NCBI RefSeq assembly: GCF_019649055.1
Contig: NW_026570264.1
Coordinates: forward strand, 682,001-746,000
Length of the DNA stretch: 64,000 bases
Origin: Paramacrobiotus metropolitanus
Taxonomy: Eukaryota > Tardigrada > Eutardigrada > Parachela > Macrobiotidae
Direction of reading: 5' to 3'
Made by a program: the position numbers and the translations under genes. Within the stretch, counting starts at the first letter, position 1; each line of letters begins with the position of its first letter. This document shows positions 1 through 64,000 of this stretch, one piece after another. A model generated the notes under the pieces. That model saw nothing but the letters and a program-made list of their open reading frames with translations. It did not search any database and was not told the DNA's origin.

Positions 1-648
1 GTAACGATTCTGAATGTGCTGTACTATTTCTTTTCCCTGTTTTTTGAAGTATCTAAAGATATCCTGGTTGGGTTCGTCATTTCCTTGCCCTTAGCACGGG
101 ACTGATATTTCGCCGGTTAGCGCTGGGTTTCTCGTTGTCGCGCACCGATGAAGAACGAATGCGCTTTGTGTTGTTGCATAAGTCTCTGAACCAGGTTGTC
201 AGCGCATTGGACGCCTGTCTATCGGAATTGCTGGTGTGCGCCTCGTCGCGATACTGGGCTGGATTATCATTGCGACTTTCCACATAAGCGGGCAATATGC
301 TAGCTGCGGTGCGCCAGCGGCCTCGTCTTTACTGTCTCTAGCCGAAGCAACGCGGAGTTTCTTGGGACTTTTGTTGGCATTCGTTTTCAACATGGAGCAG
401 GTACCGATTCATTTCAAATCTGCATAATTGCATTTTTCAAAATGATAATTGCATTTTTCATAATAATTGCATAAATGCATACTTAATTGCATTTTTCAAA
501 ATGATGCGAATGCAGGCATAATCAGATTAGTTTTCATTACAACTATTTATACGAACAATTTTTCCCGTATTTAAGGGATTTTTGCTGTTATATGTGCACT
601 ACCAGTCTACTAAGCACGTTATGATACGTCACCTACCTAATTTTGTAG
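1..648. other. Left edge, no secure gene
   Basis: No gene can be defended here. On the minus strand two short frames (77-295 and 199-393) overlap; the second starts with an ATG at 393 and has a lysine/proline stretch. Neither has a recognisable domain, and I found no splice pair that joins them convincingly. The stretch from 421 to 500 repeats a short TTGCATTTTTCA-type A/T-rich phrase several times. Confidence 0.3.
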
Positions 649-1030
649 GCGCTACTATTAGCCTCCTTTATCGAAATAATCTGCAAGAGCGTTGCACTAT
701 GCCTCACAAAGGGATCAACCGTCTTTACAAACCCGGAGAACTGCGGTTCCAGTGGCTTTACATGCAACGTATACAATTCCGGCCACCGGTATTTACGCTG
801 GCTGAAGTTATTGTATCACGCCAAAAAGCACTTGAGGTCAGTTAGCACTAGCAGTTATCCCTTTTACGAATTACCGACGATAATTCATCAAACTTAAAAC
901 TGCCATTTTATTGAATTTGTAGGGCACCATGGGTATAATTAGCTGTATCCTTGTCTTTGCCGCTTTGGCCAGCGACAATGCTACCTTGACATGTTTATCT
1001 AACAATGGAACCGCCGGACGGCTACTCTAG
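649..1030 (+). CDS. Possible terminal exons of an unknown gene
   Basis: Two open segments are bounded by plausible splice signals. The first runs from an acceptor (TTTTGTAG) near 648 to a donor (GAG/GTCAGT) near 834. The second begins after TTTGTAG near 922 and ends at a TAG near 1030. Joined across an 88-bp intron they stay in frame. The second exon also begins with an ATG at 929 followed by a hydrophobic run, so it could instead be a separate signal-peptide exon. No family is recognised. The call rests only on splice-site appearance and open frames. Confidence 0.2.
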
Positions 1031-1298
1031 ATTTCCAACAACAATACTGCGTGAAAACTAAACGGCATTGTTATTGTTACACATATTTATTATATTGATT
1101 GAGTGGTAAATGGCTAATTCTATCATATAAAAGTAAGTGCGATTGCTAGCGGGATTTGGTGAATTTGAACGCCGTATCTAAACCAAACGTCATATGTTTG
1201 CTTAATGACTTACTAATCCTTGGTACCGTAATCGTATACATAATGAGAATGTGCTGCCTTATGAAAATCAAGCGTGAGCTCACTTTGACGCATTAAAC
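1031..1298. other. Intergenic, nothing seen
   Basis: A/T-rich sequence with no open frame, splice pair or repeat that I can support. Confidence 0.4.
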
Positions 1299-1545
1299 GT
1301 GTTAAGCGGCATTTAACGGTTTTGGTCGCCTGTGGCAACGTTGGAGCAGTCAGTATAAAGCAGGTTATTGTAGGTATGGAGCATCAAACGGTGGTAGCCT
1401 TGTTTAATTAAACAGTCAATTTCCTTGCCTTGAGCATTTTTTTCGGTACAGATACAAGCTGAAGACTGTTATCAACAAAGTTCTCAACATGACCAGTTTC
1501 CGAATGTACCTGTACACGACAAACAACCGCGGCTATCCAGCTACA
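1299..1545 (+). repeat. Dispersed repeat, copy 1
   Basis: This stretch resembles 60467-60700 in the same orientation. Shared blocks include GTTAAGCGGCATTTAACGGT at the left and CGGTACAGATACAA further in, followed by an ATGA(C/T)CAGTTTCCGA block. Divergence and indels are considerable, so it looks like an old dispersed repeat and not a recent insertion. No coding capacity is visible. Confidence 0.6.
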
Positions 1546-2279
1546 ACATCAGGAAGAAATAGTTTCACAAACAAATATTTTTTAGGCAAAACTTTACAGC
1601 TGTATTGAGGTGGATCCATGAAGGGATCTCACAGTGACTAGAGGGTAAGCCAAATTAACTTAAGTCCAAATTGTCATCTAGTTTTTTTGCCGACGCAAAT
1701 GACGTTTAATTACATAAAATGTTCTGAGATACAGATTTGCTGATATCCAGCGAACGTTAGAAATCGTGAGCGATAATAGCACCAAGCGCAGTAAATGAAG
1801 CGATGCCTACTGTATATACCGTGTCTTCCGCTCGTACTAAATACAGCGCCGTCTGCAGCATATTCGCGACTCCATCCAGCTCTTGCAGCTCCAAAATTTA
1901 ATTTAGGGACAGCCAGAATCGGTTTCGGTACATTCCAGAGGAATTATTTTGTGACTCTTCCGATTATTTGCTGTTGTTCAGACTTCAGAGTGTTCTGACT
2001 GAATTTGCAGAGAAATTTTGTACATAAATAATTTTTCAAAAATACATTATCCATCAGATGTAATTCAATTTTTTTAAAATAAATGAGTACACACTTTTGT
2101 TAATTAAAACTACGAACGAAATCAAATTTTTTCAAAGGGCAAAGGTGTAAGGTCGCGGTAAATGTATGCACCGCTGAAAGAATTAATCAATTTCACCTTG
2201 CTGTTCTCAAGCAATTTAAAGTCATATGGTTTTCAAGTTTTTATAAAATTTGCGTTCTCGAAAACGCCGCAAGCGCACC
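1546..2279. other. Intergenic, no supported gene
   Basis: A/T-rich sequence. A 67-codon open frame at 1795-1998 has no recognisable features and is probably chance. Confidence 0.4.
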
Positions 2280-3010
2280 CGGACAATTGGGAGTGTGACA
2301 TTTTGCCGCACTCAAACTCGCCGCGCGACTTTTCGTGGCGAAGACATTTCGCCACCGGACATTCGGACGCTGGGACACTTCGGTTTGGGACAGTATGCTT
2401 TGAGACATTAATTATTTTTACCTTTGCGACATTTCGACGCAAGATGTCTGGTCGCGAACAATTCGTCTTGGGACTTTTCGAGCAATGCGACAACTCGTCA
2501 CAAAACAATTCACCGCGCTTAATTCTCACTAGTTTTTTAGTTTTTTTAGAACTGTTCTTAGTTTTTCTTAGGTGTTATTCTTAGGATTTCTTAGTCTTTC
2601 AAAGACTTTTTTAGGTTTTCGTACGTCTTCATAAATTTTCTTAGGTTTCTTGGGTTTCTTTGGTTTCTTTGGATTCTTAGGTTTCTGAGGTTTCTTAGGT
2701 TTATTAGGTTTCTCAGATTTCTTAGGTCGTTCGTGTGGTTTTGCTTGAGTTTGAATTTATTCGGCTCTTTCTTTTAGCTTAGTAAATCGTCCATCTGATA
2801 GGGTACATGTCGGTTCGACGAGATGTCCCTGCGGCAAATTTTCCTTGCTTCGAAACGGCCATGCGACGGAAAGTCTTGCGGCGTAAAGTCCATCCGACGA
2901 AATGTCCTGCAACGAAACGTCGCGTGGCGAGATTACCTTGCGGTGAAATGTCTGCGACCAAAATTCCTGCGACCAGTTGTCGGCGGCGAAATGTCGCGGT
3001 GCCGGCGCAA
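2280..3010. repeat. Degenerate GACATTTCG foldback-like repeat
   Basis: Between about 2290 and 2510 the plus strand carries many variants of GACATTTCG or GGACATTCGG. Between about 2800 and 3000 the reverse-complement form (CGAAATGTC) dominates. The two blocks therefore face each other, as in a decayed foldback element. The open frames in this interval are by-products of the short-period repeat. Confidence 0.5.
2560..2735 (+). repeat. 9-bp-type tandem repeat (TTTCTTAGG)n
   Basis: Imperfect tandem copies of TTTCTTAGG and close variants (TTTCTTGGG, TTTCTTTGG, TTTATTAGG) lie at the centre of the facing GACATTTCG/CGAAATGTC blocks. A simple-sequence spacer between inverted arms is common in foldback transposons. 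Confidence 0.7.
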
Positions 3011-4321
3011 GCTATGAAGGCGCAGTTTTTAGCGATTTATAGAGCCATAGAGAAAATGCGTTTACGCTGTCTCCTTGCTCAGTCATATTTGCAGTCTTAG
3101 GGTTTTTGTTGGTCGATGAAAAATAATAGGCGGTCGTTGCTATACTATAAGCGTGTTTGGCTCCTCCCGCTGTGACGTCGCTTAGACTCATTAAATAACA
3201 GGGTAGGAACCTTATGCGTAATGTTATATCATTACGGAACGGGTGTGTACTGTGTAGTGTATACACTGTACAGTATTTACTATTTGAATAATAATAATAA
3301 TTTAGTAATAATAGTATTAGGTATCTAGGTATTTGTATATTAAGCTATGAGTCAATATCCTAATAAATAACGGTTTAACGCAATTTTTATGAGAATTATG
3401 ATGCTTTACTTTACGCCATACCGTTTTTTTTGCTGTGGTGAGAAATGCTGAGAATGTGACACCTGTCTTCCAGATAAACTCGCTGCATCCAAATCAGCTC
3501 AAACTGAATACTATTATCGCAACTACTGATGAATAATATAATTCTGACAAACGATTCACAAACAAGCAAATGAAAGGGTTCACAAAACTTTCGTAAATAT
3601 GTACTTGCAAGTTGAGAAGTGTCCTTATTGTAACAATTTAATGCTGCACTCGCATTTCGAATAACTCACATTAATGCGTTATAAAATTTTTGCGCGTTGC
3701 ATTTCATTTTATCTGGTATAATAAAATAATTTTATCTGGTATCAACCAACCAGTTTGACCATTTGACGTCTGTCTGATATACCATTTACAAATGCCATAT
3801 CAGCCGTACAACAATATCAGTTAACATTTGATAACAATAACCTTAAGTCGAACAGTTTACTGAAATCCAAACATCGGATGAGTAATGATAGGCACATACC
3901 GCTATTATATTGCCCTGCAGGCATGCGATGGAAATTCCTTCTCGGTTTCAAATAGCCGTAGTAACAATTTTTTTCGCCTGCTGACTTTGACCTTTAAGCG
4001 CTATGAAAATAAATTTCCCCATAATTTTATCCAAGAAACAAATAATTTTTGACAGAACTTCATTTTTTACTGTTTTTTTTTGTATTGTGTTCAACGAAGC
4101 TTTGTTAGAATGCGCACCACCCGGAAAGTTGCAAATTCATTGTTTGTTAACATTCATTTTTCTCTCAAAACCACTGTTTCTCGAACAACAGCGCAATTAT
4201 TTGCCCACAGGGCAATAATCAAGTGTTTGTTCACTTGCCTTATTGTCGCCATATAACAACAACAATAACAACATAAACGTTTCTGAATCTTGCTTGTCAT
4301 GTTTACACATTCCAAATCCTA
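3011..4321. other. Intergenic, no gene seen
   Basis: A/T-rich sequence containing short homopolymer and ATA runs (for example 3285-3320). A 71-codon frame at 4003-4218 has no features worth annotating. The right end leads into the promoter of the knottin gene. Confidence 0.4.
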
Positions 4322-4328
4322 TATAAAT
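4322..4328 (+). promoter_or_regulatory. TATA box of the knottin gene
   Basis: TATAAAT lies 105 bp upstream of the ATG at 4433. This spacing fits a TATA-driven promoter with a 5' untranslated leader of roughly 75 nt. It supports the reading of 4433 as a genuine first exon. Confidence 0.5.
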
Positions 4329-4432
4329 GAAATGCATTTCACAGACTTTGTTCAAAATTACTACTTCCTATTGCAACGTGCCGGATTTTTATTTATCAGT
4401 CTCGCGTGAGATATCCCTTTTATTCCGATATC

Positions 4433-7400
4433 ATGAATGTTCAACGCTGGTGTTTGGTGCTGCTTGTTGCCGCGCTCGCTCTGGTAAGTGCAACATTCTG
4501 ACGTGTTTTTAACTCCCTTTTTTTCACTGCTACCGCACTCTGTCAGCCGAGCCCCTTATCTACTCTTTAAGACAGTGAAGTGGGCCACTTTGATAAGTGA
4601 ATGGGCGACATACACTTAAGTGGGCCACCTTCTGTTATTTCTCTCCTGATTTGTTTCTTTAGACTTTTTGTTTTGGCAGATTCATGAAAGTTTGTCAGAA
4701 AGATTCTTAGAGTACTTGAAATTTTAAAAATCGGTTCACTGGTTATTAAGCTATTTGTGTTATAAAAAACCGATGACGAAAGCACTTAAGCCACGCCAAG
4801 CGAGCCACTGCACTACAGCGAAAAACTGCAGTCGTCGCCACACGTGCGCGGTTGCAACACTTCTTTCTTCCATCACGTATGCAAAGATTCCAGAACATCA
4901 TAATGACTGCATTCACCACCATCTGCGTGCTGAGGCTGTGCTGAGGTACAGAACTGTTGCAGCCGCACACATGTGGCAGTGGCTCCAGTTATTTTGCTGT
5001 AGTGCAGTGGCTCGCGTGGCGTGGCTTAAGTGCTTTCGTCATCAGTTTTTTATAACACAAATAACTTAATAAAAAGTGAACCGATTTTAAAGATTTCAAG
5101 TACTCCATCAAGAGCAAAGTTTCTTGAATGCATAAAGACAAAAAATATAATCTGCATCACCGTGTCGCTAAGCAGAGTTCTGTGAACTGGCTCGTGCTCG
5201 GTGCAAGGCTATGGTTACCAACTTACCAACCAACGCTACTCGTGCAATATATGTATTAAGCAGGTTGCGGTATCAACGAAGGGGTACGATTGACGATAGA
5301 ATTAACGACGGAGTACAATTAACGAACGTTTAAACGGCAGTACCCGTCGTTATTAACGAAACGAAGGGGGTATCGTTTCGTTAATAACGACGTTGAAATT
5401 CAGTAATGAACGACTGGGCCCACATAGACCATTGAGCACGAAGACTGCGTAGGCGAGACAGTCTACCCAGTGAATTTCTGCCTGGGCATTCAATCCTGAG
5501 TTGCCCACTCGACTCGAATTTTTGAAAATCGTACCAGTCTCGACGCTTGCACTGCTGTCATTTATTTTTTTGCCAGCTACATTGAAAAGAAAATTATTTG
5601 GTTTTTTCAAAATGTAAAAATTATTGCAAAAACTTTGACTTTACTGTTGCAGCAGTGTGCTATAGCAACTCTGTAGCCTGTGCTGTGCATATTCACCATC
5701 TTTCAAGTGCAACAGCGAGTCACGCATTCCAGAATGGAATGACAGTTCTACTTCTTTATAACGTCTGCGCGAAAACTCAAATCGCATTTCCTTCTAATGT
5801 ATTCGTACCACATAAAAAATCTGCATTTGTTATTTTTCCGCTGGTAAACGAAATTGTTTTGATATTGGTTCAAAATATTCAGCGGAGACTCTCTGATACA
5901 ATTATGGTTCCTCACGTTAATAACAGGAGCAGTAAATCCTATATATTAAAGCAGAACCGTGATTCCGGAACGCTCCTGCCTCCGAAACGTTCTGATTGGC
6001 CAGAAACAACCTAACGTTTCTGATTGGCATAAACCCGACTAACGGCTTTTACGCTTTTGCAGCCCCTTAAACCTGTGCTTTTACGCCTTTAACCTTACTA
6101 AGCTTCCGAATTTTAGTGCCCTCACCTGTAAAACCTTCGCCTGATAAACCGGATCACACGTTTAGCTTCACCCTTTCTAAGTTTCAAGACCATAGTGCTT
6201 CAACACACTCGATAACTTTAATTAAGTTAACAAACTTAACGGCATCCGACCTTTTAAGTCATTGGTCTCCGGAATCCAAGCGTGCGGTACCCGCCATATT
6301 AAGCCTTTGGTCACCAATGGCCGCGTGTGCGATACCTGCTTTATTTATTCTTTCGTCACCAAAGGTTTTCGTCTTTCGTCACCTTTGCTAACCGAAGGCC
6401 CTTTAACCCTTCGGTCACCGATCGCCTTTTAGGCCTTTGGTCACCGAAGGCCACGCGTGCGGTACCTGCTTTATTAAGCCTTTGGTCACCGAAGGCCTTT
6501 TAAACCTTTGGTAACCGAAGGCTCTTTAACCCTTCGGTCACCGATCGCCTTTTACCCCTTTGGTCACCGAAGGCCACGCGTGCGGTACCTGCTTTATTAA
6601 GCCTTTGGTCACCGAAGGCCTTTTAAACCTTTGGTAACTGAAGGCTCTTTAAACCTTCGGTCACCGATCGCCTTTTAGGCCTATGGTCACCGAAGGCCAC
6701 GCGTGCGGTACCTGCTTTATTAAGCCTTTGGTCACCGAAGGCCTTTTAAACCTTTGGTAACTGAAGGCTCTTTAAACCTTCGGTCACCGATCGCCTTTTA
6801 GGCCTATGGTCACCGAAGGCCATGCGTGCAGTACCTGCTTTATTAAGCCTTTGTTCACCGAAGGCCTTCTTACCCGTTGGTGACCGATCGCCTTTTACCC
6901 TTTTGGTCACCAAAGGCCACGTGTGCGGTACCTGCTTTATTAAGCCTTTGGTCACCGAATGTCACGCGTGCGATACCCGCCTTATTAAGCCTTTGGTGAC
7001 CGAAGGCGTTTTGAGACTTTGGTTACCGAAGGCATTTTAAATCTTTGGTAACCGAAGGCCTTTAGCCACCGAAGGCCTTTTAAACCTTTGGTCATCAAAG
7101 GTTACGCGTGCGGTGTCCGCCTTAATAAGCCTTTTGTCACCGTAGACATTTTAATGCTTTGGTCACCGAAGGCCACGCGCGCGGAACCCACACTTTTCAG
7201 CCGTTAAAACCGTGGACCGCGTCAGCGCGGCGCGTAAGCGCCGCGCGTTCTGCTTGTTGTTAAGTTTATAACGCAACCTCTTATTCCAATCAACGGCACA
7301 TTAAATTAACAACGCTAAAATCGTCGTTAATTTTGCCGTTAATCGCAAGGCCATGCAAAACGCAACCTACTTATTGTTAGCATTTTCTCCCGCTTAACAT

Positions 7401-7611
7401 TTAGCAAGCCAGCTCCAGTATCCATATCAAACTGGCACGTGCACTTTTAGTTAATTACCATTAATTTTTACAGTTTTCGCACACGGAAGCGGTGTGCCAG
7501 AAAAAGGCAGGTGCAAGCTGCAAAAACGCGGATTGCTGCGGAGACAAGCCCCATTCGCTGACCTGCAACAGACAGCGCCTGGTGTGCGAAGCCAGACCGG
7601 GCATACATTGA
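4433..7611 (+). CDS. Secreted cystine-knot (knottin/ICK) peptide, two exons
   Basis: Exon 1 (4433-4483) is a 17-codon signal peptide: a short basic start, then a Leu/Val/Ala-rich core. It ends at a consensus donor GTAAGT in phase 0. Exon 2 (7474-7611) follows a TTTTTACAG acceptor and continues in phase 0 for 45 residues to TGA. The mature part has six cysteines spaced C-x7-C-x4-CC-x8-C-x6-C, the framework of inhibitor cystine knot peptides. That family includes antimicrobial, regulatory and channel-active peptides, and the sequence alone does not say which. The roughly 3-kb intron holds a MITE, a hairpin and a minisatellite. A TATA box lies upstream and AATAAA lies about 390 bp downstream. 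Uncertainty: the two exons are far apart, so the pairing rests on phase, splice consensus and the signal-peptide/ICK fit. Confidence 0.65.
4710..5105. mobile_element. MITE/foldback with ~150-bp inverted arms
   Basis: The ends read GAGTACTTGAAAT and its complement. The arms (about 4710-4860 and 4960-5105) pair over long stretches, including a block GGCGTGGCTTAAGTGCTTTC with only scattered mismatches. It encodes nothing and lies in the long intron of the knottin gene. The family is unknown; no clear target duplication was found. Confidence 0.75.
5345..5392. repeat. Perfect 20-bp inverted repeat
   Basis: A 20-bp arm (5345-5364) and its exact complement (5373-5392) are separated by 8 bp. The surrounding 5280-5400 is rich in TTAACGA-type words, so the hairpin may come from a short tandem array that folded back. 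Confidence 0.85.
6240..7190 (+). repeat. Minisatellite, 123-bp higher-order period
   Basis: Copies of GTGCGGTACCTGCTTTATTAAGCC (quoted in part: CCACGCGTGCGGTACCTGC) begin at 6451, 6574 and 6697, with a variant at 6820: a constant 123-bp period. Each unit is built from about six 20-bp subunits carrying CCTTTGGTCACCGAAGG, nearly palindromic around GGTCACC. Flanking copies (6240-6440 and 6900-7190) are more diverged. Since 123 is a multiple of three, the array throws up spurious open frames in several phases. Confidence 0.9.
7225..7246. repeat. GC-only 9-bp hairpin
   Basis: GCGCGGCGC and its exact complement are separated by the tetraloop GTAA, just beyond the minisatellite. Its function is unknown. 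Confidence 0.7.
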
Positions 7612-7997
7612 TAGCCAGTAATGCACCACCTTCCATTGTAACACTTTCCAGTCCACAATCTGCCAACCAACTGATAAGTGCCCGGCGGTGCTGTGGTTGT
7701 GAAAATGCGATTTAAGTAGTGTAACTCATGCCCTTTTCGGCTTTTGCTGCTTATTCTTTTTTCCTCGGCTGATGTATTCGAAGCAAGAATTCGTGATTAA
7801 AAATTTTCGGCCATTAGTAAACAGAAAGATTGTCAAACGCCTTTATTTCGGCATAACCGACCGAGAAGCAATAAACTTTCGAAAAAATAAGTTTTTTGTC
7901 GCCCTGAAAGGCTTCCAGATGCGCTCTCTCTCTCTCTTGAGCAGTGGTAATATTGATTTGTTATATTTATAAGAGCTTGTCAACTGCTTTGGGTTAC

Positions 7998-8003
7998 AAT
8001 AAA
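7998..8003 (+). terminator. Possible polyadenylation signal of the knottin gene
   Basis: AATAAA lies 387 bp after the TGA of the knottin exon. It is the first canonical signal seen on this strand downstream of the gene. Confidence 0.35.
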
Positions 8004-8504
8004 CTACACTTTCACACCGTGTCGATCAGCGATACAATATGAAAGCACCGACAAACTAGGTATATTTTGCTGTGAATCTGAGTATGTTTCCTATAGTAGT
8101 CAGCGAATAAGGTTGTCTATCCTGACCTGTCAGTTTATTTTACGGATGAAGTCACAAAGCGTTGTAAAAGCTGCACAAGCCAGATTTCGAAGTGATTGCG
8201 TAAAGGTGCAGTGAAAAATACAAATTCAAGGGTGTACTTTGCCTTTCACTTAGCTGAACGGAAATGATGTTATGGATAGTTGTTATACTTTTGTACTGCA
8301 TTTTTCGCTACGTACTGATCAATAAAAACGGATTTTTTAAAACACTGTCTTAAAATGTGATTTGAAAAATTCAAGGGTTACACTTAGCACATGTGTAGTG
8401 AAGTCGCTTTAAATGCTGTTTCTCTCATCAAAGCGCTTTTACGGTTAACCAAGAATAATAATCCCGTCCTAATCAGTTCTCTAAATTTTTTTTATTTCGA
8501 TTAG

Positions 8505-8938
8505 CAGTGGTAGTTTTAGAAAGGTCACCGATCAGTTGCATTTGTCTCGCCACTGTAGCCAACGGGTTATCATTTCAGAGACCGTATCTAGAAGGAACAA
8601 CACATCGGTTATTTCTTTTGTATTATCTTTACTCCAAGGTGGATTACTGCTGCAGAATACTGGGAAGAGAGCCGGAAGTAAAATTCGCCAAGTAAGTAAT
8701 TGTAGCAGATCCGGCTTGAGCTACGACGGATGACGTTTCTTATCATAGACAGGACTTACATGGACAAACATAATAGACCATAGTGATGAACTATCATTAA
8801 AGTATGTATTATGTACACAATTTTATCGGGCAACGTACTGCGGCGTGTTGGTACATGTACTTACAAACTGATGTGAATTGTGCCAGGATACCGCGCACCC
8901 AGAACGAGAAAATCAATAATGCTCTAGCTCATCTCTAA
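8505..8938 (+). CDS. Possible last two exons of an unknown gene
   Basis: Exon 8505-8691 follows a pyrimidine-rich TTCGATTAG acceptor and ends at a consensus donor GTAAGT. Exon 8887-8938 follows GTGCCAG and reaches TAA. The phases match (2 then 1). The deduced segment has a CxC motif near its start and a hydrophobic Leu/Tyr-rich middle, but no recognised domain. No first exon with a start codon was identified. The support is splice logic only. Confidence 0.3.
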
Positions 8939-9188
8939 CAAATGTTGAAGAGATCCAATATGGATGACGGGAACAGTATGTAAGATCCTCAAGGGCCGAC
9001 AACTTGCAGTACTCTAATTGCATTTAGCAACGTTGGCTAATTGTACTTAATAGCTTTGCCAGCGGACGCTATGCGGTTCTTGGTATCCTAACCTGCTGCA
9101 GCTCTAACTTGTTTCTCTTTTGGTATGGTTGGTATCAAAAATTGTTTGAGCCCAGTTTCTAGTTTTTCCTGTTCCTGCACTGGCACAG

Positions 9189-9414
9189 GGTCGCGTATTT
9201 CACAGAAATTGAGGTTGACGCTGCAACTGGCTCTCTTGCATGCTCGCACGACACTTCGACTTTTCCCAACAACGGATCACTTCAGTTAGGGATTTTGTAC
9301 AATGGACCTGTGGCCAACATGTGGTGTATTACAGGATCAACTGCTTATCGCAGTTCATACTGTAACAAACCTTCGCCGTGTGTTGCACAGTTTAGAGTTC
9401 TATTGCGTTTTTAG
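9189..9414 (+). CDS. Possible terminal exon of a secreted protein
   Basis: An open segment of 74 codons starts right after a CACAG acceptor and ends at TAG. It needs two nucleotides from an upstream exon. It contains four cysteines, a Gly/Asn/Ser-rich texture and the motif YCNKPSPC, which look like an extracellular domain. No upstream partner was found. The family is not recognised. Confidence 0.3.
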
Positions 9415-9691
9415 TTGTTATAACATGAAATCGAGGGCATGTTTATGTCGTTAAAGAAAAAAGGTTGACTGGAGACGTTGCAGTATGAAATGAAACGATA
9501 ACCTTAATCTTTGGACCATCTTCTATTCGAAAATTTCCGAACTCTCACTGTTCGGGATTTTTGAGTAGAAGGTAACACGTCGTGCGAAGAGGTGTCGCAC
9601 CACATGGGGAGGCCAGCAATTCGCTGTTCGAAATGTATAGCTAACAGTAAGGTGATCCGTTGTTGAGTAAAGTCAAAGTACTGCATTGACG

Positions 9692-11897
9692 ATGCATCAT
9701 CAATTGCGTCACCTTATGAGCGACGATTCCTGGCCGCGGAAATCGACATTCTATAATTTGGTATCCAAGTTGTCCTTTGTGCACCTGATGTTTGTGTCAT
9801 TTCCCGTTGCCATACTGACCATGCCGCAAGGTAAGTAAAGTGAACGCCGTTAATCTTATGTACCTACTTACTACCTTGTGACAGTTTACACAACACTGTT
9901 TTACATTTCTCAGTACAGATATGAATTCTTAAAATTTACTGGGCGGCCTGAAAACCATTCTGATCGGAAGAACAATTTTATTTTCAAGCAAAAATAAAAA
10001 AATTACATTTAAATGCAATCACGGCTACATCGCCTGAAAATCTATAGAAACTTTGTTCTCTGCAGACAGCAGACTGCAGCATTACGCAAACGTCTGTAAC
10101 CGGCAAAAATGTTCGTCGGATATTTTAGCCGGTTACACATGTCTGTTTTTGTAGTTTCTTCAGCAAAATTATATGAACGATTTATGCGCGTAACAGCGAA
10201 TCGTGTTGCCTGCCGTGATTAGTAATTAAATTTAAGCTAGGTCACTAGTTAATTAAATTTCAGCTAGTAATTAAATTTCAGCTGCCGTGATTAGTAATTA
10301 AATTTCAGCTGCCGTGAATAGTAATTAAATTTCTGATAATGAATTTAATCTGTCCGAACGTGAATTCGGCAAAACAAGTGTGCTCTGTTGAGCAGCAGTT
10401 AAAATCAATAACAATAACAAAAAAAATTTAATCAGCATGTCGAAAATGTCATTTCCATTGTCCATGAAGTTGAGTGTGTAATTTTGCAGCCCGTATGGTG
10501 TCCAGCAATCTGGCAACAGCATACACCTTCATCGCGTGGACGCTGCTGTATAATATTGCCGGAGTGATCGCCGATCACCGGGGATATGGAAAGTACACCA
10601 ACGGCCGGGAACGAGTCGCCAACCACCAGGCACCAGGTTTCCGGATCGGCAGAGTTTATTTGATCTGCATGGTCATCGACGTGTTGGTCGCACTGGGCGT
10701 CATTCTGCAAACCGCTACGCAGAATGAACCAGGAATTATAATACTCTTTTCGGCCGCTGCCTATGTGTTCCTCATTGTAAATGGTGCGTGCATAGCATCC
10801 GCTGTTATAGCCCTGAGGAAAGGTCAGCTGCCGACCGCCGTTATTGCCTTCTTTCACTGGAAGAGATTTGAGCAGGCCGGGTTTATCCAGGACTATTACG
10901 ATTGGACAGTGTTCCAGACTTTCGTCAAGCTGCCGTTTGGGTTATTGGCGTTGCCGTTGATGATCCTGCGCAACCTGCATGGTAAGAATAAGCTGAGATT
11001 TTGTATACAGTGTACATCCATAAGACCATAACAGAGGTTAACAATGCGCGAAAAACGGAATACATGTAATTATGAGCGAGCAACTATTTGCCAATAATTA
11101 CTGCCTTCTACAAATAAGCGAATCGTTCATAGCTGCCATTCAAAAAAATTTTAGGAAACCCACATTAGAACTGGACAATTCGCCCGGTTAAACATACAGC
11201 TGCTTTCCGGGCTCGAACTAGAATGCTCAATTTCGCTACAGACCTCATTTTTAAGTTATGGAAAACCTCATAACGGAATTTAGACGTACGCTTTGGTTTT
11301 TTAGATGTGGAAAAAATTGGCGAAACCCTGTTTTGTGGAACGGCATCGTCGGCATGGGTAATCCTGTACAACTTAATCGGACTGTTCGGATTGGTAAAAG
11401 GAACCAGGCCGCCATCTCGACCGCCCACCCGTCAGAATTGTACTTTACGGGGATGGGTGTTCTATCGTGTCTACACGAGCCTAATGACCATCAGCGTACT
11501 AATCGCTGTTAGTACTATCATCAACGGGAGCCTTAACGGAGCCGAGAGGTCGGTTTTGAAATCGGCCGGCAATAGCGAAGTTATACTGGGATCTGTCATT
11601 CTTGTCGTGGAACTGGTCTTTTACGCGCTGTCGGTGTGCATCAGCGCGTACTTGTGTAGATCACAGCCGCTCATCGAAAGACCACGTAATTCTGCAGTGG
11701 AAACCTTCCTGCCACGCCCTGCGGCACCGCTACCCTCTGTAATCACTCCGTGTAATGCGAGCGATGAACCGCCAGCGTACAATGTAGCTGTAACGCAGCA
11801 CGAAGGGGATCTCCCTCCGTCATACGCGGAAGTGACAAATGATCCCAACTGTCGCAACAATAGCATTTCGGCCGCTGCGAAGGCCCTATTGGTGTGA
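9692..11897 (+). CDS. Duplicated 4-TM (8-TM) membrane protein with PPxY tail, three exons
   Basis: Exons 9692-9830, 10490-10981 and 11305-11897 join in phase at GT-AG junctions (CAAG/GTAAGT, CATG/GTAAGA, acceptors TTTTGCAG and TTTTTTAG) to give 407 residues. The protein has two homologous halves, each with four hydrophobic segments. Both halves share an AW-x-LLYN or AW-x-ILYN motif in the second helix and an RVY motif before the third. The cytoplasmic tail carries PPAY and PPSY, the short motif bound by WW domains of Nedd4-type ubiquitin ligases. I do not recognise the family. It could be a transporter, channel-like or LAPTM/tetraspan-like protein that arose by internal duplication. AATAAA follows about 95 bp after the stop. 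I chose the start at 9692 because it gives the missing first helix of repeat 1. Confidence 0.75.
10212..10335 (+). repeat. Short tandem repeat in intron 1
   Basis: About four imperfect copies of a TTAGTAATTAAATTTCAGCTGCCG-type unit, quoted in part as AGTAATTAAATTTCAGCT. They lie within the first intron of the 8-TM gene. Confidence 0.7.
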
Positions 11898-11991
11898 AAG
11901 AGCGAAACTGTGAAGTTTAAAATGAGCGTTCTGGGAACCGTTATAGCAGCCGACTGTCGTACATATTACATAGCATCGTGCCGCAATGTTG

Positions 11992-11997
11992 AATAAA
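11992..11997 (+). terminator. Polyadenylation signal of the 8-TM gene
   Basis: AATAAA lies 94 bp after the TGA at 11895-11897, a normal distance for a short 3' untranslated region. Confidence 0.6.
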
Positions 11998-12480
11998 GGG
12001 CAGTTGTACCTTGTAATATTTCACTTGATCTAATTTACATTGTTTTCACGATTCGTAGATTCAAAACCTAAGTATTATATCAATGCTTCAAGTACAAATA
12101 TTTGTATTGAATGCAGGACTAAGAAATAAATCGGTCAGTCGGTCCACGGTTCCCAAATTTATTTATGAATTGAATCGATAAACCGATATCCATATACCAG
12201 AATCAAAAATTACCTTTTAAATGTTCACTGCATAAGGAACCATTTCTACGGATTCTTCCGCAAAGCGTGCCATGTGGCTCAGTAACAAATGGTCGAGGGA
12301 CAGGTCATGGTCAAAGTGATCTGACCTGACTCCTGAGCACCCGTTAGACGTCACTCACTGGAGTAGCCAACACTGGAAGAGCTGCAAAGCATGACACATG
12401 ACTGCCATCCAGTCAAGACTCAGTACCACCCTCGCGCAATTGAAAGCCGGCACCCTTGCTTTGTTTCCTGTTTTCAAGAT
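11998..12480. other. Intergenic, no gene seen
   Basis: A/T-rich with a few ATCGGT-type short repeats near 12130-12190. No supported gene. Confidence 0.4.
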
Positions 12481-12624
12481 ACAATGTACGACAAAAGAGG
12501 TTGAACCGACCGGTCGGCTCACGGTTCAAAAATTTAATAATAAAATCAACAAGTATGTGTTAAACCGAAGCAGTATGCGTTAAACCGAAGCCGGTCGGTT
12601 CAACCTCTTTTTGTCGTACATTGT
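12481..12624. mobile_element. Foldback/MITE of ~145 bp
   Basis: Arms starting ACAATGTACGACAAAAGAGG at 12481 and ending with its near-complement at 12624 enclose a short spacer containing repeated GTTAAACCGAAG. The paired arms are about 33 bp with one inserted base. Confidence 0.7.
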
Positions 12625-12894
12625 AATACAGTACTGCTGCAAGCAAGCGGGACCCGGTCGAGCCAAAAAGCTACGCAAAATTGTATATAGCAGAACGCGT
12701 CGTGCACGGCGGCACGCATGAGCACACCAGTCCCTCGTTGATTCTTGGTGCGTTTTATTTTTCAGGAAATCACTCAGAAAGCGCACATCACTGAGCAGGG
12801 CTTGTGCCGTTTGGGAATAAAGGCCGGATAAGACAAACACTTGAGCGCACGTTGCAAGATAAAACACGTAAATGCATTCCCTAAAGCGGCTCAT
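12580..12894 (-). CDS. Possible secreted peptide precursor
   Basis: An ATG at 12894 opens a 104-codon frame whose first 30 or so residues look like a signal peptide (hydrophobic core, Ala-x-Ala end). The rest is cysteine-containing and basic, with an RARR site that could be processed. The 3' end runs into the foldback at 12481-12624, so the last residues are element-derived or the true end is in a spliced exon. It does not match a neuropeptide family that I can name. Confidence 0.3.
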   Translation of the reverse strand: MSRFRECIYVFYLATCAQVFVLSGLYSQTAQALLSDVRFLSDFLKNKTHQESTRDWCAHACRRARRVLLYTILRSFLARPGPACLQQYCITMYDKKRLNRPASV

Positions 12895-13172
12895 GCCTTA
12901 AGTTCCTGGCGAGGTGGGTAAAATAAAGTAAATGCTATTTCTTACAACGCTGCCACACGCGTCTTTTCGAAAATTGAATAAAACGAAGCATCTACCAGTA
13001 CAAATTCAAAGTTTTCTACCTTATATTCGACAATAACTGCGAATTTTAAATAATGTTATTTAGGCCCATACTTTATGCAGCCCTGTTGTGATCCAGGCTC
13101 CATGGAAGTACGGACCGAAATAACGGATCTTATCACCAGTGAATGATGAGTCGCGAAATGACGTTTGTGCTA
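12895..13172. other. Intergenic, nothing seen
   Basis: No open frame or splice pair worth reporting. Confidence 0.4.
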
Positions 13173-13247
13173 CCGGCAAAGAATTCCTGATACCGGCTGC
13201 TTATGCGGCATAGACAGCCGGGTATCATGCTGGAAATTCTTTGCCGG
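13173..13247. repeat. Inverted repeat, ~30-bp arms
   Basis: CCGGCAAAGAATTCCTGATA near 13173 pairs with its near-complement ending at 13247. The loop is about 15 bp. Confidence 0.65.
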
Positions 13248-13470
13248 AAGCAGGCAATGGTGAAGAGAGCACCCCAACGCTTCCTGCGACTGACCGAGAC
13301 TAGTGGATAATACGGCGAAGAAACTTCATCAGCAAAAACCGAGATGGACACCAAGCACCCAAATAAACATCGTCAAGATAAAAATCAGGCATTTGGATGT
13401 CTTTGTCAGTGCTAATCCTCAGCGGACAGATGTTCTGCTTGTTCACCTTTTCTTCTGGCGTTTGCGTCGC

Positions 13471-13653
13471 TACGAGGACATTTGGGTGCTGTGAACATAC
13501 CCTGCACGATTAGGCTGTGATGAACAGCCGGCTAAATTTATGGCCGTTTGCATTCAGAGTGTGATATCAGTAGCGCTGCGAGCTACGGCAAACCAGCTGT
13601 TCATCGCAACCTAATCGTGCAGGGTATGTTCACAGCACCCAAATGTCCTCGTA
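13471..13653. mobile_element. Foldback element with ~59-bp arms
   Basis: Left arm 13471-13529 and right arm 13594-13653 are nearly perfect complements, with about three mismatches. They carry the block GTGAACATACCCTGCACGAT. The spacer is about 65 bp. No coding capacity. Confidence 0.8.
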
Positions 13654-13972
13654 CAGATGTTCTAAACGTACAACAATAATTTTTTTGTGGATGTATGTTT
13701 TGTAATTAATGGTAGCTATCATACGCCGCGTAAAATGGCCAAAATTTCGTCGACAATCCCATAAATTAATATCACTACCTCTTTGATTTATTTAATATCT
13801 ACACAGCCGGCAAGAAAACTGCGCAAACAACCGGCAAGAATTTTAAAAAGTAATTTTGATAAAGTTTTTCATATGTTTATTTTTAAAAAAGTTCTCTGTA
13901 TTTCGAGTGTTAAATGATTACTAATATTTTTCCATCGTTTTTTATTAATTTTTCACGTTGCATCATCGTCTC

Positions 13973-14810
13973 CGAGCAGCGTTTTTTTCTAAGCCACTAT
14001 ACTACGAGTACAACACACCGCAAACAAACACCACAATCAAGCGACCGGCATGAAGAACACTCTAAAAAATCAAACTCAGTCCCTGCGCGAGGGGCAGCTC
14101 CCTGCTGTAATTATTCGTACGCCTTCGGCGGCGCATATACTGCTTCCACGGATCACTCCCGCTCTCCCGTCCCCCCGCCGGTGTGCTTATTCGCCCCGAC
14201 GGCTCGTCCATCTTTGCTCCGGACGTGCTGCTATTGACGTTGACGATCACGCAGTCCGATTCGCCGACGCCCAGTCACGCGTGCATCGTCCCGGTATTCT
14301 GCGTGAAAATGCTGGACGACAATCCCTGGTCAACCTCGTTATTCCAGGCGATGGCCTCCTTCGAAGTCCGGTATTTCAGGGCGTAAGAAATGGGGCGAAG
14401 GTCTCCTTGAGGAGGACGGGGGCGTTGTGCGAGAGGTTGGGGATGATGGTCGGTTAGCCGAAGTTGCCACCGGAGGCGTGGCTGATGGGTTCCCCGCCCA
14501 CGAGGACGCGGAAGCCGGCCAACTGGGCGTCGGCGATGGTCTGCTTGTATAAAGCGACGCCGGCCGCCTTGTTCAGATCGGCATCCTCGGCGACAACCAC
14601 GGCGTGATTCCCGTTCTGCTCCTGCAACAGGCGGCCGAAGCGGGCCTGCACGGTGTTGGCTACTTTCAGCCAACACATTTTACATTTCATATTTATTAAG
14701 CATTTTTCAGCACTATATTTATGACATTAACATCAAGCCGTGAGTTTGAAACAGGGAAAAATCCCACTTAAATAAAGCCGAATTAATATATATTAAAGCA
14801 ACTACACCTA
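13973..14810 (-). pseudogene. ALDH7A1 (antiquitin) pseudogene repeat, copy A
   Basis: Read on the minus strand, this repeat encodes broken pieces of antiquitin-type aldehyde dehydrogenase. They include the segment around EDADLN, a joined stretch [16 protein letters not shown], then [15 protein letters not shown] and the C-terminal [21 protein letters not shown] region (here [17 protein letters not shown]). A large internal part is missing, including the region that normally holds the catalytic cysteine. A stop falls after the GGNF motif and the frame shifts afterwards. About 95 bp of probable 3' untranslated sequence precede the left boundary. The unit is about 99% identical to 29140-29976, in the same orientation. 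Antiquitin oxidises alpha-aminoadipic semialdehyde and betaine aldehyde; this copy cannot do so. Confidence 0.85.
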
Positions 14811-14855
14811 AGAAGAAATGCGATACTGTATAAGTAGATATGACTCATCAATTAT

Positions 14856-14945
14856 TTAAAAATGGCGGCACTTACGTAATAAATTGGAGTTGGGAGCTAT
14901 ACCTTCCAGCTGTAATTCCCTGTTGGACTTTATTACTATAGTTCC
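14856..14945 (+). repeat. Left terminal inverted repeat of the Polinton
   Basis: Begins TTAAAAATGGCGGC and matches the complement of 29048-29138 with about ten differences. Inside it, 14886-14901 and 14937-14952 (the latter extending 7 bp past the TIR) form a near-perfect 16-bp stem around GGAGTTGGGA. Confidence 0.85.
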
Positions 14946-14952
14946 CAACTCC

Positions 14953-15486
14953 AGCATACGAGTCATTTCAACAGTGTACATGTATACTGTATAAGATGGT
15001 ACGCAGTATATTACACATATACAGTACATTCAAACACACATTGTTTACATTCTTTTCCCGCGTGGAGCGGCACCAACACACAAGCTCAAATGGCTCGTCA
15101 GCAATGTTGCTGCACAGCATACGCGTCTTTGCTGCTTAATTGTTTATCACCGTAGTAGTTACTAGTTATCCTGCATTTATGTTACACATAATTATCTTCT
15201 ACATTACCATGAGTATTAATTGATTATCGGGAGTGCACACTGCCTGGCATATAAATCTGGACTGTACATGTGCGCAATGCACTATATGATTACACAGTGC
15301 ATTATACAGTTTTAATGCTCTATTCGACCAGTTGTTTACATACTTCTACAGCATGGAGGGACTTGCACAGCACTGCGTCTAGCTCGCTAAAGCCTTTTAA
15401 CGTACAGTAAGTGACATATAATTACTTTTCAGTGGATATAACTATTTGCTCTATTCTATTCGCAACTTATTTATACATATATAATC
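14953..15486. other. Left subterminal region of the Polinton, no gene
   Basis: A/T-rich DNA with repeated ACAGT/TGTAC words. A donor-like CAGTAAGTG near 15403 hints at an untranslated exon, but no coding exon was found. Confidence 0.4.
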
Positions 15487-16003
15487 ATGAAAACTAACAG
15501 GTACGATAGAATACTATTTTCTTTACTACTATACATTATGACTGTACTGTGTAATCAAGTTTTACAGTTATTTGCAGTCTGGCGGTATATTGCGTACATG
15601 CTTTTGCGTGCGTGCAGATCAACTGGAAAAAGTCCGCCAGGGTCGCCGCAAATTTTTTTCCACTAGAGCTAATGTCGCATTTCTATTAACAAATACTCCA
15701 CTAATTGCAGAAGTGATGGATTTCTTGCACACGAAGTAAGTGAAGCAAATGTTTTTATTTCATATTGCGTTGTAACACATGCTATATTTTTTATGTGCAA
15801 ATAGTTTCGGGGATGCTACAAGCAACGGGGGCGCGGGTGGAAAAAGTTGGCCTGAACTTCTCAAAGATTTTTTCCACCTTGTCAACGGTATGGTGCAATT
15901 TGCTGATTTTGCAGTTTTTTTACATCGGAGTATTTATTACTATATGCTCGTATGTTCACTCAATGCTTTTATAACGAAAAATACATTTCGTACTGAATTT
16001 TAA
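15487..16003 (+). CDS. Polinton accessory protein, three exons, unknown function
   Basis: Exons 15487-15550, 15618-15735 and 15805-16003 join in phase at GT-AG introns of 67 and 69 bp, the same size class as the polymerase introns, giving 126 residues. The start is an ATG followed by a basic stretch and a hydrophobic segment (residues about 9-22), which could be a signal peptide or anchor. The middle is basic (KVRQGRRKFF). The third exon begins with a Gly-rich loop and ends with a Phe/Tyr-rich segment. No homologue is recognised. It lies between the left TIR and the leftward TBP gene. The evidence is splice consensus, phase agreement and intron size; there is no family match. Confidence 0.5.
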
Positions 16004-16170
16004 TTAGTTTAATTAATGAGCAATGTACTGTACTGTACTGCACTGTATATGTAGTATGTATCACATACTTTAAAGGGTAAACGTTTTTACTTTTATTACT
16101 AAATTAACAACTACTGCTTACTAATGCCACGCAACAGAAATCTGCAACGATAACTTTTTGGTAATTTTAT

Positions 16171-16710
16171 TTATTGCTGTAGTACATTTTCTAATAACAA
16201 TCGCAATTCGTTTTCAGCAGTTTGAAGAGTATCAGCATCTTTTGCACCTAATAAATTAATTTTTCCAGAATGGAAAATCATCGCCGTACAACCTTGAAGC
16301 CGGACTCGCATGGCCGGGAATAATTCAGGTTCAAACATGGCATCGACTTTTGCTCTTATTGAGTTGTATAATTTTTCTAAACTAAGAAATTTCCCAAAAT
16401 TAAAAGTGGCGACAATGTTAACAATTCGTGGATTCTTTACCGATGCTTTTTGATAGCCATATTTTTGCAGTTTCCGGCAATAATGATGCAATAACGCGAG
16501 AGCATCGTTGATGGACTTTGCACCATTAACTGTGATCTTGCCGTTGCGGTACACTTGGCAGTGCGATTTCTGCGGACGAATGGAACGGAGAAGAAGCCCG
16601 GAATATTTATGTGGTGCATAATGAGAAAGCGGAGCGCGCTCGTATAAGCTGGGTAAGTCAATTGCGCAGCCGAGGTCAGCAGTTGCAATTACGTTAGTTA
16701 TCTTCGCCAT
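16171..16710 (-). CDS. TATA-binding-protein (TBP/TRF) homologue in a Polinton
   Basis: The 179 residues form the two-repeat saddle of TBP and little else. Repeat 1 (about 4-88) has INVIAT-like ITNVIATADLGC and NGKITVNGAKS. Repeat 2 (about 94-178) has IVNIVATFNFG, FEPELFPAMRVRL and SGKINLLGAKD. Canonical TBP has the matching SGKxxxTGAK and YEPELFPGL motifs. In known TBP, pairs of Phe wedge into DNA; here repeat 2 keeps Phe at both sites while repeat 1 has Tyr. TBP nucleates transcription pre-initiation complexes at TATA promoters. The gene is leftward, overlaps the 3' end of the upstream 152-codon gene by 17 bp, and sits well inside the TIRs. It could have been captured from a host TBP or TRF gene. 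It is divergent from host-type TBP and intronless. Confidence 0.88.
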   Translation of the reverse strand: MAKITNVIATADLGCAIDLPSLYERAPLSHYAPHKYSGLLLRSIRPQKSHCQVYRNGKITVNGAKSINDALALLHHYCRKLQKYGYQKASVKNPRIVNIVATFNFGKFLSLEKLYNSIRAKVDAMFEPELFPAMRVRLQGCTAMIFHSGKINLLGAKDADTLQTAENELRLLLENVLQQ

Positions 16711-17152
16711 TCAGCCAATTTGCAAACGTCTCCGCTTTCGCAAGCGTTGTTTGTGGTAATGAAGTAAGCTCCTTAAACTTCGGGCACCCAATGTCTTCAA
16801 GATTAAACACTTCAGGCAGATAATTTTCCAAAATCTTTAGCTTTTCTAATCCTTTGGCAAAAAACGTTAGACGCGCAGGTCGTTCACCAATAAGCTCTAG
16901 CATATCCTGAATGGCACTAGCAATGTCTAAGTATAAATAATCTCCACGATTATGCCAGACAAGTCCGTGCGAGTGGCGCGATTGGCTCCTAAATTCAACG
17001 CGGTAATGATTAAAGTGGGATGGAATGGTGAATGTGTAGCACCTGCTAACACTGGTTTGGCAATCACAAAATGCCAGCTGTTTTATAAGCCGTTGGGAGC
17101 CAGCGATAAACCAATCAATATCCAAGACAACCCTCCGCTTTGAATTCTCCAT
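16694..17152 (-). CDS. Polinton accessory protein A (AKG...GCP...NW family)
   Basis: A 152-residue protein whose closest visible relative is the 187-residue protein at 23466-24029 in the same element. Shared features in order: an N-terminal V-x-DI-x-W segment, F-x-AKG in the middle, then NL-x-x-x-GCP-x-F and a C-terminal NWL/NWM. Similar AKG/GCP proteins occur in arthropod and Maverick contexts as far as I recall, with an exonuclease- or RNase H-like fold suspected, but I cannot show catalytic residues. It starts 40 bp from the divergent ATPase gene and overlaps the TBP homologue by 17 bp, so the two leftward genes probably share a transcript. Confidence 0.7.
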   Translation of the reverse strand: MENSKRRVVLDIDWFIAGSQRLIKQLAFCDCQTSVSRCYTFTIPSHFNHYRVEFRSQSRHSHGLVWHNRGDYLYLDIASAIQDMLELIGERPARLTFFAKGLEKLKILENYLPEVFNLEDIGCPKFKELTSLPQTTLAKAETFANWLNGEDN

Positions 17153-17192
17153 TCTGCTGCCGGTACGCTAGCAATAGCTCCTCCCTTTGGAA

Positions 17193-17888
17193 ATGGAGTC
17201 CTTTAATAGGTGTCCGCGCACGACAGCTGATTTGAGAATCCGATTGCCCGCTTCAGTTCTTGTTGTGGGGCCAACGACTTCGGGGAAAACCACGTATGTG
17301 TCAAAATTAATTATGGAGCGCGATAAATTATTTGACCAACCATTTGGACGAATTATTTTGGTGTACGGAGAAATGCAGCCAGCATACGAAATGCTTCAGC
17401 GAAAAATCCCTGGGATTGAACTGACAAAAAATATTCAGCAAATTGTGGAGGATGAAAATTATTTTGATGGTAAACAAAATATTTTGTTGATACTGGATGA
17501 CGTGACAAGCGGTTTGGCGAAGAATGAGCATTTATCTAAACTTTTCACTCAAAAAGTACACCATGAACGGCTTTGTGTATTTCTATTATTCAATAACCTA
17601 TATAAACAAGGGTCTGCTATGCGAGACGTTCATCTTAATGCGCAATATCTTATCCTGTTCAAAAATAATCGTGATGTGAACCAAATCAAGATTCTCGAAA
17701 GGCAGACTGGTTTAAAACATCTCAGCGGAGCTTACGAGGAAATCGGTCAGGAACCATTTCAACCTCTCATTTTGGATATGAAACCGGACACCCCTGCCTA
17801 TTTAAGGATTCGTTCAGCAATATTACCGGGAGAGTTGACAAAAATTTACATCGATCCACAAACGACAAACTTGCCTAAGAATGTGTGA
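17193..17888 (+). CDS. A32-like genome-packaging ATPase
   Basis: A P-loop ATPase of 231 residues of the FtsK/HerA-type packaging family, which pumps viral DNA into preformed capsids. Walker A is GPTTSGKT (residues about 26-33) and Walker B is ILLILDD (about 97-103). A downstream NLYKQG-x(12)-AQY segment fits the sensor region of this family. I start at the ATG at 17193, because an upstream in-frame TTG at 17187 is unlikely to be used. It overlaps the next gene by 8 bp and opens the rightward structural cassette. Confidence 0.92.
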   Translation: MESFNRCPRTTADLRIRLPASVLVVGPTTSGKTTYVSKLIMERDKLFDQPFGRIILVYGEMQPAYEMLQRKIPGIELTKNIQQIVEDENYFDGKQNILLILDDVTSGLAKNEHLSKLFTQKVHHERLCVFLLFNNLYKQGSAMRDVHLNAQYLILFKNNRDVNQIKILERQTGLKHLSGAYEEIGQEPFQPLILDMKPDTPAYLRIRSAILPGELTKIYIDPQTTNLPKNV

Positions 17889-18210
17889 TCAGATTTTAAA
17901 AGACTTTGCTCCGTTTCTCCTTACCCTGCGATCGCTGAAACCCAAGCAGCGTCGTTTTCTTTTGGAAAATATTTCGAAACGACAACTTCGCTGTTTTGAA
18001 GAAATCTGTCTAAATTTGGTGAAGAATTCAGTGCCTCTGACCGCCGAACAGCTTAAGGTGTGTCAACGTTGGCGTCGACCATTAAAGCTGATTGCCCTCA
18101 AAAAATATCCTTTACGAAGCAAGAGGGAAATATTATTACAGCGCGGAGGATTCTTACCTGCGGTTCTACCTGTATTGGCAGCTGTTTTGGGAACTGCTTT
18201 ACTAAAATGA
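17881..18210 (+). CDS. Small basic Polinton protein with hydrophobic C-terminus
   Basis: A 109-residue protein: Leu/Lys/Arg-rich for the first 90 residues, with the motif YPLRSKREILLQRGG, then a hydrophobic tail rich in Leu, Ala, Val and Pro. Proteins with the same basic-then-GGFLP-hydrophobic layout occur beside the capsid genes in other Polintons and adintoviruses, where a virion or membrane-active role is suspected. That role is inference. Its stop overlaps the next start as ATGA. Confidence 0.7.
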   Translation: MCDQILKDFAPFLLTLRSLKPKQRRFLLENISKRQLRCFEEICLNLVKNSVPLTAEQLKVCQRWRRPLKLIALKKYPLRSKREILLQRGGFLPAVLPVLAAVLGTALLK

Positions 18211-18704
18211 AACCAGAAGTGCATTATATTATCCCGGTGAGCGAAATGAAGAAACTTGCCAGCGACACGGCTGGTCGCATTGCAACGGATGTTCAATTAC
18301 AACAGCAGCCTACTGAAGCTGTAGATATTGTGAGACTTGATGACTTGATGAAAGAAATCATTTCAAGGAATGCCCTGAGCGAGTGGGAAAAGGCAGAATT
18401 GTTATCAAGAAATTTGGCTCGTTTTTTGGCGCTGAAGGAATCGGCGTTCGGTCCTGACCAAATGGTTATTCCACCACCAGCATCTGTGCCACCGATTCCA
18501 GTACAACTATTAAAGAAGCCATGGGTACCACCTAATATGCCTGATCGTATGTTAGATGCTTTCCCTCCTATTCCACCTGCACCGCCGGCGAAACGCAAAC
18601 GTGCAAAGCGAGAAGTATTTGATGAAAAAACTTTACAAGTCGAAGGTCCCATCGGTTCAAGAACTAAATCCCAGTTCAACTGGATGACTGTCAATAACAA
18701 ATGA
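18207..18704 (+). CDS. Polinton-conserved protein of unknown function
   Basis: I take the ATG at 18207 because it overlaps the previous stop (ATGA); an open frame further upstream from 18060 lies inside that gene. The 165 residues start with a hydrophobic YIIPVSEM segment, followed by a helical LDDLM...LSEWEKAELLSRNLARFL block, a proline-rich linker and a KRKRAKR basic patch near the C-terminus. The LxxLM...LSxxEKxxLY-type block recurs in Polinton proteins from other animals. The role is unknown; a core or DNA-binding protein would fit the basic patch. Confidence 0.65.
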   Translation: MKPEVHYIIPVSEMKKLASDTAGRIATDVQLQQQPTEAVDIVRLDDLMKEIISRNALSEWEKAELLSRNLARFLALKESAFGPDQMVIPPPASVPPIPVQLLKKPWVPPNMPDRMLDAFPPIPPAPPAKRKRAKREVFDEKTLQVEGPIGSRTKSQFNWMTVNNK

Positions 18705-18776
18705 GTGGTGGATGTGTTCCCTTCTCTTTGTCTTTGGGAGAAGGTATGACTTGGAATTGCACATCTAGCTGTTGCG

Positions 18777-19748
18777 ATGGATCAAGCAGCAGCAACGACG
18801 AAGACGATGGCCAATCTACTGTTGCGACAAGCGTATCTGAACCCCCAACACCCGGGCAGCTTTACGGGGATTCAAAAGTTTCGCAACCACTATCTACCAG
18901 CAACAAGCTACCAACAGACGCGGGAGCAGCTAGAACATCTGGATCCATATACAGTCCACAAATCTCGACGAAAAAAGTTCAAAAGAAACCCCGTAGTTGT
19001 CTCAAACCTAGCGGAGCAATATCAAGCCGATCTGGCAGACATGTCAAAATATGCGAAACAGAACAAGGGGTACCGTTGGATACTATTTGTGATCGACGTC
19101 TTCAGCAAGAAAGTAAGCTGTCAACTACTAAAGAATAAAAGCGGTACCGAAGTTAAATTTGGTTTGGAAAAGGTCTTTGCAGAACTTGGCGTACCTATTA
19201 AATTGCAAACCGACAAAGGTCTTGAATTTTACAATAAGGATGTTAAGAATTTTTTGACGGTCCAGAAGGTTTTCCTGTTCTCGTCTGAAAATAAAGCAAT
19301 CAAAGCATCCTTAGCTGAGAATGGCATACGTAATCTAAAGAAACGTATATGGCAATTATTTCGACACCGACAGTCTAAAGTGTACTGGGACGTTTTGAGT
19401 GATTTGGTTAAGAGTTACAACAACGCAATCCATTCTTCGCATAAAGTCACCCCCAATGATGTTAGCCAGTCTAATTCTCTGCAAATATTCAATCGATTAT
19501 ATGCAGAATTATTAATGGGAAAACAGAAAAAACCAAAGTACGGCGTGGGTGACACAGTACGAGTAGCCATCGACAAAACACTTTTTGAAAAAGGATACGA
19601 GTCAACATTTAAGGAGGAAATTTACAAAATACATCAAGTGCTACCACAACAACCAGAGCCGCTTTATGTATTAGTGGATGAAGACGGGGACTTAATTCGC
19701 GGAAAATATTACGAAGCCGAACTCAGTCGTGTGAGAAATGACTCATAA
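18777..19748 (+). CDS. Retroviral-type DDE integrase
   Basis: A 323-residue rve-family integrase that would join the linear element to target DNA. Core acidic residues lie in QADLADMS (first Asp, about residue 85), LQTDKGLEF (second Asp, about 145) and KASLAENGIRNLK (Glu, about 180), which gives the expected D-35-E spacing. The C-terminal quarter has KPKYGVGDTVR and a YEAELSRV end, as in the SH3/chromo-like tail of Polinton integrases. Its last 11 bp overlap the next gene. Confidence 0.9.
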   Translation: MDQAAATTKTMANLLLRQAYLNPQHPGSFTGIQKFRNHYLPATSYQQTREQLEHLDPYTVHKSRRKKFKRNPVVVSNLAEQYQADLADMSKYAKQNKGYRWILFVIDVFSKKVSCQLLKNKSGTEVKFGLEKVFAELGVPIKLQTDKGLEFYNKDVKNFLTVQKVFLFSSENKAIKASLAENGIRNLKKRIWQLFRHRQSKVYWDVLSDLVKSYNNAIHSSHKVTPNDVSQSNSLQIFNRLYAELLMGKQKKPKYGVGDTVRVAIDKTLFEKGYESTFKEEIYKIHQVLPQQPEPLYVLVDEDGDLIRGKYYEAELSRVRNDS

Positions 19749-20667
19749 CAGCTTCTATGTCACGCTTCCATCTGATGCCTGTATGCAGCAGTTTCCAAAG
19801 AATAATGCAGCTGAATGGACAACAAAGCTAAAGAGTGTTTTATCACTACCGGGACAATGGGAAATGGCATTGGTGGAAATACAGTATCCTAATTCAATGT
19901 ACAATTTACCCAGCCCCCAAACATTGCACGTAGACCAAATTACATCCATGGATAGCAACGGTGTTTTCGTAATGGATCGCGACACAATTACAGTACCTGC
20001 AGGAATCTATGAGAAAAGTGATATCATTGATTTTATAAACGGTAAAGTGCCGCGGTTAAAGCCGTTCGGCGATTCTGCATTGGAAAAACAGGCTTTCCAA
20101 TTCGAATTATTAAAAACTGAACCCAAGCTCAAAGTAAAGTTTCCTAGCGTGCGGGTTTTTCTGGATTTTCCTCCCTCATCTTTGCATCTATCCCGTATGC
20201 TGGGATTCAAAGAACGACGATTTTCTGCAGCACATTCCGAACAGTATGAAAATTTTTTGATGGAAAAAACGAATTTTGCTTCCGCAAGTACCACGCTGTC
20301 CGACCAGTTAAAGGCATTGGCAGAGCTGCAGCTCTTGGAAACTTCTGTACTAATGACGGCGGATAAACCTGTGAACATGCACATTGGGAACCAATCAATT
20401 TTTGTGTACTGCAACAAGTGTGACTACAATATTGTGGGTGATGAAACTATGCAACTTTTGCGCGCTTTCCCCATTAAAGCAAGTGTTCCGCGCTTCGAAA
20501 TTGTTTCGGAAAGGTTCGAGGATCCACATTATCTACCTGTTTTATACGATCGACTGGACACAATCGACATCAACATTGCAACTGATCTGGGAGAACCGGC
20601 AATTTTTCAGACTGGAAAATCAATGGTAAAGCTGCACTTTCGGCCCATTCAGTATTACTATCGCTAA
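19738..20667 (+). CDS. Penton-like minor capsid protein
   Basis: A 309-residue protein opening with FYVTLPSDAC, then a WEMALVEIQYPNSMYN segment. This opening is typical of the Polinton minor capsid (penton, single jelly-roll) protein found next to the major capsid gene. It ends 3 bp before the capsid start. It would form capsid vertices. The identification rests on these N-terminal motifs and gene order. Confidence 0.75.
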   Translation: MTHNSFYVTLPSDACMQQFPKNNAAEWTTKLKSVLSLPGQWEMALVEIQYPNSMYNLPSPQTLHVDQITSMDSNGVFVMDRDTITVPAGIYEKSDIIDFINGKVPRLKPFGDSALEKQAFQFELLKTEPKLKVKFPSVRVFLDFPPSSLHLSRMLGFKERRFSAAHSEQYENFLMEKTNFASASTTLSDQLKALAELQLLETSVLMTADKPVNMHIGNQSIFVYCNKCDYNIVGDETMQLLRAFPIKASVPRFEIVSERFEDPHYLPVLYDRLDTIDINIATDLGEPAIFQTGKSMVKLHFRPIQYYYR

Positions 20668-20670
20668 AAA

Positions 20671-22473
20671 ATGCCCGTTATCCTCTTTGAACCGTCACCA
20701 TCGTTCTATCTGGATTTATTTGCCGGGACCGCCACGGGTGCCGGTAGTCAGCACGGGTATGGAGCCGTCATGACACGGTATCGCGGAAGTTTAATGCAAA
20801 ATGGGAGTGGTTTTATGCTGCCCAATTTTCTGCGCGCAATGCTCAGTAAATTAGCGCATTTTGCGGCTCCGGTTATTAAAGCTGCCGCGCCACATGCTAG
20901 AGCAGCCATGGAAGCAGCAAAGCCTCACCTATGCGACGCAGCGACAACAGTTCTTAATGAGACGTCCAGGAAAGTAGGAGAAAAAATTTCGGAAGCACTC
21001 ACATCGCAAACTCAACAGCAAGGAGGCATCAAGCGGCTCAAGCAGCAGCACAAGAAAACGAAGAAGATCAAGAGACATTCCATACGATTGAAACGGCTTA
21101 AACGGATTCCCCGAGAGAATTTGAGGACGCATTTTAAAATGGCTTTTATTCTGGAAGGAAGCGTACCAGCTATGCAGGTTGAGTCGGATTTATTTTCCGT
21201 TCCAGCCACTCTCGCGGATTTTGTGCGGACAGAAGAAGAACGCATTCTACCGACCTCAGGCCAAACAGAAGAAATTAGTTCGGGAGAAATCTCTTTTTAC
21301 ATCCCACCATCAACATCAGCGTTGCTAGTGCTACCAGAAATTACGCTGGAAATGGATATTGCAATCAAAAAGCAAATTGCAGGACTTGGGGCGGCAACGC
21401 GTATTGAAAACACGGATCTGGTAGCACCAGTCAACCTCATAGCGCATTCTATATTCAGCTCGGTAGAGGTAACAATGGCGAACCGCCTGATAACTAATTC
21501 CACCCCATTGTATGCCTACCGAGCTTACTTGGAAAATTTGTTGGGATACACACCGGCTGCCCTTCAAAGCCAGGCAACAAGTGCAGGATTTTATTTTGAC
21601 AGCCCTGGCTATCTAGAAGATCATGCCAACAACGCTGGAGAAGTAACGCGAAAGGCCGTGTTTGTGACCAACGAGTACGTTCCTTTTAGCGCCAAATTGT
21701 GCACCGACATTTTCCAGCAGGGAAAAAATCTGATCACCGGTGTACCGCTACATGTGCGCCTCATCCTAAATAAGCCGGAATTCTATTTGCGGTCGTATGC
21801 CAATCTTCCAGTAGACACTTTTAAAGCATACCTTCGTAATCCACGACTATATGTTAAACGTTTCGTGCCTAATCCGGTTTACCTGTCTGCGGTCACGGCC
21901 CAATTATCGACAAAAACAGTGAAATATCCCATAGAGCGAGTATGTATGCGCGTTAATGACATTGGCAACATTCAGAGCACGGTGCTGGCTAATTTACACA
22001 TTGGCGCAGTACCCAAATGTGTTTTTGTGGGATTCGTGAAGAGCTCGAGCTTTCACGGGCTGCGCCGAGGTAATCCATTTAACTTTGAACATTTCAACCT
22101 CAACTATATAAGCGTCGAAGTCGACGGACAATCGTATCCTGCTCAAGCCTACCGACCAAATTTCGCCACGGGTGATTATTTACAATCATATGACGGCCTG
22201 TTGGAAACGCTTGGCCGCTTGCACGCACCGGACGGGGCGCTGCCATTTGACCGTAAAGCATTTGCGGAAGGTTTTGCTATTTGGGGATTCGACCTGACGC
22301 CTTCACGGACTGGCCGGGGACCAATGAGCACCGTGCGCCAAGGAAATCTGTCGATTCGTCTGCAGTTTGCCGCCCAATTAACTGAACCAATTATGGCGAT
22401 AACGATGATGGTGTGGGATAATATCATTGAAGTTAATTCACATCGCCAGTTGATTGCGGATTTTACTGCATAA
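20671..22473 (+). CDS. Major capsid protein fused to a pVI-like N-terminal region
   Basis: One 600-codon frame covers two proteins that are usually separate. Residues 1-156 carry GYGAVMTRYRGS, a hydrophobic/Ala-rich segment (about 50-100) and a strongly basic KKTKKIKRHSIRLKRLKR tail, like the small membrane-lytic or core protein upstream of MCP in other Polintons. An in-frame Met at 157 (ATG at 21139) starts MAFILEGS, the usual start of the double-jelly-roll hexon, which then fills the normal length of about 440-450 residues. The product may be a fusion, may be cut by the element's protease, or the MCP may start internally. No stop or frameshift separates the parts. Confidence 0.85.
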   Translation: MPVILFEPSPSFYLDLFAGTATGAGSQHGYGAVMTRYRGSLMQNGSGFMLPNFLRAMLSKLAHFAAPVIKAAAPHARAAMEAAKPHLCDAATTVLNETSRKVGEKISEALTSQTQQQGGIKRLKQQHKKTKKIKRHSIRLKRLKRIPRENLRTHFKMAFILEGSVPAMQVESDLFSVPATLADFVRTEEERILPTSGQTEEISSGEISFYIPPSTSALLVLPEITLEMDIAIKKQIAGLGAATRIENTDLVAPVNLIAHSIFSSVEVTMANRLITNSTPLYAYRAYLENLLGYTPAALQSQATSAGFYFDSPGYLEDHANNAGEVTRKAVFVTNEYVPFSAKLCTDIFQQGKNLITGVPLHVRLILNKPEFYLRSYANLPVDTFKAYLRNPRLYVKRFVPNPVYLSAVTAQLSTKTVKYPIERVCMRVNDIGNIQSTVLANLHIGAVPKCVFVGFVKSSSFHGLRRGNPFNFEHFNLNYISVEVDGQSYPAQAYRPNFATGDYLQSYDGLLETLGRLHAPDGALPFDRKAFAEGFAIWGFDLTPSRTGRGPMSTVRQGNLSIRLQFAAQLTEPIMAITMMVWDNIIEVNSHRQLIADFTA

Positions 22474-22607
22474 AAAGCACAGCGTAAGTGAGTGTGTAAG
22501 ATTTTGCACAAAAGTGTTGTTGCTTGAGCGGTACGCTTCAGGGGCGCAAGCGGGGGTGGGCGCGCTGTCGGCCTCTGACGACGCTGAAGTGAATCGTGAC
22601 GGATGTG

Positions 22608-22659
22608 GTAAACAATGGGCGACCGGAGCGCTTCGCGCTCTCGGTCGCCCGTTGTTTAC
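22608..22659. repeat. Near-perfect 24-bp hairpin between MCP and protease genes
   Basis: GTAAACAATGGGCGACCG then GAGCGC pairs with the downstream arm, with one bulged T, one mismatch and a 3-nt loop. It sits in the only sizeable gap (22474-22719) of the rightward cassette. It could act in 3'-end formation, replication or transcript processing; the sequence does not say which. Confidence 0.8.
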
Positions 22660-22719
22660 AGGACAAAATCAAAAGAATATTTTTAACGTTGCTGTTGTTG
22701 TATACAGACTGGCACTACA

Positions 22720-23241
22720 ATGGACACCGCTGAAATCAGCCATGTATTACGTTCAAGCGCGGTGACACGAGACGCTTTCATTGGTGTATTTGCTGCGGAC
22801 ATGTTACCATCTTTGCTTCCAGCCAAACTGCCATGGGCATGTGTTGTCAATACTGACGAAGCTGCAAAACCTGGCTCGCATTGGCTGGCGTTCTACCAGG
22901 CTGTACCAGGACAATTGGAATATTTTGACTCTTACGGACATGAACCATATTACTACGGCCGCCACATTGAAAATTTTTGCAAGAACGCTGGCAGAGTTAT
23001 TTCGCAAGCGCATCGTTTACAAATGGAATGGAGTACCGTGTGTGGACAGTACTGCTGCTTTTTTATTTTAAAACGATGCTCCGGCGAGTCGTTTACTTCT
23101 CTTATTCATTTATTTACCAGTAGCAAATCTTCGAATGATCGAATGGTTTGTGCTTATGTTAATTATTATTTCAGTTTGAAAACTGTAGTCCGTGATAACT
23201 CTATGCTTATACAGTCTGTTTTCCGCCAGTTAATGCAATAA
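22720..23241 (+). CDS. Adenain-like cysteine protease (maturation protease)
   Basis: A 173-residue Ulp1/adenain-type protease. The expected catalytic set is visible: His54 in GSHWLAFY, Asp70 in EYFDSYG, Gln101, and Cys108 in STVCGQYC, with the Gln-to-Cys spacing of seven residues as in adenain. In adenovirus-like systems this enzyme processes virion proteins. A plausible substrate here is the pVI-like/MCP fusion just upstream. It starts 61 bp after the hairpin. Confidence 0.88.
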   Translation: MDTAEISHVLRSSAVTRDAFIGVFAADMLPSLLPAKLPWACVVNTDEAAKPGSHWLAFYQAVPGQLEYFDSYGHEPYYYGRHIENFCKNAGRVISQAHRLQMEWSTVCGQYCCFFILKRCSGESFTSLIHLFTSSKSSNDRMVCAYVNYYFSLKTVVRDNSMLIQSVFRQLMQ

Positions 23242-23362
23242 AGTCACGTCACCAACGCCAGTTTTTTCACGTACTGTTTGTATAGGAGTAAAAAATAATT
23301 TGCTGTGCACCAAAGTATTTTGCCACCACAGCGTGACGTTGCGCTGCATCCGTTTTGATGCT

Positions 23363-23371
23363 ATATATAAA
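23363..23371 (+). promoter_or_regulatory. TATA box upstream of accessory protein B
   Basis: TATATATAA lies 95 bp before the ATG at 23466, with no gene in between. Its placement suits a TATA promoter for that gene. Confidence 0.5.
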
Positions 23372-23465
23372 ATACTTTGTCAGTGCGTAACTTACAAATA
23401 TAACAGTTATTTCATCTCATTACGCAGCGGAAACTAACGATTTCTGATTCTGTTTTGTTCAAAGA

Positions 23466-24029
23466 ATGGTTTACCATATTGTTGTAGACATTAAGTGGTA
23501 TACGCTTAATGGGAAGCCAATTATTACGTCACTTGCAATAAGTTCTGTCGAATTTTATTGCCTTTATTATACCACTTTTGCGCTAGCGCCAAACAATTAC
23601 ATTGTTAATAAATTTGGCATTTGTTCTTCGGATAATGATGCTGTGTTCGATAAAGCTTTCTCAGAGTTAGAACATCAGTTAAATCGATCGTTTAAAAATT
23701 ATCTCCGCTATGTTGATGATCCTGCCGTTGTCGTTTTCTATGCAAAAGGGGGACAAAAGTGTCTCATTCTTCAACAACTGCTCAAATCTGATGTCATTAA
23801 TCTTGATACACTTGGCTGTCCGCGTTTTGCTGCTCTAAGTAACGACAAGTGCTACAGTCCTAACAAAGCGCAATCGTACTCTAATTGGATGCTGGACTAC
23901 TATTTAAAAAGCCGTACGAAATGCCTGCTTTGCCGAATGCCGATTCCTGAAGAAAGAGCTACCCATCGACTGCAACGACACTGCCGCAGCAAAAGACCAG
24001 ATCAGAATTCTTACTGGGGTATGCGTTAA
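23466..24029 (+). CDS. Polinton accessory protein B, paralogue of accessory protein A
   Basis: A 187-residue protein sharing V-x-DI-x-W, F-x-AKG, NL-x-x-LGCP-x-F and NWM with the 152-residue protein at 16694-17152. B has an extra C-terminal region with CLLCRMP...H...HC, a possible Cys2-His-Cys zinc site. It has its own TATA box and lies just upstream of the polymerase gene. Two diverged copies within one element suggest an internal duplication with specialisation. Function unknown. Confidence 0.7.
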   Translation: MVYHIVVDIKWYTLNGKPIITSLAISSVEFYCLYYTTFALAPNNYIVNKFGICSSDNDAVFDKAFSELEHQLNRSFKNYLRYVDDPAVVVFYAKGGQKCLILQQLLKSDVINLDTLGCPRFAALSNDKCYSPNKAQSYSNWMLDYYLKSRTKCLLCRMPIPEERATHRLQRHCRSKRPDQNSYWGMR

Positions 24030-24261
24030 TATATATCTCGCTATTTTACAAAGATTTCGAGGTGGTCTATATTATTGCAGATGACCAAAAAAATAGATGT
24101 TGCATCCGCTGTGGCGCTGTGTTTCCTCCCTCGAACGCTGATTGCGCCTAATAAAAAACGTGTTGCGAATATTATCGCATCCAGCACGTTTCATCGAATG
24201 AGTCATTAAATTTTGTTGGCCGATGTAACTATAAAATGCTGTACGGAATTTTGCTTACACA

Positions 24262-24269
24262 TATAAATA
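24262..24269 (+). promoter_or_regulatory. TATA box of the polymerase gene
   Basis: TATAAATA lies 75 bp upstream of the ATG at 24337. The rest of the 24030-24336 gap holds no gene. Confidence 0.5.
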
Positions 24270-24336
24270 AGCTGCTTATATGAGGCTGGATTTCTGCGAA
24301 TAGCAAAGTACTTCCATCAGGTTGTTTTTCTACACC

Positions 24337-27300
24337 ATGACACAAATTCCTGATCCGTCAATACCGTCAACTGCCCTTGAGACCGACGCGGAAACTGAAT
24401 TTGCAGATAGTGCTCTCTTTAATCATAACTACGCGCTTCTTGATCATAATTATTCTGCAGCTCCGGCTGGTGTACCTGCGCAGCGTTTAGAAGAGCTTGA
24501 TCCAGATTTGTATGATATTAAAGAACATTATGAGTTGGAAAAAACCGGAGCCAAATATTCGCAAAAGTTTTCAGTTTTATTTGAGAGTTATAAGTGTCAG
24601 ATAAACGGCCTTGAAAATTTATCGTTCAAGTACGCAGTGAAGACCATAACTCTGCTGTTGAAAGATATCCTTGAAACGGTGATTTCCAAAATACCTGCGC
24701 ACAACTTGGTGAGAATTCGCATATACCAGGCGGCACTGCAGTACCCTATTTGGATGCCACCTATTCAACGCGATCAGTTGACTATCGAGCGATGGATGAC
24801 GACAATCAAAAGAATTTTGAATTCAAATCAAGCGTTTTTATTGGACGAGTCTTTTGAACTGTCAGTGCAGCATACAGATACACCAATCGGCTCATGCAGA
24901 AAGAACGTCTCCCAGTTGTTGCGGCAAATTTTGGACAAAAAACGGTGCATCACCCAGATTCGAAACTCGGACAGTTTATGTATGGCTAGAGCAATTGTGG
25001 TCGCTAAAGCGCATGCGGATGGCGATAAAGAATTTTATACAAAGCTCTACCGAACCAAGAAACTGCAGGATGAAAAAACCAGAGAATTGCTGCGGGCTGC
25101 CCGGTTGCCAAATAGAGAATACAGCCTGGAAGACGTTCCTCGGTTTGAAGAAGTTCTGCCAAATTATCAGATTATTGTAGTATCTGTCGACCACGGAAAC
25201 TCAGTTGTCTACTGTGGCGCTTATGCTGAGAAGCGTATTATGTTGCTCGATCATGACCGGCATTTTGATGTTCTGACATCTTTGCCGGCTTACTTCGAGC
25301 ATCACTACTACTGTTACCGTTGCATGAAAGGCTACAATCAACGAGAAGACCACCGGTGTGAGTTTAAATGTCACCAATGTCTGTCTGCAGCGTGCAAGAT
25401 GCAAAAAGATTCAAAAATACCTTGTTCGGAATGTAATCGCGACTTTTATGGCCAGGAGTGTTTTGAAAGGCACAAGTCTGGAACCAGTCCCATCTGTTCA
25501 AAGTTTTTTGTATGTGGAATATGCAAATCTTTCGTTTCTCTTGTAAAACGTCGAATGCGGACAAATTACGACGCACCTCGAGATAACAGAAGAGATGCTG
25601 ACAACTGCGATGACGACGAAGACGAACCGGAAATCGAACTGGATATTGACGATCAGCAACATCGTTGTGGTGAAGTGTACTGCGCAACCTGTTCACTCTT
25701 TCACTTGCCGGAAGAAAGCCATGTCTGCTATATGCAGCCCATCGAACTTACGGATAACGAGAAAGCGAAACATCAAAACGAAAAATTTGCATACTTCGAC
25801 CTCGAAACCTACCAAGATGACACAGGTGAATTCCGAGTGAATCTAGCAGTCATCGCCACGAAGGATGAGAAGTTTGTGCTCCCTGAGGATGGAAACATTA
25901 ATGGCGACATCGCAAATGCTCTTGGGGATTTCATTTTCAGCGAACGTTTTCGGGGATACACTTTTATTGCGCATAATTTAAAGGTAAAAAATATCGAAAT
26001 CAACAGCAGCAGCAGCTTATTCATAACTGATTGATGTGGTTTGTATTTCAGGGGTTCGACGGGTATTTCCTGTTAAACTATTTAGTAAAAAATGGTGTTA
26101 TTCCACACCCACTGATTTTTAATGGTAGTAAAATTATGCAAATGGATTTCAGTAAACTCAAAATAAAATTTCGAGATTCCATGAACTACGTGCCATCGTC
26201 ACTAAGGAATTTCGCGAAGGCGTTTGGTTTGCAAGAAACTAAAGGAGATTTTCCACACAAGCTGAATAAACCCGAAAATTGGAACAAGATCATCCCTTGG
26301 CCAGATCGGCATGACTACGGTTACCAATCCATGAAAAGATGTGAGCGGAAACGTTCCATAAAATGGTTTCGCAAGGAACGACGCCGTCATCACAATCAGT
26401 TTGATTTTAATGCACATTTCATCAAGTATGTCCGATCTTTTCTTATTAATAATACACTCGCTATATGCAACTGTTTCACAGGTACTGTTCCCAGGACGTT
26501 CTCGTACTACAACAAGCATGTGAAAAATTTCGAATGCTTTTCCAACAAGTATCTGGTGGATTATGTCCATTTGCTTCTGGCCTTACAACCCCTGGAATGT
26601 GCAATTATTTTTGGAGAGCGCGAATGCTGAAGAAGAGCCAAATTGCTTTAATCGGTCCACCAGGACAGGGAAAGAAATCATCTGTAAAAGCAGAACGGTG
26701 GCTACGATCGATAGAACTGGATAACGATACAAAACTGGAAAAAGAATTTCGAATCGGGCACTGGACCGTTGATGGCTTCCATTCAGAAACCAAAACAGTT
26801 TACGAATTTTTAGGTCTGTCACAGGATAATACGTTTAATCACTTGCGATCTTTGACATTTACCGACAAAATATTTCTGTCTCTAGGATGTATGTGGCACG
26901 GCTGCAGCGACTGTACCACGAAAAGCATGCATGCACCCGTTTCTTGGTAAACCAATGGAAGAGGTTCAGAAAGCGACTTTTTTGCGCCTTGATGCAATAA
27001 AAACTCTGGGATACACGATTGTATCGATTTGGGAGCACGATTACGACATGAAATTAGCATCTGACATTGAGTTTCGAAAGCTAACTGAGCTCGCCAACGT
27101 GATGGAGCCGTTGCATCCGCGGGATGCCTTTACTGGTGGTCGAACAAATGCAATAAAGCTTTACCATAAATGCGGACCAGGGGAGAAAATTTATTCACTT
27201 GACGTTATTAGCGAATATCCATACATCAACAAAAATTTGCCCTACCCCGTTGGACCACCGGTTGTTATTACTAACGACTTTCCACCAGTGGAAAAAATAT

Positions 27301-28669
27301 TTGGAGTGGTAAAATGTCGCATTATTCCACCACCGTCTTTATTCCTTCCAGTGCTGCCCTACCGAACGGATAAGCTAACATTCCCGTTATGCGCGAGGTG
27401 CGTGAAAGAGCGTGTTAACTCTCCCTGTGATCATGAGGATGACGATAGGGCTCTGGAAGGAACGGGGTGTACACCGGAAATTCATCGAGCGTTAGAAGTT
27501 GGCTACCGCATCGATAAAATTTATTCTGCGTGGCACTACCCCGAGCAAATGCAATATCTATTCAGGGAGTACATTGACTTGTTTTTGAAGCTGAAAACTG
27601 AAGCGTCTGGCTATCCTTCAAACTGTCACACAAACGAGGAGAAAGACTTTTATGTTAAAGAATTCCTTGGTAAAGAAAATATTCAGCTGGATAAAGATAA
27701 TATTGCTAAAAATGATGCGCTCAGAGCGCTTTGCAAGCTTATGTTGAATAGTTTTTGGTAAGAATCGTGAAGCTGCCAAAAACCCGACTTTATTAATTAA
27801 CTATGGATGAATTGTTTTTTTTTACAGGGGAAAGTTTGGGCAGCAGGAAGACCGTTCCAACACGGCAATGGTGGAGAAGAAAGAGGTCTTTCATGACTTT
27901 TTATTTTCAAATAAATACGAAGTTGCTGGATTCGACTTGGTTACGGATGAAGTCATGGCCGTACAATACCGTTCGAAGAAGGATTATATAGTAACGAATA
28001 AGAAAACCAATGTTGTCATTGCGGCTTTCACTACTGCTTATGCACGATTGCACCTCCTCAAATTTATGGAGATGGTTGGGGACCGCCTACTATATCATGA
28101 TACCGGTATGCAGTAATAATAGTGATTTTGTTTTTGCCTTCTTTATTCATAGGGTTTTGGTTCGTTGCAGATAGCATTTTCTATGTTCACAAAGACGAAC
28201 TGCCTGACCCACCAACGGGAACTTGTCTTGGCGACTTGTCATCATCGCTGGAACCTAACGAGCACATAGAAAAATTTGTGGCGCTTGGTACACCATTAAC
28301 TTCCAATAATTAATTATTCCTGAGTACTATACGTGTGTATTACTTTTCTTTATAGGGCCTAAAAGCTACGCTTATCGTACCAACACTGGTCACGAAACAA
28401 TAAAAGTGAAGGGATTTACGTTAACACGGCAGGCCAGAAAACAGCTGAATCTGGAAAGTTTGAAGGAATTGCTACTGGAAAGCCTTGCACCGCCAGATGA
28501 ACCAAACGATATTATGGTTAATTATCCGTTCAACATTACGCGAAATAAGCGCAAGTTGGAGGTTCTGTCTACGGAAATGAATAAGCGCTTCAGACTTACC
28601 TACTCAAAACGTCGAATTGTCGACACCGAATTTCATACTCGTCCCTGGGGTGATGTTTCCGGAGAATAG
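24337..28669 (+). CDS. Family B DNA polymerase, seven exons, frameshifted
   Basis: Exons: 24337-25983, 26052-26425, 26482-26813, 26886-27757, 27828-28105, 28171-28287 and 28356-28669; all introns are GT-AG, 56-72 bp. I start at ATG 24337, because 24322 is only a TTG. The N-terminus (residues about 200-320) has a CITQIRNSDSLC segment like the OTU-type domain of Polinton polymerases, then a Cys/His cluster (about 320-460). Exonuclease motif I is FDLET (about residue 486); motif II (AHNLK/GFDG) spans intron 1. Polymerase motif A is LDVISEYP (27198-27221, Glu where Leu is usual), B is KLMLNSFW/GKFG across intron 4, and C (DTDS) is split by intron 5. A GCATGCATGC direct repeat at 26925-26934 shifts the frame to a stop at 26948 before the palm domain, so full-length enzyme is not encoded as read. 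Confidence 0.9.
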
Positions 28670-28828
28670 GCCTTCAATTTCCAGTACCGTACAGTTGTTA
28701 ATAATAGTTTTAATATTATAGCTAATTCCAAAAAATGCTTCCAGCAATATTATTAGAATCAGCATGATGACAATGCAGGAGCCTATTGCTGCCTCACAGA
28801 AGTTCTTTTTGCACACAATGCGAGCCAT
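28604..28828 (-). CDS. Possible small membrane protein at the Polinton right end
   Basis: An ATG at 28828 opens a 74-codon frame with a strong hydrophobic helix (about residues 14-34) and two N-glycosylation-type NxS/T sites. It overlaps the last 66 bp of the polymerase gene in antisense. A real gene is possible because nothing else fills this end, but no homologue is recognised. Confidence 0.3.
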   Translation of the reverse strand: MARIVCKKNFCEAAIGSCIVIMLILIILLEAFFGISYNIKTIINNCTVLEIEGLFSGNITPGTSMKFGVDNSTF

Positions 28829-29047
28829 CTTAGCAAGACTATGTTCGGGTATTGTGTTTGTTTTCTTTGAACATTGTTTCTTTAATAGTTACTTCAATAG
28901 AAAAGTTGCATTAAACATCGCAGCTTAACTCTAATTAAAGAGGTATGAATAAAGGCGCAGACCCATACGTTCCATGTAAACTGCATTGTATCTACAGTTG
29001 TAAAGTATATGCAGTGTACAAACTTACTGATTCATAAAGTAGATCTA

Positions 29048-29138
29048 GGAACTATAGTTATAAAGTCCAACCGGAAAATTACAGCTGGAAGGTGTAGCTC
29101 CCAACTCCAGTTTATGACGTAAGCGCCGCCATTTTTAA
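29048..29138 (-). repeat. Right terminal inverted repeat of the Polinton
   Basis: Complement of the left TIR (14856-14945), ending GCCGCCATTTTTAA. It is followed after one base by the second ALDH7A1 pseudogene repeat, with no spacer. Confidence 0.85.
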
Positions 29139-29139
29139 G

Positions 29140-29976
29140 CGAGCAGCGTTTTTTTCTAAGCCACTATACTACGAGTACAACACACCGCAAACAAACACCA
29201 CAATCAAGCGACCGGCATGAAGAACACTCTAAAAAATCAAACTCAGTCCCTGCGCGAGGGGCAGCTCCCTGCTGTAATTATTCGTACGCCTTCGGCGGCG
29301 CATATACTGCTTCCACGGATCACTCCCGCTCTCCCGTCCCCCCGCCGGTGTGCTTATTCGCCCCGACGGCTCGTCCATCTTTGCTCCGGACGTGCTGCTA
29401 TTGACGTTGACGATCACGCAGTCCGATTCGCCGACGCCCAATCACGCGTGCATCGTCCCGGTATTCTGCGGGAAAATGCTGGACGGCAATCCCTGGTCAA
29501 CCTCGTTATTCCAGGCGATGGCCTCCTTCGAAGTCCGGTATTTCAGGGCGTAAGAAATGGGGCGAAGGTCTCCTTGAGGAGGACGGGGCGTTGTGCGAGA
29601 GGTTGGGGATGATGGTCGGTTAGCCGAAGTTGCCACCGGAGGCGTGGCTGATGGGTTCCCCGCCCACGAGGACGCGGAAGCCGGCCAACTGGGCGTCGGC
29701 GATGGTCTGCTTGTATAAAGCGACGCCGGCCGCCTTGTTCAGATCGGCATCCTCGGCGACAACCACGGCGTGATTCCCGTTCTGCTCCTGCAACAGGCGG
29801 CCGAAGCGGGCCTGCACGGTGTTGGCTACTTTCAGCCAACACATTTTACATTTCATATTTATTAAGCATTTTTCAGCACTATATTTATGACATTAACATC
29901 AAGCCGTGAGTTTGAAACAGGGAAAAATCCCACTTAAATAAAGCCGAATTAATATATATTAAAGCAACTACACCTA
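29140..29976 (-). pseudogene. ALDH7A1 (antiquitin) pseudogene repeat, copy B
   Basis: Same unit and orientation as 13973-14810, with only a few substitutions and one G lost from a homopolymer (GGGGG versus GGGG near 29585). It has the same internal deletion and broken frame. Its left boundary coincides with the Polinton end. Its right boundary falls at the same base of the unit as in copy A, so it is a defined repeat and not a random duplication. Confidence 0.85.
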
Positions 29977-29981
29977 TTTTA

Positions 29982-30424
29982 ATACTGTAGTGCCAAGTAA
30001 ATTCCGCACCATTTCGTAAAACGTGATGCTCTAGAGCTGTATATGGGGTTCAGCGTTCGTTGAACGCGCTGAACAGCGTCAGGCAGCCAGTAGCAAAGGG
30101 CCGAGCGTTGCTCACTTTTGAAAAATTGTTCCTGCTTCAAAACGGTTCTCTATCGAGATTTATAGACTTGAATCTAATCCAAAATATGCTTTTACAATTT
30201 ATGTTTACAAAATATGCGAATGCGAACTGGTGTGAATATTATCTAACTCGAATAGCTTTGCCGTACCCGCACGTACTACTGAATATGAATTATTTGAAAT
30301 TGCTTGTTCAGCCAGTTCATGAGCCTGTAGACAGTGAACCCAGTGAACGCTAAAGGCGTCCATACAGCGCTTGTCTAGCATGCTGTACGAAAAAGTGCGG
30401 AATTCACTTGGCACCACAGTAATA
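29982..30424. mobile_element. MITE with ~65-bp inverted ends
   Basis: Begins AATACTGTAGTGCCAAGT and ends with the near-complement ACTTGGCACCACAGTAAT; the arms include AATTCCGCAC. Arms are roughly 80% alike. It abuts the ALDH7A1 repeat. The 97-codon frame inside it has no recognisable content. Confidence 0.7.
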
Positions 30425-30427
30425 TTA

Positions 30428-30770
30428 ACCTTATTGTTAACAATACGGAAAGGCGTTAACTGATTACATTTTTTTGGTACATTATTTCAAATAATTCAAT
30501 TTGGTTTAAGCCATTTTTTTCTAAATAAAGTTAAATACAGTAATTAGCCGGGAAATGTTGTCCTCTCCATGCTCTTTTTCGAAACAAACGCAACGATCTT
30601 AAGCCAATTCAGATTTACTTATAATGCAAAACTAAGTTAAAACTAATCAATTATTTTTTAAATGCAAATACAAAATTTATTGCAACAAGAAGAAACAACC
30701 ACTGGGCATTTTTAAAAACAAAATTACATAACTAAAATACGAAAATATTACTAGGAGAACAAATAAATAA
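30428..30770. other. Intergenic, nothing seen
   Basis: A/T-rich, no supported feature. Confidence 0.4.
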
Positions 30771-30962
30771 ATGATAAATTAGCCAATAAAAAAATAAGAA
30801 AAATATTACTAAGAAGATAAGTAAATAAATGATAAATCAGCCAATAAATAAATAAAAAAATATTACTACGAAGATAAATAAACAAATGATAAATCAGCCA
30901 ATAAATAAATAGAAAACTATTACTACGAAGATAAATAAACAAATGATAAACCAGCCAATAAA
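30771..30962 (+). repeat. 57-58-bp tandem repeat, about 3.4 copies
   Basis: Copies of a unit starting ATGATAAATCAGCCAATAAA begin at 30771, 30829, 30886 and 30943. The sequence is extremely A-rich on this strand. Confidence 0.9.
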
Positions 30963-31390
30963 TGTCTGTTACCCCATTTCATCCTGATCAACTGGTGGTC
31001 CTGATTGACGCGGGCCTCCGGAAACACGTGCACCCACTCACCTAGACTGAGCCGCTCCAGCATGGACTCCGCTTATTTTCAGAGCGGAATGAAAAAATGC
31101 TCGCACTGAAATTTTACAATGAATTAATTCTAGGATGTTTCTAATTTCTTCTGGTTACTTTTCTAACTGCCTCGTTTTATTATTTTTCATTACTTCTTCA
31201 ATTTTTTATTCATTACAGAGACATTCTATTTTCAAAGCGGAACGGAGAAATTTTCGTAATTCAAGATTCATTCAAATACATATTATCTTAAACGAGAAAC
31301 CCCTACCGGAGAGGAAATGTAGTTCTCATTCAGTCATTCTAGAATTTTTAGTTCGTATTTCCATTCAATTCGGAAATTTATTCATGTAAC
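30963..31390. other. Left flank of the LTR element
   Basis: No gene. The phrase (A)AAGCGGAA(C/T)GGA occurs near 31228 and again at 55429 on the other side of the insertion, with a shorter match near 31078. The target locus was therefore probably repetitive. Confidence 0.4.
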
Positions 31391-31394
31391 ATAT
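31391..31394. repeat. Target site duplication ATAT (left)
   Basis: ATAT immediately before the left LTR matches ATAT at 55324-55327 immediately after the right LTR. A 4-bp duplication is within the range of Ty3/Gypsy integrases (4-6 bp). Confidence 0.7.
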
Positions 31395-31744
31395 TATAAC
31401 GTGGTACTCTGGAAGAGTCCAGGACAGAGATCTCCACTGACAAGATCCTGCGTTGTGTGATATGCTATCAATACTGGATAAATGCACAACGCACGGCATC
31501 CACTAGCATAGACACACTTTATTGAGTGAAAGTCCAACTCACATCACTACTGACTGCACACTGGCAAATCTGCCAAGCGAAGAGCTAAATCAACGCTCTT
31601 CGCAGCGCACATAGGCGCGCCCACAGAAGGCAAATACAATGGACGGCTTTAGCCGTCAACCAATCAGAAGAGACACAACACAGACACGTCATCCGCTTGA
31701 CGCCACAGGCGTGAGGGTGTACGTGAGTGCAGCCATGGCTCACA
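31395..31744 (-). repeat. 3' LTR
   Basis: 350 bp, starting TGTGAGCC and ending CGTTATA in element orientation. The end is TA, not the canonical CA. It contains AATAAA (31518-31523 on the complement) and a GACGGCTAAAGCCGTC hairpin next to an ATTGG box. Apparently identical to 54974-55323. Confidence 0.92.
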
Positions 31745-32563
31745 TGCCTCTGGGAGGGATGCCGAGCTCCGTTCGAGGCTGATCCATCTCCGTGTTGAAT
31801 CCGATCGTTTGGCGACGGCCTGTGTGTGCTCGTAAAAAAAAATGCTAATAAAAACATCATCTCTTTTAGTCCATTTATCACATCAAGTCTATACAATTTC
31901 AATTCCACGATGTGAAAATAAAGAGATCTGTATCAAAAATACTATATCAACAGTTAAAACAGATCAACAGAAGTAATAATCAAAATCCGTAGACTAGGAT
32001 CCTCCAGTCAGGTCTCCAGAACTTTGGCCCATTCCTGCTCCATTGAGCAACTTCGCTCCGCTTGAGCATCTTGCGCATCGCAATGCGACTTTCATCACGT
32101 CAGATCCGCTTGAGAATCAGTGCGTATCATCGTACGACTTATGAATACTGCTTCGTCTTTGGGATAATTTGCGTATCTACTGTACGACTTCGGTCAGATG
32201 AGATCCGTATTGGTCATGGAGGGACGTCGTGTAGACAAGCGAAGTTCGCTTCCTCCCTGGTAAGATCATCTTTGAGATGATCCAGATGTGCGACATCGTA
32301 ATAATTCATCTTCCATTTATGTCATGAAGGAACTGTAGTCGTTTCGGTATCGACTTTCAAGCTCGTTTCAGCTTGCCTCCCTGGTAAAGTTCATCTGTCG
32401 CACATCTCATCCTTATTACAGAGAGCCGGCAGGTTATACCGTAGCAACTCCGTTTAGAGATCCGGCTAATTACCGTCGATTCTCACACTTAAAGATGAGC
32501 TGAGTTGATGGACCATAAGGGAGCCGACTTTAAGCCGTAGCATCTCCTTATTAATCTTTCGCA
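31745..32563 (-). other. 3' untranslated region of the LTR element
   Basis: 819 bp after ORF5 with no long frame. The bases directly before the LTR read ATCCCTCCCAGAGGCA in element orientation, so a standard polypurine tract is not obvious; only AGAGGCA is purine-rich. Confidence 0.6.
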
Positions 32564-35437
32564 TTATTCCATCATCTCGTTCGACTCATCTCCGTCGCCA
32601 CCATCTCGCGGCTGACGTTTTCGAGTCGAAGCTGGCTGATTTCGATCAGAAGTTCGATCTGCCGGTTCCGCCGGTGCGACTTCTGCAGCCTGCTCCTCAT
32701 GTACGACTCGGACGCTGACATGACGTGGTCCACGCCCTTTTCCCTGGCGACTTCGTTTGATCGCCTCAAGTCGATGCCGAGCGTCGTCTTCTTCTAACTG
32801 TAAGTCCCGGTTTCGAGGATCATCTGCCAACCGCTGTCGGACATCCTCGTAATGATCTCTGATCTGCTGATTCCTAGCAGCTCGTCTTCCGGGTGCGTTA
32901 GGGATTTGAGGTGATGCCGGTTGTTTATGTCCGTGTAGATGCTCTTTGATATACGTATGGACATGATCTTTCGGTTCAACATACTGGGTGTCCATTGTCT
33001 CGCGGATCCGATCGAGCATCTCCTCGTAGTTAGAGTTGAAAATTGTCCGCAGATTATTGTCTTCAAATCTGTTCTTAACACCTTTCAGGTCATCGTCCGC
33101 TTTCTTAGCAATCGCTTGATGTTTCGCGGCTGACCCCATTTTGGCTGCTTTATCCCGAAACACTAATGGGACTTTGTTCTTCATCATATCCGAGCTCAAT
33201 TGGCTAATTGATGAATAATGCGCCATTCGTGCAGCGAAGATCTTCTGACCCCACGTTCTTGCGTCATGGCTGGTAGGATCAACTACCAAGCCGATCGCTG
33301 CTCGTGCTGCCAGCACTTTAAATGCCGGGTTCACATGTCGTAATATGAACTGCGCGACATATTCCCGTCGTTCTTTTATCTCCTGGTATTCAAATTGGGT
33401 CCATCCCGTTGTATCGACGGTATCCAATGGAACTCCCAATAGATTTAAGTCCAGCAGGCTTGGCAGACCACACTGTCTGATGGGCGTATAATACGTATTC
33501 GCATCTTCAATTGTGATTTCCAATCGCCCCAGTCTGCTTTCTCGAATCTCCTCCGCGTAATTCGAATCGATAAGGAACTGTCGCAGATGCTGCAACTGAG
33601 CCAAGATGATTCCTGACTGTTCCGATTCGATGTCCAGTCCGAGATATCGGACTATCTCAGCTCGTTGATCTTCCAGATCATCCATATTAAACGTTTTTCG
33701 GATGAACTGTGAACGTCTTTGCGAGTTATTGAATCGGGACGGTTTATGAACTTCGCGACGATTTTCTGGTTCGCGAGGTTCCGGTTCTCGTCGATTATCT
33801 TGTTGTCGTCTTTCTTCGATTATCTGACGCACATCCTGTTCACGTCGCGGCGGTGCCTTACTCGCCGATGTCGACGGCTGAAGATCGCTGTCAAGAACCA
33901 CCTGTCTTTTATGGACAACATTATCTTGTGGCATTGATGTGTCCATCGGTTCGTCTCTCGGTAACGTCACGATCAATGGATCTACCACATAAACTTCGGA
34001 CTGTACACGATTATATTTAGGTGGGCTGTCTTCCCTCTCTCCGCTGGAAGATCGTTTAGTCGGCAACTCAAAGGTGTTGAAGAATGCCACATCATCCTGC
34101 CATCTTTTATCGTACGGGTCTGGGCTTCTGTTTCGGCGATCTCGTCGTTGATCTCGAGGTCGCTCTGGTGTAAGGCCTCTGACTTTCTGATGCACAAATG
34201 CACAACCCATTGGTTCCTGACGACGTTCCTTTTCAGGTTCCGGTTGTCGTGATTCTGATCGTCGTTCGGTGTTATTCTGAGCTGGTCTACGTCGAGCACC
34301 AACTTTAACCACTTCATCTCCGTGGCGCTCCCAACCTCTCGGGCCACGATGATCTCGATCGCGAGATCGTTCACGGGATCTATCATCTCGTTCGTTATGA
34401 TAGTCCCGGGTGCGTTCACGAGAGTATTCCCGCGATCTCTCATTCCGGAAGTCGTAGTTTCTTTCCCGTGAATATTCACGTGATCTCTCACTTCGTCTGG
34501 CAGGTGATCGAGGTCGTGTAAACCCTCCTTCATCTCGTTTAAAGCTTTGGAACGCCTTCATGACATCGGATTCTCGTTGACGTGACTTCCGTATTTCTTC
34601 TGTCTGTTTCTCAATCAGCAGTTTCGTATTTGGATTGAGGGCTTCTCCCCTTTCAAGTCGAACTTTCTCGCGCAGAAAAACTTCGAACAGATCCGCACGA
34701 ATACCAGCTGGATCCTTCAACAACGCGTCGATCTGGATGATGAGAGATTGTACTCTGGCTCTTGCTTCATCCTCATTCAGCTTAGAAACGGGTATTGGCT
34801 CCTTTCCTTTTTGTGCCAACTTCTCTCGATGTTCACGTGCAACTTGTGCTTCTGCGCGTTTACGGCTGGCTACTTTCTCAGCCTCCAACTCTCTTTGTCG
34901 GTTCGCTTCGGCTTGCATTCGCTCGGAGTCAGCGTTGAATTGCTTTCTATAGGCATCAGCTTTGTCATCTTGCGGGGGTTCGAAGGTGACGTCCCAACCA
35001 GGTTCGTTATTCCTGATGGCCTGACGATAGCGGTCTTCTATCAACATCTTTTCCCGTGGTGGGACCGTTTTCCATGCTTCCACAGATGTAAGGGTGCGGA
35101 AAACATCTCGGTTTCCGTAAATGGCTTCTGTATATGCCACCAAAGTTCTGCCTGGTTCCTTAAATATGCAATACCAGCATGGGCTTTTCCTGTTGTCAAT
35201 CTTACTATTTCGGATACAGTCCGGACATTTAGGATTAAAGCCCGTAAACTGATCAATTTCAGGATCTGCAGGCGTCGATGTTGTCTGACTCGTTGAAGGT
35301 CCAGGGGCAGCCTGATGTCTCGCCGGCGCAGGTGCTGCTTGGCTTCTCACGTTCAAAGATGCCGGTTGAGTTGTGGACCTGGCCTGGATCTGTTTAGTCA
35401 TCTGGACTTTCGGGTTGGCTTGACTTTTTTGAGCCAT
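32564..35437 (-). CDS. ORF5: RS-rich accessory protein of the LTR element
   Basis: 957 residues, ATG start. After a Pro/Ala/Gln-rich leader there is a CxxC-x(16)-CxxC zinc-ribbon-like site (about residues 72-94, CPDC...CWYC). A long charged Glu/Lys/Arg helix follows (about 160-300), then an Arg-Ser/Arg-Glu/Arg-Asp repeat region (about 310-480) with runs such as RSREYSRER, like SR splicing proteins. The last 400 residues are more globular (for example WGQKIFAARMAHYSSISQL) and end in a basic/acidic tail. No retroviral counterpart is recognised. An RS domain suggests contact with host splicing or RNA export factors, but that is inference. Confidence 0.8.
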   Translation of the reverse strand: MAQKSQANPKVQMTKQIQARSTTQPASLNVRSQAAPAPARHQAAPGPSTSQTTSTPADPEIDQFTGFNPKCPDCIRNSKIDNRKSPCWYCIFKEPGRTLVAYTEAIYGNRDVFRTLTSVEAWKTVPPREKMLIEDRYRQAIRNNEPGWDVTFEPPQDDKADAYRKQFNADSERMQAEANRQRELEAEKVASRKRAEAQVAREHREKLAQKGKEPIPVSKLNEDEARARVQSLIIQIDALLKDPAGIRADLFEVFLREKVRLERGEALNPNTKLLIEKQTEEIRKSRQRESDVMKAFQSFKRDEGGFTRPRSPARRSERSREYSRERNYDFRNERSREYSRERTRDYHNERDDRSRERSRDRDHRGPRGWERHGDEVVKVGARRRPAQNNTERRSESRQPEPEKERRQEPMGCAFVHQKVRGLTPERPRDQRRDRRNRSPDPYDKRWQDDVAFFNTFELPTKRSSSGEREDSPPKYNRVQSEVYVVDPLIVTLPRDEPMDTSMPQDNVVHKRQVVLDSDLQPSTSASKAPPRREQDVRQIIEERRQQDNRREPEPREPENRREVHKPSRFNNSQRRSQFIRKTFNMDDLEDQRAEIVRYLGLDIESEQSGIILAQLQHLRQFLIDSNYAEEIRESRLGRLEITIEDANTYYTPIRQCGLPSLLDLNLLGVPLDTVDTTGWTQFEYQEIKERREYVAQFILRHVNPAFKVLAARAAIGLVVDPTSHDARTWGQKIFAARMAHYSSISQLSSDMMKNKVPLVFRDKAAKMGSAAKHQAIAKKADDDLKGVKNRFEDNNLRTIFNSNYEEMLDRIRETMDTQYVEPKDHVHTYIKEHLHGHKQPASPQIPNAPGRRAARNQQIRDHYEDVRQRLADDPRNRDLQLEEDDARHRLEAIKRSRQGKGRGPRHVSVRVVHEEQAAEVAPAEPADRTSDRNQPASTRKRQPRDGGDGDESNEMME

Positions 35438-35786
35438 CTTTCCGCTTTTAATCTGTAATCAGAACATATCAGATCATCGTTTCTTCATCTCATCAATATT
35501 CCAAGCAGTCCTTCTTAATAATTTTACACCTATTTTAAGGCTATTCCTGTACTGAGCTGAGACCTTCCTAGCTCATAACACCCTTTTTAAGCCTGCCGAT
35601 TGTAAGCTCATTCGCCTAATCTGACCGACTTTTCGCATATCATTTAGCATCTGTTTAGCACTTTCGCTAAGTTGTCCATTTGTAACTTTTAACGCTGCTA
35701 TTCCCATTTGATCGCCTTCTTTTAATCTGAACTGATAATATCATTCCGTGACATGCGGTGGACCTTCCTAACCGCATATCACACAT
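35438..35786 (-). other. Spacer between ORF4 and ORF5
   Basis: 349 bp without a long frame. How ORF5 is translated is not visible; a spliced subgenomic RNA is the simplest idea. Confidence 0.5.
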
Positions 35787-38700
35787 CTATCGTTTTCTAA
35801 TCCTTTTGCGGAGTGTCAGCTGGGTCAGCTGACATGGTCTCCGCTGTTTCTGGTTCAGTTTCAGTCGGTTTCGGATCGGATATAACTGGTGGTTGCGGAT
35901 CAGGTTGTGATGACTTTGCATCTGTTGGTGGCAGCTCCTGCGGAATAGGATCAGTTTTCCCGGACGCCGCAACTTGTGCTGCTTCTTTTCTTCGGGTTGC
36001 ACCGTATCGTCTGATTGATCTTCTGGTACAGAGTAAATTCTCTCGTCCTTGATCTCCAATATATGTTCATCCATCAGGCTCTCGACCGCCTTCCGGATCC
36101 ATTCACGATCTTTTTCGATGCTGAATTCGCCCAACTCGTAGTTCACGGCGAAGAAATTCGATAGATCATCCCATGTCACTCCATTGGTTCCACCCAGTCT
36201 CGGTATCGCTGCATCGGTCATAGCGATTTTCCAAAACTTCAGATCCATCTGTAGCCGAGGGGTTCGTGTCGGCTGTGTCGGCAGGTAATATACCCATTTG
36301 TTCGTTTCCGTATAACTAAAGCCTAGTTTTCCTTCTTTGTAGGCTCGCTTAGTCATCCGATCAAAACTATTTCCCGATAATTTCAGAACTCTGTTGGTAC
36401 ACATGGCTTTTTTGAGTTCCCTGTGACCCATCGTCTGGTCCGGTTGATTTCCCAAGTACCGTTTAAGTTCGCACCAGATTTGGTTGGCGTTATCCAACGG
36501 TATTCCGAGCATATATTCTCGGTCTTCTGATTTCGCTCCATTGTCCGAACCTTCTGTTGAGTCCGTCACGGGTCCTTTCTCATCGATTGTGAGTTTCGCC
36601 ATTGAACTTGACGATGATTTTGCCGATTTCGGTTCGTTGCTCTGGGAGGGTGCCAAGTCCGCTTTGTCATCTTTTGGCTTGTTGCTGCCAGCTCCACTGG
36701 TCTTGGGTAGCGCGAGTCCAGACGTTTTTCGTCTTTCACGCATGGCGGCGAGTTCAGCCTCGGCTTGTTGTGCCAATTTATCGGTGGGGAGAACGACCTT
36801 CCGTTCATCCTCTGCTCTCCTTGTCGCAGTTTTCCCAACCGGTTTCGCAGGAGCTACTGCTAAGTCATCATCGTCATCTTCTTCATCCGTATCAGAGTCT
36901 GCATCCATGATGCCTCTGTCTTCCAACGGCTTCCTTTTCGACTTATCTGCTGCAAGTTTCGCTTCCGCTTCTCTCAGCTGATCTCCCTTTTGATGGAGAA
37001 TATTTAGTATCGGTGTATTCGGGTCATCTCGCTTTTTAACATCCAGCAGCGTCGAATCTTCACTTTCCGAGTAATGGTTTTGATTTTCAATTTCCACCGG
37101 TATTAATCCCAACGTGGTGTATCTAATTGGAGATCCCATATGGGCGTTAGTGGTGATGACTTTTCCTTCTTGAATCATCTTTGTTAACGTCGTAGCGTTT
37201 CCCGCTTCAAGTTCTGCAAAATTGCCATTTCCGCCATGCCACAATCCGTTGATGTACTGCGTGATGCGGTGTCGGGTTGAACCAGTGGGGCTGCGCATCC
37301 CTGCTATGGCTAACTCGATCTGTCTTCTCTTATCCGCATGTTGATCGAACAGCTGTTTATCGATTCCGCCTGTTCTGACCAACTTTGCTTTGGGTTTCCA
37401 CTCCAGGTGCTTTTTGGTCACTTTCCCAACGTTCATGGCGTATTCTACCAACGTGTCGAACTTTCGCGCTGTAAAGGTGATGTCCTGTTCTTCAAATATT
37501 TTCTTGGCTTTGATCCGAAATTTCAATGTGATTGATGTGTCCCGCGTACGCATCTTGTTCACAATCTTATTGGTGATATCGATTAGCTGCTCTGGTGTCA
37601 AATCCTCCCCATCTGGGTCATCGAACTCTGGAAACGGCTGCGAGTTTTCTGGTTCTGAATATTCGAGATCACTGTCGCCCTTCATTCGGACGTGTCCAGC
37701 CATCCCAGGGGCGTCGATTCTCCTGACTGCTGGGGGTTTTGATTTCTTTTCGCCGCTTTTCTTTCCTCCTTTCTTCTGTTTATCAAGAGCCAGCTGTTTC
37801 TGTTTTTCCAATGTCGCCTCCAAGCTCGGCGCCGCCTTCGGTTCCGCCGTTCTCCCTCGTGTAGCTCGTGCTGCCGGAGCTAACTTGGATTTTCTTGTTG
37901 ATGTGCTTGGGCGACTGCTCGCTTCCGATAACACTGTCGACTCGCGAGATGATTCGCGTTTCTTCTTATCAGTTTGAGCTTTCTCCTTCCGCTCTTTCTG
38001 AGTTGATGCGGACATAATTTGTGTGAGCGGAACTGCTTTCTTCACCGCAATAGGTTTCGACTTAAACGCGGTCGATGTCGCTGATTCGATGACGATTTTC
38101 TTCGGTGCTGTAGCCGTTGATGGGCTGTCATCTGTAACGACAACATCTTCATAATCGATTTCGACATCCACCTCTGGTGAGGACTCCTCCTTTTTGTGTC
38201 CCTTCTTCTTCTCATGTTGAGTCTCCATCTTTCCTTTCTTGGTGTCTCCTTTCGGAGTTTGGCCCGATTTTTGCCCAGTTTTACCAGCTCCCTTGAGCTT
38301 TGCAGCCGTTTTGGACGATCTTGTCTTCGGCTTCTCATCTTCCGAATCTTCTTCAGATGATTCGTCATCGTCTTCAGTGTCGTCTGAATCTTGAGGTGGG
38401 AAACACTGAGGGCAATTCACATCGTTACACGGTTTATGTTTAGCTCCTTTGACGATCTCGAAAACTCTGGCCAATGATCGTTTAGGGTTATCTTCATCAA
38501 TCGGTTCATCTTCTGATTCCGGTTCTTCATCGTCATCTTCCGGAGCATCATCTCCTCCTTCGGGGGCTGCTCCATTATCTTCCATTTCCTCATCAGCTTC
38601 TCCGGCAGGACCTTCCTGTGCCGCGAGCTGAACTTGGGCGTGAGCTTGCTGCTGTTTGGCGAGCTGTTCCTGTGCAGCTTTGATATGTTCCGGAGGTGTA

Positions 38701-41129
38701 ATGTCCCAGTACAATGGTGTTTTTCGATGATCATAACAAGCTGTTCGGAGCGTACCATCATCGTGGTTGTAGGTCAGTCGAATGAATGCCTGATCTGCCT
38801 CCGCCCGCTGTTGCATAAGGCTGAGCACCGCTGCTGTCAATGCTACCGCGTTATTTTTCACCTCCGGTGGCAACATTTTGTATAGTGCCTTGAGGGCTTT
38901 TCTTGATTCCTTGTCGGCGTGTTCTCGGTCTTCCTTCGATATACACATCGGTGCAAAGGGAATCGGATCTCCCGATAAGGGATCGACAATTTCAACTATC
39001 GCTATTCCTGGTATGTCAGGTCCATATTCATATCCGATTGTAAACAATCTGCAGACTGGCTCCGTATACAGGTACACTGTATCGTAATCGGGTTTTCGTT
39101 TTTTCTTCCCGCCTGTATCTTCTTCGTCTGGTTTTAACGTTTTTCTTTCGACCGCCAATATCCGTCCTTCGGTTGTGTACGTATATAACATGTGGTCCTC
39201 GTTCGTGCCCACCCGTATATGAATCCAGGCGTCCTCTTCTTTCGCCTGTTTCGCTATCAACTCTTTCATCATCCGGATGAGGATTCTGGGATTTCTGCGA
39301 TCCGCCTCATTCGGGATAGCTAATAGGGCCGCTTCAGTTTGTTCCCGTGATGCCGTATTGATCCGATTCTTCAACTCTTTATCTCCCTTATCCGTGCGTG
39401 ACGGGATCTCTTGACTCGTCTTTTTATCCACGAATCGAGCAGCAATCTTCTTCTCCTGGCCATCTGTTCCAGGGAAGATTGCCAAGTATGCTCTGACTGG
39501 TAGGATCTCTGCTATAGGTATCGGTTGACTGGGTGCCACTGGTAGTGGTGGGATCGGCTGAGTTGGAGGTGGTACCGATGGTTGTTGAGCCTTCTTGGCC
39601 ATCGGTACAACTGGTACGGGCATTTCATGCACCTGCGGTGGTTCCTTACTCACCGTGGGCTTTTTCGCCTTTTGACCAGTTGCGTCTCCTGATTTCGGAC
39701 TTTTCGTCACCGATCTCGCACGTTTTGACGTGCTATAGCTAGACGACTCTGCTGTGGAGCTAGTCCGTGATCTCGTGCGCTGTTTCAGAGCTTCGTCGAG
39801 TTTCTTCTTTTCTGCCATTATTTCTTCATCTGTCATTTCTTCAACAGTTTTCACCAATGGTGTCCCCGCTTTTTCCTTTGATGAAGTCGGTGCGACATCT
39901 ACCGATCGGGACCTTTCTTCTGGATATTTCCTAATAAAGCGGAGGATCTTTTCCACCATATCCGGCCAATCTCGATGTACTAAGGCTGGATGGCACTTTT
40001 TCATCGTTACGATTTGAATCCCGATTTCCTTTCGTTTCTGAATAAGAACCGCTGTTTTCTCTTTGAGTGCTTCGTGTGTGGGATGTGACATCCCTGCCAC
40101 TGACATCAATTTGCCATAGAACGCATGTTCATCATCGACGCGTTCATGGATCCGATAAAAATCATGGCAGATTCGGTTAAAGTCGTGTATGACTCTCCTA
40201 TGTTCCTCCGTAATCGTCTCGTGTTCATCCACGATCACGTTCAGACGATCATCATCTTCTCTTATATTGACCGTCAGTCTTGGGGAGTATTCTGACACTG
40301 AGGGTTCGCCTGGAGGGGTTTTCGGTAATCCTTCCAATTGTGGTCCCAACGACGGCAACACTCCTCTCAATCGAGGTGATTCGAATCGGTTTCCTCGTCC
40401 ATATGATCTCCCTCCTCGTTTATGTGGGGACATGCCTCCGCGATCAAATCGTCGATGTGGACGTGGTAGCACAGATGTGCCAAAGGGTCCTGGCGCCGTT
40501 GCGGTCCAGTCCGGAAATAATGGCGGTAAATTTAAGCCTCCTTGGGACATGGATGGGGCAGGCGACGTTCCGCCATGTCCTCCATATACTGATCTGGGTG
40601 ACGTTCCACCGATACCTGGTGTTCGGACTGGGGACATGCCGCTAAATCCTCCGTGTCCGCCAGGTACTATCGGTATCCCACCAAATCCGGGTAATCGTAC
40701 GGGTGCCGTTTGCATTCCAACGGGGAAATTCGATACCACCTGTTGTGGTGGTGGCATCAATAATGCCGGTGATCCCATTGCAACTTGTGCTGAGCCATAC
40801 GCTGGGAATTGTTGTCCCGAGAAAGGAACATTTTGTCCTGGGAACTGGGGTGGTCCGACATTTGAGCCGTAATGATCCGACACCCAGTTCTGCGTATTCT
40901 GGTAACTCGTCGGGTCCTGCTGGTGTGGGTAAAAGACTGTGCCTCCCACATAGACTGGCTGATTCGATATCCCTGGCTCGTTCTGCACCGTTCCTGCAGA
41001 CGAGTTCGATTCATCTCCAAAGTATGGGTTATAACCCTGATCACCTTCCATTCTTATCGGTGCTTTTAACGGGTTTCCAATGCTTTCAGAATCAGAATTA
41101 TCTGAATTCTGCCGTTCCAATCGTTCCAT
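35787..41129 (-). CDS. ORF4: large nuclear-protein-like accessory ORF of the LTR element
   Basis: 1780 residues, ATG at 41129. Layout: a Gly/Pro/Gln-rich N-terminus with short Gly-Gly repeats (1-270), a globular part, a Ser/Lys/Pro-rich stretch, and acidic blocks (about 850-1000). Further on there is a segment GSTRHRITQYINGLW...GSPIRYTTLG (about 1263-1345) with the look of a linker-histone (H15) winged helix. Two more segments near the C-terminus (about 1543-1620 and 1660-1715) also fit winged-helix patterns. No catalytic motif and no membrane segment are visible, so it is not an envelope. The frame is the same as ORF3, three codons after its stop. The last 55 or so codons have an unusual composition; a GGGAAAA heptamer at 35955-35961 would switch into a Pro/Thr/Glu-rich -1 frame. 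Confidence 0.8.
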   Translation of the reverse strand: MERLERQNSDNSDSESIGNPLKAPIRMEGDQGYNPYFGDESNSSAGTVQNEPGISNQPVYVGGTVFYPHQQDPTSYQNTQNWVSDHYGSNVGPPQFPGQNVPFSGQQFPAYGSAQVAMGSPALLMPPPQQVVSNFPVGMQTAPVRLPGFGGIPIVPGGHGGFSGMSPVRTPGIGGTSPRSVYGGHGGTSPAPSMSQGGLNLPPLFPDWTATAPGPFGTSVLPRPHRRFDRGGMSPHKRGGRSYGRGNRFESPRLRGVLPSLGPQLEGLPKTPPGEPSVSEYSPRLTVNIREDDDRLNVIVDEHETITEEHRRVIHDFNRICHDFYRIHERVDDEHAFYGKLMSVAGMSHPTHEALKEKTAVLIQKRKEIGIQIVTMKKCHPALVHRDWPDMVEKILRFIRKYPEERSRSVDVAPTSSKEKAGTPLVKTVEEMTDEEIMAEKKKLDEALKQRTRSRTSSTAESSSYSTSKRARSVTKSPKSGDATGQKAKKPTVSKEPPQVHEMPVPVVPMAKKAQQPSVPPPTQPIPPLPVAPSQPIPIAEILPVRAYLAIFPGTDGQEKKIAARFVDKKTSQEIPSRTDKGDKELKNRINTASREQTEAALLAIPNEADRRNPRILIRMMKELIAKQAKEEDAWIHIRVGTNEDHMLYTYTTEGRILAVERKTLKPDEEDTGGKKKRKPDYDTVYLYTEPVCRLFTIGYEYGPDIPGIAIVEIVDPLSGDPIPFAPMCISKEDREHADKESRKALKALYKMLPPEVKNNAVALTAAVLSLMQQRAEADQAFIRLTYNHDDGTLRTACYDHRKTPLYWDITPPEHIKAAQEQLAKQQQAHAQVQLAAQEGPAGEADEEMEDNGAAPEGGDDAPEDDDEEPESEDEPIDEDNPKRSLARVFEIVKGAKHKPCNDVNCPQCFPPQDSDDTEDDDESSEEDSEDEKPKTRSSKTAAKLKGAGKTGQKSGQTPKGDTKKGKMETQHEKKKGHKKEESSPEVDVEIDYEDVVVTDDSPSTATAPKKIVIESATSTAFKSKPIAVKKAVPLTQIMSASTQKERKEKAQTDKKKRESSRESTVLSEASSRPSTSTRKSKLAPAARATRGRTAEPKAAPSLEATLEKQKQLALDKQKKGGKKSGEKKSKPPAVRRIDAPGMAGHVRMKGDSDLEYSEPENSQPFPEFDDPDGEDLTPEQLIDITNKIVNKMRTRDTSITLKFRIKAKKIFEEQDITFTARKFDTLVEYAMNVGKVTKKHLEWKPKAKLVRTGGIDKQLFDQHADKRRQIELAIAGMRSPTGSTRHRITQYINGLWHGGNGNFAELEAGNATTLTKMIQEGKVITTNAHMGSPIRYTTLGLIPVEIENQNHYSESEDSTLLDVKKRDDPNTPILNILHQKGDQLREAEAKLAADKSKRKPLEDRGIMDADSDTDEEDDDDDLAVAPAKPVGKTATRRAEDERKVVLPTDKLAQQAEAELAAMRERRKTSGLALPKTSGAGSNKPKDDKADLAPSQSNEPKSAKSSSSSMAKLTIDEKGPVTDSTEGSDNGAKSEDREYMLGIPLDNANQIWCELKRYLGNQPDQTMGHRELKKAMCTNRVLKLSGNSFDRMTKRAYKEGKLGFSYTETNKWVYYLPTQPTRTPRLQMDLKFWKIAMTDAAIPRLGGTNGVTWDDLSNFFAVNYELGEFSIEKDREWIRKAVESLMDEHILEIKDERIYSVPEDQSDDTVQPEEKKQHKLRRPGKLILFRRSCHQQMQSHHNLIRNHQLYPIRNRLKLNQKQRRPCQLTQLTLRKRIRKR
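35955..35961 (-). promoter_or_regulatory. Possible third -1 slippery heptamer (ORF4 tail)
   Basis: G GGA AAA in phase with ORF4. The -1 frame then stays open to 35797, almost the same end as the 0 frame (35787). No strong downstream hairpin was seen. Confidence 0.3.
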
Positions 41130-41135
41130 GAACTT

Positions 41136-41555
41136 TTAATACCTGTTTGAACAATGAAAACGATATCTGTTAGCCGGTTTACGACGAATCACTTTTACAC
41201 CTTCCCAACTCCCGTTCATAATATCGTAAACGCCCATAAGCCTTATTTTTGGGTTAATATCCCTGCGTCCTTTAGTTATCCGATCAAAGAGTTCTTTGTC
41301 GGCGGCGTCTTCCTCTTCTCCTTTATTTGTGAGGATTTCCGTGGGAGTGGGTCGTGACTTCTTCTTTTTCACCTTTCTTAGCTCGATGGCAGCGGCAATA
41401 TCACGCCCCAGTTGTGCGGCTGTTGCTTTCGCTGTCTCAAGCTGCTGCGCCCGCTGATCGGAAGCGTCGCGCGGTATGGAGGAAGCACGGTCTGCTTCTT
41501 CTGCTACCTTCGGCTGATTTTCCTCGGTAATAGAGCTTTTAAATTTAGCTCTGTT
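41136..41555 (-). CDS. ORF3: -1 frame extension of Pol
   Basis: An open stretch of 139 codons in the -1 frame relative to Pol, overlapping the last 50 nt of Pol and ending at TAA (41136-41138). There is no ATG near its start; an internal GTG at 41372 is the only alternative start codon noted. A slippery heptamer in the overlap points to expression by -1 frameshifting. The deduced product is Glu/Lys-rich with a KKKKSRPTP basic patch. It may be a regulated C-terminal tail of Pol, or a bridge to ORF4, which continues in the same frame after one stop codon. Confidence 0.65.
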   Translation of the reverse strand, partial: NRAKFKSSITEENQPKVAEEADRASSIPRDASDQRAQQLETAKATAAQLGRDIAAAIELRKVKKKKSRPTPTEILTNKGEEEDAADKELFDRITKGRRDINPKIRLMGVYDIMNGSWEGVKVIRRKPANRYRFHCSNRY

Positions 41556-44500
41556 TTATCAGCGACCTTCCGCTGATTACTTTCGGTAGCAGTGCGTGGT
41601 TCGAAAAGGGACTGTTCCAAGTCTTTTCGAGAAGTACGCTCTGGTACTCCACCCTCGTTTATGAATTTTTCGGCTAGATTTCCAGCTTCCGCATTCAGCT
41701 TTAATGTTACTGCCGTTTCAAAGTCCTTATCCTCTTTTCGAGGTCTGCCTCTTCGCTTTTTCGGCTGAGCTTCCTTCGCATCTCCCGACACTTCGGTTTC
41801 GGAGCGTGGTTTGAAAGAAGCGCGCTCTGCTGCATCATCTTCCGTTTCAGGTAGCAGAATTGGTTCGGAAAATGTTTTGTAGTCGTTTTGCGGGCCTCGC
41901 TCTGTTTCCAGCTCCTTTTGGGGTATATCCGCAGCTCCTTTGTCTTCCTGATTATTAGGTAACGGTGGGTGCCATGGTTTCAGTCGATCAATAGAGACGA
42001 CTTTCAGGTCCGCCTCTTTTATCGGGTTCTGTTCAATGACTTCAGCTTCATTCGTCCTCGGAAAGCTGAGGATTTTCCATACTTTGTCGTATTTCGCTTT
42101 AAAGTCCGACTGGTTTTCCTTTTTTCCTTGTTTCGTATCTTTGGGGAGTCGTATGAGGACGAAGTCACCAACTTTAAAGTTCGGTTCCGACTTCTTTTTG
42201 TTGTAGATTTCTGCATTCTTCTCGTACGCGTCTTTTATATTACATTTGGCGACTTCTTCGGCGAACGTCAAATTCTTTTTCATGGTCTCCACCCATTCGT
42301 CAGGAGTACCATAGTTATCCGGCAAGTTCGTTCTGGTCACTACGTCCTCTGGCATAGTCATCTCCCTTCCGTACAGCATATAATATGCTGAGTAGCCAGT
42401 TGTAGCATGTACCGCTCTATTCATCGCTGAGATCACGTATGGCAGGTACTTGTTAAATTTCCGCTCATTTCCTGCTTTCATATACTGTGCTAAACCATCT
42501 CCGATGATCTGCATCTGCCGTTCTACTTGGCCCTGGCCTTCAGGGTGATATGCCGTTCCGAACGTATGTTTTATCTTGAACACGTTGGTGACTTTCGATA
42601 AAACTTCCGCTGTGAAGTGTCTGCCACGATCCGTATGCAGGATATGCGGAGCTCCATGTACCAATATCACATGTTTAACGAAGACTTTGGCGAACTCCTT
42701 CGCTGTCGCCGTCTTCATTGGTACCGCTATCACATATTTCGTCAGCTGGTCGATGAAGACCGCGATGTACTTATATCCACGCTTCTTTGTCGGTAATAAA
42801 GGTCCTTTCAGATCAGCATATACGCGGAAGAAAGGATGTCCCACTTTGATCTCCTGCAACTTGCCAGGTGGACACTTCCGTGGTGTCTTGTGGAACTGAC
42901 ATCCTTGACATGCGAGTATATAATTTTTGACGTCCGTACTCATTCTGTCCCAATAGTATCGCAGTCTGATAGCTGCTAGCGTCTTTTCGAATCCAAGATG
43001 ACCTGCTGCTTTTTCATCGTGCAGTGCATGGATGATCGCTCTTCTCATCGACAGTGGTACGACGTACGTCCTTTCAAGTCTGCCTTTATTATCTTTCACC
43101 CGATATAAGATTCCGTTCCATAACTGGTAATGGACTTCGAATTTTGATCTCGTTTCTGCATCCGGTAGGTGCTCCAGTTCATCGATTATCATCGCAAGGT
43201 GAGGATCTTTAAGCTGCTTGTTCCGGAGTTGTAGATTCGAATCATCTACCTCTTCCTCATCTCCTTGCAAGTTGACGATGCGCACAGTTGAAGTGCTGAG
43301 TTCATTCCAATCAGAGATGACTTTGCATCTTGGCAACGGTTTATATCGGTTTGTCGACTTCTTAGGGAACTTCAGCAGCTTTATTGGGCACTCGTTTAAT
43401 GCCTGCGCAACTTTATCTGGTTCCCAGAGATCATCTCGATCTTTACTTCGCTCGCTAGGCTCAGCTCTCTGAGCTGCCGAATCAGGTCCAACTTTACTTT
43501 TAAGCCGGTTAACGATGATCGATGTCTCAGCCGACTCTTTCGCCGTAACTGAGTTGATCATTATTCTCTTTTCCCTCTCGTCGGCCATCTGAACGAACAG
43601 TTGCCAGACTTCGATAGCTGGTTCTTTTATGTCGTATTCCTTTTTGATGTCCTCGAAGTTCGGAATTTCATCGAATTCTTCATCGTGGCATGTCGGACCT
43701 TCGATAGGTGCTCTCGATAGAGCATCCGCGTTATCACAGTACTTTCCCGGTTTGTACTCAATCTTGAACTGGTGGCCTTGTAATGCCATAGCCCATCTCG
43801 TTAATCGCGGATTCACGCCAACTTTGTTCGTTTCTGATCTCAGCAAGTTCGTCAGCGCCTGGTGATCAGTTCGTACGGTGAACTCGGAGTAGTCGATATA
43901 CGATTTGAACTTCCTGACGGCGAATACGACCGCCAGACACTCCCATTCAGTAACACCGTAGTTCCGTTCAGCTCCATGTAGGACGCGGCTCGCATAGGCA
44001 ATTGGATGACCATCTTGTGATAGGACTGCTCCAATTCCTTCTTTGCTCGCATCGCATTCAATTACTGTCGGTTTAGATGGATCAAACTTTGCCAGCACTG
44101 GACCTTCACATAGCAACTTTTTCAAGTTGTCAAATTCCTTCGTGTGAACTTCTGTCCAGTCTTTTCTCACGTGTTTATCGTTGCGTAACAGCTCATATAA
44201 ATGGCAGGTGTGCTGTGCGTAGCCGGCTATGAACTTCCGATAGTAGTTCGCTAGTCCCAAGAATGATCTCAGCTGTCGTTCAGTCTGAGGTCGTTTGAAC
44301 TCCGATACTGCGGTAATCTTTTCCGGATCCATTCGAACTCCGTTCTCACTGAGTATGTGACCCAGGAATCCCATCTCCCGCATTCCAAATTCACATTTCG
44401 TCGGTTTAATGGTGAATCCTGCTTCCACCAAACTTTGAAGTACGTTCCTCATATTTTGCATGAAAATCTCCCAGGTCTTTCCAGCAAAAATGACGTCATC

Positions 44501-47500
44501 GATGTATCCAAAGACGCAGCCCTTTCGCTTCGCCTTGGACAGGACTCTGTCCATACAAAGTTGGAACGTTGCAGGTCCATTACAGACTCCAAACGGCATC
44601 CTTTTAAATCGATACATGCCATCTTGGGTCACGAATGTAGTCTTATTAATCGACTCCGGATCCATGGGAATCTGCCAAAATCCACTTTGCAGGTCCATTT
44701 TCCCATAGTATTTGTTGCCTGCGCAAGCATCCAGCAACTCATCCGGGTTTGGCAACGGGTAGTTATTCTTTTTCGTTAACTTGTTCAGCATGATATAGTT
44801 GACGCAGAACCTGGTGCCCATTGTCCCGTCACCGTTCTTTTTCGCTGCCAGCACAACTGGAAAACTCCAGTCGGCATCTGATGGCTCGATGACGTCCTGC
44901 GCCAACATCTCTTCGATATGCTTTGTGATGAACTCACGACCTGTCCAGCTAGTTCTGGCGGGATTGCATTTCACCGGTTTCGCATCTCCCGTATCAATCA
45001 CGTGGGTGATCCCCTTGACATCTCCGTACGGTTTTTTAGATGTCGGGAGCACCTTCCAGAACTCCCAAAACGCATTATACACATCATTCTTCTGTTCCTG
45101 TGTCAGATCAGGTCCGAGTTTCAGGTTTCCGATGATCTTTGTCAGCTCAGCCTTCGTTACATCATCGACTGATGGGTCAGAGAGCACGTTCCTTACTGTG
45201 CCACTATTCACCTGGACGTTCTCCATATGGTCGTAGGGCTCCACGTATCCGAGGAACTGTCCCTTTTTTACCACTTGCCGCTTAATACTGTGATTGGCGA
45301 TGACCAGATCGAAGTGCTTTCCTCTATGATCAGTCACTCCTGCTAACGGTTGAATGTCGGTTTCCACTTGAAAGACTGGTGTGAACATCAGCTTCTCGTT
45401 AGCTGGTACAAATCGTGCCATCTTAACTTTGACGCGTGTACAAACAGATGGTTTCAGGAAGATCCGTTGATCACTGTAGACTCTGATCGTCTCTCGGTTT
45501 AATCTCATCCGTTGCACCTTCGTTCTTCGCACTTTGATCTCCTGCTCCTTTTCTTCATCAACCTCATCGTCTTCATCGAGATCGAGCAGGTCATCTTGTT
45601 CTGAGAGATCGTTTACTCCAGAATCTTCTGAGGTCGTTGAGTTGTCACTTGAACTCGTCCAGTCTGAATCTGAGTTGCTACTCTCATCATCTTTTGCAGC
45701 TCTCTGCTCAAGTGGTCGCTCATCAGCTCTTTCTTCAGATGAGGGGTCATCTTCATCACCTTGTAAATCGCTAGGTTTTTTCGCTTTTACATTTTTGGGC
45801 AGGGGTTTGCCCGTTTCCATCGTCTTTCTTCCATATTTAGCTGCGATTCTCGGATGACTACGCGTTACTCGTACTTTTGCCGATGACCTTCTTTCATCTG
45901 GGGCAGAATTTTCATCGTTGGGAGCTGCCTCTTCCAGCTCATCGATCTCTTCGAGGCTCATCAATCGACTTTTCTCGACCGGTGGACCTTCCTCACCGTT
46001 ATCGAGTGTCTCCTCGTCCTCTTTTGCCTTTGTTACTGGGTTTTGATGTCCCTCGGAGATCTTTTGGAGCTCCTCGTTGAACTTTTCCCACATCTTCCCT
46101 CTCTCCGTTAGCATTTGTGCAATTTCAAAAGCATTTGGGGATCGTTCTTCGATTGCATTCGATTCCTTTTCAGCTGCCTCTGTTGGCAATTCCTCTTTGT
46201 GCGCCTCTTTTGCGGGCTCTTCATCTGTCTTATCTTTCTGAGCCGTTTTGTAACCTTTAGGTCGTTTGGGACCGACAAAGACGCAATTCGCCATCAGCTC
46301 TTCGGTGATCCAGTCATCACTTGGAATCGTTTCATACATGCACCACGTGTCACCACCCCGCTCCGGGTATTCAACTCCGTCAGGGTCTGGTGCGAAGGTC
46401 ACTTTCTTCTTTGTCATAAAACCCGCTTCCCTTCTTTTGCGAGTTACTTGTAACTCCCGCATGTCCTTAACGTCGAATATGGGGATTTCGTTTTCGAACT
46501 TTTTCCAATACGTTTCGAATATCTCCGAGTCGTCGTGGTGAAGTGCCTTGCAGAATTGCTCGACTGACTCGTAAACAGGTGTGCCAAGTCCTAATGGGAA
46601 GTTAATCGTTTTCCCTTGGCCTTTGTACATATGGTTGATGCGGAAGTCCCAGAATAATTCAATTCTCACATTTTCCCATAACTGAATCTCTTCGTTCATT
46701 TCTTCGGTTTCAATTTCAAGTTTCCGTTTTGACAATATTTTCTCATGTGGGTCTTGGATTCCCTTCTCCACGCATCGTTGCCAATATTGCAACCATTTTC
46801 CTCTTCCATATATGAAGTTTCTAACGCATGATAGCCACGTTCGGTATCTGTTCCAATGATATCGTTCGATGTGTGGGTTACACATGCTCACGGTCCGTAA
46901 GATACTTCGCACTTCTTTCAGGACGTGATTTTTAAGGTCCGCTATCGCTGCGTTGCATTTGGGCCATTCTGACAGGTCATCTTGGGATGCGATCCGGCTA
47001 CACTCAGAGCATTCCCGCTGCGGTTGAATTCTGCGCGGATCTTCGTAATAACCATGGTGGCAACTCCCGGCTCTTTCTTCTGGGGTTAAAATTCTATCCG
47101 CTGGTTGTGTGACCGTTACATCATTTCGTTTTGTGGCGCTTTGCTCACATTCAATGAGTGTCACACTCCCCCCATCTGAGGATATTTCAATGACCTCCGT
47201 TCCCGCTTTCGTCTGGTGGCCTTTTAATTGTTCAATTGCTTTGTCGCGGATTTCGCTCGGGAACATCTGTTCCTCTTCAGTTATTCGTTTTAATATCTCC
47301 ATTGGGACTTCTATCTTTTTGTTTTTCCGGATTTTAACACTTTTCACTCCCAGTGCCTCTGGTGCTGGGATAGGCTTCGACCACTCCAAGTCCGGTACAA
47401 GAGCTCGTTTCGCTTCGATTGCTGCTTCATCTTGTGTAGCTGCGATTTGCTCCAACGTCATGGGAGCTTCGTCTTTCGTTCCCAGTGCCTCTGGTACTGG

Positions 47501-49864
47501 GATAACTCCTTTATCATCTCTTTTTTGATCATCTGTCGTCGTTTCCCGTGCCTCTGGTACTGGGATAACGACGTTTGCCCGGTTTATCGGTTTAGCTGTT
47601 GATCTCCCCAACCTGGTAGAGATCTCCCGCTGGATAGCTGTCATCCGTTCAACTATCGACAGCTGGGCAGATGAACCTCCCCTTTTTATGTTCATCTCTG
47701 TTGATCCCAGTGCCTCTGGTACTGGGATAGCTTTTTGCTCCGTTTTAGCTTTAACTTCCCCTTTTAAAAATTCTGCAACTTTTCCGGCTTGAACTTTGGC
47801 AATTGGCTTCGGTTCATCTTCGACTTCCTCCTCTCCATGATTATCGATTAAGACGAACTTTGTCGCCAGGAAATCATGTCCCAATAGGACCTGGACGTCG
47901 TCCGTCTTTGGACGCACATAGAAGGAGTGTTCCGTAGTTCGTTTTCTCAGTGTTACGGGCGCCACACAGTAATGTGTGACGACGAAGCCCGATGTACCGC
48001 TGATTCCATTTATCTTCACCAACCTATCAGGTGGCAGCGGTAAGATGTGAAGTCCGTTCTTTTCACAAAACGGCCGGCTGATCAGTGATGTCTCAGCTCC
48101 CGTGTCCAACATCGCTATCACTTTGATGTCCCCAACTTTGACTTCATGTGTATACGCTTCGATCCTTTTCGGTAAGTTCCCATTCTGGACTTTTAACTTC
48201 CGGACCGTACATTTAACTGGTATCAGTGATACTGGTCCCGGATCCATGTCAGATAGCACCTGCCCGTTCGCATAAGTGCTTTTCTTTTTCAGTATCGAGC
48301 TCAGATGATCAATACGATGTGGCACATCAGTTCGGGCATCGTAGAATTCTCTTTTCTTCATCTCCTTTGAGCTTTTTAACTCCTCACGTTCGTTTTTCGA
48401 TGCGGTTTTTTCATCACTGGCGGTCATTTTGACCTCGTCTAGTTGCCCCTTCGCAACTTCTGTGTGCCTCTTTGTCACCTCAGTGATGGTCTGATACAGC
48501 TTGGTCGCATCTCGATCGTCTGCCGGTTTATCACGGAGCTTGTCAATGACCTCCATTGTAATCTGCTCAGCCAATGTCAGCTCATCTTCTTCGCTATCTT
48601 TCAGCTCTTCTGGTGATCTCTCATAGACGATCATTTTATGCTCATTGTCTTTCATCCAGTCAGTTATCTTTTTAGCCCATTCGTCGTCGGTTTGCTTCGG
48701 CTCGACTTGTGAAGACATCCCCTCTGTTCGGGGTGGTGACCTGTTAGCGTCATCCTGCAAAACTTGCAAGAAGTCCCGTGGCTTCTCTTTCTTCTTTATA
48801 GTAAATCCGCCGTTTGGCAACTTTTGTAACGGAACTTTTTCTCCGTAATTCGGCGGCTTGCCTTCTGGCGGGGCGGTTTTCAAGTAGCAGAAGTCAGCTG
48901 GTGTTTTCTTATACGCTGGGGCTGTATTGAGCACCTCTGGGTTCTGTGTTGAGCACGATGAGCACTTCCGGATCGGGACTGAGTTCTTTGACCCTTTGGA
49001 TGGTTTCCCGGTAACCATCTCCTCGAGACGTTTTCTCGCAGCATCCGTTTGAAGCTGTTTTATGTCCCAGAAGTCTTCTTGCGACATTTGTCCTTTCAGT
49101 TTCGCTTTTGGCGTAACCGGTATCCACATCCCATGATTCCCATTGGGTCGATATGCCACTTTTTGCCACATCTGCTTTTGATTCAGCGTGTTCGCGTCAT
49201 CCAGCGAGTCATTGGAGACCTGTTGTGCTCGTTCGCTCTCGTTTAGCTGCACATTTCGCAGCGTCAGTTCCTTTGCCTGACCTGTTTGGACGACCTTTTT
49301 GTCGTCTTCTTTAGCGACTGCACTTGCTCCTTTATCTCGCTCTGGTGCGGCAGGTGGTGGGGTGTCTTTTTCTCGGTTACAGAGGAATTCCCGGAATCTG
49401 GCATGTTGCTCATCGGTTTCCTTCTCTTCTTCCATCTTCTTCTTCAAGTTCGCTTTTCGGATGATCTCATTACGCTGAGCACGTCGTTCTTTCAGCTTCT
49501 CTTCGCTGCAGTAAGGTGATCTCGCCTTATTGTTCACCTCGTTGCTCGCAGTACCATTCTGCGGCAGTGGTCCTTTGCCCACTTGTGATGGTATCTTTTG
49601 AGCCATCTCACCTGCAGTCCGATTCTGAGGTGACTTCGCAGTACTATTCTGCGGCAGTGGTCCTTTGCCCCCTTGCGATGGCATCTTTTGAGCCATGTCA
49701 TCTGCAGTCCGATTCTGCAGTGGTGGTCCTTTGCCCACTTGTGATGGCATCTTTTGAGCCATCTCCTTCAGCTGCTGTGACGGCATCTTATAAGCCGTTT
49801 TGCCTGCAGTCCGATTCTGAGGCTGTGGTACTTTGCCCACGGGTGATGGCATCTTTTTAGCCAT
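41504..49864 (-). CDS. pol: Pol polyprotein (protease, RT, RNase H, integrase)
   Basis: About 2786 residues from the first ATG, but the frame is open further upstream across the gag stop, so synthesis by -1 frameshifting is likely. The N-terminal 120 residues are degenerate repeats of MPSQ-x-GKGP-x-PQNRTA. Aspartic protease AMLDTGAETS lies near residue 585. A long insert follows, with four IPVPEALG-type repeats (about 750-870) and acidic stretches. RT has YIDD near 1790 and RNase H ECDASKEG near 1940. The integrase has an HHCC finger (about 2280-2325) and a DDE core (ADLKGP, HTDRGRHF, GQVERQ). The tail carries an AT-hook-like KKRRGRPRK near 2705. It is about twice the usual Pol length because of the segments around the protease. 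Confidence 0.95.
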   Translation of the reverse strand: MAKKMPSPVGKVPQPQNRTAGKTAYKMPSQQLKEMAQKMPSQVGKGPPLQNRTADDMAQKMPSQGGKGPLPQNSTAKSPQNRTAGEMAQKIPSQVGKGPLPQNGTASNEVNNKARSPYCSEEKLKERRAQRNEIIRKANLKKKMEEEKETDEQHARFREFLCNREKDTPPPAAPERDKGASAVAKEDDKKVVQTGQAKELTLRNVQLNESERAQQVSNDSLDDANTLNQKQMWQKVAYRPNGNHGMWIPVTPKAKLKGQMSQEDFWDIKQLQTDAARKRLEEMVTGKPSKGSKNSVPIRKCSSCSTQNPEVLNTAPAYKKTPADFCYLKTAPPEGKPPNYGEKVPLQKLPNGGFTIKKKEKPRDFLQVLQDDANRSPPRTEGMSSQVEPKQTDDEWAKKITDWMKDNEHKMIVYERSPEELKDSEEDELTLAEQITMEVIDKLRDKPADDRDATKLYQTITEVTKRHTEVAKGQLDEVKMTASDEKTASKNEREELKSSKEMKKREFYDARTDVPHRIDHLSSILKKKSTYANGQVLSDMDPGPVSLIPVKCTVRKLKVQNGNLPKRIEAYTHEVKVGDIKVIAMLDTGAETSLISRPFCEKNGLHILPLPPDRLVKINGISGTSGFVVTHYCVAPVTLRKRTTEHSFYVRPKTDDVQVLLGHDFLATKFVLIDNHGEEEVEDEPKPIAKVQAGKVAEFLKGEVKAKTEQKAIPVPEALGSTEMNIKRGGSSAQLSIVERMTAIQREISTRLGRSTAKPINRANVVIPVPEARETTTDDQKRDDKGVIPVPEALGTKDEAPMTLEQIAATQDEAAIEAKRALVPDLEWSKPIPAPEALGVKSVKIRKNKKIEVPMEILKRITEEEQMFPSEIRDKAIEQLKGHQTKAGTEVIEISSDGGSVTLIECEQSATKRNDVTVTQPADRILTPEERAGSCHHGYYEDPRRIQPQRECSECSRIASQDDLSEWPKCNAAIADLKNHVLKEVRSILRTVSMCNPHIERYHWNRYRTWLSCVRNFIYGRGKWLQYWQRCVEKGIQDPHEKILSKRKLEIETEEMNEEIQLWENVRIELFWDFRINHMYKGQGKTINFPLGLGTPVYESVEQFCKALHHDDSEIFETYWKKFENEIPIFDVKDMRELQVTRKRREAGFMTKKKVTFAPDPDGVEYPERGGDTWCMYETIPSDDWITEELMANCVFVGPKRPKGYKTAQKDKTDEEPAKEAHKEELPTEAAEKESNAIEERSPNAFEIAQMLTERGKMWEKFNEELQKISEGHQNPVTKAKEDEETLDNGEEGPPVEKSRLMSLEEIDELEEAAPNDENSAPDERRSSAKVRVTRSHPRIAAKYGRKTMETGKPLPKNVKAKKPSDLQGDEDDPSSEERADERPLEQRAAKDDESSNSDSDWTSSSDNSTTSEDSGVNDLSEQDDLLDLDEDDEVDEEKEQEIKVRRTKVQRMRLNRETIRVYSDQRIFLKPSVCTRVKVKMARFVPANEKLMFTPVFQVETDIQPLAGVTDHRGKHFDLVIANHSIKRQVVKKGQFLGYVEPYDHMENVQVNSGTVRNVLSDPSVDDVTKAELTKIIGNLKLGPDLTQEQKNDVYNAFWEFWKVLPTSKKPYGDVKGITHVIDTGDAKPVKCNPARTSWTGREFITKHIEEMLAQDVIEPSDADWSFPVVLAAKKNGDGTMGTRFCVNYIMLNKLTKKNNYPLPNPDELLDACAGNKYYGKMDLQSGFWQIPMDPESINKTTFVTQDGMYRFKRMPFGVCNGPATFQLCMDRVLSKAKRKGCVFGYIDDVIFAGKTWEIFMQNMRNVLQSLVEAGFTIKPTKCEFGMREMGFLGHILSENGVRMDPEKITAVSEFKRPQTERQLRSFLGLANYYRKFIAGYAQHTCHLYELLRNDKHVRKDWTEVHTKEFDNLKKLLCEGPVLAKFDPSKPTVIECDASKEGIGAVLSQDGHPIAYASRVLHGAERNYGVTEWECLAVVFAVRKFKSYIDYSEFTVRTDHQALTNLLRSETNKVGVNPRLTRWAMALQGHQFKIEYKPGKYCDNADALSRAPIEGPTCHDEEFDEIPNFEDIKKEYDIKEPAIEVWQLFVQMADEREKRIMINSVTAKESAETSIIVNRLKSKVGPDSAAQRAEPSERSKDRDDLWEPDKVAQALNECPIKLLKFPKKSTNRYKPLPRCKVISDWNELSTSTVRIVNLQGDEEEVDDSNLQLRNKQLKDPHLAMIIDELEHLPDAETRSKFEVHYQLWNGILYRVKDNKGRLERTYVVPLSMRRAIIHALHDEKAAGHLGFEKTLAAIRLRYYWDRMSTDVKNYILACQGCQFHKTPRKCPPGKLQEIKVGHPFFRVYADLKGPLLPTKKRGYKYIAVFIDQLTKYVIAVPMKTATAKEFAKVFVKHVILVHGAPHILHTDRGRHFTAEVLSKVTNVFKIKHTFGTAYHPEGQGQVERQMQIIGDGLAQYMKAGNERKFNKYLPYVISAMNRAVHATTGYSAYYMLYGREMTMPEDVVTRTNLPDNYGTPDEWVETMKKNLTFAEEVAKCNIKDAYEKNAEIYNKKKSEPNFKVGDFVLIRLPKDTKQGKKENQSDFKAKYDKVWKILSFPRTNEAEVIEQNPIKEADLKVVSIDRLKPWHPPLPNNQEDKGAADIPQKELETERGPQNDYKTFSEPILLPETEDDAAERASFKPRSETEVSGDAKEAQPKKRRGRPRKEDKDFETAVTLKLNAEAGNLAEKFINEGGVPERTSRKDLEQSLFEPRTATESNQRKVADKTELNLKALLPRKISRR
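41540..41546 (-). promoter_or_regulatory. -1 frameshift heptamer AAATTTA (Pol-ORF3)
   Basis: A AAT TTA lies in phase with Pol inside the Pol/ORF3 overlap, 13 codons before the Pol stop. It has the standard X XXY YYZ form, and the same heptamer is used by a known avian retrovirus. A possible hairpin GAAGCA...TGCTTC (41482-41498) is about 41 nt downstream, further than usual. Confidence 0.6.
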
Positions 49865-49920
49865 CTCGAACACAGTCCGATTCTGTGTTCCTCCTTTATC
49901 CGGTGGTTTCGGTTCGGGAG

Positions 49921-49963
49921 GATCAGTAGGCTCACCGGCGCCTACTGATCTTGGCCGTTTCCC
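49921..49963 (-). promoter_or_regulatory. -1 frameshift signal GGGAAAC plus hairpin (Gag-Pol)
   Basis: G GGA AAC (49957-49963) is in phase with Gag, six codons before its stop. A 6-nt spacer follows. Then GATCAGTAGGC (49940-49950) pairs perfectly with GCCTACTGATC (49921-49931) around an 8-nt loop that starts just after the gag stop. The -1 frame runs straight into Pol, and the Pol repeat region begins upstream of Pol's first ATG. Confidence 0.85.
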
Positions 49964-52900
49964 TGATCCATTTGCTGCTGCGGGGCTTGCTCATTTTGCA
50001 GCCCCTGGCCAGCGCCGTTCGCGCCGCCGCCATCGTTGTTCTGGCCGCCGCCACCACCGTTATTGTTGGCGCGCCAGCCACCTCCGTTCCGGTTGGCGTA
50101 GTTGCCGCGTCCGTTGCCGCGACCTCGCCCGCGGAAGCCACCTCGGCCGCCGCCGTTATATCCGCCTTGGCCAGCTCCTTGAGCACCTCCTTGGCCACCG
50201 CCGTTCTGCTGCTTGAACTCCCGCCATGCTGCAACCAGGTCATAGCCGTTCGCTACTGCCTGTCGCCAGCCGCCTCGGGTGCGGAGTCGTTCCCACTCTT
50301 GGGTGGCGAACAAGTTCGGGTTCCGGTTCAGTGGCATGTTGGCGAACATGCAGTTCTGTGCGTTGTGGTTGCCAAATCCACAATTTTGGCACAGCTGCAC
50401 GCCTTGGGTCACCCAGTCATCAATTTGGCCGAATTTCCATTCGGTTCGGGAACCCTGTTGAGGTTGATAGTTACCACGATTCTGCTGGTTCCCTTGGTTT
50501 CGGTTTTGATTGAAGTTACCATTTCCTTGGCCATTATTCCAGTTGGCATTTCCGTTGCCTTGACCATTCCAGTTATTGTTCCCGTTTCCATATTGATTTC
50601 CGTTATTGGGCCTTCCTTGTTGAGGTGGCACCCCTACGTTCAGGGGGTTCGGCATCACATTAGCCGGTGCCACTGGTCGTGCCTGAGCCTGTGCCTGTAT
50701 CGCGGCAACCATGGCATACGTGATCGGTTGTCCAGTCTGACTATCAATGAAAGTCACTTGGTTCTGGACCGGAGCTGGTGATCTCGGCCGATATTCCGCT
50801 TGTTGAGCCGGTGCAGCTGCGTACTGTCTCGGTGCCATCTCAACTTGGCCCGAGCGGATGGTCACGACCTCCGGTTGGTTACGTTGACCTTCCACCACTT
50901 TGTATTTATCTTCTCCAGCTGCCCATGATCTGAAGAAGTCCTTAATTTCCGTTGGCGTCTTAAACCCCTTCGTTTTCAACGCCTGATATAGGTCCTTGTC
51001 AACTCTGCATCCGTCGATCAGGAAGGCGACCGCTTGTAACTCGGTGATTGCCTTCTTCGCCTTAAACTTCATTATCGCTTGATAAAATTGTTCAAGCGTT
51101 TCTTTTCCCGGTTTAAACTTCCTAGCCATGGCCTCACGTAGACCAAGGACCTCCTCGTTGCGATCGCCATACTCATCTTTGAACTTGTTCAGCCATTCTG
51201 TGACCGTGTAAACTTCTTCTTCTGCTTCTTCAATGTCTCTCTCGCTATCGAACCAGATCTTTGCTGGTCCTCTTACGGCACTAGCTATGTCAATCATGAT
51301 CTGCTCATCGGTCAGATCATATGTCCGTTGTGTATCTTTCACAATCCGCATCCATCCGTTCACCGCATCTCGGTTGCCGTCGAAAGTTGCCAGGTCAGTC
51401 TTTCGGCCCATGTTTTTGATGGAGCGGTTGAATTCTCGCTGGACGCGATCGTCGTTTTGCTCATTTCTTTGATTACGTTCGTTTTGGTATTCTCGGAAGT
51501 ATCTTCCATCATGTTCGTGTCGCAGGGAACGCGCATCTCGGTTTGTGTCATCTTTGACCGCTGTTTCGATTGGCTGAGATTGCGACGGGTCACCTGAGTT
51601 CATATGTGGCTGGTGACTGCCCGTTGGGTTTCGTTTATCTGAGGTTTCATCGTCTTTTTCAGTTTTGAAGCCGCCTGTGCCACCACCCGTTCGTAGCGGC
51701 ATTTCGAAATGGGCACTCCCGCCAGTTCCTTGTGCCTTACTATAACTGGGCGGGGGTGTTACATCGGTGGCTTTCTTAACACCGAGCTGCAATAGTTGCT
51801 CATCCTTGTGTTTATTTGTCACCTGGAGAGCTTTGTTCTCATCCTCGAGGCGTCTGCTCTTCAAGTTGAGTTCATCTCTCTCTTTCCTCAGCCGATCATT
51901 GTCCTGTTTGATCTTCAGCATCTCATTCTGAAGTTTGGTGGTTCGATTATCCATCTCTTTATATGTTTCGTCTTTAAGTGTGATCATTCGTTCGGCAATC
52001 TGATTCACCTGCTGTTCCAGCTCGGTGTATGCCTGCCCTGCCGATATCAGCTGATTTCGCACTTCCGTAGCTTCATCTTCTCGAAGCATCGCTGTAGTCG
52101 CCATTGCGGTGAGTTCCGTGTTGAGCCTAATGTTTTCTTCGAGCTGCTCATGGACTTTTCGTTGATTTTCCTTGTCAGCTATCTCGAGAGCTGTGACCAT
52201 TGTGTCCAGCCGATATGCTTGAGACTGCCACTTTTGACTCTCCTGTGTGAGTTTTTTATTTTCTTCCGTTAACTTCTGGTTTTCTTCATTAACTTCCTTG
52301 ATTCCTGCTTTGAGTCGTTCACCTTCGGTTGCTCCAAGTTCTGTGAGCTCCTTCGCCACCTGGAGTGCATCATCAGCTCGTTTTTGATGAGCTTGTGATT
52401 CCTTCTGGAGGATGCCAATATTCTCCTCGCGCAGTTTCAGATCATTTCTGAGCTTCAACATGTCAGTTGACATCGTTGCCAATCGTTGTGTAGCTTCAGC
52501 TAACTTGGTTGCATAGTCGTTACGTTTGACTTCAGCTTCGTTCGCCTTTTTGCGAAGCTCATCACATTGATCCCTTAGTTCAGCTACATGTCGTGATCTC
52601 TCAGCTGATTCTTCGGACATGCTTTCGTTGAGTTCATCAACCGCGATGAACTTTTCAACTTCTTTATCGTCCGCGATCTTCTGGGCTTCTTCGGCAATCT
52701 CCTTTTGTCGTTCGTATCTGATCTTCCACTCGGCTGCTGTGTTTTCCAGCACCCCACGTTGTTGCTCCATCTCATATACGTGAGTTTCGAGTGAGTTTAT
52801 TCGGTTCTGATATTCCTGCTTCTTCTGAAGCATCTGACATTCTTTTTCCTCCAGTGAGGTTTGCAGTTCCCTGATCTGTTTCTTCAGATTGGAGGTGGGA

Positions 52901-53622
52901 CTATTCGGAGATGGAGATCGGACACTGATGATCTTCCCAGTTTGAGTTCGTTCGATTAGATGCTCGGGTATGTCTTTGAACGATATCATCCCCTCAGCTC
53001 GGTCAGCTTCCTTCATAGCCGTCCTGAACGACATGTTCATCGTCACATCATCTTCGGTGAGGTACGACTCTTCATTTTTGAATTTCTGATTTCGCATCGT
53101 CTCGTCGAACTGCATTGGGCTCTCAAACAAATCTTCCACTGTGACGTCATCGTCGAGTGAGACATCGCCCAACTTCAGGTCATCAAGCTTCTCATCTTGT
53201 GGCCGTTCAACGAGATCCGGTTCGGCATCTTTGGCATGCTCCGATGTGAGAGTGCTGATCTTGACATCCTTTTGTGATGTCGCATCCATCTCCTTAGCTC
53301 GTTGTGAGCTCGTTCCTTCTTTGGTGACCTGCTGGTTCACCTCGCTGCTTCCCGCCGCAGACGCGGGAGATCGTTTCCGGTCATCGCTGGAGCTCTCCTG
53401 ACCTGACACTGCTTCGAGTGCCTTCTGATAGGTCGCGTCCGAGCCTCGAGAGTCCTTCCTCTCAAAGGCTTTAGGTGCCCGGGTCCTCCGATCATGTGCG
53501 ACGGGACGTGTGTATGGTTTCAAGTCCTTTTTATACGGATTAGGTGCGCCTTGCTGGGATCCGTGAGAGCCTCGGCTCCCCTGACTGCTGTTAGATGTCG
53601 GTTCATCGATCTCTTTTTCCAT
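49942..53622 (-). CDS. gag: Gag polyprotein with coiled coil, capsid and zinc knuckle
   Basis: 1226 residues from ATG 53622. Residues 1-230 are charged and low-complexity. About 240-640 form a long heptad-rich coiled coil (runs such as LKKQIRELQTSLEEKE), which is far more than usual for a Gypsy Gag. A retrotransposon capsid domain spans about 735-930 (TFDGNRDAVNGWM...AKIWFDS). A CCHC zinc knuckle CQNCGFGNHNAQNC lies near 1086. The C-terminus is Gly/Asn/Gln-rich with RGG-type repeats. Gag assembles the particle and binds RNA; the coiled coil may add a scaffold function. The stop lies inside the frameshift hairpin. Confidence 0.92.
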   Translation of the reverse strand: MEKEIDEPTSNSSQGSRGSHGSQQGAPNPYKKDLKPYTRPVAHDRRTRAPKAFERKDSRGSDATYQKALEAVSGQESSSDDRKRSPASAAGSSEVNQQVTKEGTSSQRAKEMDATSQKDVKISTLTSEHAKDAEPDLVERPQDEKLDDLKLGDVSLDDDVTVEDLFESPMQFDETMRNQKFKNEESYLTEDDVTMNMSFRTAMKEADRAEGMISFKDIPEHLIERTQTGKIISVRSPSPNSPTSNLKKQIRELQTSLEEKECQMLQKKQEYQNRINSLETHVYEMEQQRGVLENTAAEWKIRYERQKEIAEEAQKIADDKEVEKFIAVDELNESMSEESAERSRHVAELRDQCDELRKKANEAEVKRNDYATKLAEATQRLATMSTDMLKLRNDLKLREENIGILQKESQAHQKRADDALQVAKELTELGATEGERLKAGIKEVNEENQKLTEENKKLTQESQKWQSQAYRLDTMVTALEIADKENQRKVHEQLEENIRLNTELTAMATTAMLREDEATEVRNQLISAGQAYTELEQQVNQIAERMITLKDETYKEMDNRTTKLQNEMLKIKQDNDRLRKERDELNLKSRRLEDENKALQVTNKHKDEQLLQLGVKKATDVTPPPSYSKAQGTGGSAHFEMPLRTGGGTGGFKTEKDDETSDKRNPTGSHQPHMNSGDPSQSQPIETAVKDDTNRDARSLRHEHDGRYFREYQNERNQRNEQNDDRVQREFNRSIKNMGRKTDLATFDGNRDAVNGWMRIVKDTQRTYDLTDEQIMIDIASAVRGPAKIWFDSERDIEEAEEEVYTVTEWLNKFKDEYGDRNEEVLGLREAMARKFKPGKETLEQFYQAIMKFKAKKAITELQAVAFLIDGCRVDKDLYQALKTKGFKTPTEIKDFFRSWAAGEDKYKVVEGQRNQPEVVTIRSGQVEMAPRQYAAAPAQQAEYRPRSPAPVQNQVTFIDSQTGQPITYAMVAAIQAQAQARPVAPANVMPNPLNVGVPPQQGRPNNGNQYGNGNNNWNGQGNGNANWNNGQGNGNFNQNRNQGNQQNRGNYQPQQGSRTEWKFGQIDDWVTQGVQLCQNCGFGNHNAQNCMFANMPLNRNPNLFATQEWERLRTRGGWRQAVANGYDLVAAWREFKQQNGGGQGGAQGAGQGGYNGGGRGGFRGRGRGNGRGNYANRNGGGWRANNNGGGGGQNNDGGGANGAGQGLQNEQAPQQQMDQGNGQDQ

Positions 53623-54956
53623 CTTTAATCGGATAACTTAGACGCACCTGTCGATTTATCTCAAACACACGTTATAGTATGATCGTTATGATCCCTATAA
53701 ATCACTTTATCAGCTCAGGAGATGAGCTCAAGTTCGTTTTAGAAGATCACTTTTTCAATAAAAAGTTCGATACGCTCACTTTGGAGATGCCGATGATCAG
53801 CTACGGATATCAACTGAGTTGCTAAAAGTTCGTTTCGAGTTCGTTTAGGATCAGCTGATCGATCTCAGCTCAGCTTATATCATCTTTTACTCAGCTCGTT
53901 TCGGTTAAAATCAGCTCGATTCAATTGAAATCAGCTCGTTTTCGATGAAAAAGATCATATACAAGATCAGATTAGATCATCTCAGCTCATCTGAGTAGGT
54001 CATTCTCAGCTCAGCTCAAAGTCAGAGATCGATCTCAGGTCCGGTTGGTCCACTTTTCACTCAACTTATTTCAGTTAAAAACAGCTCCTACCAGCTTGTA
54101 TTAGATCGATTTTGTAGAGAAAAGTTCGTTTTAGGTACTTTGGAGCTCGTTATGAGATCGTTTAGTTCGATTTTACCGGTAAAGATTTCGACCAATCACG
54201 GCTCATATAATTGACCAATCACGGTAACCCGCTAAATTTTCTGACCTGCCTGACGTCACAGATCGACGGCCAGACTTGCGCGCCGAGTGCAAAAGTTCCG
54301 CCTCCGTCTAGCTCAGCTCAGTACAGACCAATGAAATTTGCGCTTTTTACGCGCTAACCAATCCGATAATTAATAACGGTATTTTACCTGATTACCGATC
54401 CGATTTCCGCCAAAGTGATCCAGATGATCGCGATTTTCTTCTCCACGATCCGATCCCGCGCAGCCGTATTCCGCACGGTTTTGGCGCCTTCCTGTTCCGA
54501 CCTCTTCAGCCTTCTGCTGGGCTTGTCAGGCCTACCAGCAGGTCGCTCTACAGCCAATTTGGTGGAGCGCGTAACTGATCTCTTTGGCACCTCCTTCGGT
54601 GCTGCCAACTTTCGTGGCTTCTCGGCGCCTGTGCCCAGCAGCCTCGTCCTCTACAGAGGATCTCGCTGCTTAGCAGTGGAAACAGTACAAGTTCTCCACA
54701 GGAGAGACCTGCACCGCGGCCAGCTGCCGTCTGACTCGATGAAAACACGAGACAAGTTCTCCACAGGAGATACTTGACTCAGTGTTGCCGCTCCTGCTGG
54801 CAATCCGCTGAGATGCGCCTTGCTGTCAGATGAGAAAAACCAGTGCCTTACTGGTGCAGTCGATCAATGTCGATCGATCCAGATTCGATGTGGCCGTTCG
54901 CCAAAACAGATCAATATGGCCGTTCGCCAAACAGATAAATCGAGCACCGCGGATTT
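53623..54956 (-). other. 5' leader of the LTR element
   Basis: 1.3 kb between primer site and Gag. The part 53700-54130 is dense in AGCTCA/GATCAGCTC words in both orientations and should fold heavily, as packaging signals do. A 74-codon basic frame near 54384-54608 starts only with TTG and is not trusted. Confidence 0.6.
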
Positions 54957-54973
54957 CACGGGCTCTGCTACCA
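54957..54973 (-). promoter_or_regulatory. Primer binding site
   Basis: Directly after the 5' LTR the element reads TGGTAGCAGAGCCCGTG. TGG pairs with the CCA end of a tRNA, and TGGTAGCAGAG is the start expected for initiator tRNA-Met in many animals. The exact tRNA cannot be confirmed from this window. Confidence 0.75.
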
Positions 54974-55323
54974 TATAACGTGGTACTCTGGAAGAGTCCA
55001 GGACAGAGATCTCCACTGACAAGATCCTGCGTTGTGTGATATGCTATCAATACTGGATAAATGCACAACGCACGGCATCCACTAGCATAGACACACTTTA
55101 TTGAGTGAAAGTCCAACTCACATCACTACTGACTGCACACTGGCAAATCTGCCAAGCGAAGAGCTAAATCAACGCTCTTCGCAGCGCACATAGGCGCGCC
55201 CACAGAAGGCAAATACAATGGACGGCTTTAGCCGTCAACCAATCAGAAGAGACACAACACAGACACGTCATCCGCTTGACGCCACAGGCGTGAGGGTGTA
55301 CGTGAGTGCAGCCATGGCTCACA
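54974..55323 (-). repeat. 5' LTR
   Basis: 350 bp, apparently identical to 31395-31744 base for base. AATAAA is at 55097-55102 on the complement. The ORFs inside both copies are repeats of one another and not genes. Confidence 0.92.
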
Positions 55324-55798
55324 ATATCTTGAAGACTTTCATTAGTCATACAATACTTTGGATTTTCACTTACTCATTTTGATTATTTAATAATTTTTTC
55401 GTTCTAGAAATATTTTAGTTGCAAGTTTTAAAGCGGAATGGAAAGTCTTCCGTAATAACAAGTATTCTACACAATAAGCGAAGAATTCTATTTCCCAGCA
55501 AAAATGTAGCGCAACATCCGAAGAACCTGTTCCAGCACTTTGAACATAGCATCTGTTAACAGGGAAGTCGCCCCATTACGCCCGCTTCATCCAAGCATCT
55601 GCGAAATCGTCGCAAAATGTCAAAACGTTTGATCTTCTCTCGCAAACGCACGAAAACTGCACCGATTTAGCACTAGAAATCACCAGAAAGTATAAGCTCA
55701 CCTTACCCCAGACTACAGGATCAACCGCGCAGCAGTAGTGACTGGCGACGGTGATGAGGCCGCGTTTGGAATCGCGATTATCCAGCACCTGCTTCAGA
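55324..55798. other. Right flank of the LTR element, with a possible exon fragment
   Basis: Starts with the second ATAT target copy. On the minus strand about 55700-55798 reads as an open Cys-containing segment with a donor-like GTAAGG, which could be an exon cut by the transposon at 55799. It has no recognised family. The rest is noncoding. Confidence 0.3.
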
Positions 55799-57581
55799 TT
55801 ACCTCAGAGGCAATACCGCAAGATACGGATATGGCCAAAAATGCGTAAAATGGCCTGATTCTTCATGTTTCTTACTCAGAATTTTTTTCTGAGTCGAATG
55901 GACCGGGACAACGATGGTTTTGAAGTCACGTGACCGAGTTTCAAGCTAATTTGCATATAGGTAGTTTCCCAAGGTTTATTTATGAAATGCTTTTCGAAGT
56001 GGACGTTTGTTTTGTTCAGAAAAAATTCTGAGTCGAGTGATAATTGTCCCACGTGGATCTGAAATCACGTGAGTGACGTGACCATGGTAGGATTTTTTTA
56101 AAATTTCTATCGTAGTTGGGCCAGTTTGTTGATTTCGTGTCTTTTACCTGCGTTTGTTATTGACGTCACTAAATACGTCATTCGATTCTTGCAGCTGAAC
56201 AAAGGTCACAGTATCATTCTTTTGGAAAATAATCGTTTGAAAATATTCAGCGTTATATTTCCGTTAGGCTCCTTCTTTCTTTGAAGCGAGACAGATGCCT
56301 TTCGGTTAGTGCTTTTCAGTTTGTCTGTAGAATATTTCACAGTGAGGTTGCTTCTTTCTTTATAGCGAGACAGATACCTTTCAGTCTCTGCTGTCGATTT
56401 AATTTAAATTATATTTCAAAGTAAGGCTGCTTATTGAAAGTGAGACAAATGGTTTTTAGTTCAACTGAGCTTCTTTAAAGTTAAAATAAAGTTTTAGTTA
56501 TATAGCTTTTTATTTAAATTTAATTAAATTTGTAAGACAACTCAGTTCACTATTCATATTAACAAAGGTTTTCTGGGTTCTTAGGTTTAACTGTTTTAGG
56601 TAGATCAATTTTGCTGTTATATATTAGCTGTGTTTTTCAGGTTTCTTTAGGTTAGGTACAAAACTAGTAGCAAACCACAATAGTTTTATTCCTTTCTTTG
56701 AGCGGGACCAAAGAAGTAACACATCACAACAGTGTTATTCATTTCTTTAAACGAGACAGAACTAGTAACACCATACAACAATGTTAATCCTTTCTTTAGA
56801 CGAAACCAAAGAAGTAACACCCCACAACAATGTTATTCCTTTCTTTGAGCGGGACCAAAGAAGTATCACCCCACAACAATGTTACTCCTTTCTTTAAATG
56901 AGACAGAGCTAGTAACACTTGACAACAATGTTACTCCCTTCTTTAAACGAAGCCAAAGAAGTAACACCCCACAACAGTGTCACTCCTTTCTTTAAATGAG
57001 ACAGAACCAGTAGCACCCCACAACAATGTTATTCTTTCTTTAAACGTGCAACGTCTTTTTTTAATGAGTGCAGAACAGGTTAGTATGACTTCATTCAGAT
57101 GGTGTCCCTATATTGGATTTTTTACCATTAAAAGCCGCATTTGTCATGACCTTTTGATGACTTTTTCTCATAATGGTCATGACCTTTGTACTAAAAAATA
57201 GAATCGAATGAAGTATGCAGTCACGGCAAATCTGTCGTGGCTGTCAAAAGCATCCCAGTTACGAATTGCCAAAAACAAGGAAAAAATGTAAAAAAATCAT
57301 AACTTGGTCACCTGATATCATATCCGCATGGGTTATATATCATTCGACTCCGAATTTTTTTCTGAGCAAAACAAGCTACAATATGTCTACTTTTATTAGG
57401 CAGTTCTTGAAAAAGATATATCAAGGCACCTTTATGCAAATTAGCCTGCAACTCAGTCACGTGACTTCAGAACCATTCTTGTCTCGGTCCATTCGACTCA
57501 GAAAAAAATTCTGAGTAGCAAACATAAAGAATCAGCCCATTTTATGCAAATCTGGCCATATCCATATATTGCGGTTTTACC
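55799..57581. mobile_element. Non-autonomous DNA transposon with long TIRs, 1.78 kb
   Basis: Outer arms (about 55810-55975 and 57420-57580) are close inverted copies carrying CTCAGAATTTTTTTCTGAGT and a GTCACGTGA block. A second inner pair (about 56010-56060 and 57330-57390) repeats the same motif. GCTTCAGA stands on both sides (55791-55798 and 57582-57589), an 8-bp target duplication as in hAT-type elements. No transposase is encoded. Confidence 0.75.
56660..57050 (+). repeat. ~48-bp minisatellite inside the long-TIR element
   Basis: About seven to eight imperfect copies of a unit containing AAAGAAGTAACACC, CCACAACAATGTTA and CCTTTCTTT, alternating between ACGAGACAG and GCGGGACCA versions. 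Confidence 0.85.
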
Positions 57582-57589
57582 GCTTCAGA

Positions 57590-58164
57590 CGATTGCAGAC
57601 CGTTCAACGCCAAACATGCCAAAAACCGTACGATTAAGTACCGAGAGCGATCGATTAAGTCCGAGCGAGCGAGCGATTAAGTCCCGTACGATTAAGAGCC
57701 ATGGGGCAGCTAGCGGATTGAAGAAAAGTTTCCAAGGACCAGCATACTTATGGAGGCAACCACCGCGATCGTCGGACCGCTTCCCGCATGCCACAGGCCC
57801 CCAATTTCCCGGGATTATAGCACCGCACGCGATCCATAAAAGTATCAAGAAAAAATTCGGGATTTATCCTTTACGGATAATCAAGCAACCAACATACTCC
57901 AATAACATGAAAACAACATAATGCAAATTTAAAACGACCCTGACGTTTTAAACAAAACAATGTTGCTGCTATTGTTGCAGTTTTAAAAAAGGAAGAATAC
58001 TTAGAATAGTAGAAAACTTTTATAAACAGACAACAACATTCTACACGGATTCCCCAGCAAAGCCCGGTTGAGTCGAAAGACGTGCAGCAGCGCCAGCACG
58101 TTACGAGCTGCAAGGCTCACAGCACTACGGGAATTTAGTATTGAGGCTGTGCAGCACATAATTA
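57590..58164. other. Intergenic, no gene supported
   Basis: Contains a few GATTAAGT(C/A)C repeats at 57630-57700. The 87- to 125-codon frames here have no recognisable content. Confidence 0.4.
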
Positions 58165-58222
58165 TGTAACCGACCAAAACGTCCGGACGACCAAACCGTC
58201 CGGGGGCCAAAAAACGTCCCCA
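58165..58222. repeat. CGTCCGGACG-type dispersed repeat
   Basis: TATGTAACCGACCAAAACGT followed by CCGGACGACCAA recurs with one change at 63966-64000, where the window ends. The CGTCCGG phrase is repeated within it. Family unknown. Confidence 0.65.
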
Positions 58223-58269
58223 GTAAATTTTGCACACCCAAAATTTTTTGCGTTCATGATGCGACCAAA

Positions 58270-59128
58270 AGCCTTAAAGCGAAAATTTAAGGAAATATCA
58301 GAAAAGCTGGGATTGGCCAGTCGTGGAACGTACATACTCGCAGCTACGCCTATAAGCAATGGCCAGTGGTAAGCCGCAGGAAATGGCAGCACTATCAGCG
58401 GCATCTGAGAAAGAATCCGTGGCATGGCTGCACGCGCTACCGGCAGCATGCTTGGGAACGTTGGTGAATGACGAACAAGTTCGAATTGCAGTCGGACTAC
58501 GATTTGGTTTGCCAGAGTGGCACCGCATGAATGCGCAGGATGTGGCTTTCAGGTAACTCCCGATGGTCATCATGGACTATCCTGCCTGTACAGCAAAGGT
58601 CGATGGAGACAACACACAGAACTGAACAGTATACTGGAACGAGGATGCGTAGCAGCGGGCTTTCCCTGCGAGTTGGAACCCGTAGGTTTATCCAGAGACA
58701 ATGGAAAGCGTCCAGACGGATTGACCTTGGTGCCAGTTCGAGAGGGAAAGCAGCTGGTATGGAACGCCACCTTTGCGGACACGTTAGCACAGTCGTACCT
58801 TAAACGGTCTGCAAAGGCAGCGGGCGCAGCGGCACACCAAGCAGAATGCCGGAAACGGTACAATTATCGGGATCTGGGCGATCAGTTCTGGTTTAACCCT
58901 TTTGCTGAAGAAACGCTCGGAGTGCTCGGCGAAGGAGCCAGAGAAATGGTCAGCTTTTTTGGTCGGAAAATCAAGGAGAGATCTGGAGAAGGCAGATCCA
59001 CGGCGTTTTTAAAGCAGCGCATTAGCCTTGCAATTATTAAAGGCAATGCGGCCGCGGTTTTAGGAACTTTGCCGGAAAGAATACAGTTGTTGAAAATTGT
59101 GATTTTGGTTGTTTTTTTTAATTCTTGA
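58270..59128 (+). pseudogene. Decayed C-terminal part of a non-LTR retrotransposon RT protein
   Basis: The deduced fragments have SVAWLHALPAACLG...RIAVGLRFG, a zinc-type CAGCG...HHGLSC, then KRPDGLTL...LVWNATFADT and FLKQRISLAIIKGNA. This string of motifs follows the RT in a class of animal non-LTR retrotransposons; the PDG...VW-x-x-T-x-x-DT part looks like a restriction-endonuclease-like fold. The frame changes near 58505-58520, and a TAA ends the upstream piece near 58375. The usual WD is WN. I see no RT domain upstream, so this is a truncated 3' remnant. The assignment is from motif memory, with moderate confidence. Confidence 0.55.
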
Positions 59129-60466
59129 TTGTGTAGTAATGTCTGTAGTGGAATGATTGACTGTTATGTCGCAGTATAAATTGGTATTAAAGTGCATGTT
59201 TTTCACCCCTGTCATGGCACCTAGCTAGCCCTACGAATGTGGTTTAGTTTGCTTGTTTTGGAAACCCTTTTTAATTGTTTCCCCCGAGTTATGATTGATT
59301 TGACCGTGTGTACAGATCTGTAGTGTACTAAAATTGTAGCGGTCATCAATCAACATAAAATGTTGATTCTTTTACCGAATTGTACCGGTACAGCGGCATA
59401 TCAGCGTGTTATCGTTTCAATTGATGAAATTGTCCGATTGCTCCTTTGAATTTATCTGTAGGTGTCCTTTATTTGTACGGTAGACAACGATTGTTCGAAG
59501 AATTCGAAGCCAATACCCAATTCAGAATAAGTTATTTCCCGGGAAAGCAAACCTGCGTACCTGTAAATAATATTTTTGAATTCAAATGTGCAGCAATCGT
59601 CGCTGCCTTCCTCTGATAACCTGCTACTCTAAATCGGAAAGGTTCAGCTTCAAGCATTTTCCCTGCAAATGTGGGCTGACAACGGATAGGCGATATCGAA
59701 GTCTACAAATATTATATTGCTTACAATTTCGTATTCGAACACCTTTTTTGTTTTTTTTTATAAGTTTATTACGGAACAACATGCAGACATGCCATGCCGT
59801 AGCCCAAATGTAATAAAATTTTGCATTCGCTTTTGTGACCAAATTTTTGAAGTTCTTTTGTATTTTTGGCCATTGCATCCATTCTCCAGTGTTAAATTTT
59901 AGCTTCATGAGATCGCTGTAGCTTCCGGGAAGCAATGACGGGTATTTCTTCCATAATTTCATAAGAACGCACAACGCAATACTCACTGTTCACCGCTGTA
60001 CGATGGTCATAGTGGGCACCGGTCATGCACCGGTCATGGTGGGCTGGTACAGTGAGAACATAGTACAGTGAGAGCACAATAGATTTAGGCGCTTTACATA
60101 CGGTAAATCGAATTATTTATTTTTGAGCCTGTCAGGCGCACTGATTCGAGAGTGCTGATTGTCAAGCGACAACGTTATTGAAACATGTGAGTGGGGGCCC
60201 ATGCCACAGTGTTGGAATCTGAATCTTCAAACATTGGTAACACTAATTTTTTCATTCCAGTAATCCAGCGTTAGATTTTTTTTGCTTAATTTTGACGTAG
60301 CCGTCTATTGGGGGCTCGTTAAAAATAGGCGACTATGCTAACCGCACAGGCCTACTGTGTACATATACATACCCCTAAGGAAAAACACCAAAAACCATGG
60401 CTGCATCACGAAAAAAAGCGGAAGCTCTCTCTACAAACACATCTAAAGCAATAGTACAGATATGTG
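59129..60466. other. Intergenic, no supported gene
   Basis: A 120-codon minus-strand frame at 59624-59986 starts with GTG and has no clear features. A short GGTCATGCACCGGTCATGGT direct repeat lies near 60020. Nothing else is seen. Confidence 0.4.
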
Positions 60467-60700
60467 TTAAGCGGCATTTAACGGTTCTGATTGCCTTCGG
60501 CATCGTTGTACCAATCAATATAAAGCAGTATATTAGAGGCACGTATAGTACCCGGCCGTGATCAAATGATGGGAATCTAGTTAAATTAAAACAATTAACT
60601 TCCTCGCCTAAAGCTATTTTTTATTTCGGTACAGATACAAATTAAGATCGTTATCGGCAGTTTCTAAACATGATCAGTTTCCGATTGGACTCGTCAAACA
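60467..60700 (+). repeat. Dispersed repeat, copy 2
   Basis: Diverged copy of 1299-1545 (see that entry), lying downstream of the Ly6-like gene. Confidence 0.6.
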
Positions 60701-60973
60701 AGTGCTGTTAATCCGCTACAAATTGCATAAATATAATTACGAGTACGTTGCTAATTTGCTGCACTACGATATTCCGCATGACAAACTTTACTACGCTTGA
60801 TTAAGTGATAGTTATTGTCGTTCTACAAATTTTTTACAGAGCAGAAGAAAATAAAAGGCTTTCCAAGTTTGCTTATGTGAAAAACCATGGAGATTTCCGC
60901 GTCTCCGGCGTCCGGAATGCGATGCGGTATTCTCCAGTGAGCGAAACACGACACGAGAAAAGATGTAATGCAG

Positions 60974-61628
60974 TCACAGAACCATATGCAATTTGTAGGC
61001 GACAAAGGATGACATAATGAGCCAAATATTCCTGGATAAAGATACGGCGGCATTGCAGTTATCACCGGCACAAAAGCACCAGATTCCGTCGAAAGTGTAC
61101 GTCGGCACCAAATTACTGCCGAACATGGAAAAGTACGGAGTGGGTACCATCCGCACGCCTTTCTGGCAGCTTCCATAGGGACCGTAGGCGGCGCTCTCCG
61201 GTTTCAAATACTGGATCACCAAATCGCTCGCACATCCTCGTTGAATGCCTGTAACCGCCATCGTATAATATAAATGTTACAGAACTACCGTAATAGTTAT
61301 CCCAAACATTTATCTGTACCATCGAGAGTGTTCGGTTGTGGTACAGCGGACGCACTCCCATACAGCGCCCCAACAAATTTAACGCATAGTTTCCCGGGAC
61401 AGTCCACCGTTAACGTGGTAGAGGAGTTGCGACAGTCCCGTGTGTTGAGTTGCGGAGAAACCAGGAAGCTGTCGTAGTTCTTGCACTGCTGGCATTTCAA
61501 AGCTGACACTGTGCCTAACAAAGGACAAAGCAGTGTAAGCTAGGGGTCATGGGTGGAAGTTGGTGCTTACCTTGTAAACACAACAATCCGCTCAACCAGA
61601 ATCGAATTAAAAAATTACGATGCGCCAT
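60974..61628 (-). CDS. Ly6/uPAR-like (three-finger) GPI-anchored protein, three exons
   Basis: Exons 61628-61571, 61514-61320 and 61248-60974 join in phase through GT-AG introns of 56 and 71 bp to give 175 residues. Exon 1 is a signal peptide with a Phe/Leu/Trp-rich core. The mature protein starts with LKCQQC, has cysteines spread as in Ly6 domains, and ends with the diagnostic CFCAGDNCN before a hydrophobic C-terminal segment typical of GPI attachment. Such proteins sit on the outer cell surface and often modulate receptors. The acceptor of exon 2 could be TTAG or the ACAG five bases later; both keep the frame. Confidence 0.75.
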
Positions 61629-61992
61629 TTTGACAAATTGGTCTGCATAAGCCATCCTGACAGCGGTTGTGTCTCGCCTGTGCTTTTACAAGGTAGCGAA
61701 GAAATAGATGCCTGTGGGCAGTTTCGTTCCACTACAACTTGGAAAAGTCGGTAATTATTGCTGCATAAATTAGCAGTAAGCCAGTAACAATAAACTGTCG
61801 ATTAATCTGCAGTCAAGCTGGTTACTTGTGGTCATGAAATTTATTCGATAGCAATGTCTTTCGGAGTATGTATATTAAAGACTTAAACTGTTGTATCGAT
61901 AACCGTTGTTGTATCTTAGCTGGATCATTATTGTGTGATAACAGAACCTACAGGCAGCATACTTAGATAAATAATATTAAACTAAAAAATAA

Positions 61993-61998
61993 TTTATT
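61993..61998 (-). terminator. Polyadenylation signal of the GPCR gene
   Basis: AATAAA on the minus strand, 57 bp after the stop at 62055. Confidence 0.55.
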
Positions 61999-62054
61999 TT
62001 AAATTATTGCGCTACATAATTATCATCAGCATTTCCTCTTCGAAGGCATTCGAT

Positions 62055-63909
62055 TCAGAATTTAGCGTGCCGTTTAGAACGGCAGGTGAGCTGCGTCAAG
62101 TTTACTGGTCGACGACAAAACGCTAACATAAATATTATGGGATCGATGACCGTTTGACAGTTAACAAGCAACGTAACGATATTATCGATTAATTCATTAT
62201 ACTGATTTTGTAGCGGAACGACGACGAAAAAGACGGCATTGGGCGTCCAGAAGATCAGCAAGCTAGCGGTCAGCACAGTCAGCAGTACGTTGCTTTTATT
62301 TTGTTTTGTGCGGTATCGTTGTCTCGTTACTGCTTCTGTAATAGTAATGCGCTGTACACTGAACATATTTTATGAATACGTTTAGGTCGATATTTTCACG
62401 ACATACGTTACCTAATTCGACAGAATTATTGACACGTGATAACGATGTCATCGTGCTGACGGTTGGGATAACGCTGCAGACGATTCTCCTAGATCGGCGT
62501 TTAGCGCACAGAACGTAAGGATACAGGATGGCGATGATCAGTAGCACGAAACATATGACTATCTGGTTAGTCAACATCCAGTCTTTTCGAGCAGATCCAC
62601 TTGCTGCTGAATCGAGATTGCAAACATTCATCAGGTCATCCGTTGCCGGTCGATTAAATAAACCATCCAAAAGGACACCTGTGCAATGAGTCTACGGCAT
62701 TTAAGCGTTACGGCGTTGTTGCATTTGATTGACTATCTGACTAAATATGTAAATCCCACGGTAAATTTGATTGCATTTTATTTTATCGCTGATTGATGTG
62801 GTTAGAAACCGAAATCACAGCCTTAATAAAGACATGTTGAATACAGCCTTGAAAAAATTAAGTGTTACGCACTCAGTTAAACGGCACCGCTCTGCTGTAT
62901 CATGTTTCAATGTTTTCTTATGAAGAGCGACTCTAGCGCGCAACAAGCAGAACAACGATAGTTGGCGGAAAAAAAGTACATTGCCAAAATACAATTTTAG
63001 TCAAATGCGATTTTGCTGTCCTCTTTTCCATTAAACTTTGTTTACTACATTGTTAAATTAAATTTCGCAAACGCGATATTACGCATATTATTATCCGAAT
63101 ACAAATTTATATTATTTTTTTACTATCCGAATACAAATTTTTCTCGGAAATGCAATATGGGCATTGGTTTTATAAAGTTGCTTTTTGTGTGGATGCAGAA
63201 ATGGACCGAACGCTTTTGTATGTGTGCCGATTGTCGACTGTGAGGTGCTTCTTTACAAAATCATCAAACAACATCTTTTCCGTGCGAAAATATTCAAATA
63301 TACAAGAGGCAAGAAAAACATTTTTTGTTTGCTTTTGGTAATTATAAGTGCTTACAAGTGCTGACTACAAGTGCTAGAATAGCGTGGTAACTTGTGGTGG
63401 TGATCAATGTATTGGTAATAATGTTTGGAATTCGGCTTACCAGGCGTAACCAGAACATGACCAGCTATCCAAGCTGCAACGATTAAGAAAATCGCAATTC
63501 GATGACCGTGGTACCGTCGGTAAAGAACGGGTACCGCCGCGGCACAGGCGCGATTAACCGTAATTACGAGGTGCAAAAAGGCTTGCACGGTGGGAAGAAC
63601 CCAGATGGCGTACAAATAAACCATACAAGTATACCATCCTAGAAACCACACTGAATAAACACTGTTCATTATATCGAACGAGCTTCCCAAGCCGGTATAC
63701 AGGAGATTGGCAGCCATTAGTGCAATAACGTAAGTGCAGAAACAATTCCCAGAAGTGTGGTATCTGATGGCGAAAACAACGATTCCCACGGAATTCGCCG
63801 ATAAGGACAGTATGACGCTTATTACAGACATTATTGTCATACAGCTCCAGTGCGCTTCCATTGCGTTGAACGACGAGTTCAAAAAATTACTAACGTTGCT
63901 GCCGTTCAT
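62055..63909 (-). CDS. Rhodopsin-like G-protein-coupled receptor, three exons
   Basis: Exons 63909-63441, 62678-62407 and 62351-62055 join in phase (introns 762 and 55 bp) to 345 residues, the usual length. Exon 1 has an N-terminus with NGS/NVS glycosylation sites and TM1-TM4. Exon 2 has TM5 and the third intracellular loop. Exon 3 has TM6 (LLIFWTPNAVFF) and TM7 with DPIIFML, a variant of the NPxxY motif. At the end of TM3 the sequence is VNRACA, so the Asp-Arg-Tyr triplet is replaced by Asn-Arg-Ala. The ligand cannot be inferred; orphan chemosensory or peptide receptors look like this. The donor GTATGT and acceptor GTACAG of intron 2 were chosen because they alone keep the phase. Confidence 0.8.
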
Positions 63910-63965
63910 TCTAACAGCCGTGAGAGTGTGTAAACTAAATATTAAAGTATCAATATGAAGGAACG

Positions 63966-64000
63966 TATGTAACCGACTAAAACGTCCGGACGACCAAGAC
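63966..64000. repeat. Dispersed repeat, second copy, cut by the window edge
   Basis: Matches 58165-58200 (TATGTAACCGAC, AAAACGTCCGGACGACCAA) and runs off the window. Confidence 0.6.

Follow-up and report, generated by a model that had tools for sequence, protein, structure and literature searches.

The locus described here raises the question of whether a Polinton can carry a TATA-binding protein (TBP) of its own and, if so, whether this protein serves the transcription of the element. Few transcription factors are as strongly conserved as TBP, and the residues with which it contacts bases do not differ among the archaeal, yeast, human, and tardigrade TBPs compared in this study. The window, i.e., the whole 64,000-nucleotide stretch of DNA that was analyzed, belongs to the 169.8-Mb genome of the tardigrade Paramacrobiotus metropolitanus. 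An initial annotation, made from the letters of the window, had proposed that one of its open reading frames (ORFs) is a TBP homologue carried by a Polinton, and that the element may direct its own transcription. The features that bear on this proposal are collected in Table 1.

Table 1. Coordinates of the Polinton in the window and of its parts
Feature	Position	Strand	Basis and remarks
Polinton element	about 14811..29139	.	terminal repeats; left end set by eye against other copies, +/- few bases
Left inverted terminal segment	14856..14945	+	91% inverted identity to 29048-29138 over 91 nt
Element-encoded TBP, 179 aa	16171..16710	-	open ORF, Pfam profile, phmmer, structure model, Foldseek
152-aa ORF, 5' of TBP, 17-nt overlap	16694..17152	-	Pfam: no match; paralogue of ORF 23466-24029, 26% identity
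Packaging-type ATPase	17187..17888	+	best Pfam match Pox_A32, E=8e-4, below cut-off; relatives adjoin TBP elsewhere in the genome
TATTTAAGG, candidate core promoter element, within ATPase gene	17799..17807	+	82 bp 5' of ATG at 17881
109-aa ORF	17881..18210	+	weak match to adenovirus core protein X, PF05829, E=2.4e-4, 21.4 bits (cut-off 25)
rve integrase	18777..19748	+	PF00665, E=3.8e-8
Second ATTTAAG	19607..19613	+	131 bp 5' of ATG at 19738
309-aa gene	19738..20667	+	kept in 20/20 loci examined
600-aa frame; double-jelly-roll major capsid protein from about residue 175	20671..22473	+	
Adenain-type C5 protease	22720..23241	+	PF00770, E=2.8e-5, above cut-off
187-aa ORF, paralogue of 152-aa ORF	23466..24029	+	26% identity
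PolB, several frames	26031..27761	+	PF03175, E=8.1e-13 and 5.3e-18, in frames 26031-26630 and 26931-27761
Right inverted terminal segment	29048..29138	-	91% inverted match to 14856-14945

Sequence and structure agree on the identity of the gene product. Both TBP repeats pointed out in the initial annotation are visible in the ORF, where NGKITVNGAK, SGKINLLGAK, and FEPELFP were all found, and the Pfam TBP profile (PF00352) matches it in two stretches, one for each repeat, with E=1.8e-35 and 121.1 bits (Pfam curated cut-off 22.9). A phmmer search of the PDB sequences returned 35 distinct sequences at E≤1 (best 2e-19), all of them named TBP, TFIID, or TBP fusion except one, "ECU04_1440 protein". 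The structure prediction that had been proposed as a check gave a TBP fold, with a mean pLDDT of 94.7 and a TM score of 0.89 to human TBP; all 44 Foldseek hits of this model in PDB at E≤0.001 were TBP chains or complexes. The protein is predicted to adopt the saddle fold with two pseudo-symmetric repeats, and is small, consisting of the core alone without an N-terminal region. PHROGs returned nothing for either the TBP or the 152-aa ORF. The tardigrade's own TBP, which is the best Pfam TBP match in the genome (C4:406165-406662), has human TBP as the nearest PDB sequence to its core exon and shares 28% identity with the window TBP. The first core exon of the host gene contains a frame change within an A run, possibly an assembly error.

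The element that surrounds the gene has the hallmarks of a Polinton: terminal inverted repeats (TIRs), an rve integrase, a protein-primed PolB, an adenain-type protease, and a double-jelly-roll capsid protein. As had been claimed, the TBP gene lies inside the TIRs, starting 1.36 kb in from the left end of the element, and overlaps another element gene, the 152-aa ORF. No RNA polymerase was seen in the window element. Its terminal segment has 40 matches in the genome, among which 13 facing pairs, 13.1-14.6 kb apart, were counted by eye, and about 45 bp of the terminus are seemingly missing from the right end.

Several further features of this family may be recorded. Facing termini only 4.4 kb apart (C73:439639-444014) probably belong to an element with an internal deletion. 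The window element is flanked on both sides by an 838-bp direct repeat (13973-14810 and 29140-29976, 99.5% identity), of which the genome holds no further near-identical copies and which looks like target DNA doubled around an insertion with a cut right end. The left termini of the family are of two sequence types, AGAAGAAACAG and AGTAGTAAT, and the former carries TGTATAAA near the end. The capsid frame of the window joins a basic N-terminal part and the capsid part in a single frame; in many other copies, the capsid match begins only near residue 120-160, or there is an internal stop. In the PolB region (24322-28669), the frame gaps resemble short GT-AG introns by eye (about 27760-27828 and 28113-28172). 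From its position, one might guess at a minor capsid role for the 309-aa gene. One of the two paralogous ORFs usually lies 5' of TBP in other elements, as seen in 7 of 20 loci, so that the pair may have moved as a cassette.

The association of TBP with Polintons is not a one-off capture in this genome. With the window TBP as the query, 150 places were scored of 295 candidates, a few genes being counted twice, and 150 ATPase places were listed for a neighborhood test. Of the 150 TBP places, 113 have one of the listed Polinton ATPases no more than 12 kb away, compared with an expectation of about 2%. Three main gene orders were observed among the listed places: TBP divergent from and adjoining the ATPase (40), TBP on the ATPase strand 6-9 kb downstream (46), and TBP on the ATPase strand immediately upstream (19). 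At one of the 37 listed TBP places that have no listed ATPase nearby (C123), other element genes are present. In 20 loci of 10 kb, a length shorter than an element, which were picked to cover the gene orders and are thus a non-random set, TBP is accompanied by integrase (20), the 309-aa gene (20), ATPase (19), the capsid gene (19), protease (14), and PolB (7). Within the window family, 15 of 18 further copies with the TBP side have a full-length open TBP frame; the frame is broken in two (L046 and L048), and L047 is without the first 22 residues. The absence of the gene from all other copies, named in the initial annotation as a refuting outcome, is therefore not what is observed. The existence of a Polinton-borne TBP, as the initial annotation had it, is thus confirmed: the profile, the fold, the gene neighborhood, and the number of copies all bear it out. 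TFIIB matches were found at only three places in the genome, indicating that TFIIB was not multiplied alongside the TBPs.

In the TBP phylogeny, a long branch with full support lies between the element and the cellular TBPs. Three subgroups, namely L011+L012, L010+L013+L014, and lineage III, are supported both in the TBP tree and in the ATPase tree, which indicates that the TBP gene travelled with the element. The deeper forks lack resolution, and the TBP tree places neither the window family nor the long lineage-III branch. Scans of IMG/VR viral contigs with two TBP alignments and the host TBP exon gave 47, 20, and 9 pattern stretches, none of which was confirmed; hence, the tree is without giant-virus TBP sequences and does not tell apart a host, a giant-virus, or an older origin of the gene. 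Element TBP is under purifying selection, with dN/dS of 0.07-0.28 in the 12 of 15 pairs for which dS is computable, and its occurrence extends to lineages so far apart that synonymous changes between them approach saturation. A profile search of the protein database matched 40 proteins, and by eye about 21 of these carry the element residue signature (17 like lineages I/II and 4 like lineage III); two more have a partial signature, and the remainder are cellular-looking or divergent, including two named plant and Plasmodium TBPs. With about 21 of 40 outside matches bearing the signature, element-type TBP is probably not the oddity of one tardigrade.

The signature resides in the DNA-reading surface. 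We compared 33 element-type TBPs (25 from this genome and 8 from outside) with the host, yeast, human, and Sulfolobus TBPs; the set leaves aside nine near-identical copies of the window family, broken or split copies, and L027. An earlier count over 45 rows was discarded, one of the rows being a host exon. Positions follow yeast numbering, anchored on the aligned yeast chain. The residues that kink DNA, Phe or Tyr at positions 99, 116, 190, and 207, are kept in all 33 proteins, as is N159; N69 is kept in 31 of 32 readable proteins, K120 in 31 of 33, and the TFIIB-contacting E188 in 30 of 33, the E186/E188 contacts being absent from some lineage-II copies (L016 and L018). The eight positions L114, V122, T124, I194, V203, L205, V213, and T215, by contrast, are identical among the four cellular TBPs, the archaeal one included, and are changed in nearly all element TBPs. 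The replacements are L114Q (33/33), T215L (32/33), T124N (30/33, with Ile in the other three), V203T (30/33), V122T (27/33, with Ile in six), and V213N (26/33), while L205 is V, M, N, H, or K in all 33 proteins, and I194 is changed in 32; A113C, at a neighboring position, is likewise universal (33/33). In the window TBP, the canonical base-contact residues L114, T124, V203, L205, V213, and T215 are all replaced. A laboratory TBP that reads TGTAAA reportedly carries I194F, V203T, and L205V, two of which, V203T and L205V, coincide with the common element state. It should be noted that T-A-V/M at positions 203-205 resembles the first repeat of cellular TBPs, so that part of the change may not amount to a new specificity.

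A TATTTAAG-like motif in element genes is a candidate for the core promoter element. The motif was picked after inspection of the data. In 44 upstream windows of lineage II, some of which are coding, ATTTAAG is the top 7-mer (12 occurrences vs 0.68 in shuffles, z 13.7; the next 7-mer has 7.9), and in 5 of 6 lineage-II loci it occurs at most 111 bp upstream of the ATPase homology. In coding DNA, tested against 60 synonymous-codon shuffles, it is in excess in lineage I (15 vs 7.0, shuffle maximum 12) and lineage II (15 vs 4.7, shuffle maximum 9), on the coding strand only in both; this test is not decisive alone, as other 7-mers do equally well and ATTTAAG falls outside the top 15 in lineage I. 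Lineage III shows no excess of ATTTAAG (2 vs 4.2) and has instead TATTAAG (10 vs 3.9, shuffle maximum 8) and ATTAAGG (15 vs 4.5). The window element contains ATTTAAG twice, at 17800 and 19607, both on the plus strand and 81 and 131 bp 5' of an ATG; of the three occurrences of TATTTAAGG in the window, one is within the element. Over the 20 loci, the strand count of TATTAAGG is 19:0, nearly all in lineage III, but we place little weight on this bias, since the seven loci of lineage III fall into three groups of close relatives and, in most of them, the site 5' of the 309-aa gene is part of integrase coding DNA. TATAAA has no strand bias in the same loci (86:86). In five lineage-III elements (L022-L026), TATATAAAG is located about 50 bp 5' of the TBP gene; for the TBP genes of lineages I and II, no TATA box was identified. 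Two other candidates were dropped: TGTAAA, the laboratory site, was rejected as a general feature of element genes on the upstream-window counts, and TTTAAG 5' of the integrase in lineage II was disregarded, being read as part of coding sequence.

Codon usage within the ATPase gene provides a further line of evidence. The first ATTTAAG of the window covers Tyr-Leu-Arg of this gene. The codon of Leu206 is TTA in all 13 elements of lineages I and II (usage 0.28, p 6e-8 to 7e-8), and the adjoining Arg codon is AGG in 8 of 13 (p 2e-5 to 3e-5), where the p-values count related elements as independent. These two columns rank first and second among 43 conserved ATPase columns, and, of the 211 conserved columns taken from five genes in lineages I and II, none scores better than that of Leu206; at the other listed columns with a conserved Leu, three to six different codons are in use. 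Across the genome, the peptide pattern YLRxRSH has 105 matches, 78 of which are encoded with exactly TAT-TTA-AG. TTTAAG (nine elements) or TTTACG (L010 and L013) is followed, 57-99 bp on, by the ATG of a 108-112-aa ORF; in L020 the site is present but this ATG is missing, and in L021 the ATG is present and the site reads CTTACG. ORFs of this size occupy the position of the window ORF 17881-18210 in 11 of 12 other elements of lineages I and II. In lineage III, TTA is found at the Leu site in none of five readable ATPases, and one ATPase Ser column reaches p 9e-7, a result that fits less neatly. Three columns of the 309-aa gene, at 2e-5 to 9e-5 in lineages I and II, are without explanation. The unusual codon conservation in this gene falls at residues 46 and 238-246 of the window protein, the second group lying about 200 bp 5' of the capsid gene, and the columns may mark another overlapping signal.

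In our opinion, these animal Polintons encode an old, selected core-promoter factor of TBP fold with shifted specificity, which would use the host TFIIB and polymerase II; we assign this reading a probability of about 0.6. It draws directly on the gene, its fold and context, its copy number, the tree subgroups shared with the ATPase, purifying selection, residue replacement, motif excess, and codon constraint. From the sequences, we infer binding to TATTTAAG, recruitment of TFIIB and polymerase, and an early/late order. The element TBP would be an early product; in lineage III, its gene would be driven by an ordinary TATA box readable by host TBP. The protein would then bind boxes resembling TATTTAAG (in lineage III, TATTAAGG) that lie some 60-130 bp 5' of element coding starts, bend the DNA, and bring in host TFIIB and RNA polymerase II, so that the element genes could be turned on as a block, outside host promoter control. 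A fuller version, to which we give somewhat less than even odds, is that of a natural orthogonal transcription system, in which a re-evolved TBP and its own core promoter box (TATTTAAG for lineages I and II, TATTAAGG for lineage III), private to the elements, vary together, TFIIB and polymerase II are borrowed from the host, and the lineage-III TATA box acts as an early-to-late switch, much like a phage sigma factor placed in an animal nucleus. The earlier suggestion that the element may direct its own transcription gains indirect support from purifying selection, the changed DNA-reading surface, and the TATA-like motif near gene starts; binding and expression we infer.

Since TATTTAAG is A/T-rich, host TBP might read it too. 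The same property, a site close in sequence to the TATA box, together with the unchanged fold and the retained kinking residues, would suit a spare TBP of ordinary specificity that reads ordinary TATA boxes and supplies an extra dose in cells or stages with limiting host TBP. We regard this as unlikely, given that the eight base-contacting positions invariant in the four cellular TBPs are changed in nearly all element TBPs. A small, core-only protein that mostly keeps E188 could also act as a competitor of host transcription, sequestering TFIIB or TFIIA or sitting on host promoters in favor of the element. The loss of the contact residues from some lineage-II copies speaks against such a role, which would also leave the conserved motif near element genes without explanation, and we consider it distinctly improbable.

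A role outside transcription, in which the protein bends DNA at the element ends for replication, integration, or packaging, would fit the finding that, in several family copies, TGTATAAA is no more than about 30 bp away from the terminus. The codon-constrained motif, however, is internal and lies 5' of a gene start, and we find this proposal very doubtful. The broken copies L046 and L048 are what a captured gene without function would be expected to leave behind; low dN/dS, the open frames of 15 of 18 family copies, and the presence of the gene in distant lineages with nearly saturated synonymous sites make this the least credible of the explanations.

Should the core-promoter reading be correct, these elements would offer a natural, host-independent TBP-promoter pair in a unit small enough to be studied as a whole. 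The same reading would account for the control that animal Polintons, in which we saw no RNA polymerase here, can exert over their own genes.

Comparison with known systems places the window element among the Polintons/Mavericks, with which it shares termini, integrase, PolB, C5 protease, and double-jelly-roll capsid protein, and from which it differs by an additional TBP gene that has no precedent in the open papers searched. Maverick is listed among the superfamilies in a tardigrade transposon survey (PMC11071193). The initial annotation knew of no TBP in Polintons, and in the open full-text papers searched we likewise found no such report. The nearest case found is that of the mirusvirus-like elements of the alga Cymbomonas (CHeCMEs), in which TBP is sporadic, the capsid relatives are of the HK97 type, and no polymerase, ATPase, or double-jelly-roll genes were found (PMC10675990). 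These, too, are endogenous viral elements with a TBP, while the window element has a double-jelly-roll capsid protein and a putative packaging ATPase. Giant viruses such as Heterosigma akashiwo virus 01 likewise carry TBP in a virus-type genome; the folds match with a TM score of 0.79, whereas identity is 17%, and, in the one case consulted, the TBP-bearing virus also encodes RNA polymerase (PMC11464507), which was not seen in the window element. With cellular TBP (PF00352), the element protein shares the two-repeat saddle fold, the kinking aromatics, N159, and most of the TFIIB stirrup; it differs in the replaced base-reading residues, the missing N-terminal region, its mobile carrier, and its low identity to the host's TBP. 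Finally, published accounts of a laboratory TBP describe three second-repeat changes that allow TGTAAA to be read (PMC10005294, PMC2731028). The change in the element TBPs resembles that altered-specificity protein, but is natural, extends over both repeats, and has TATTTAAG as its candidate site.
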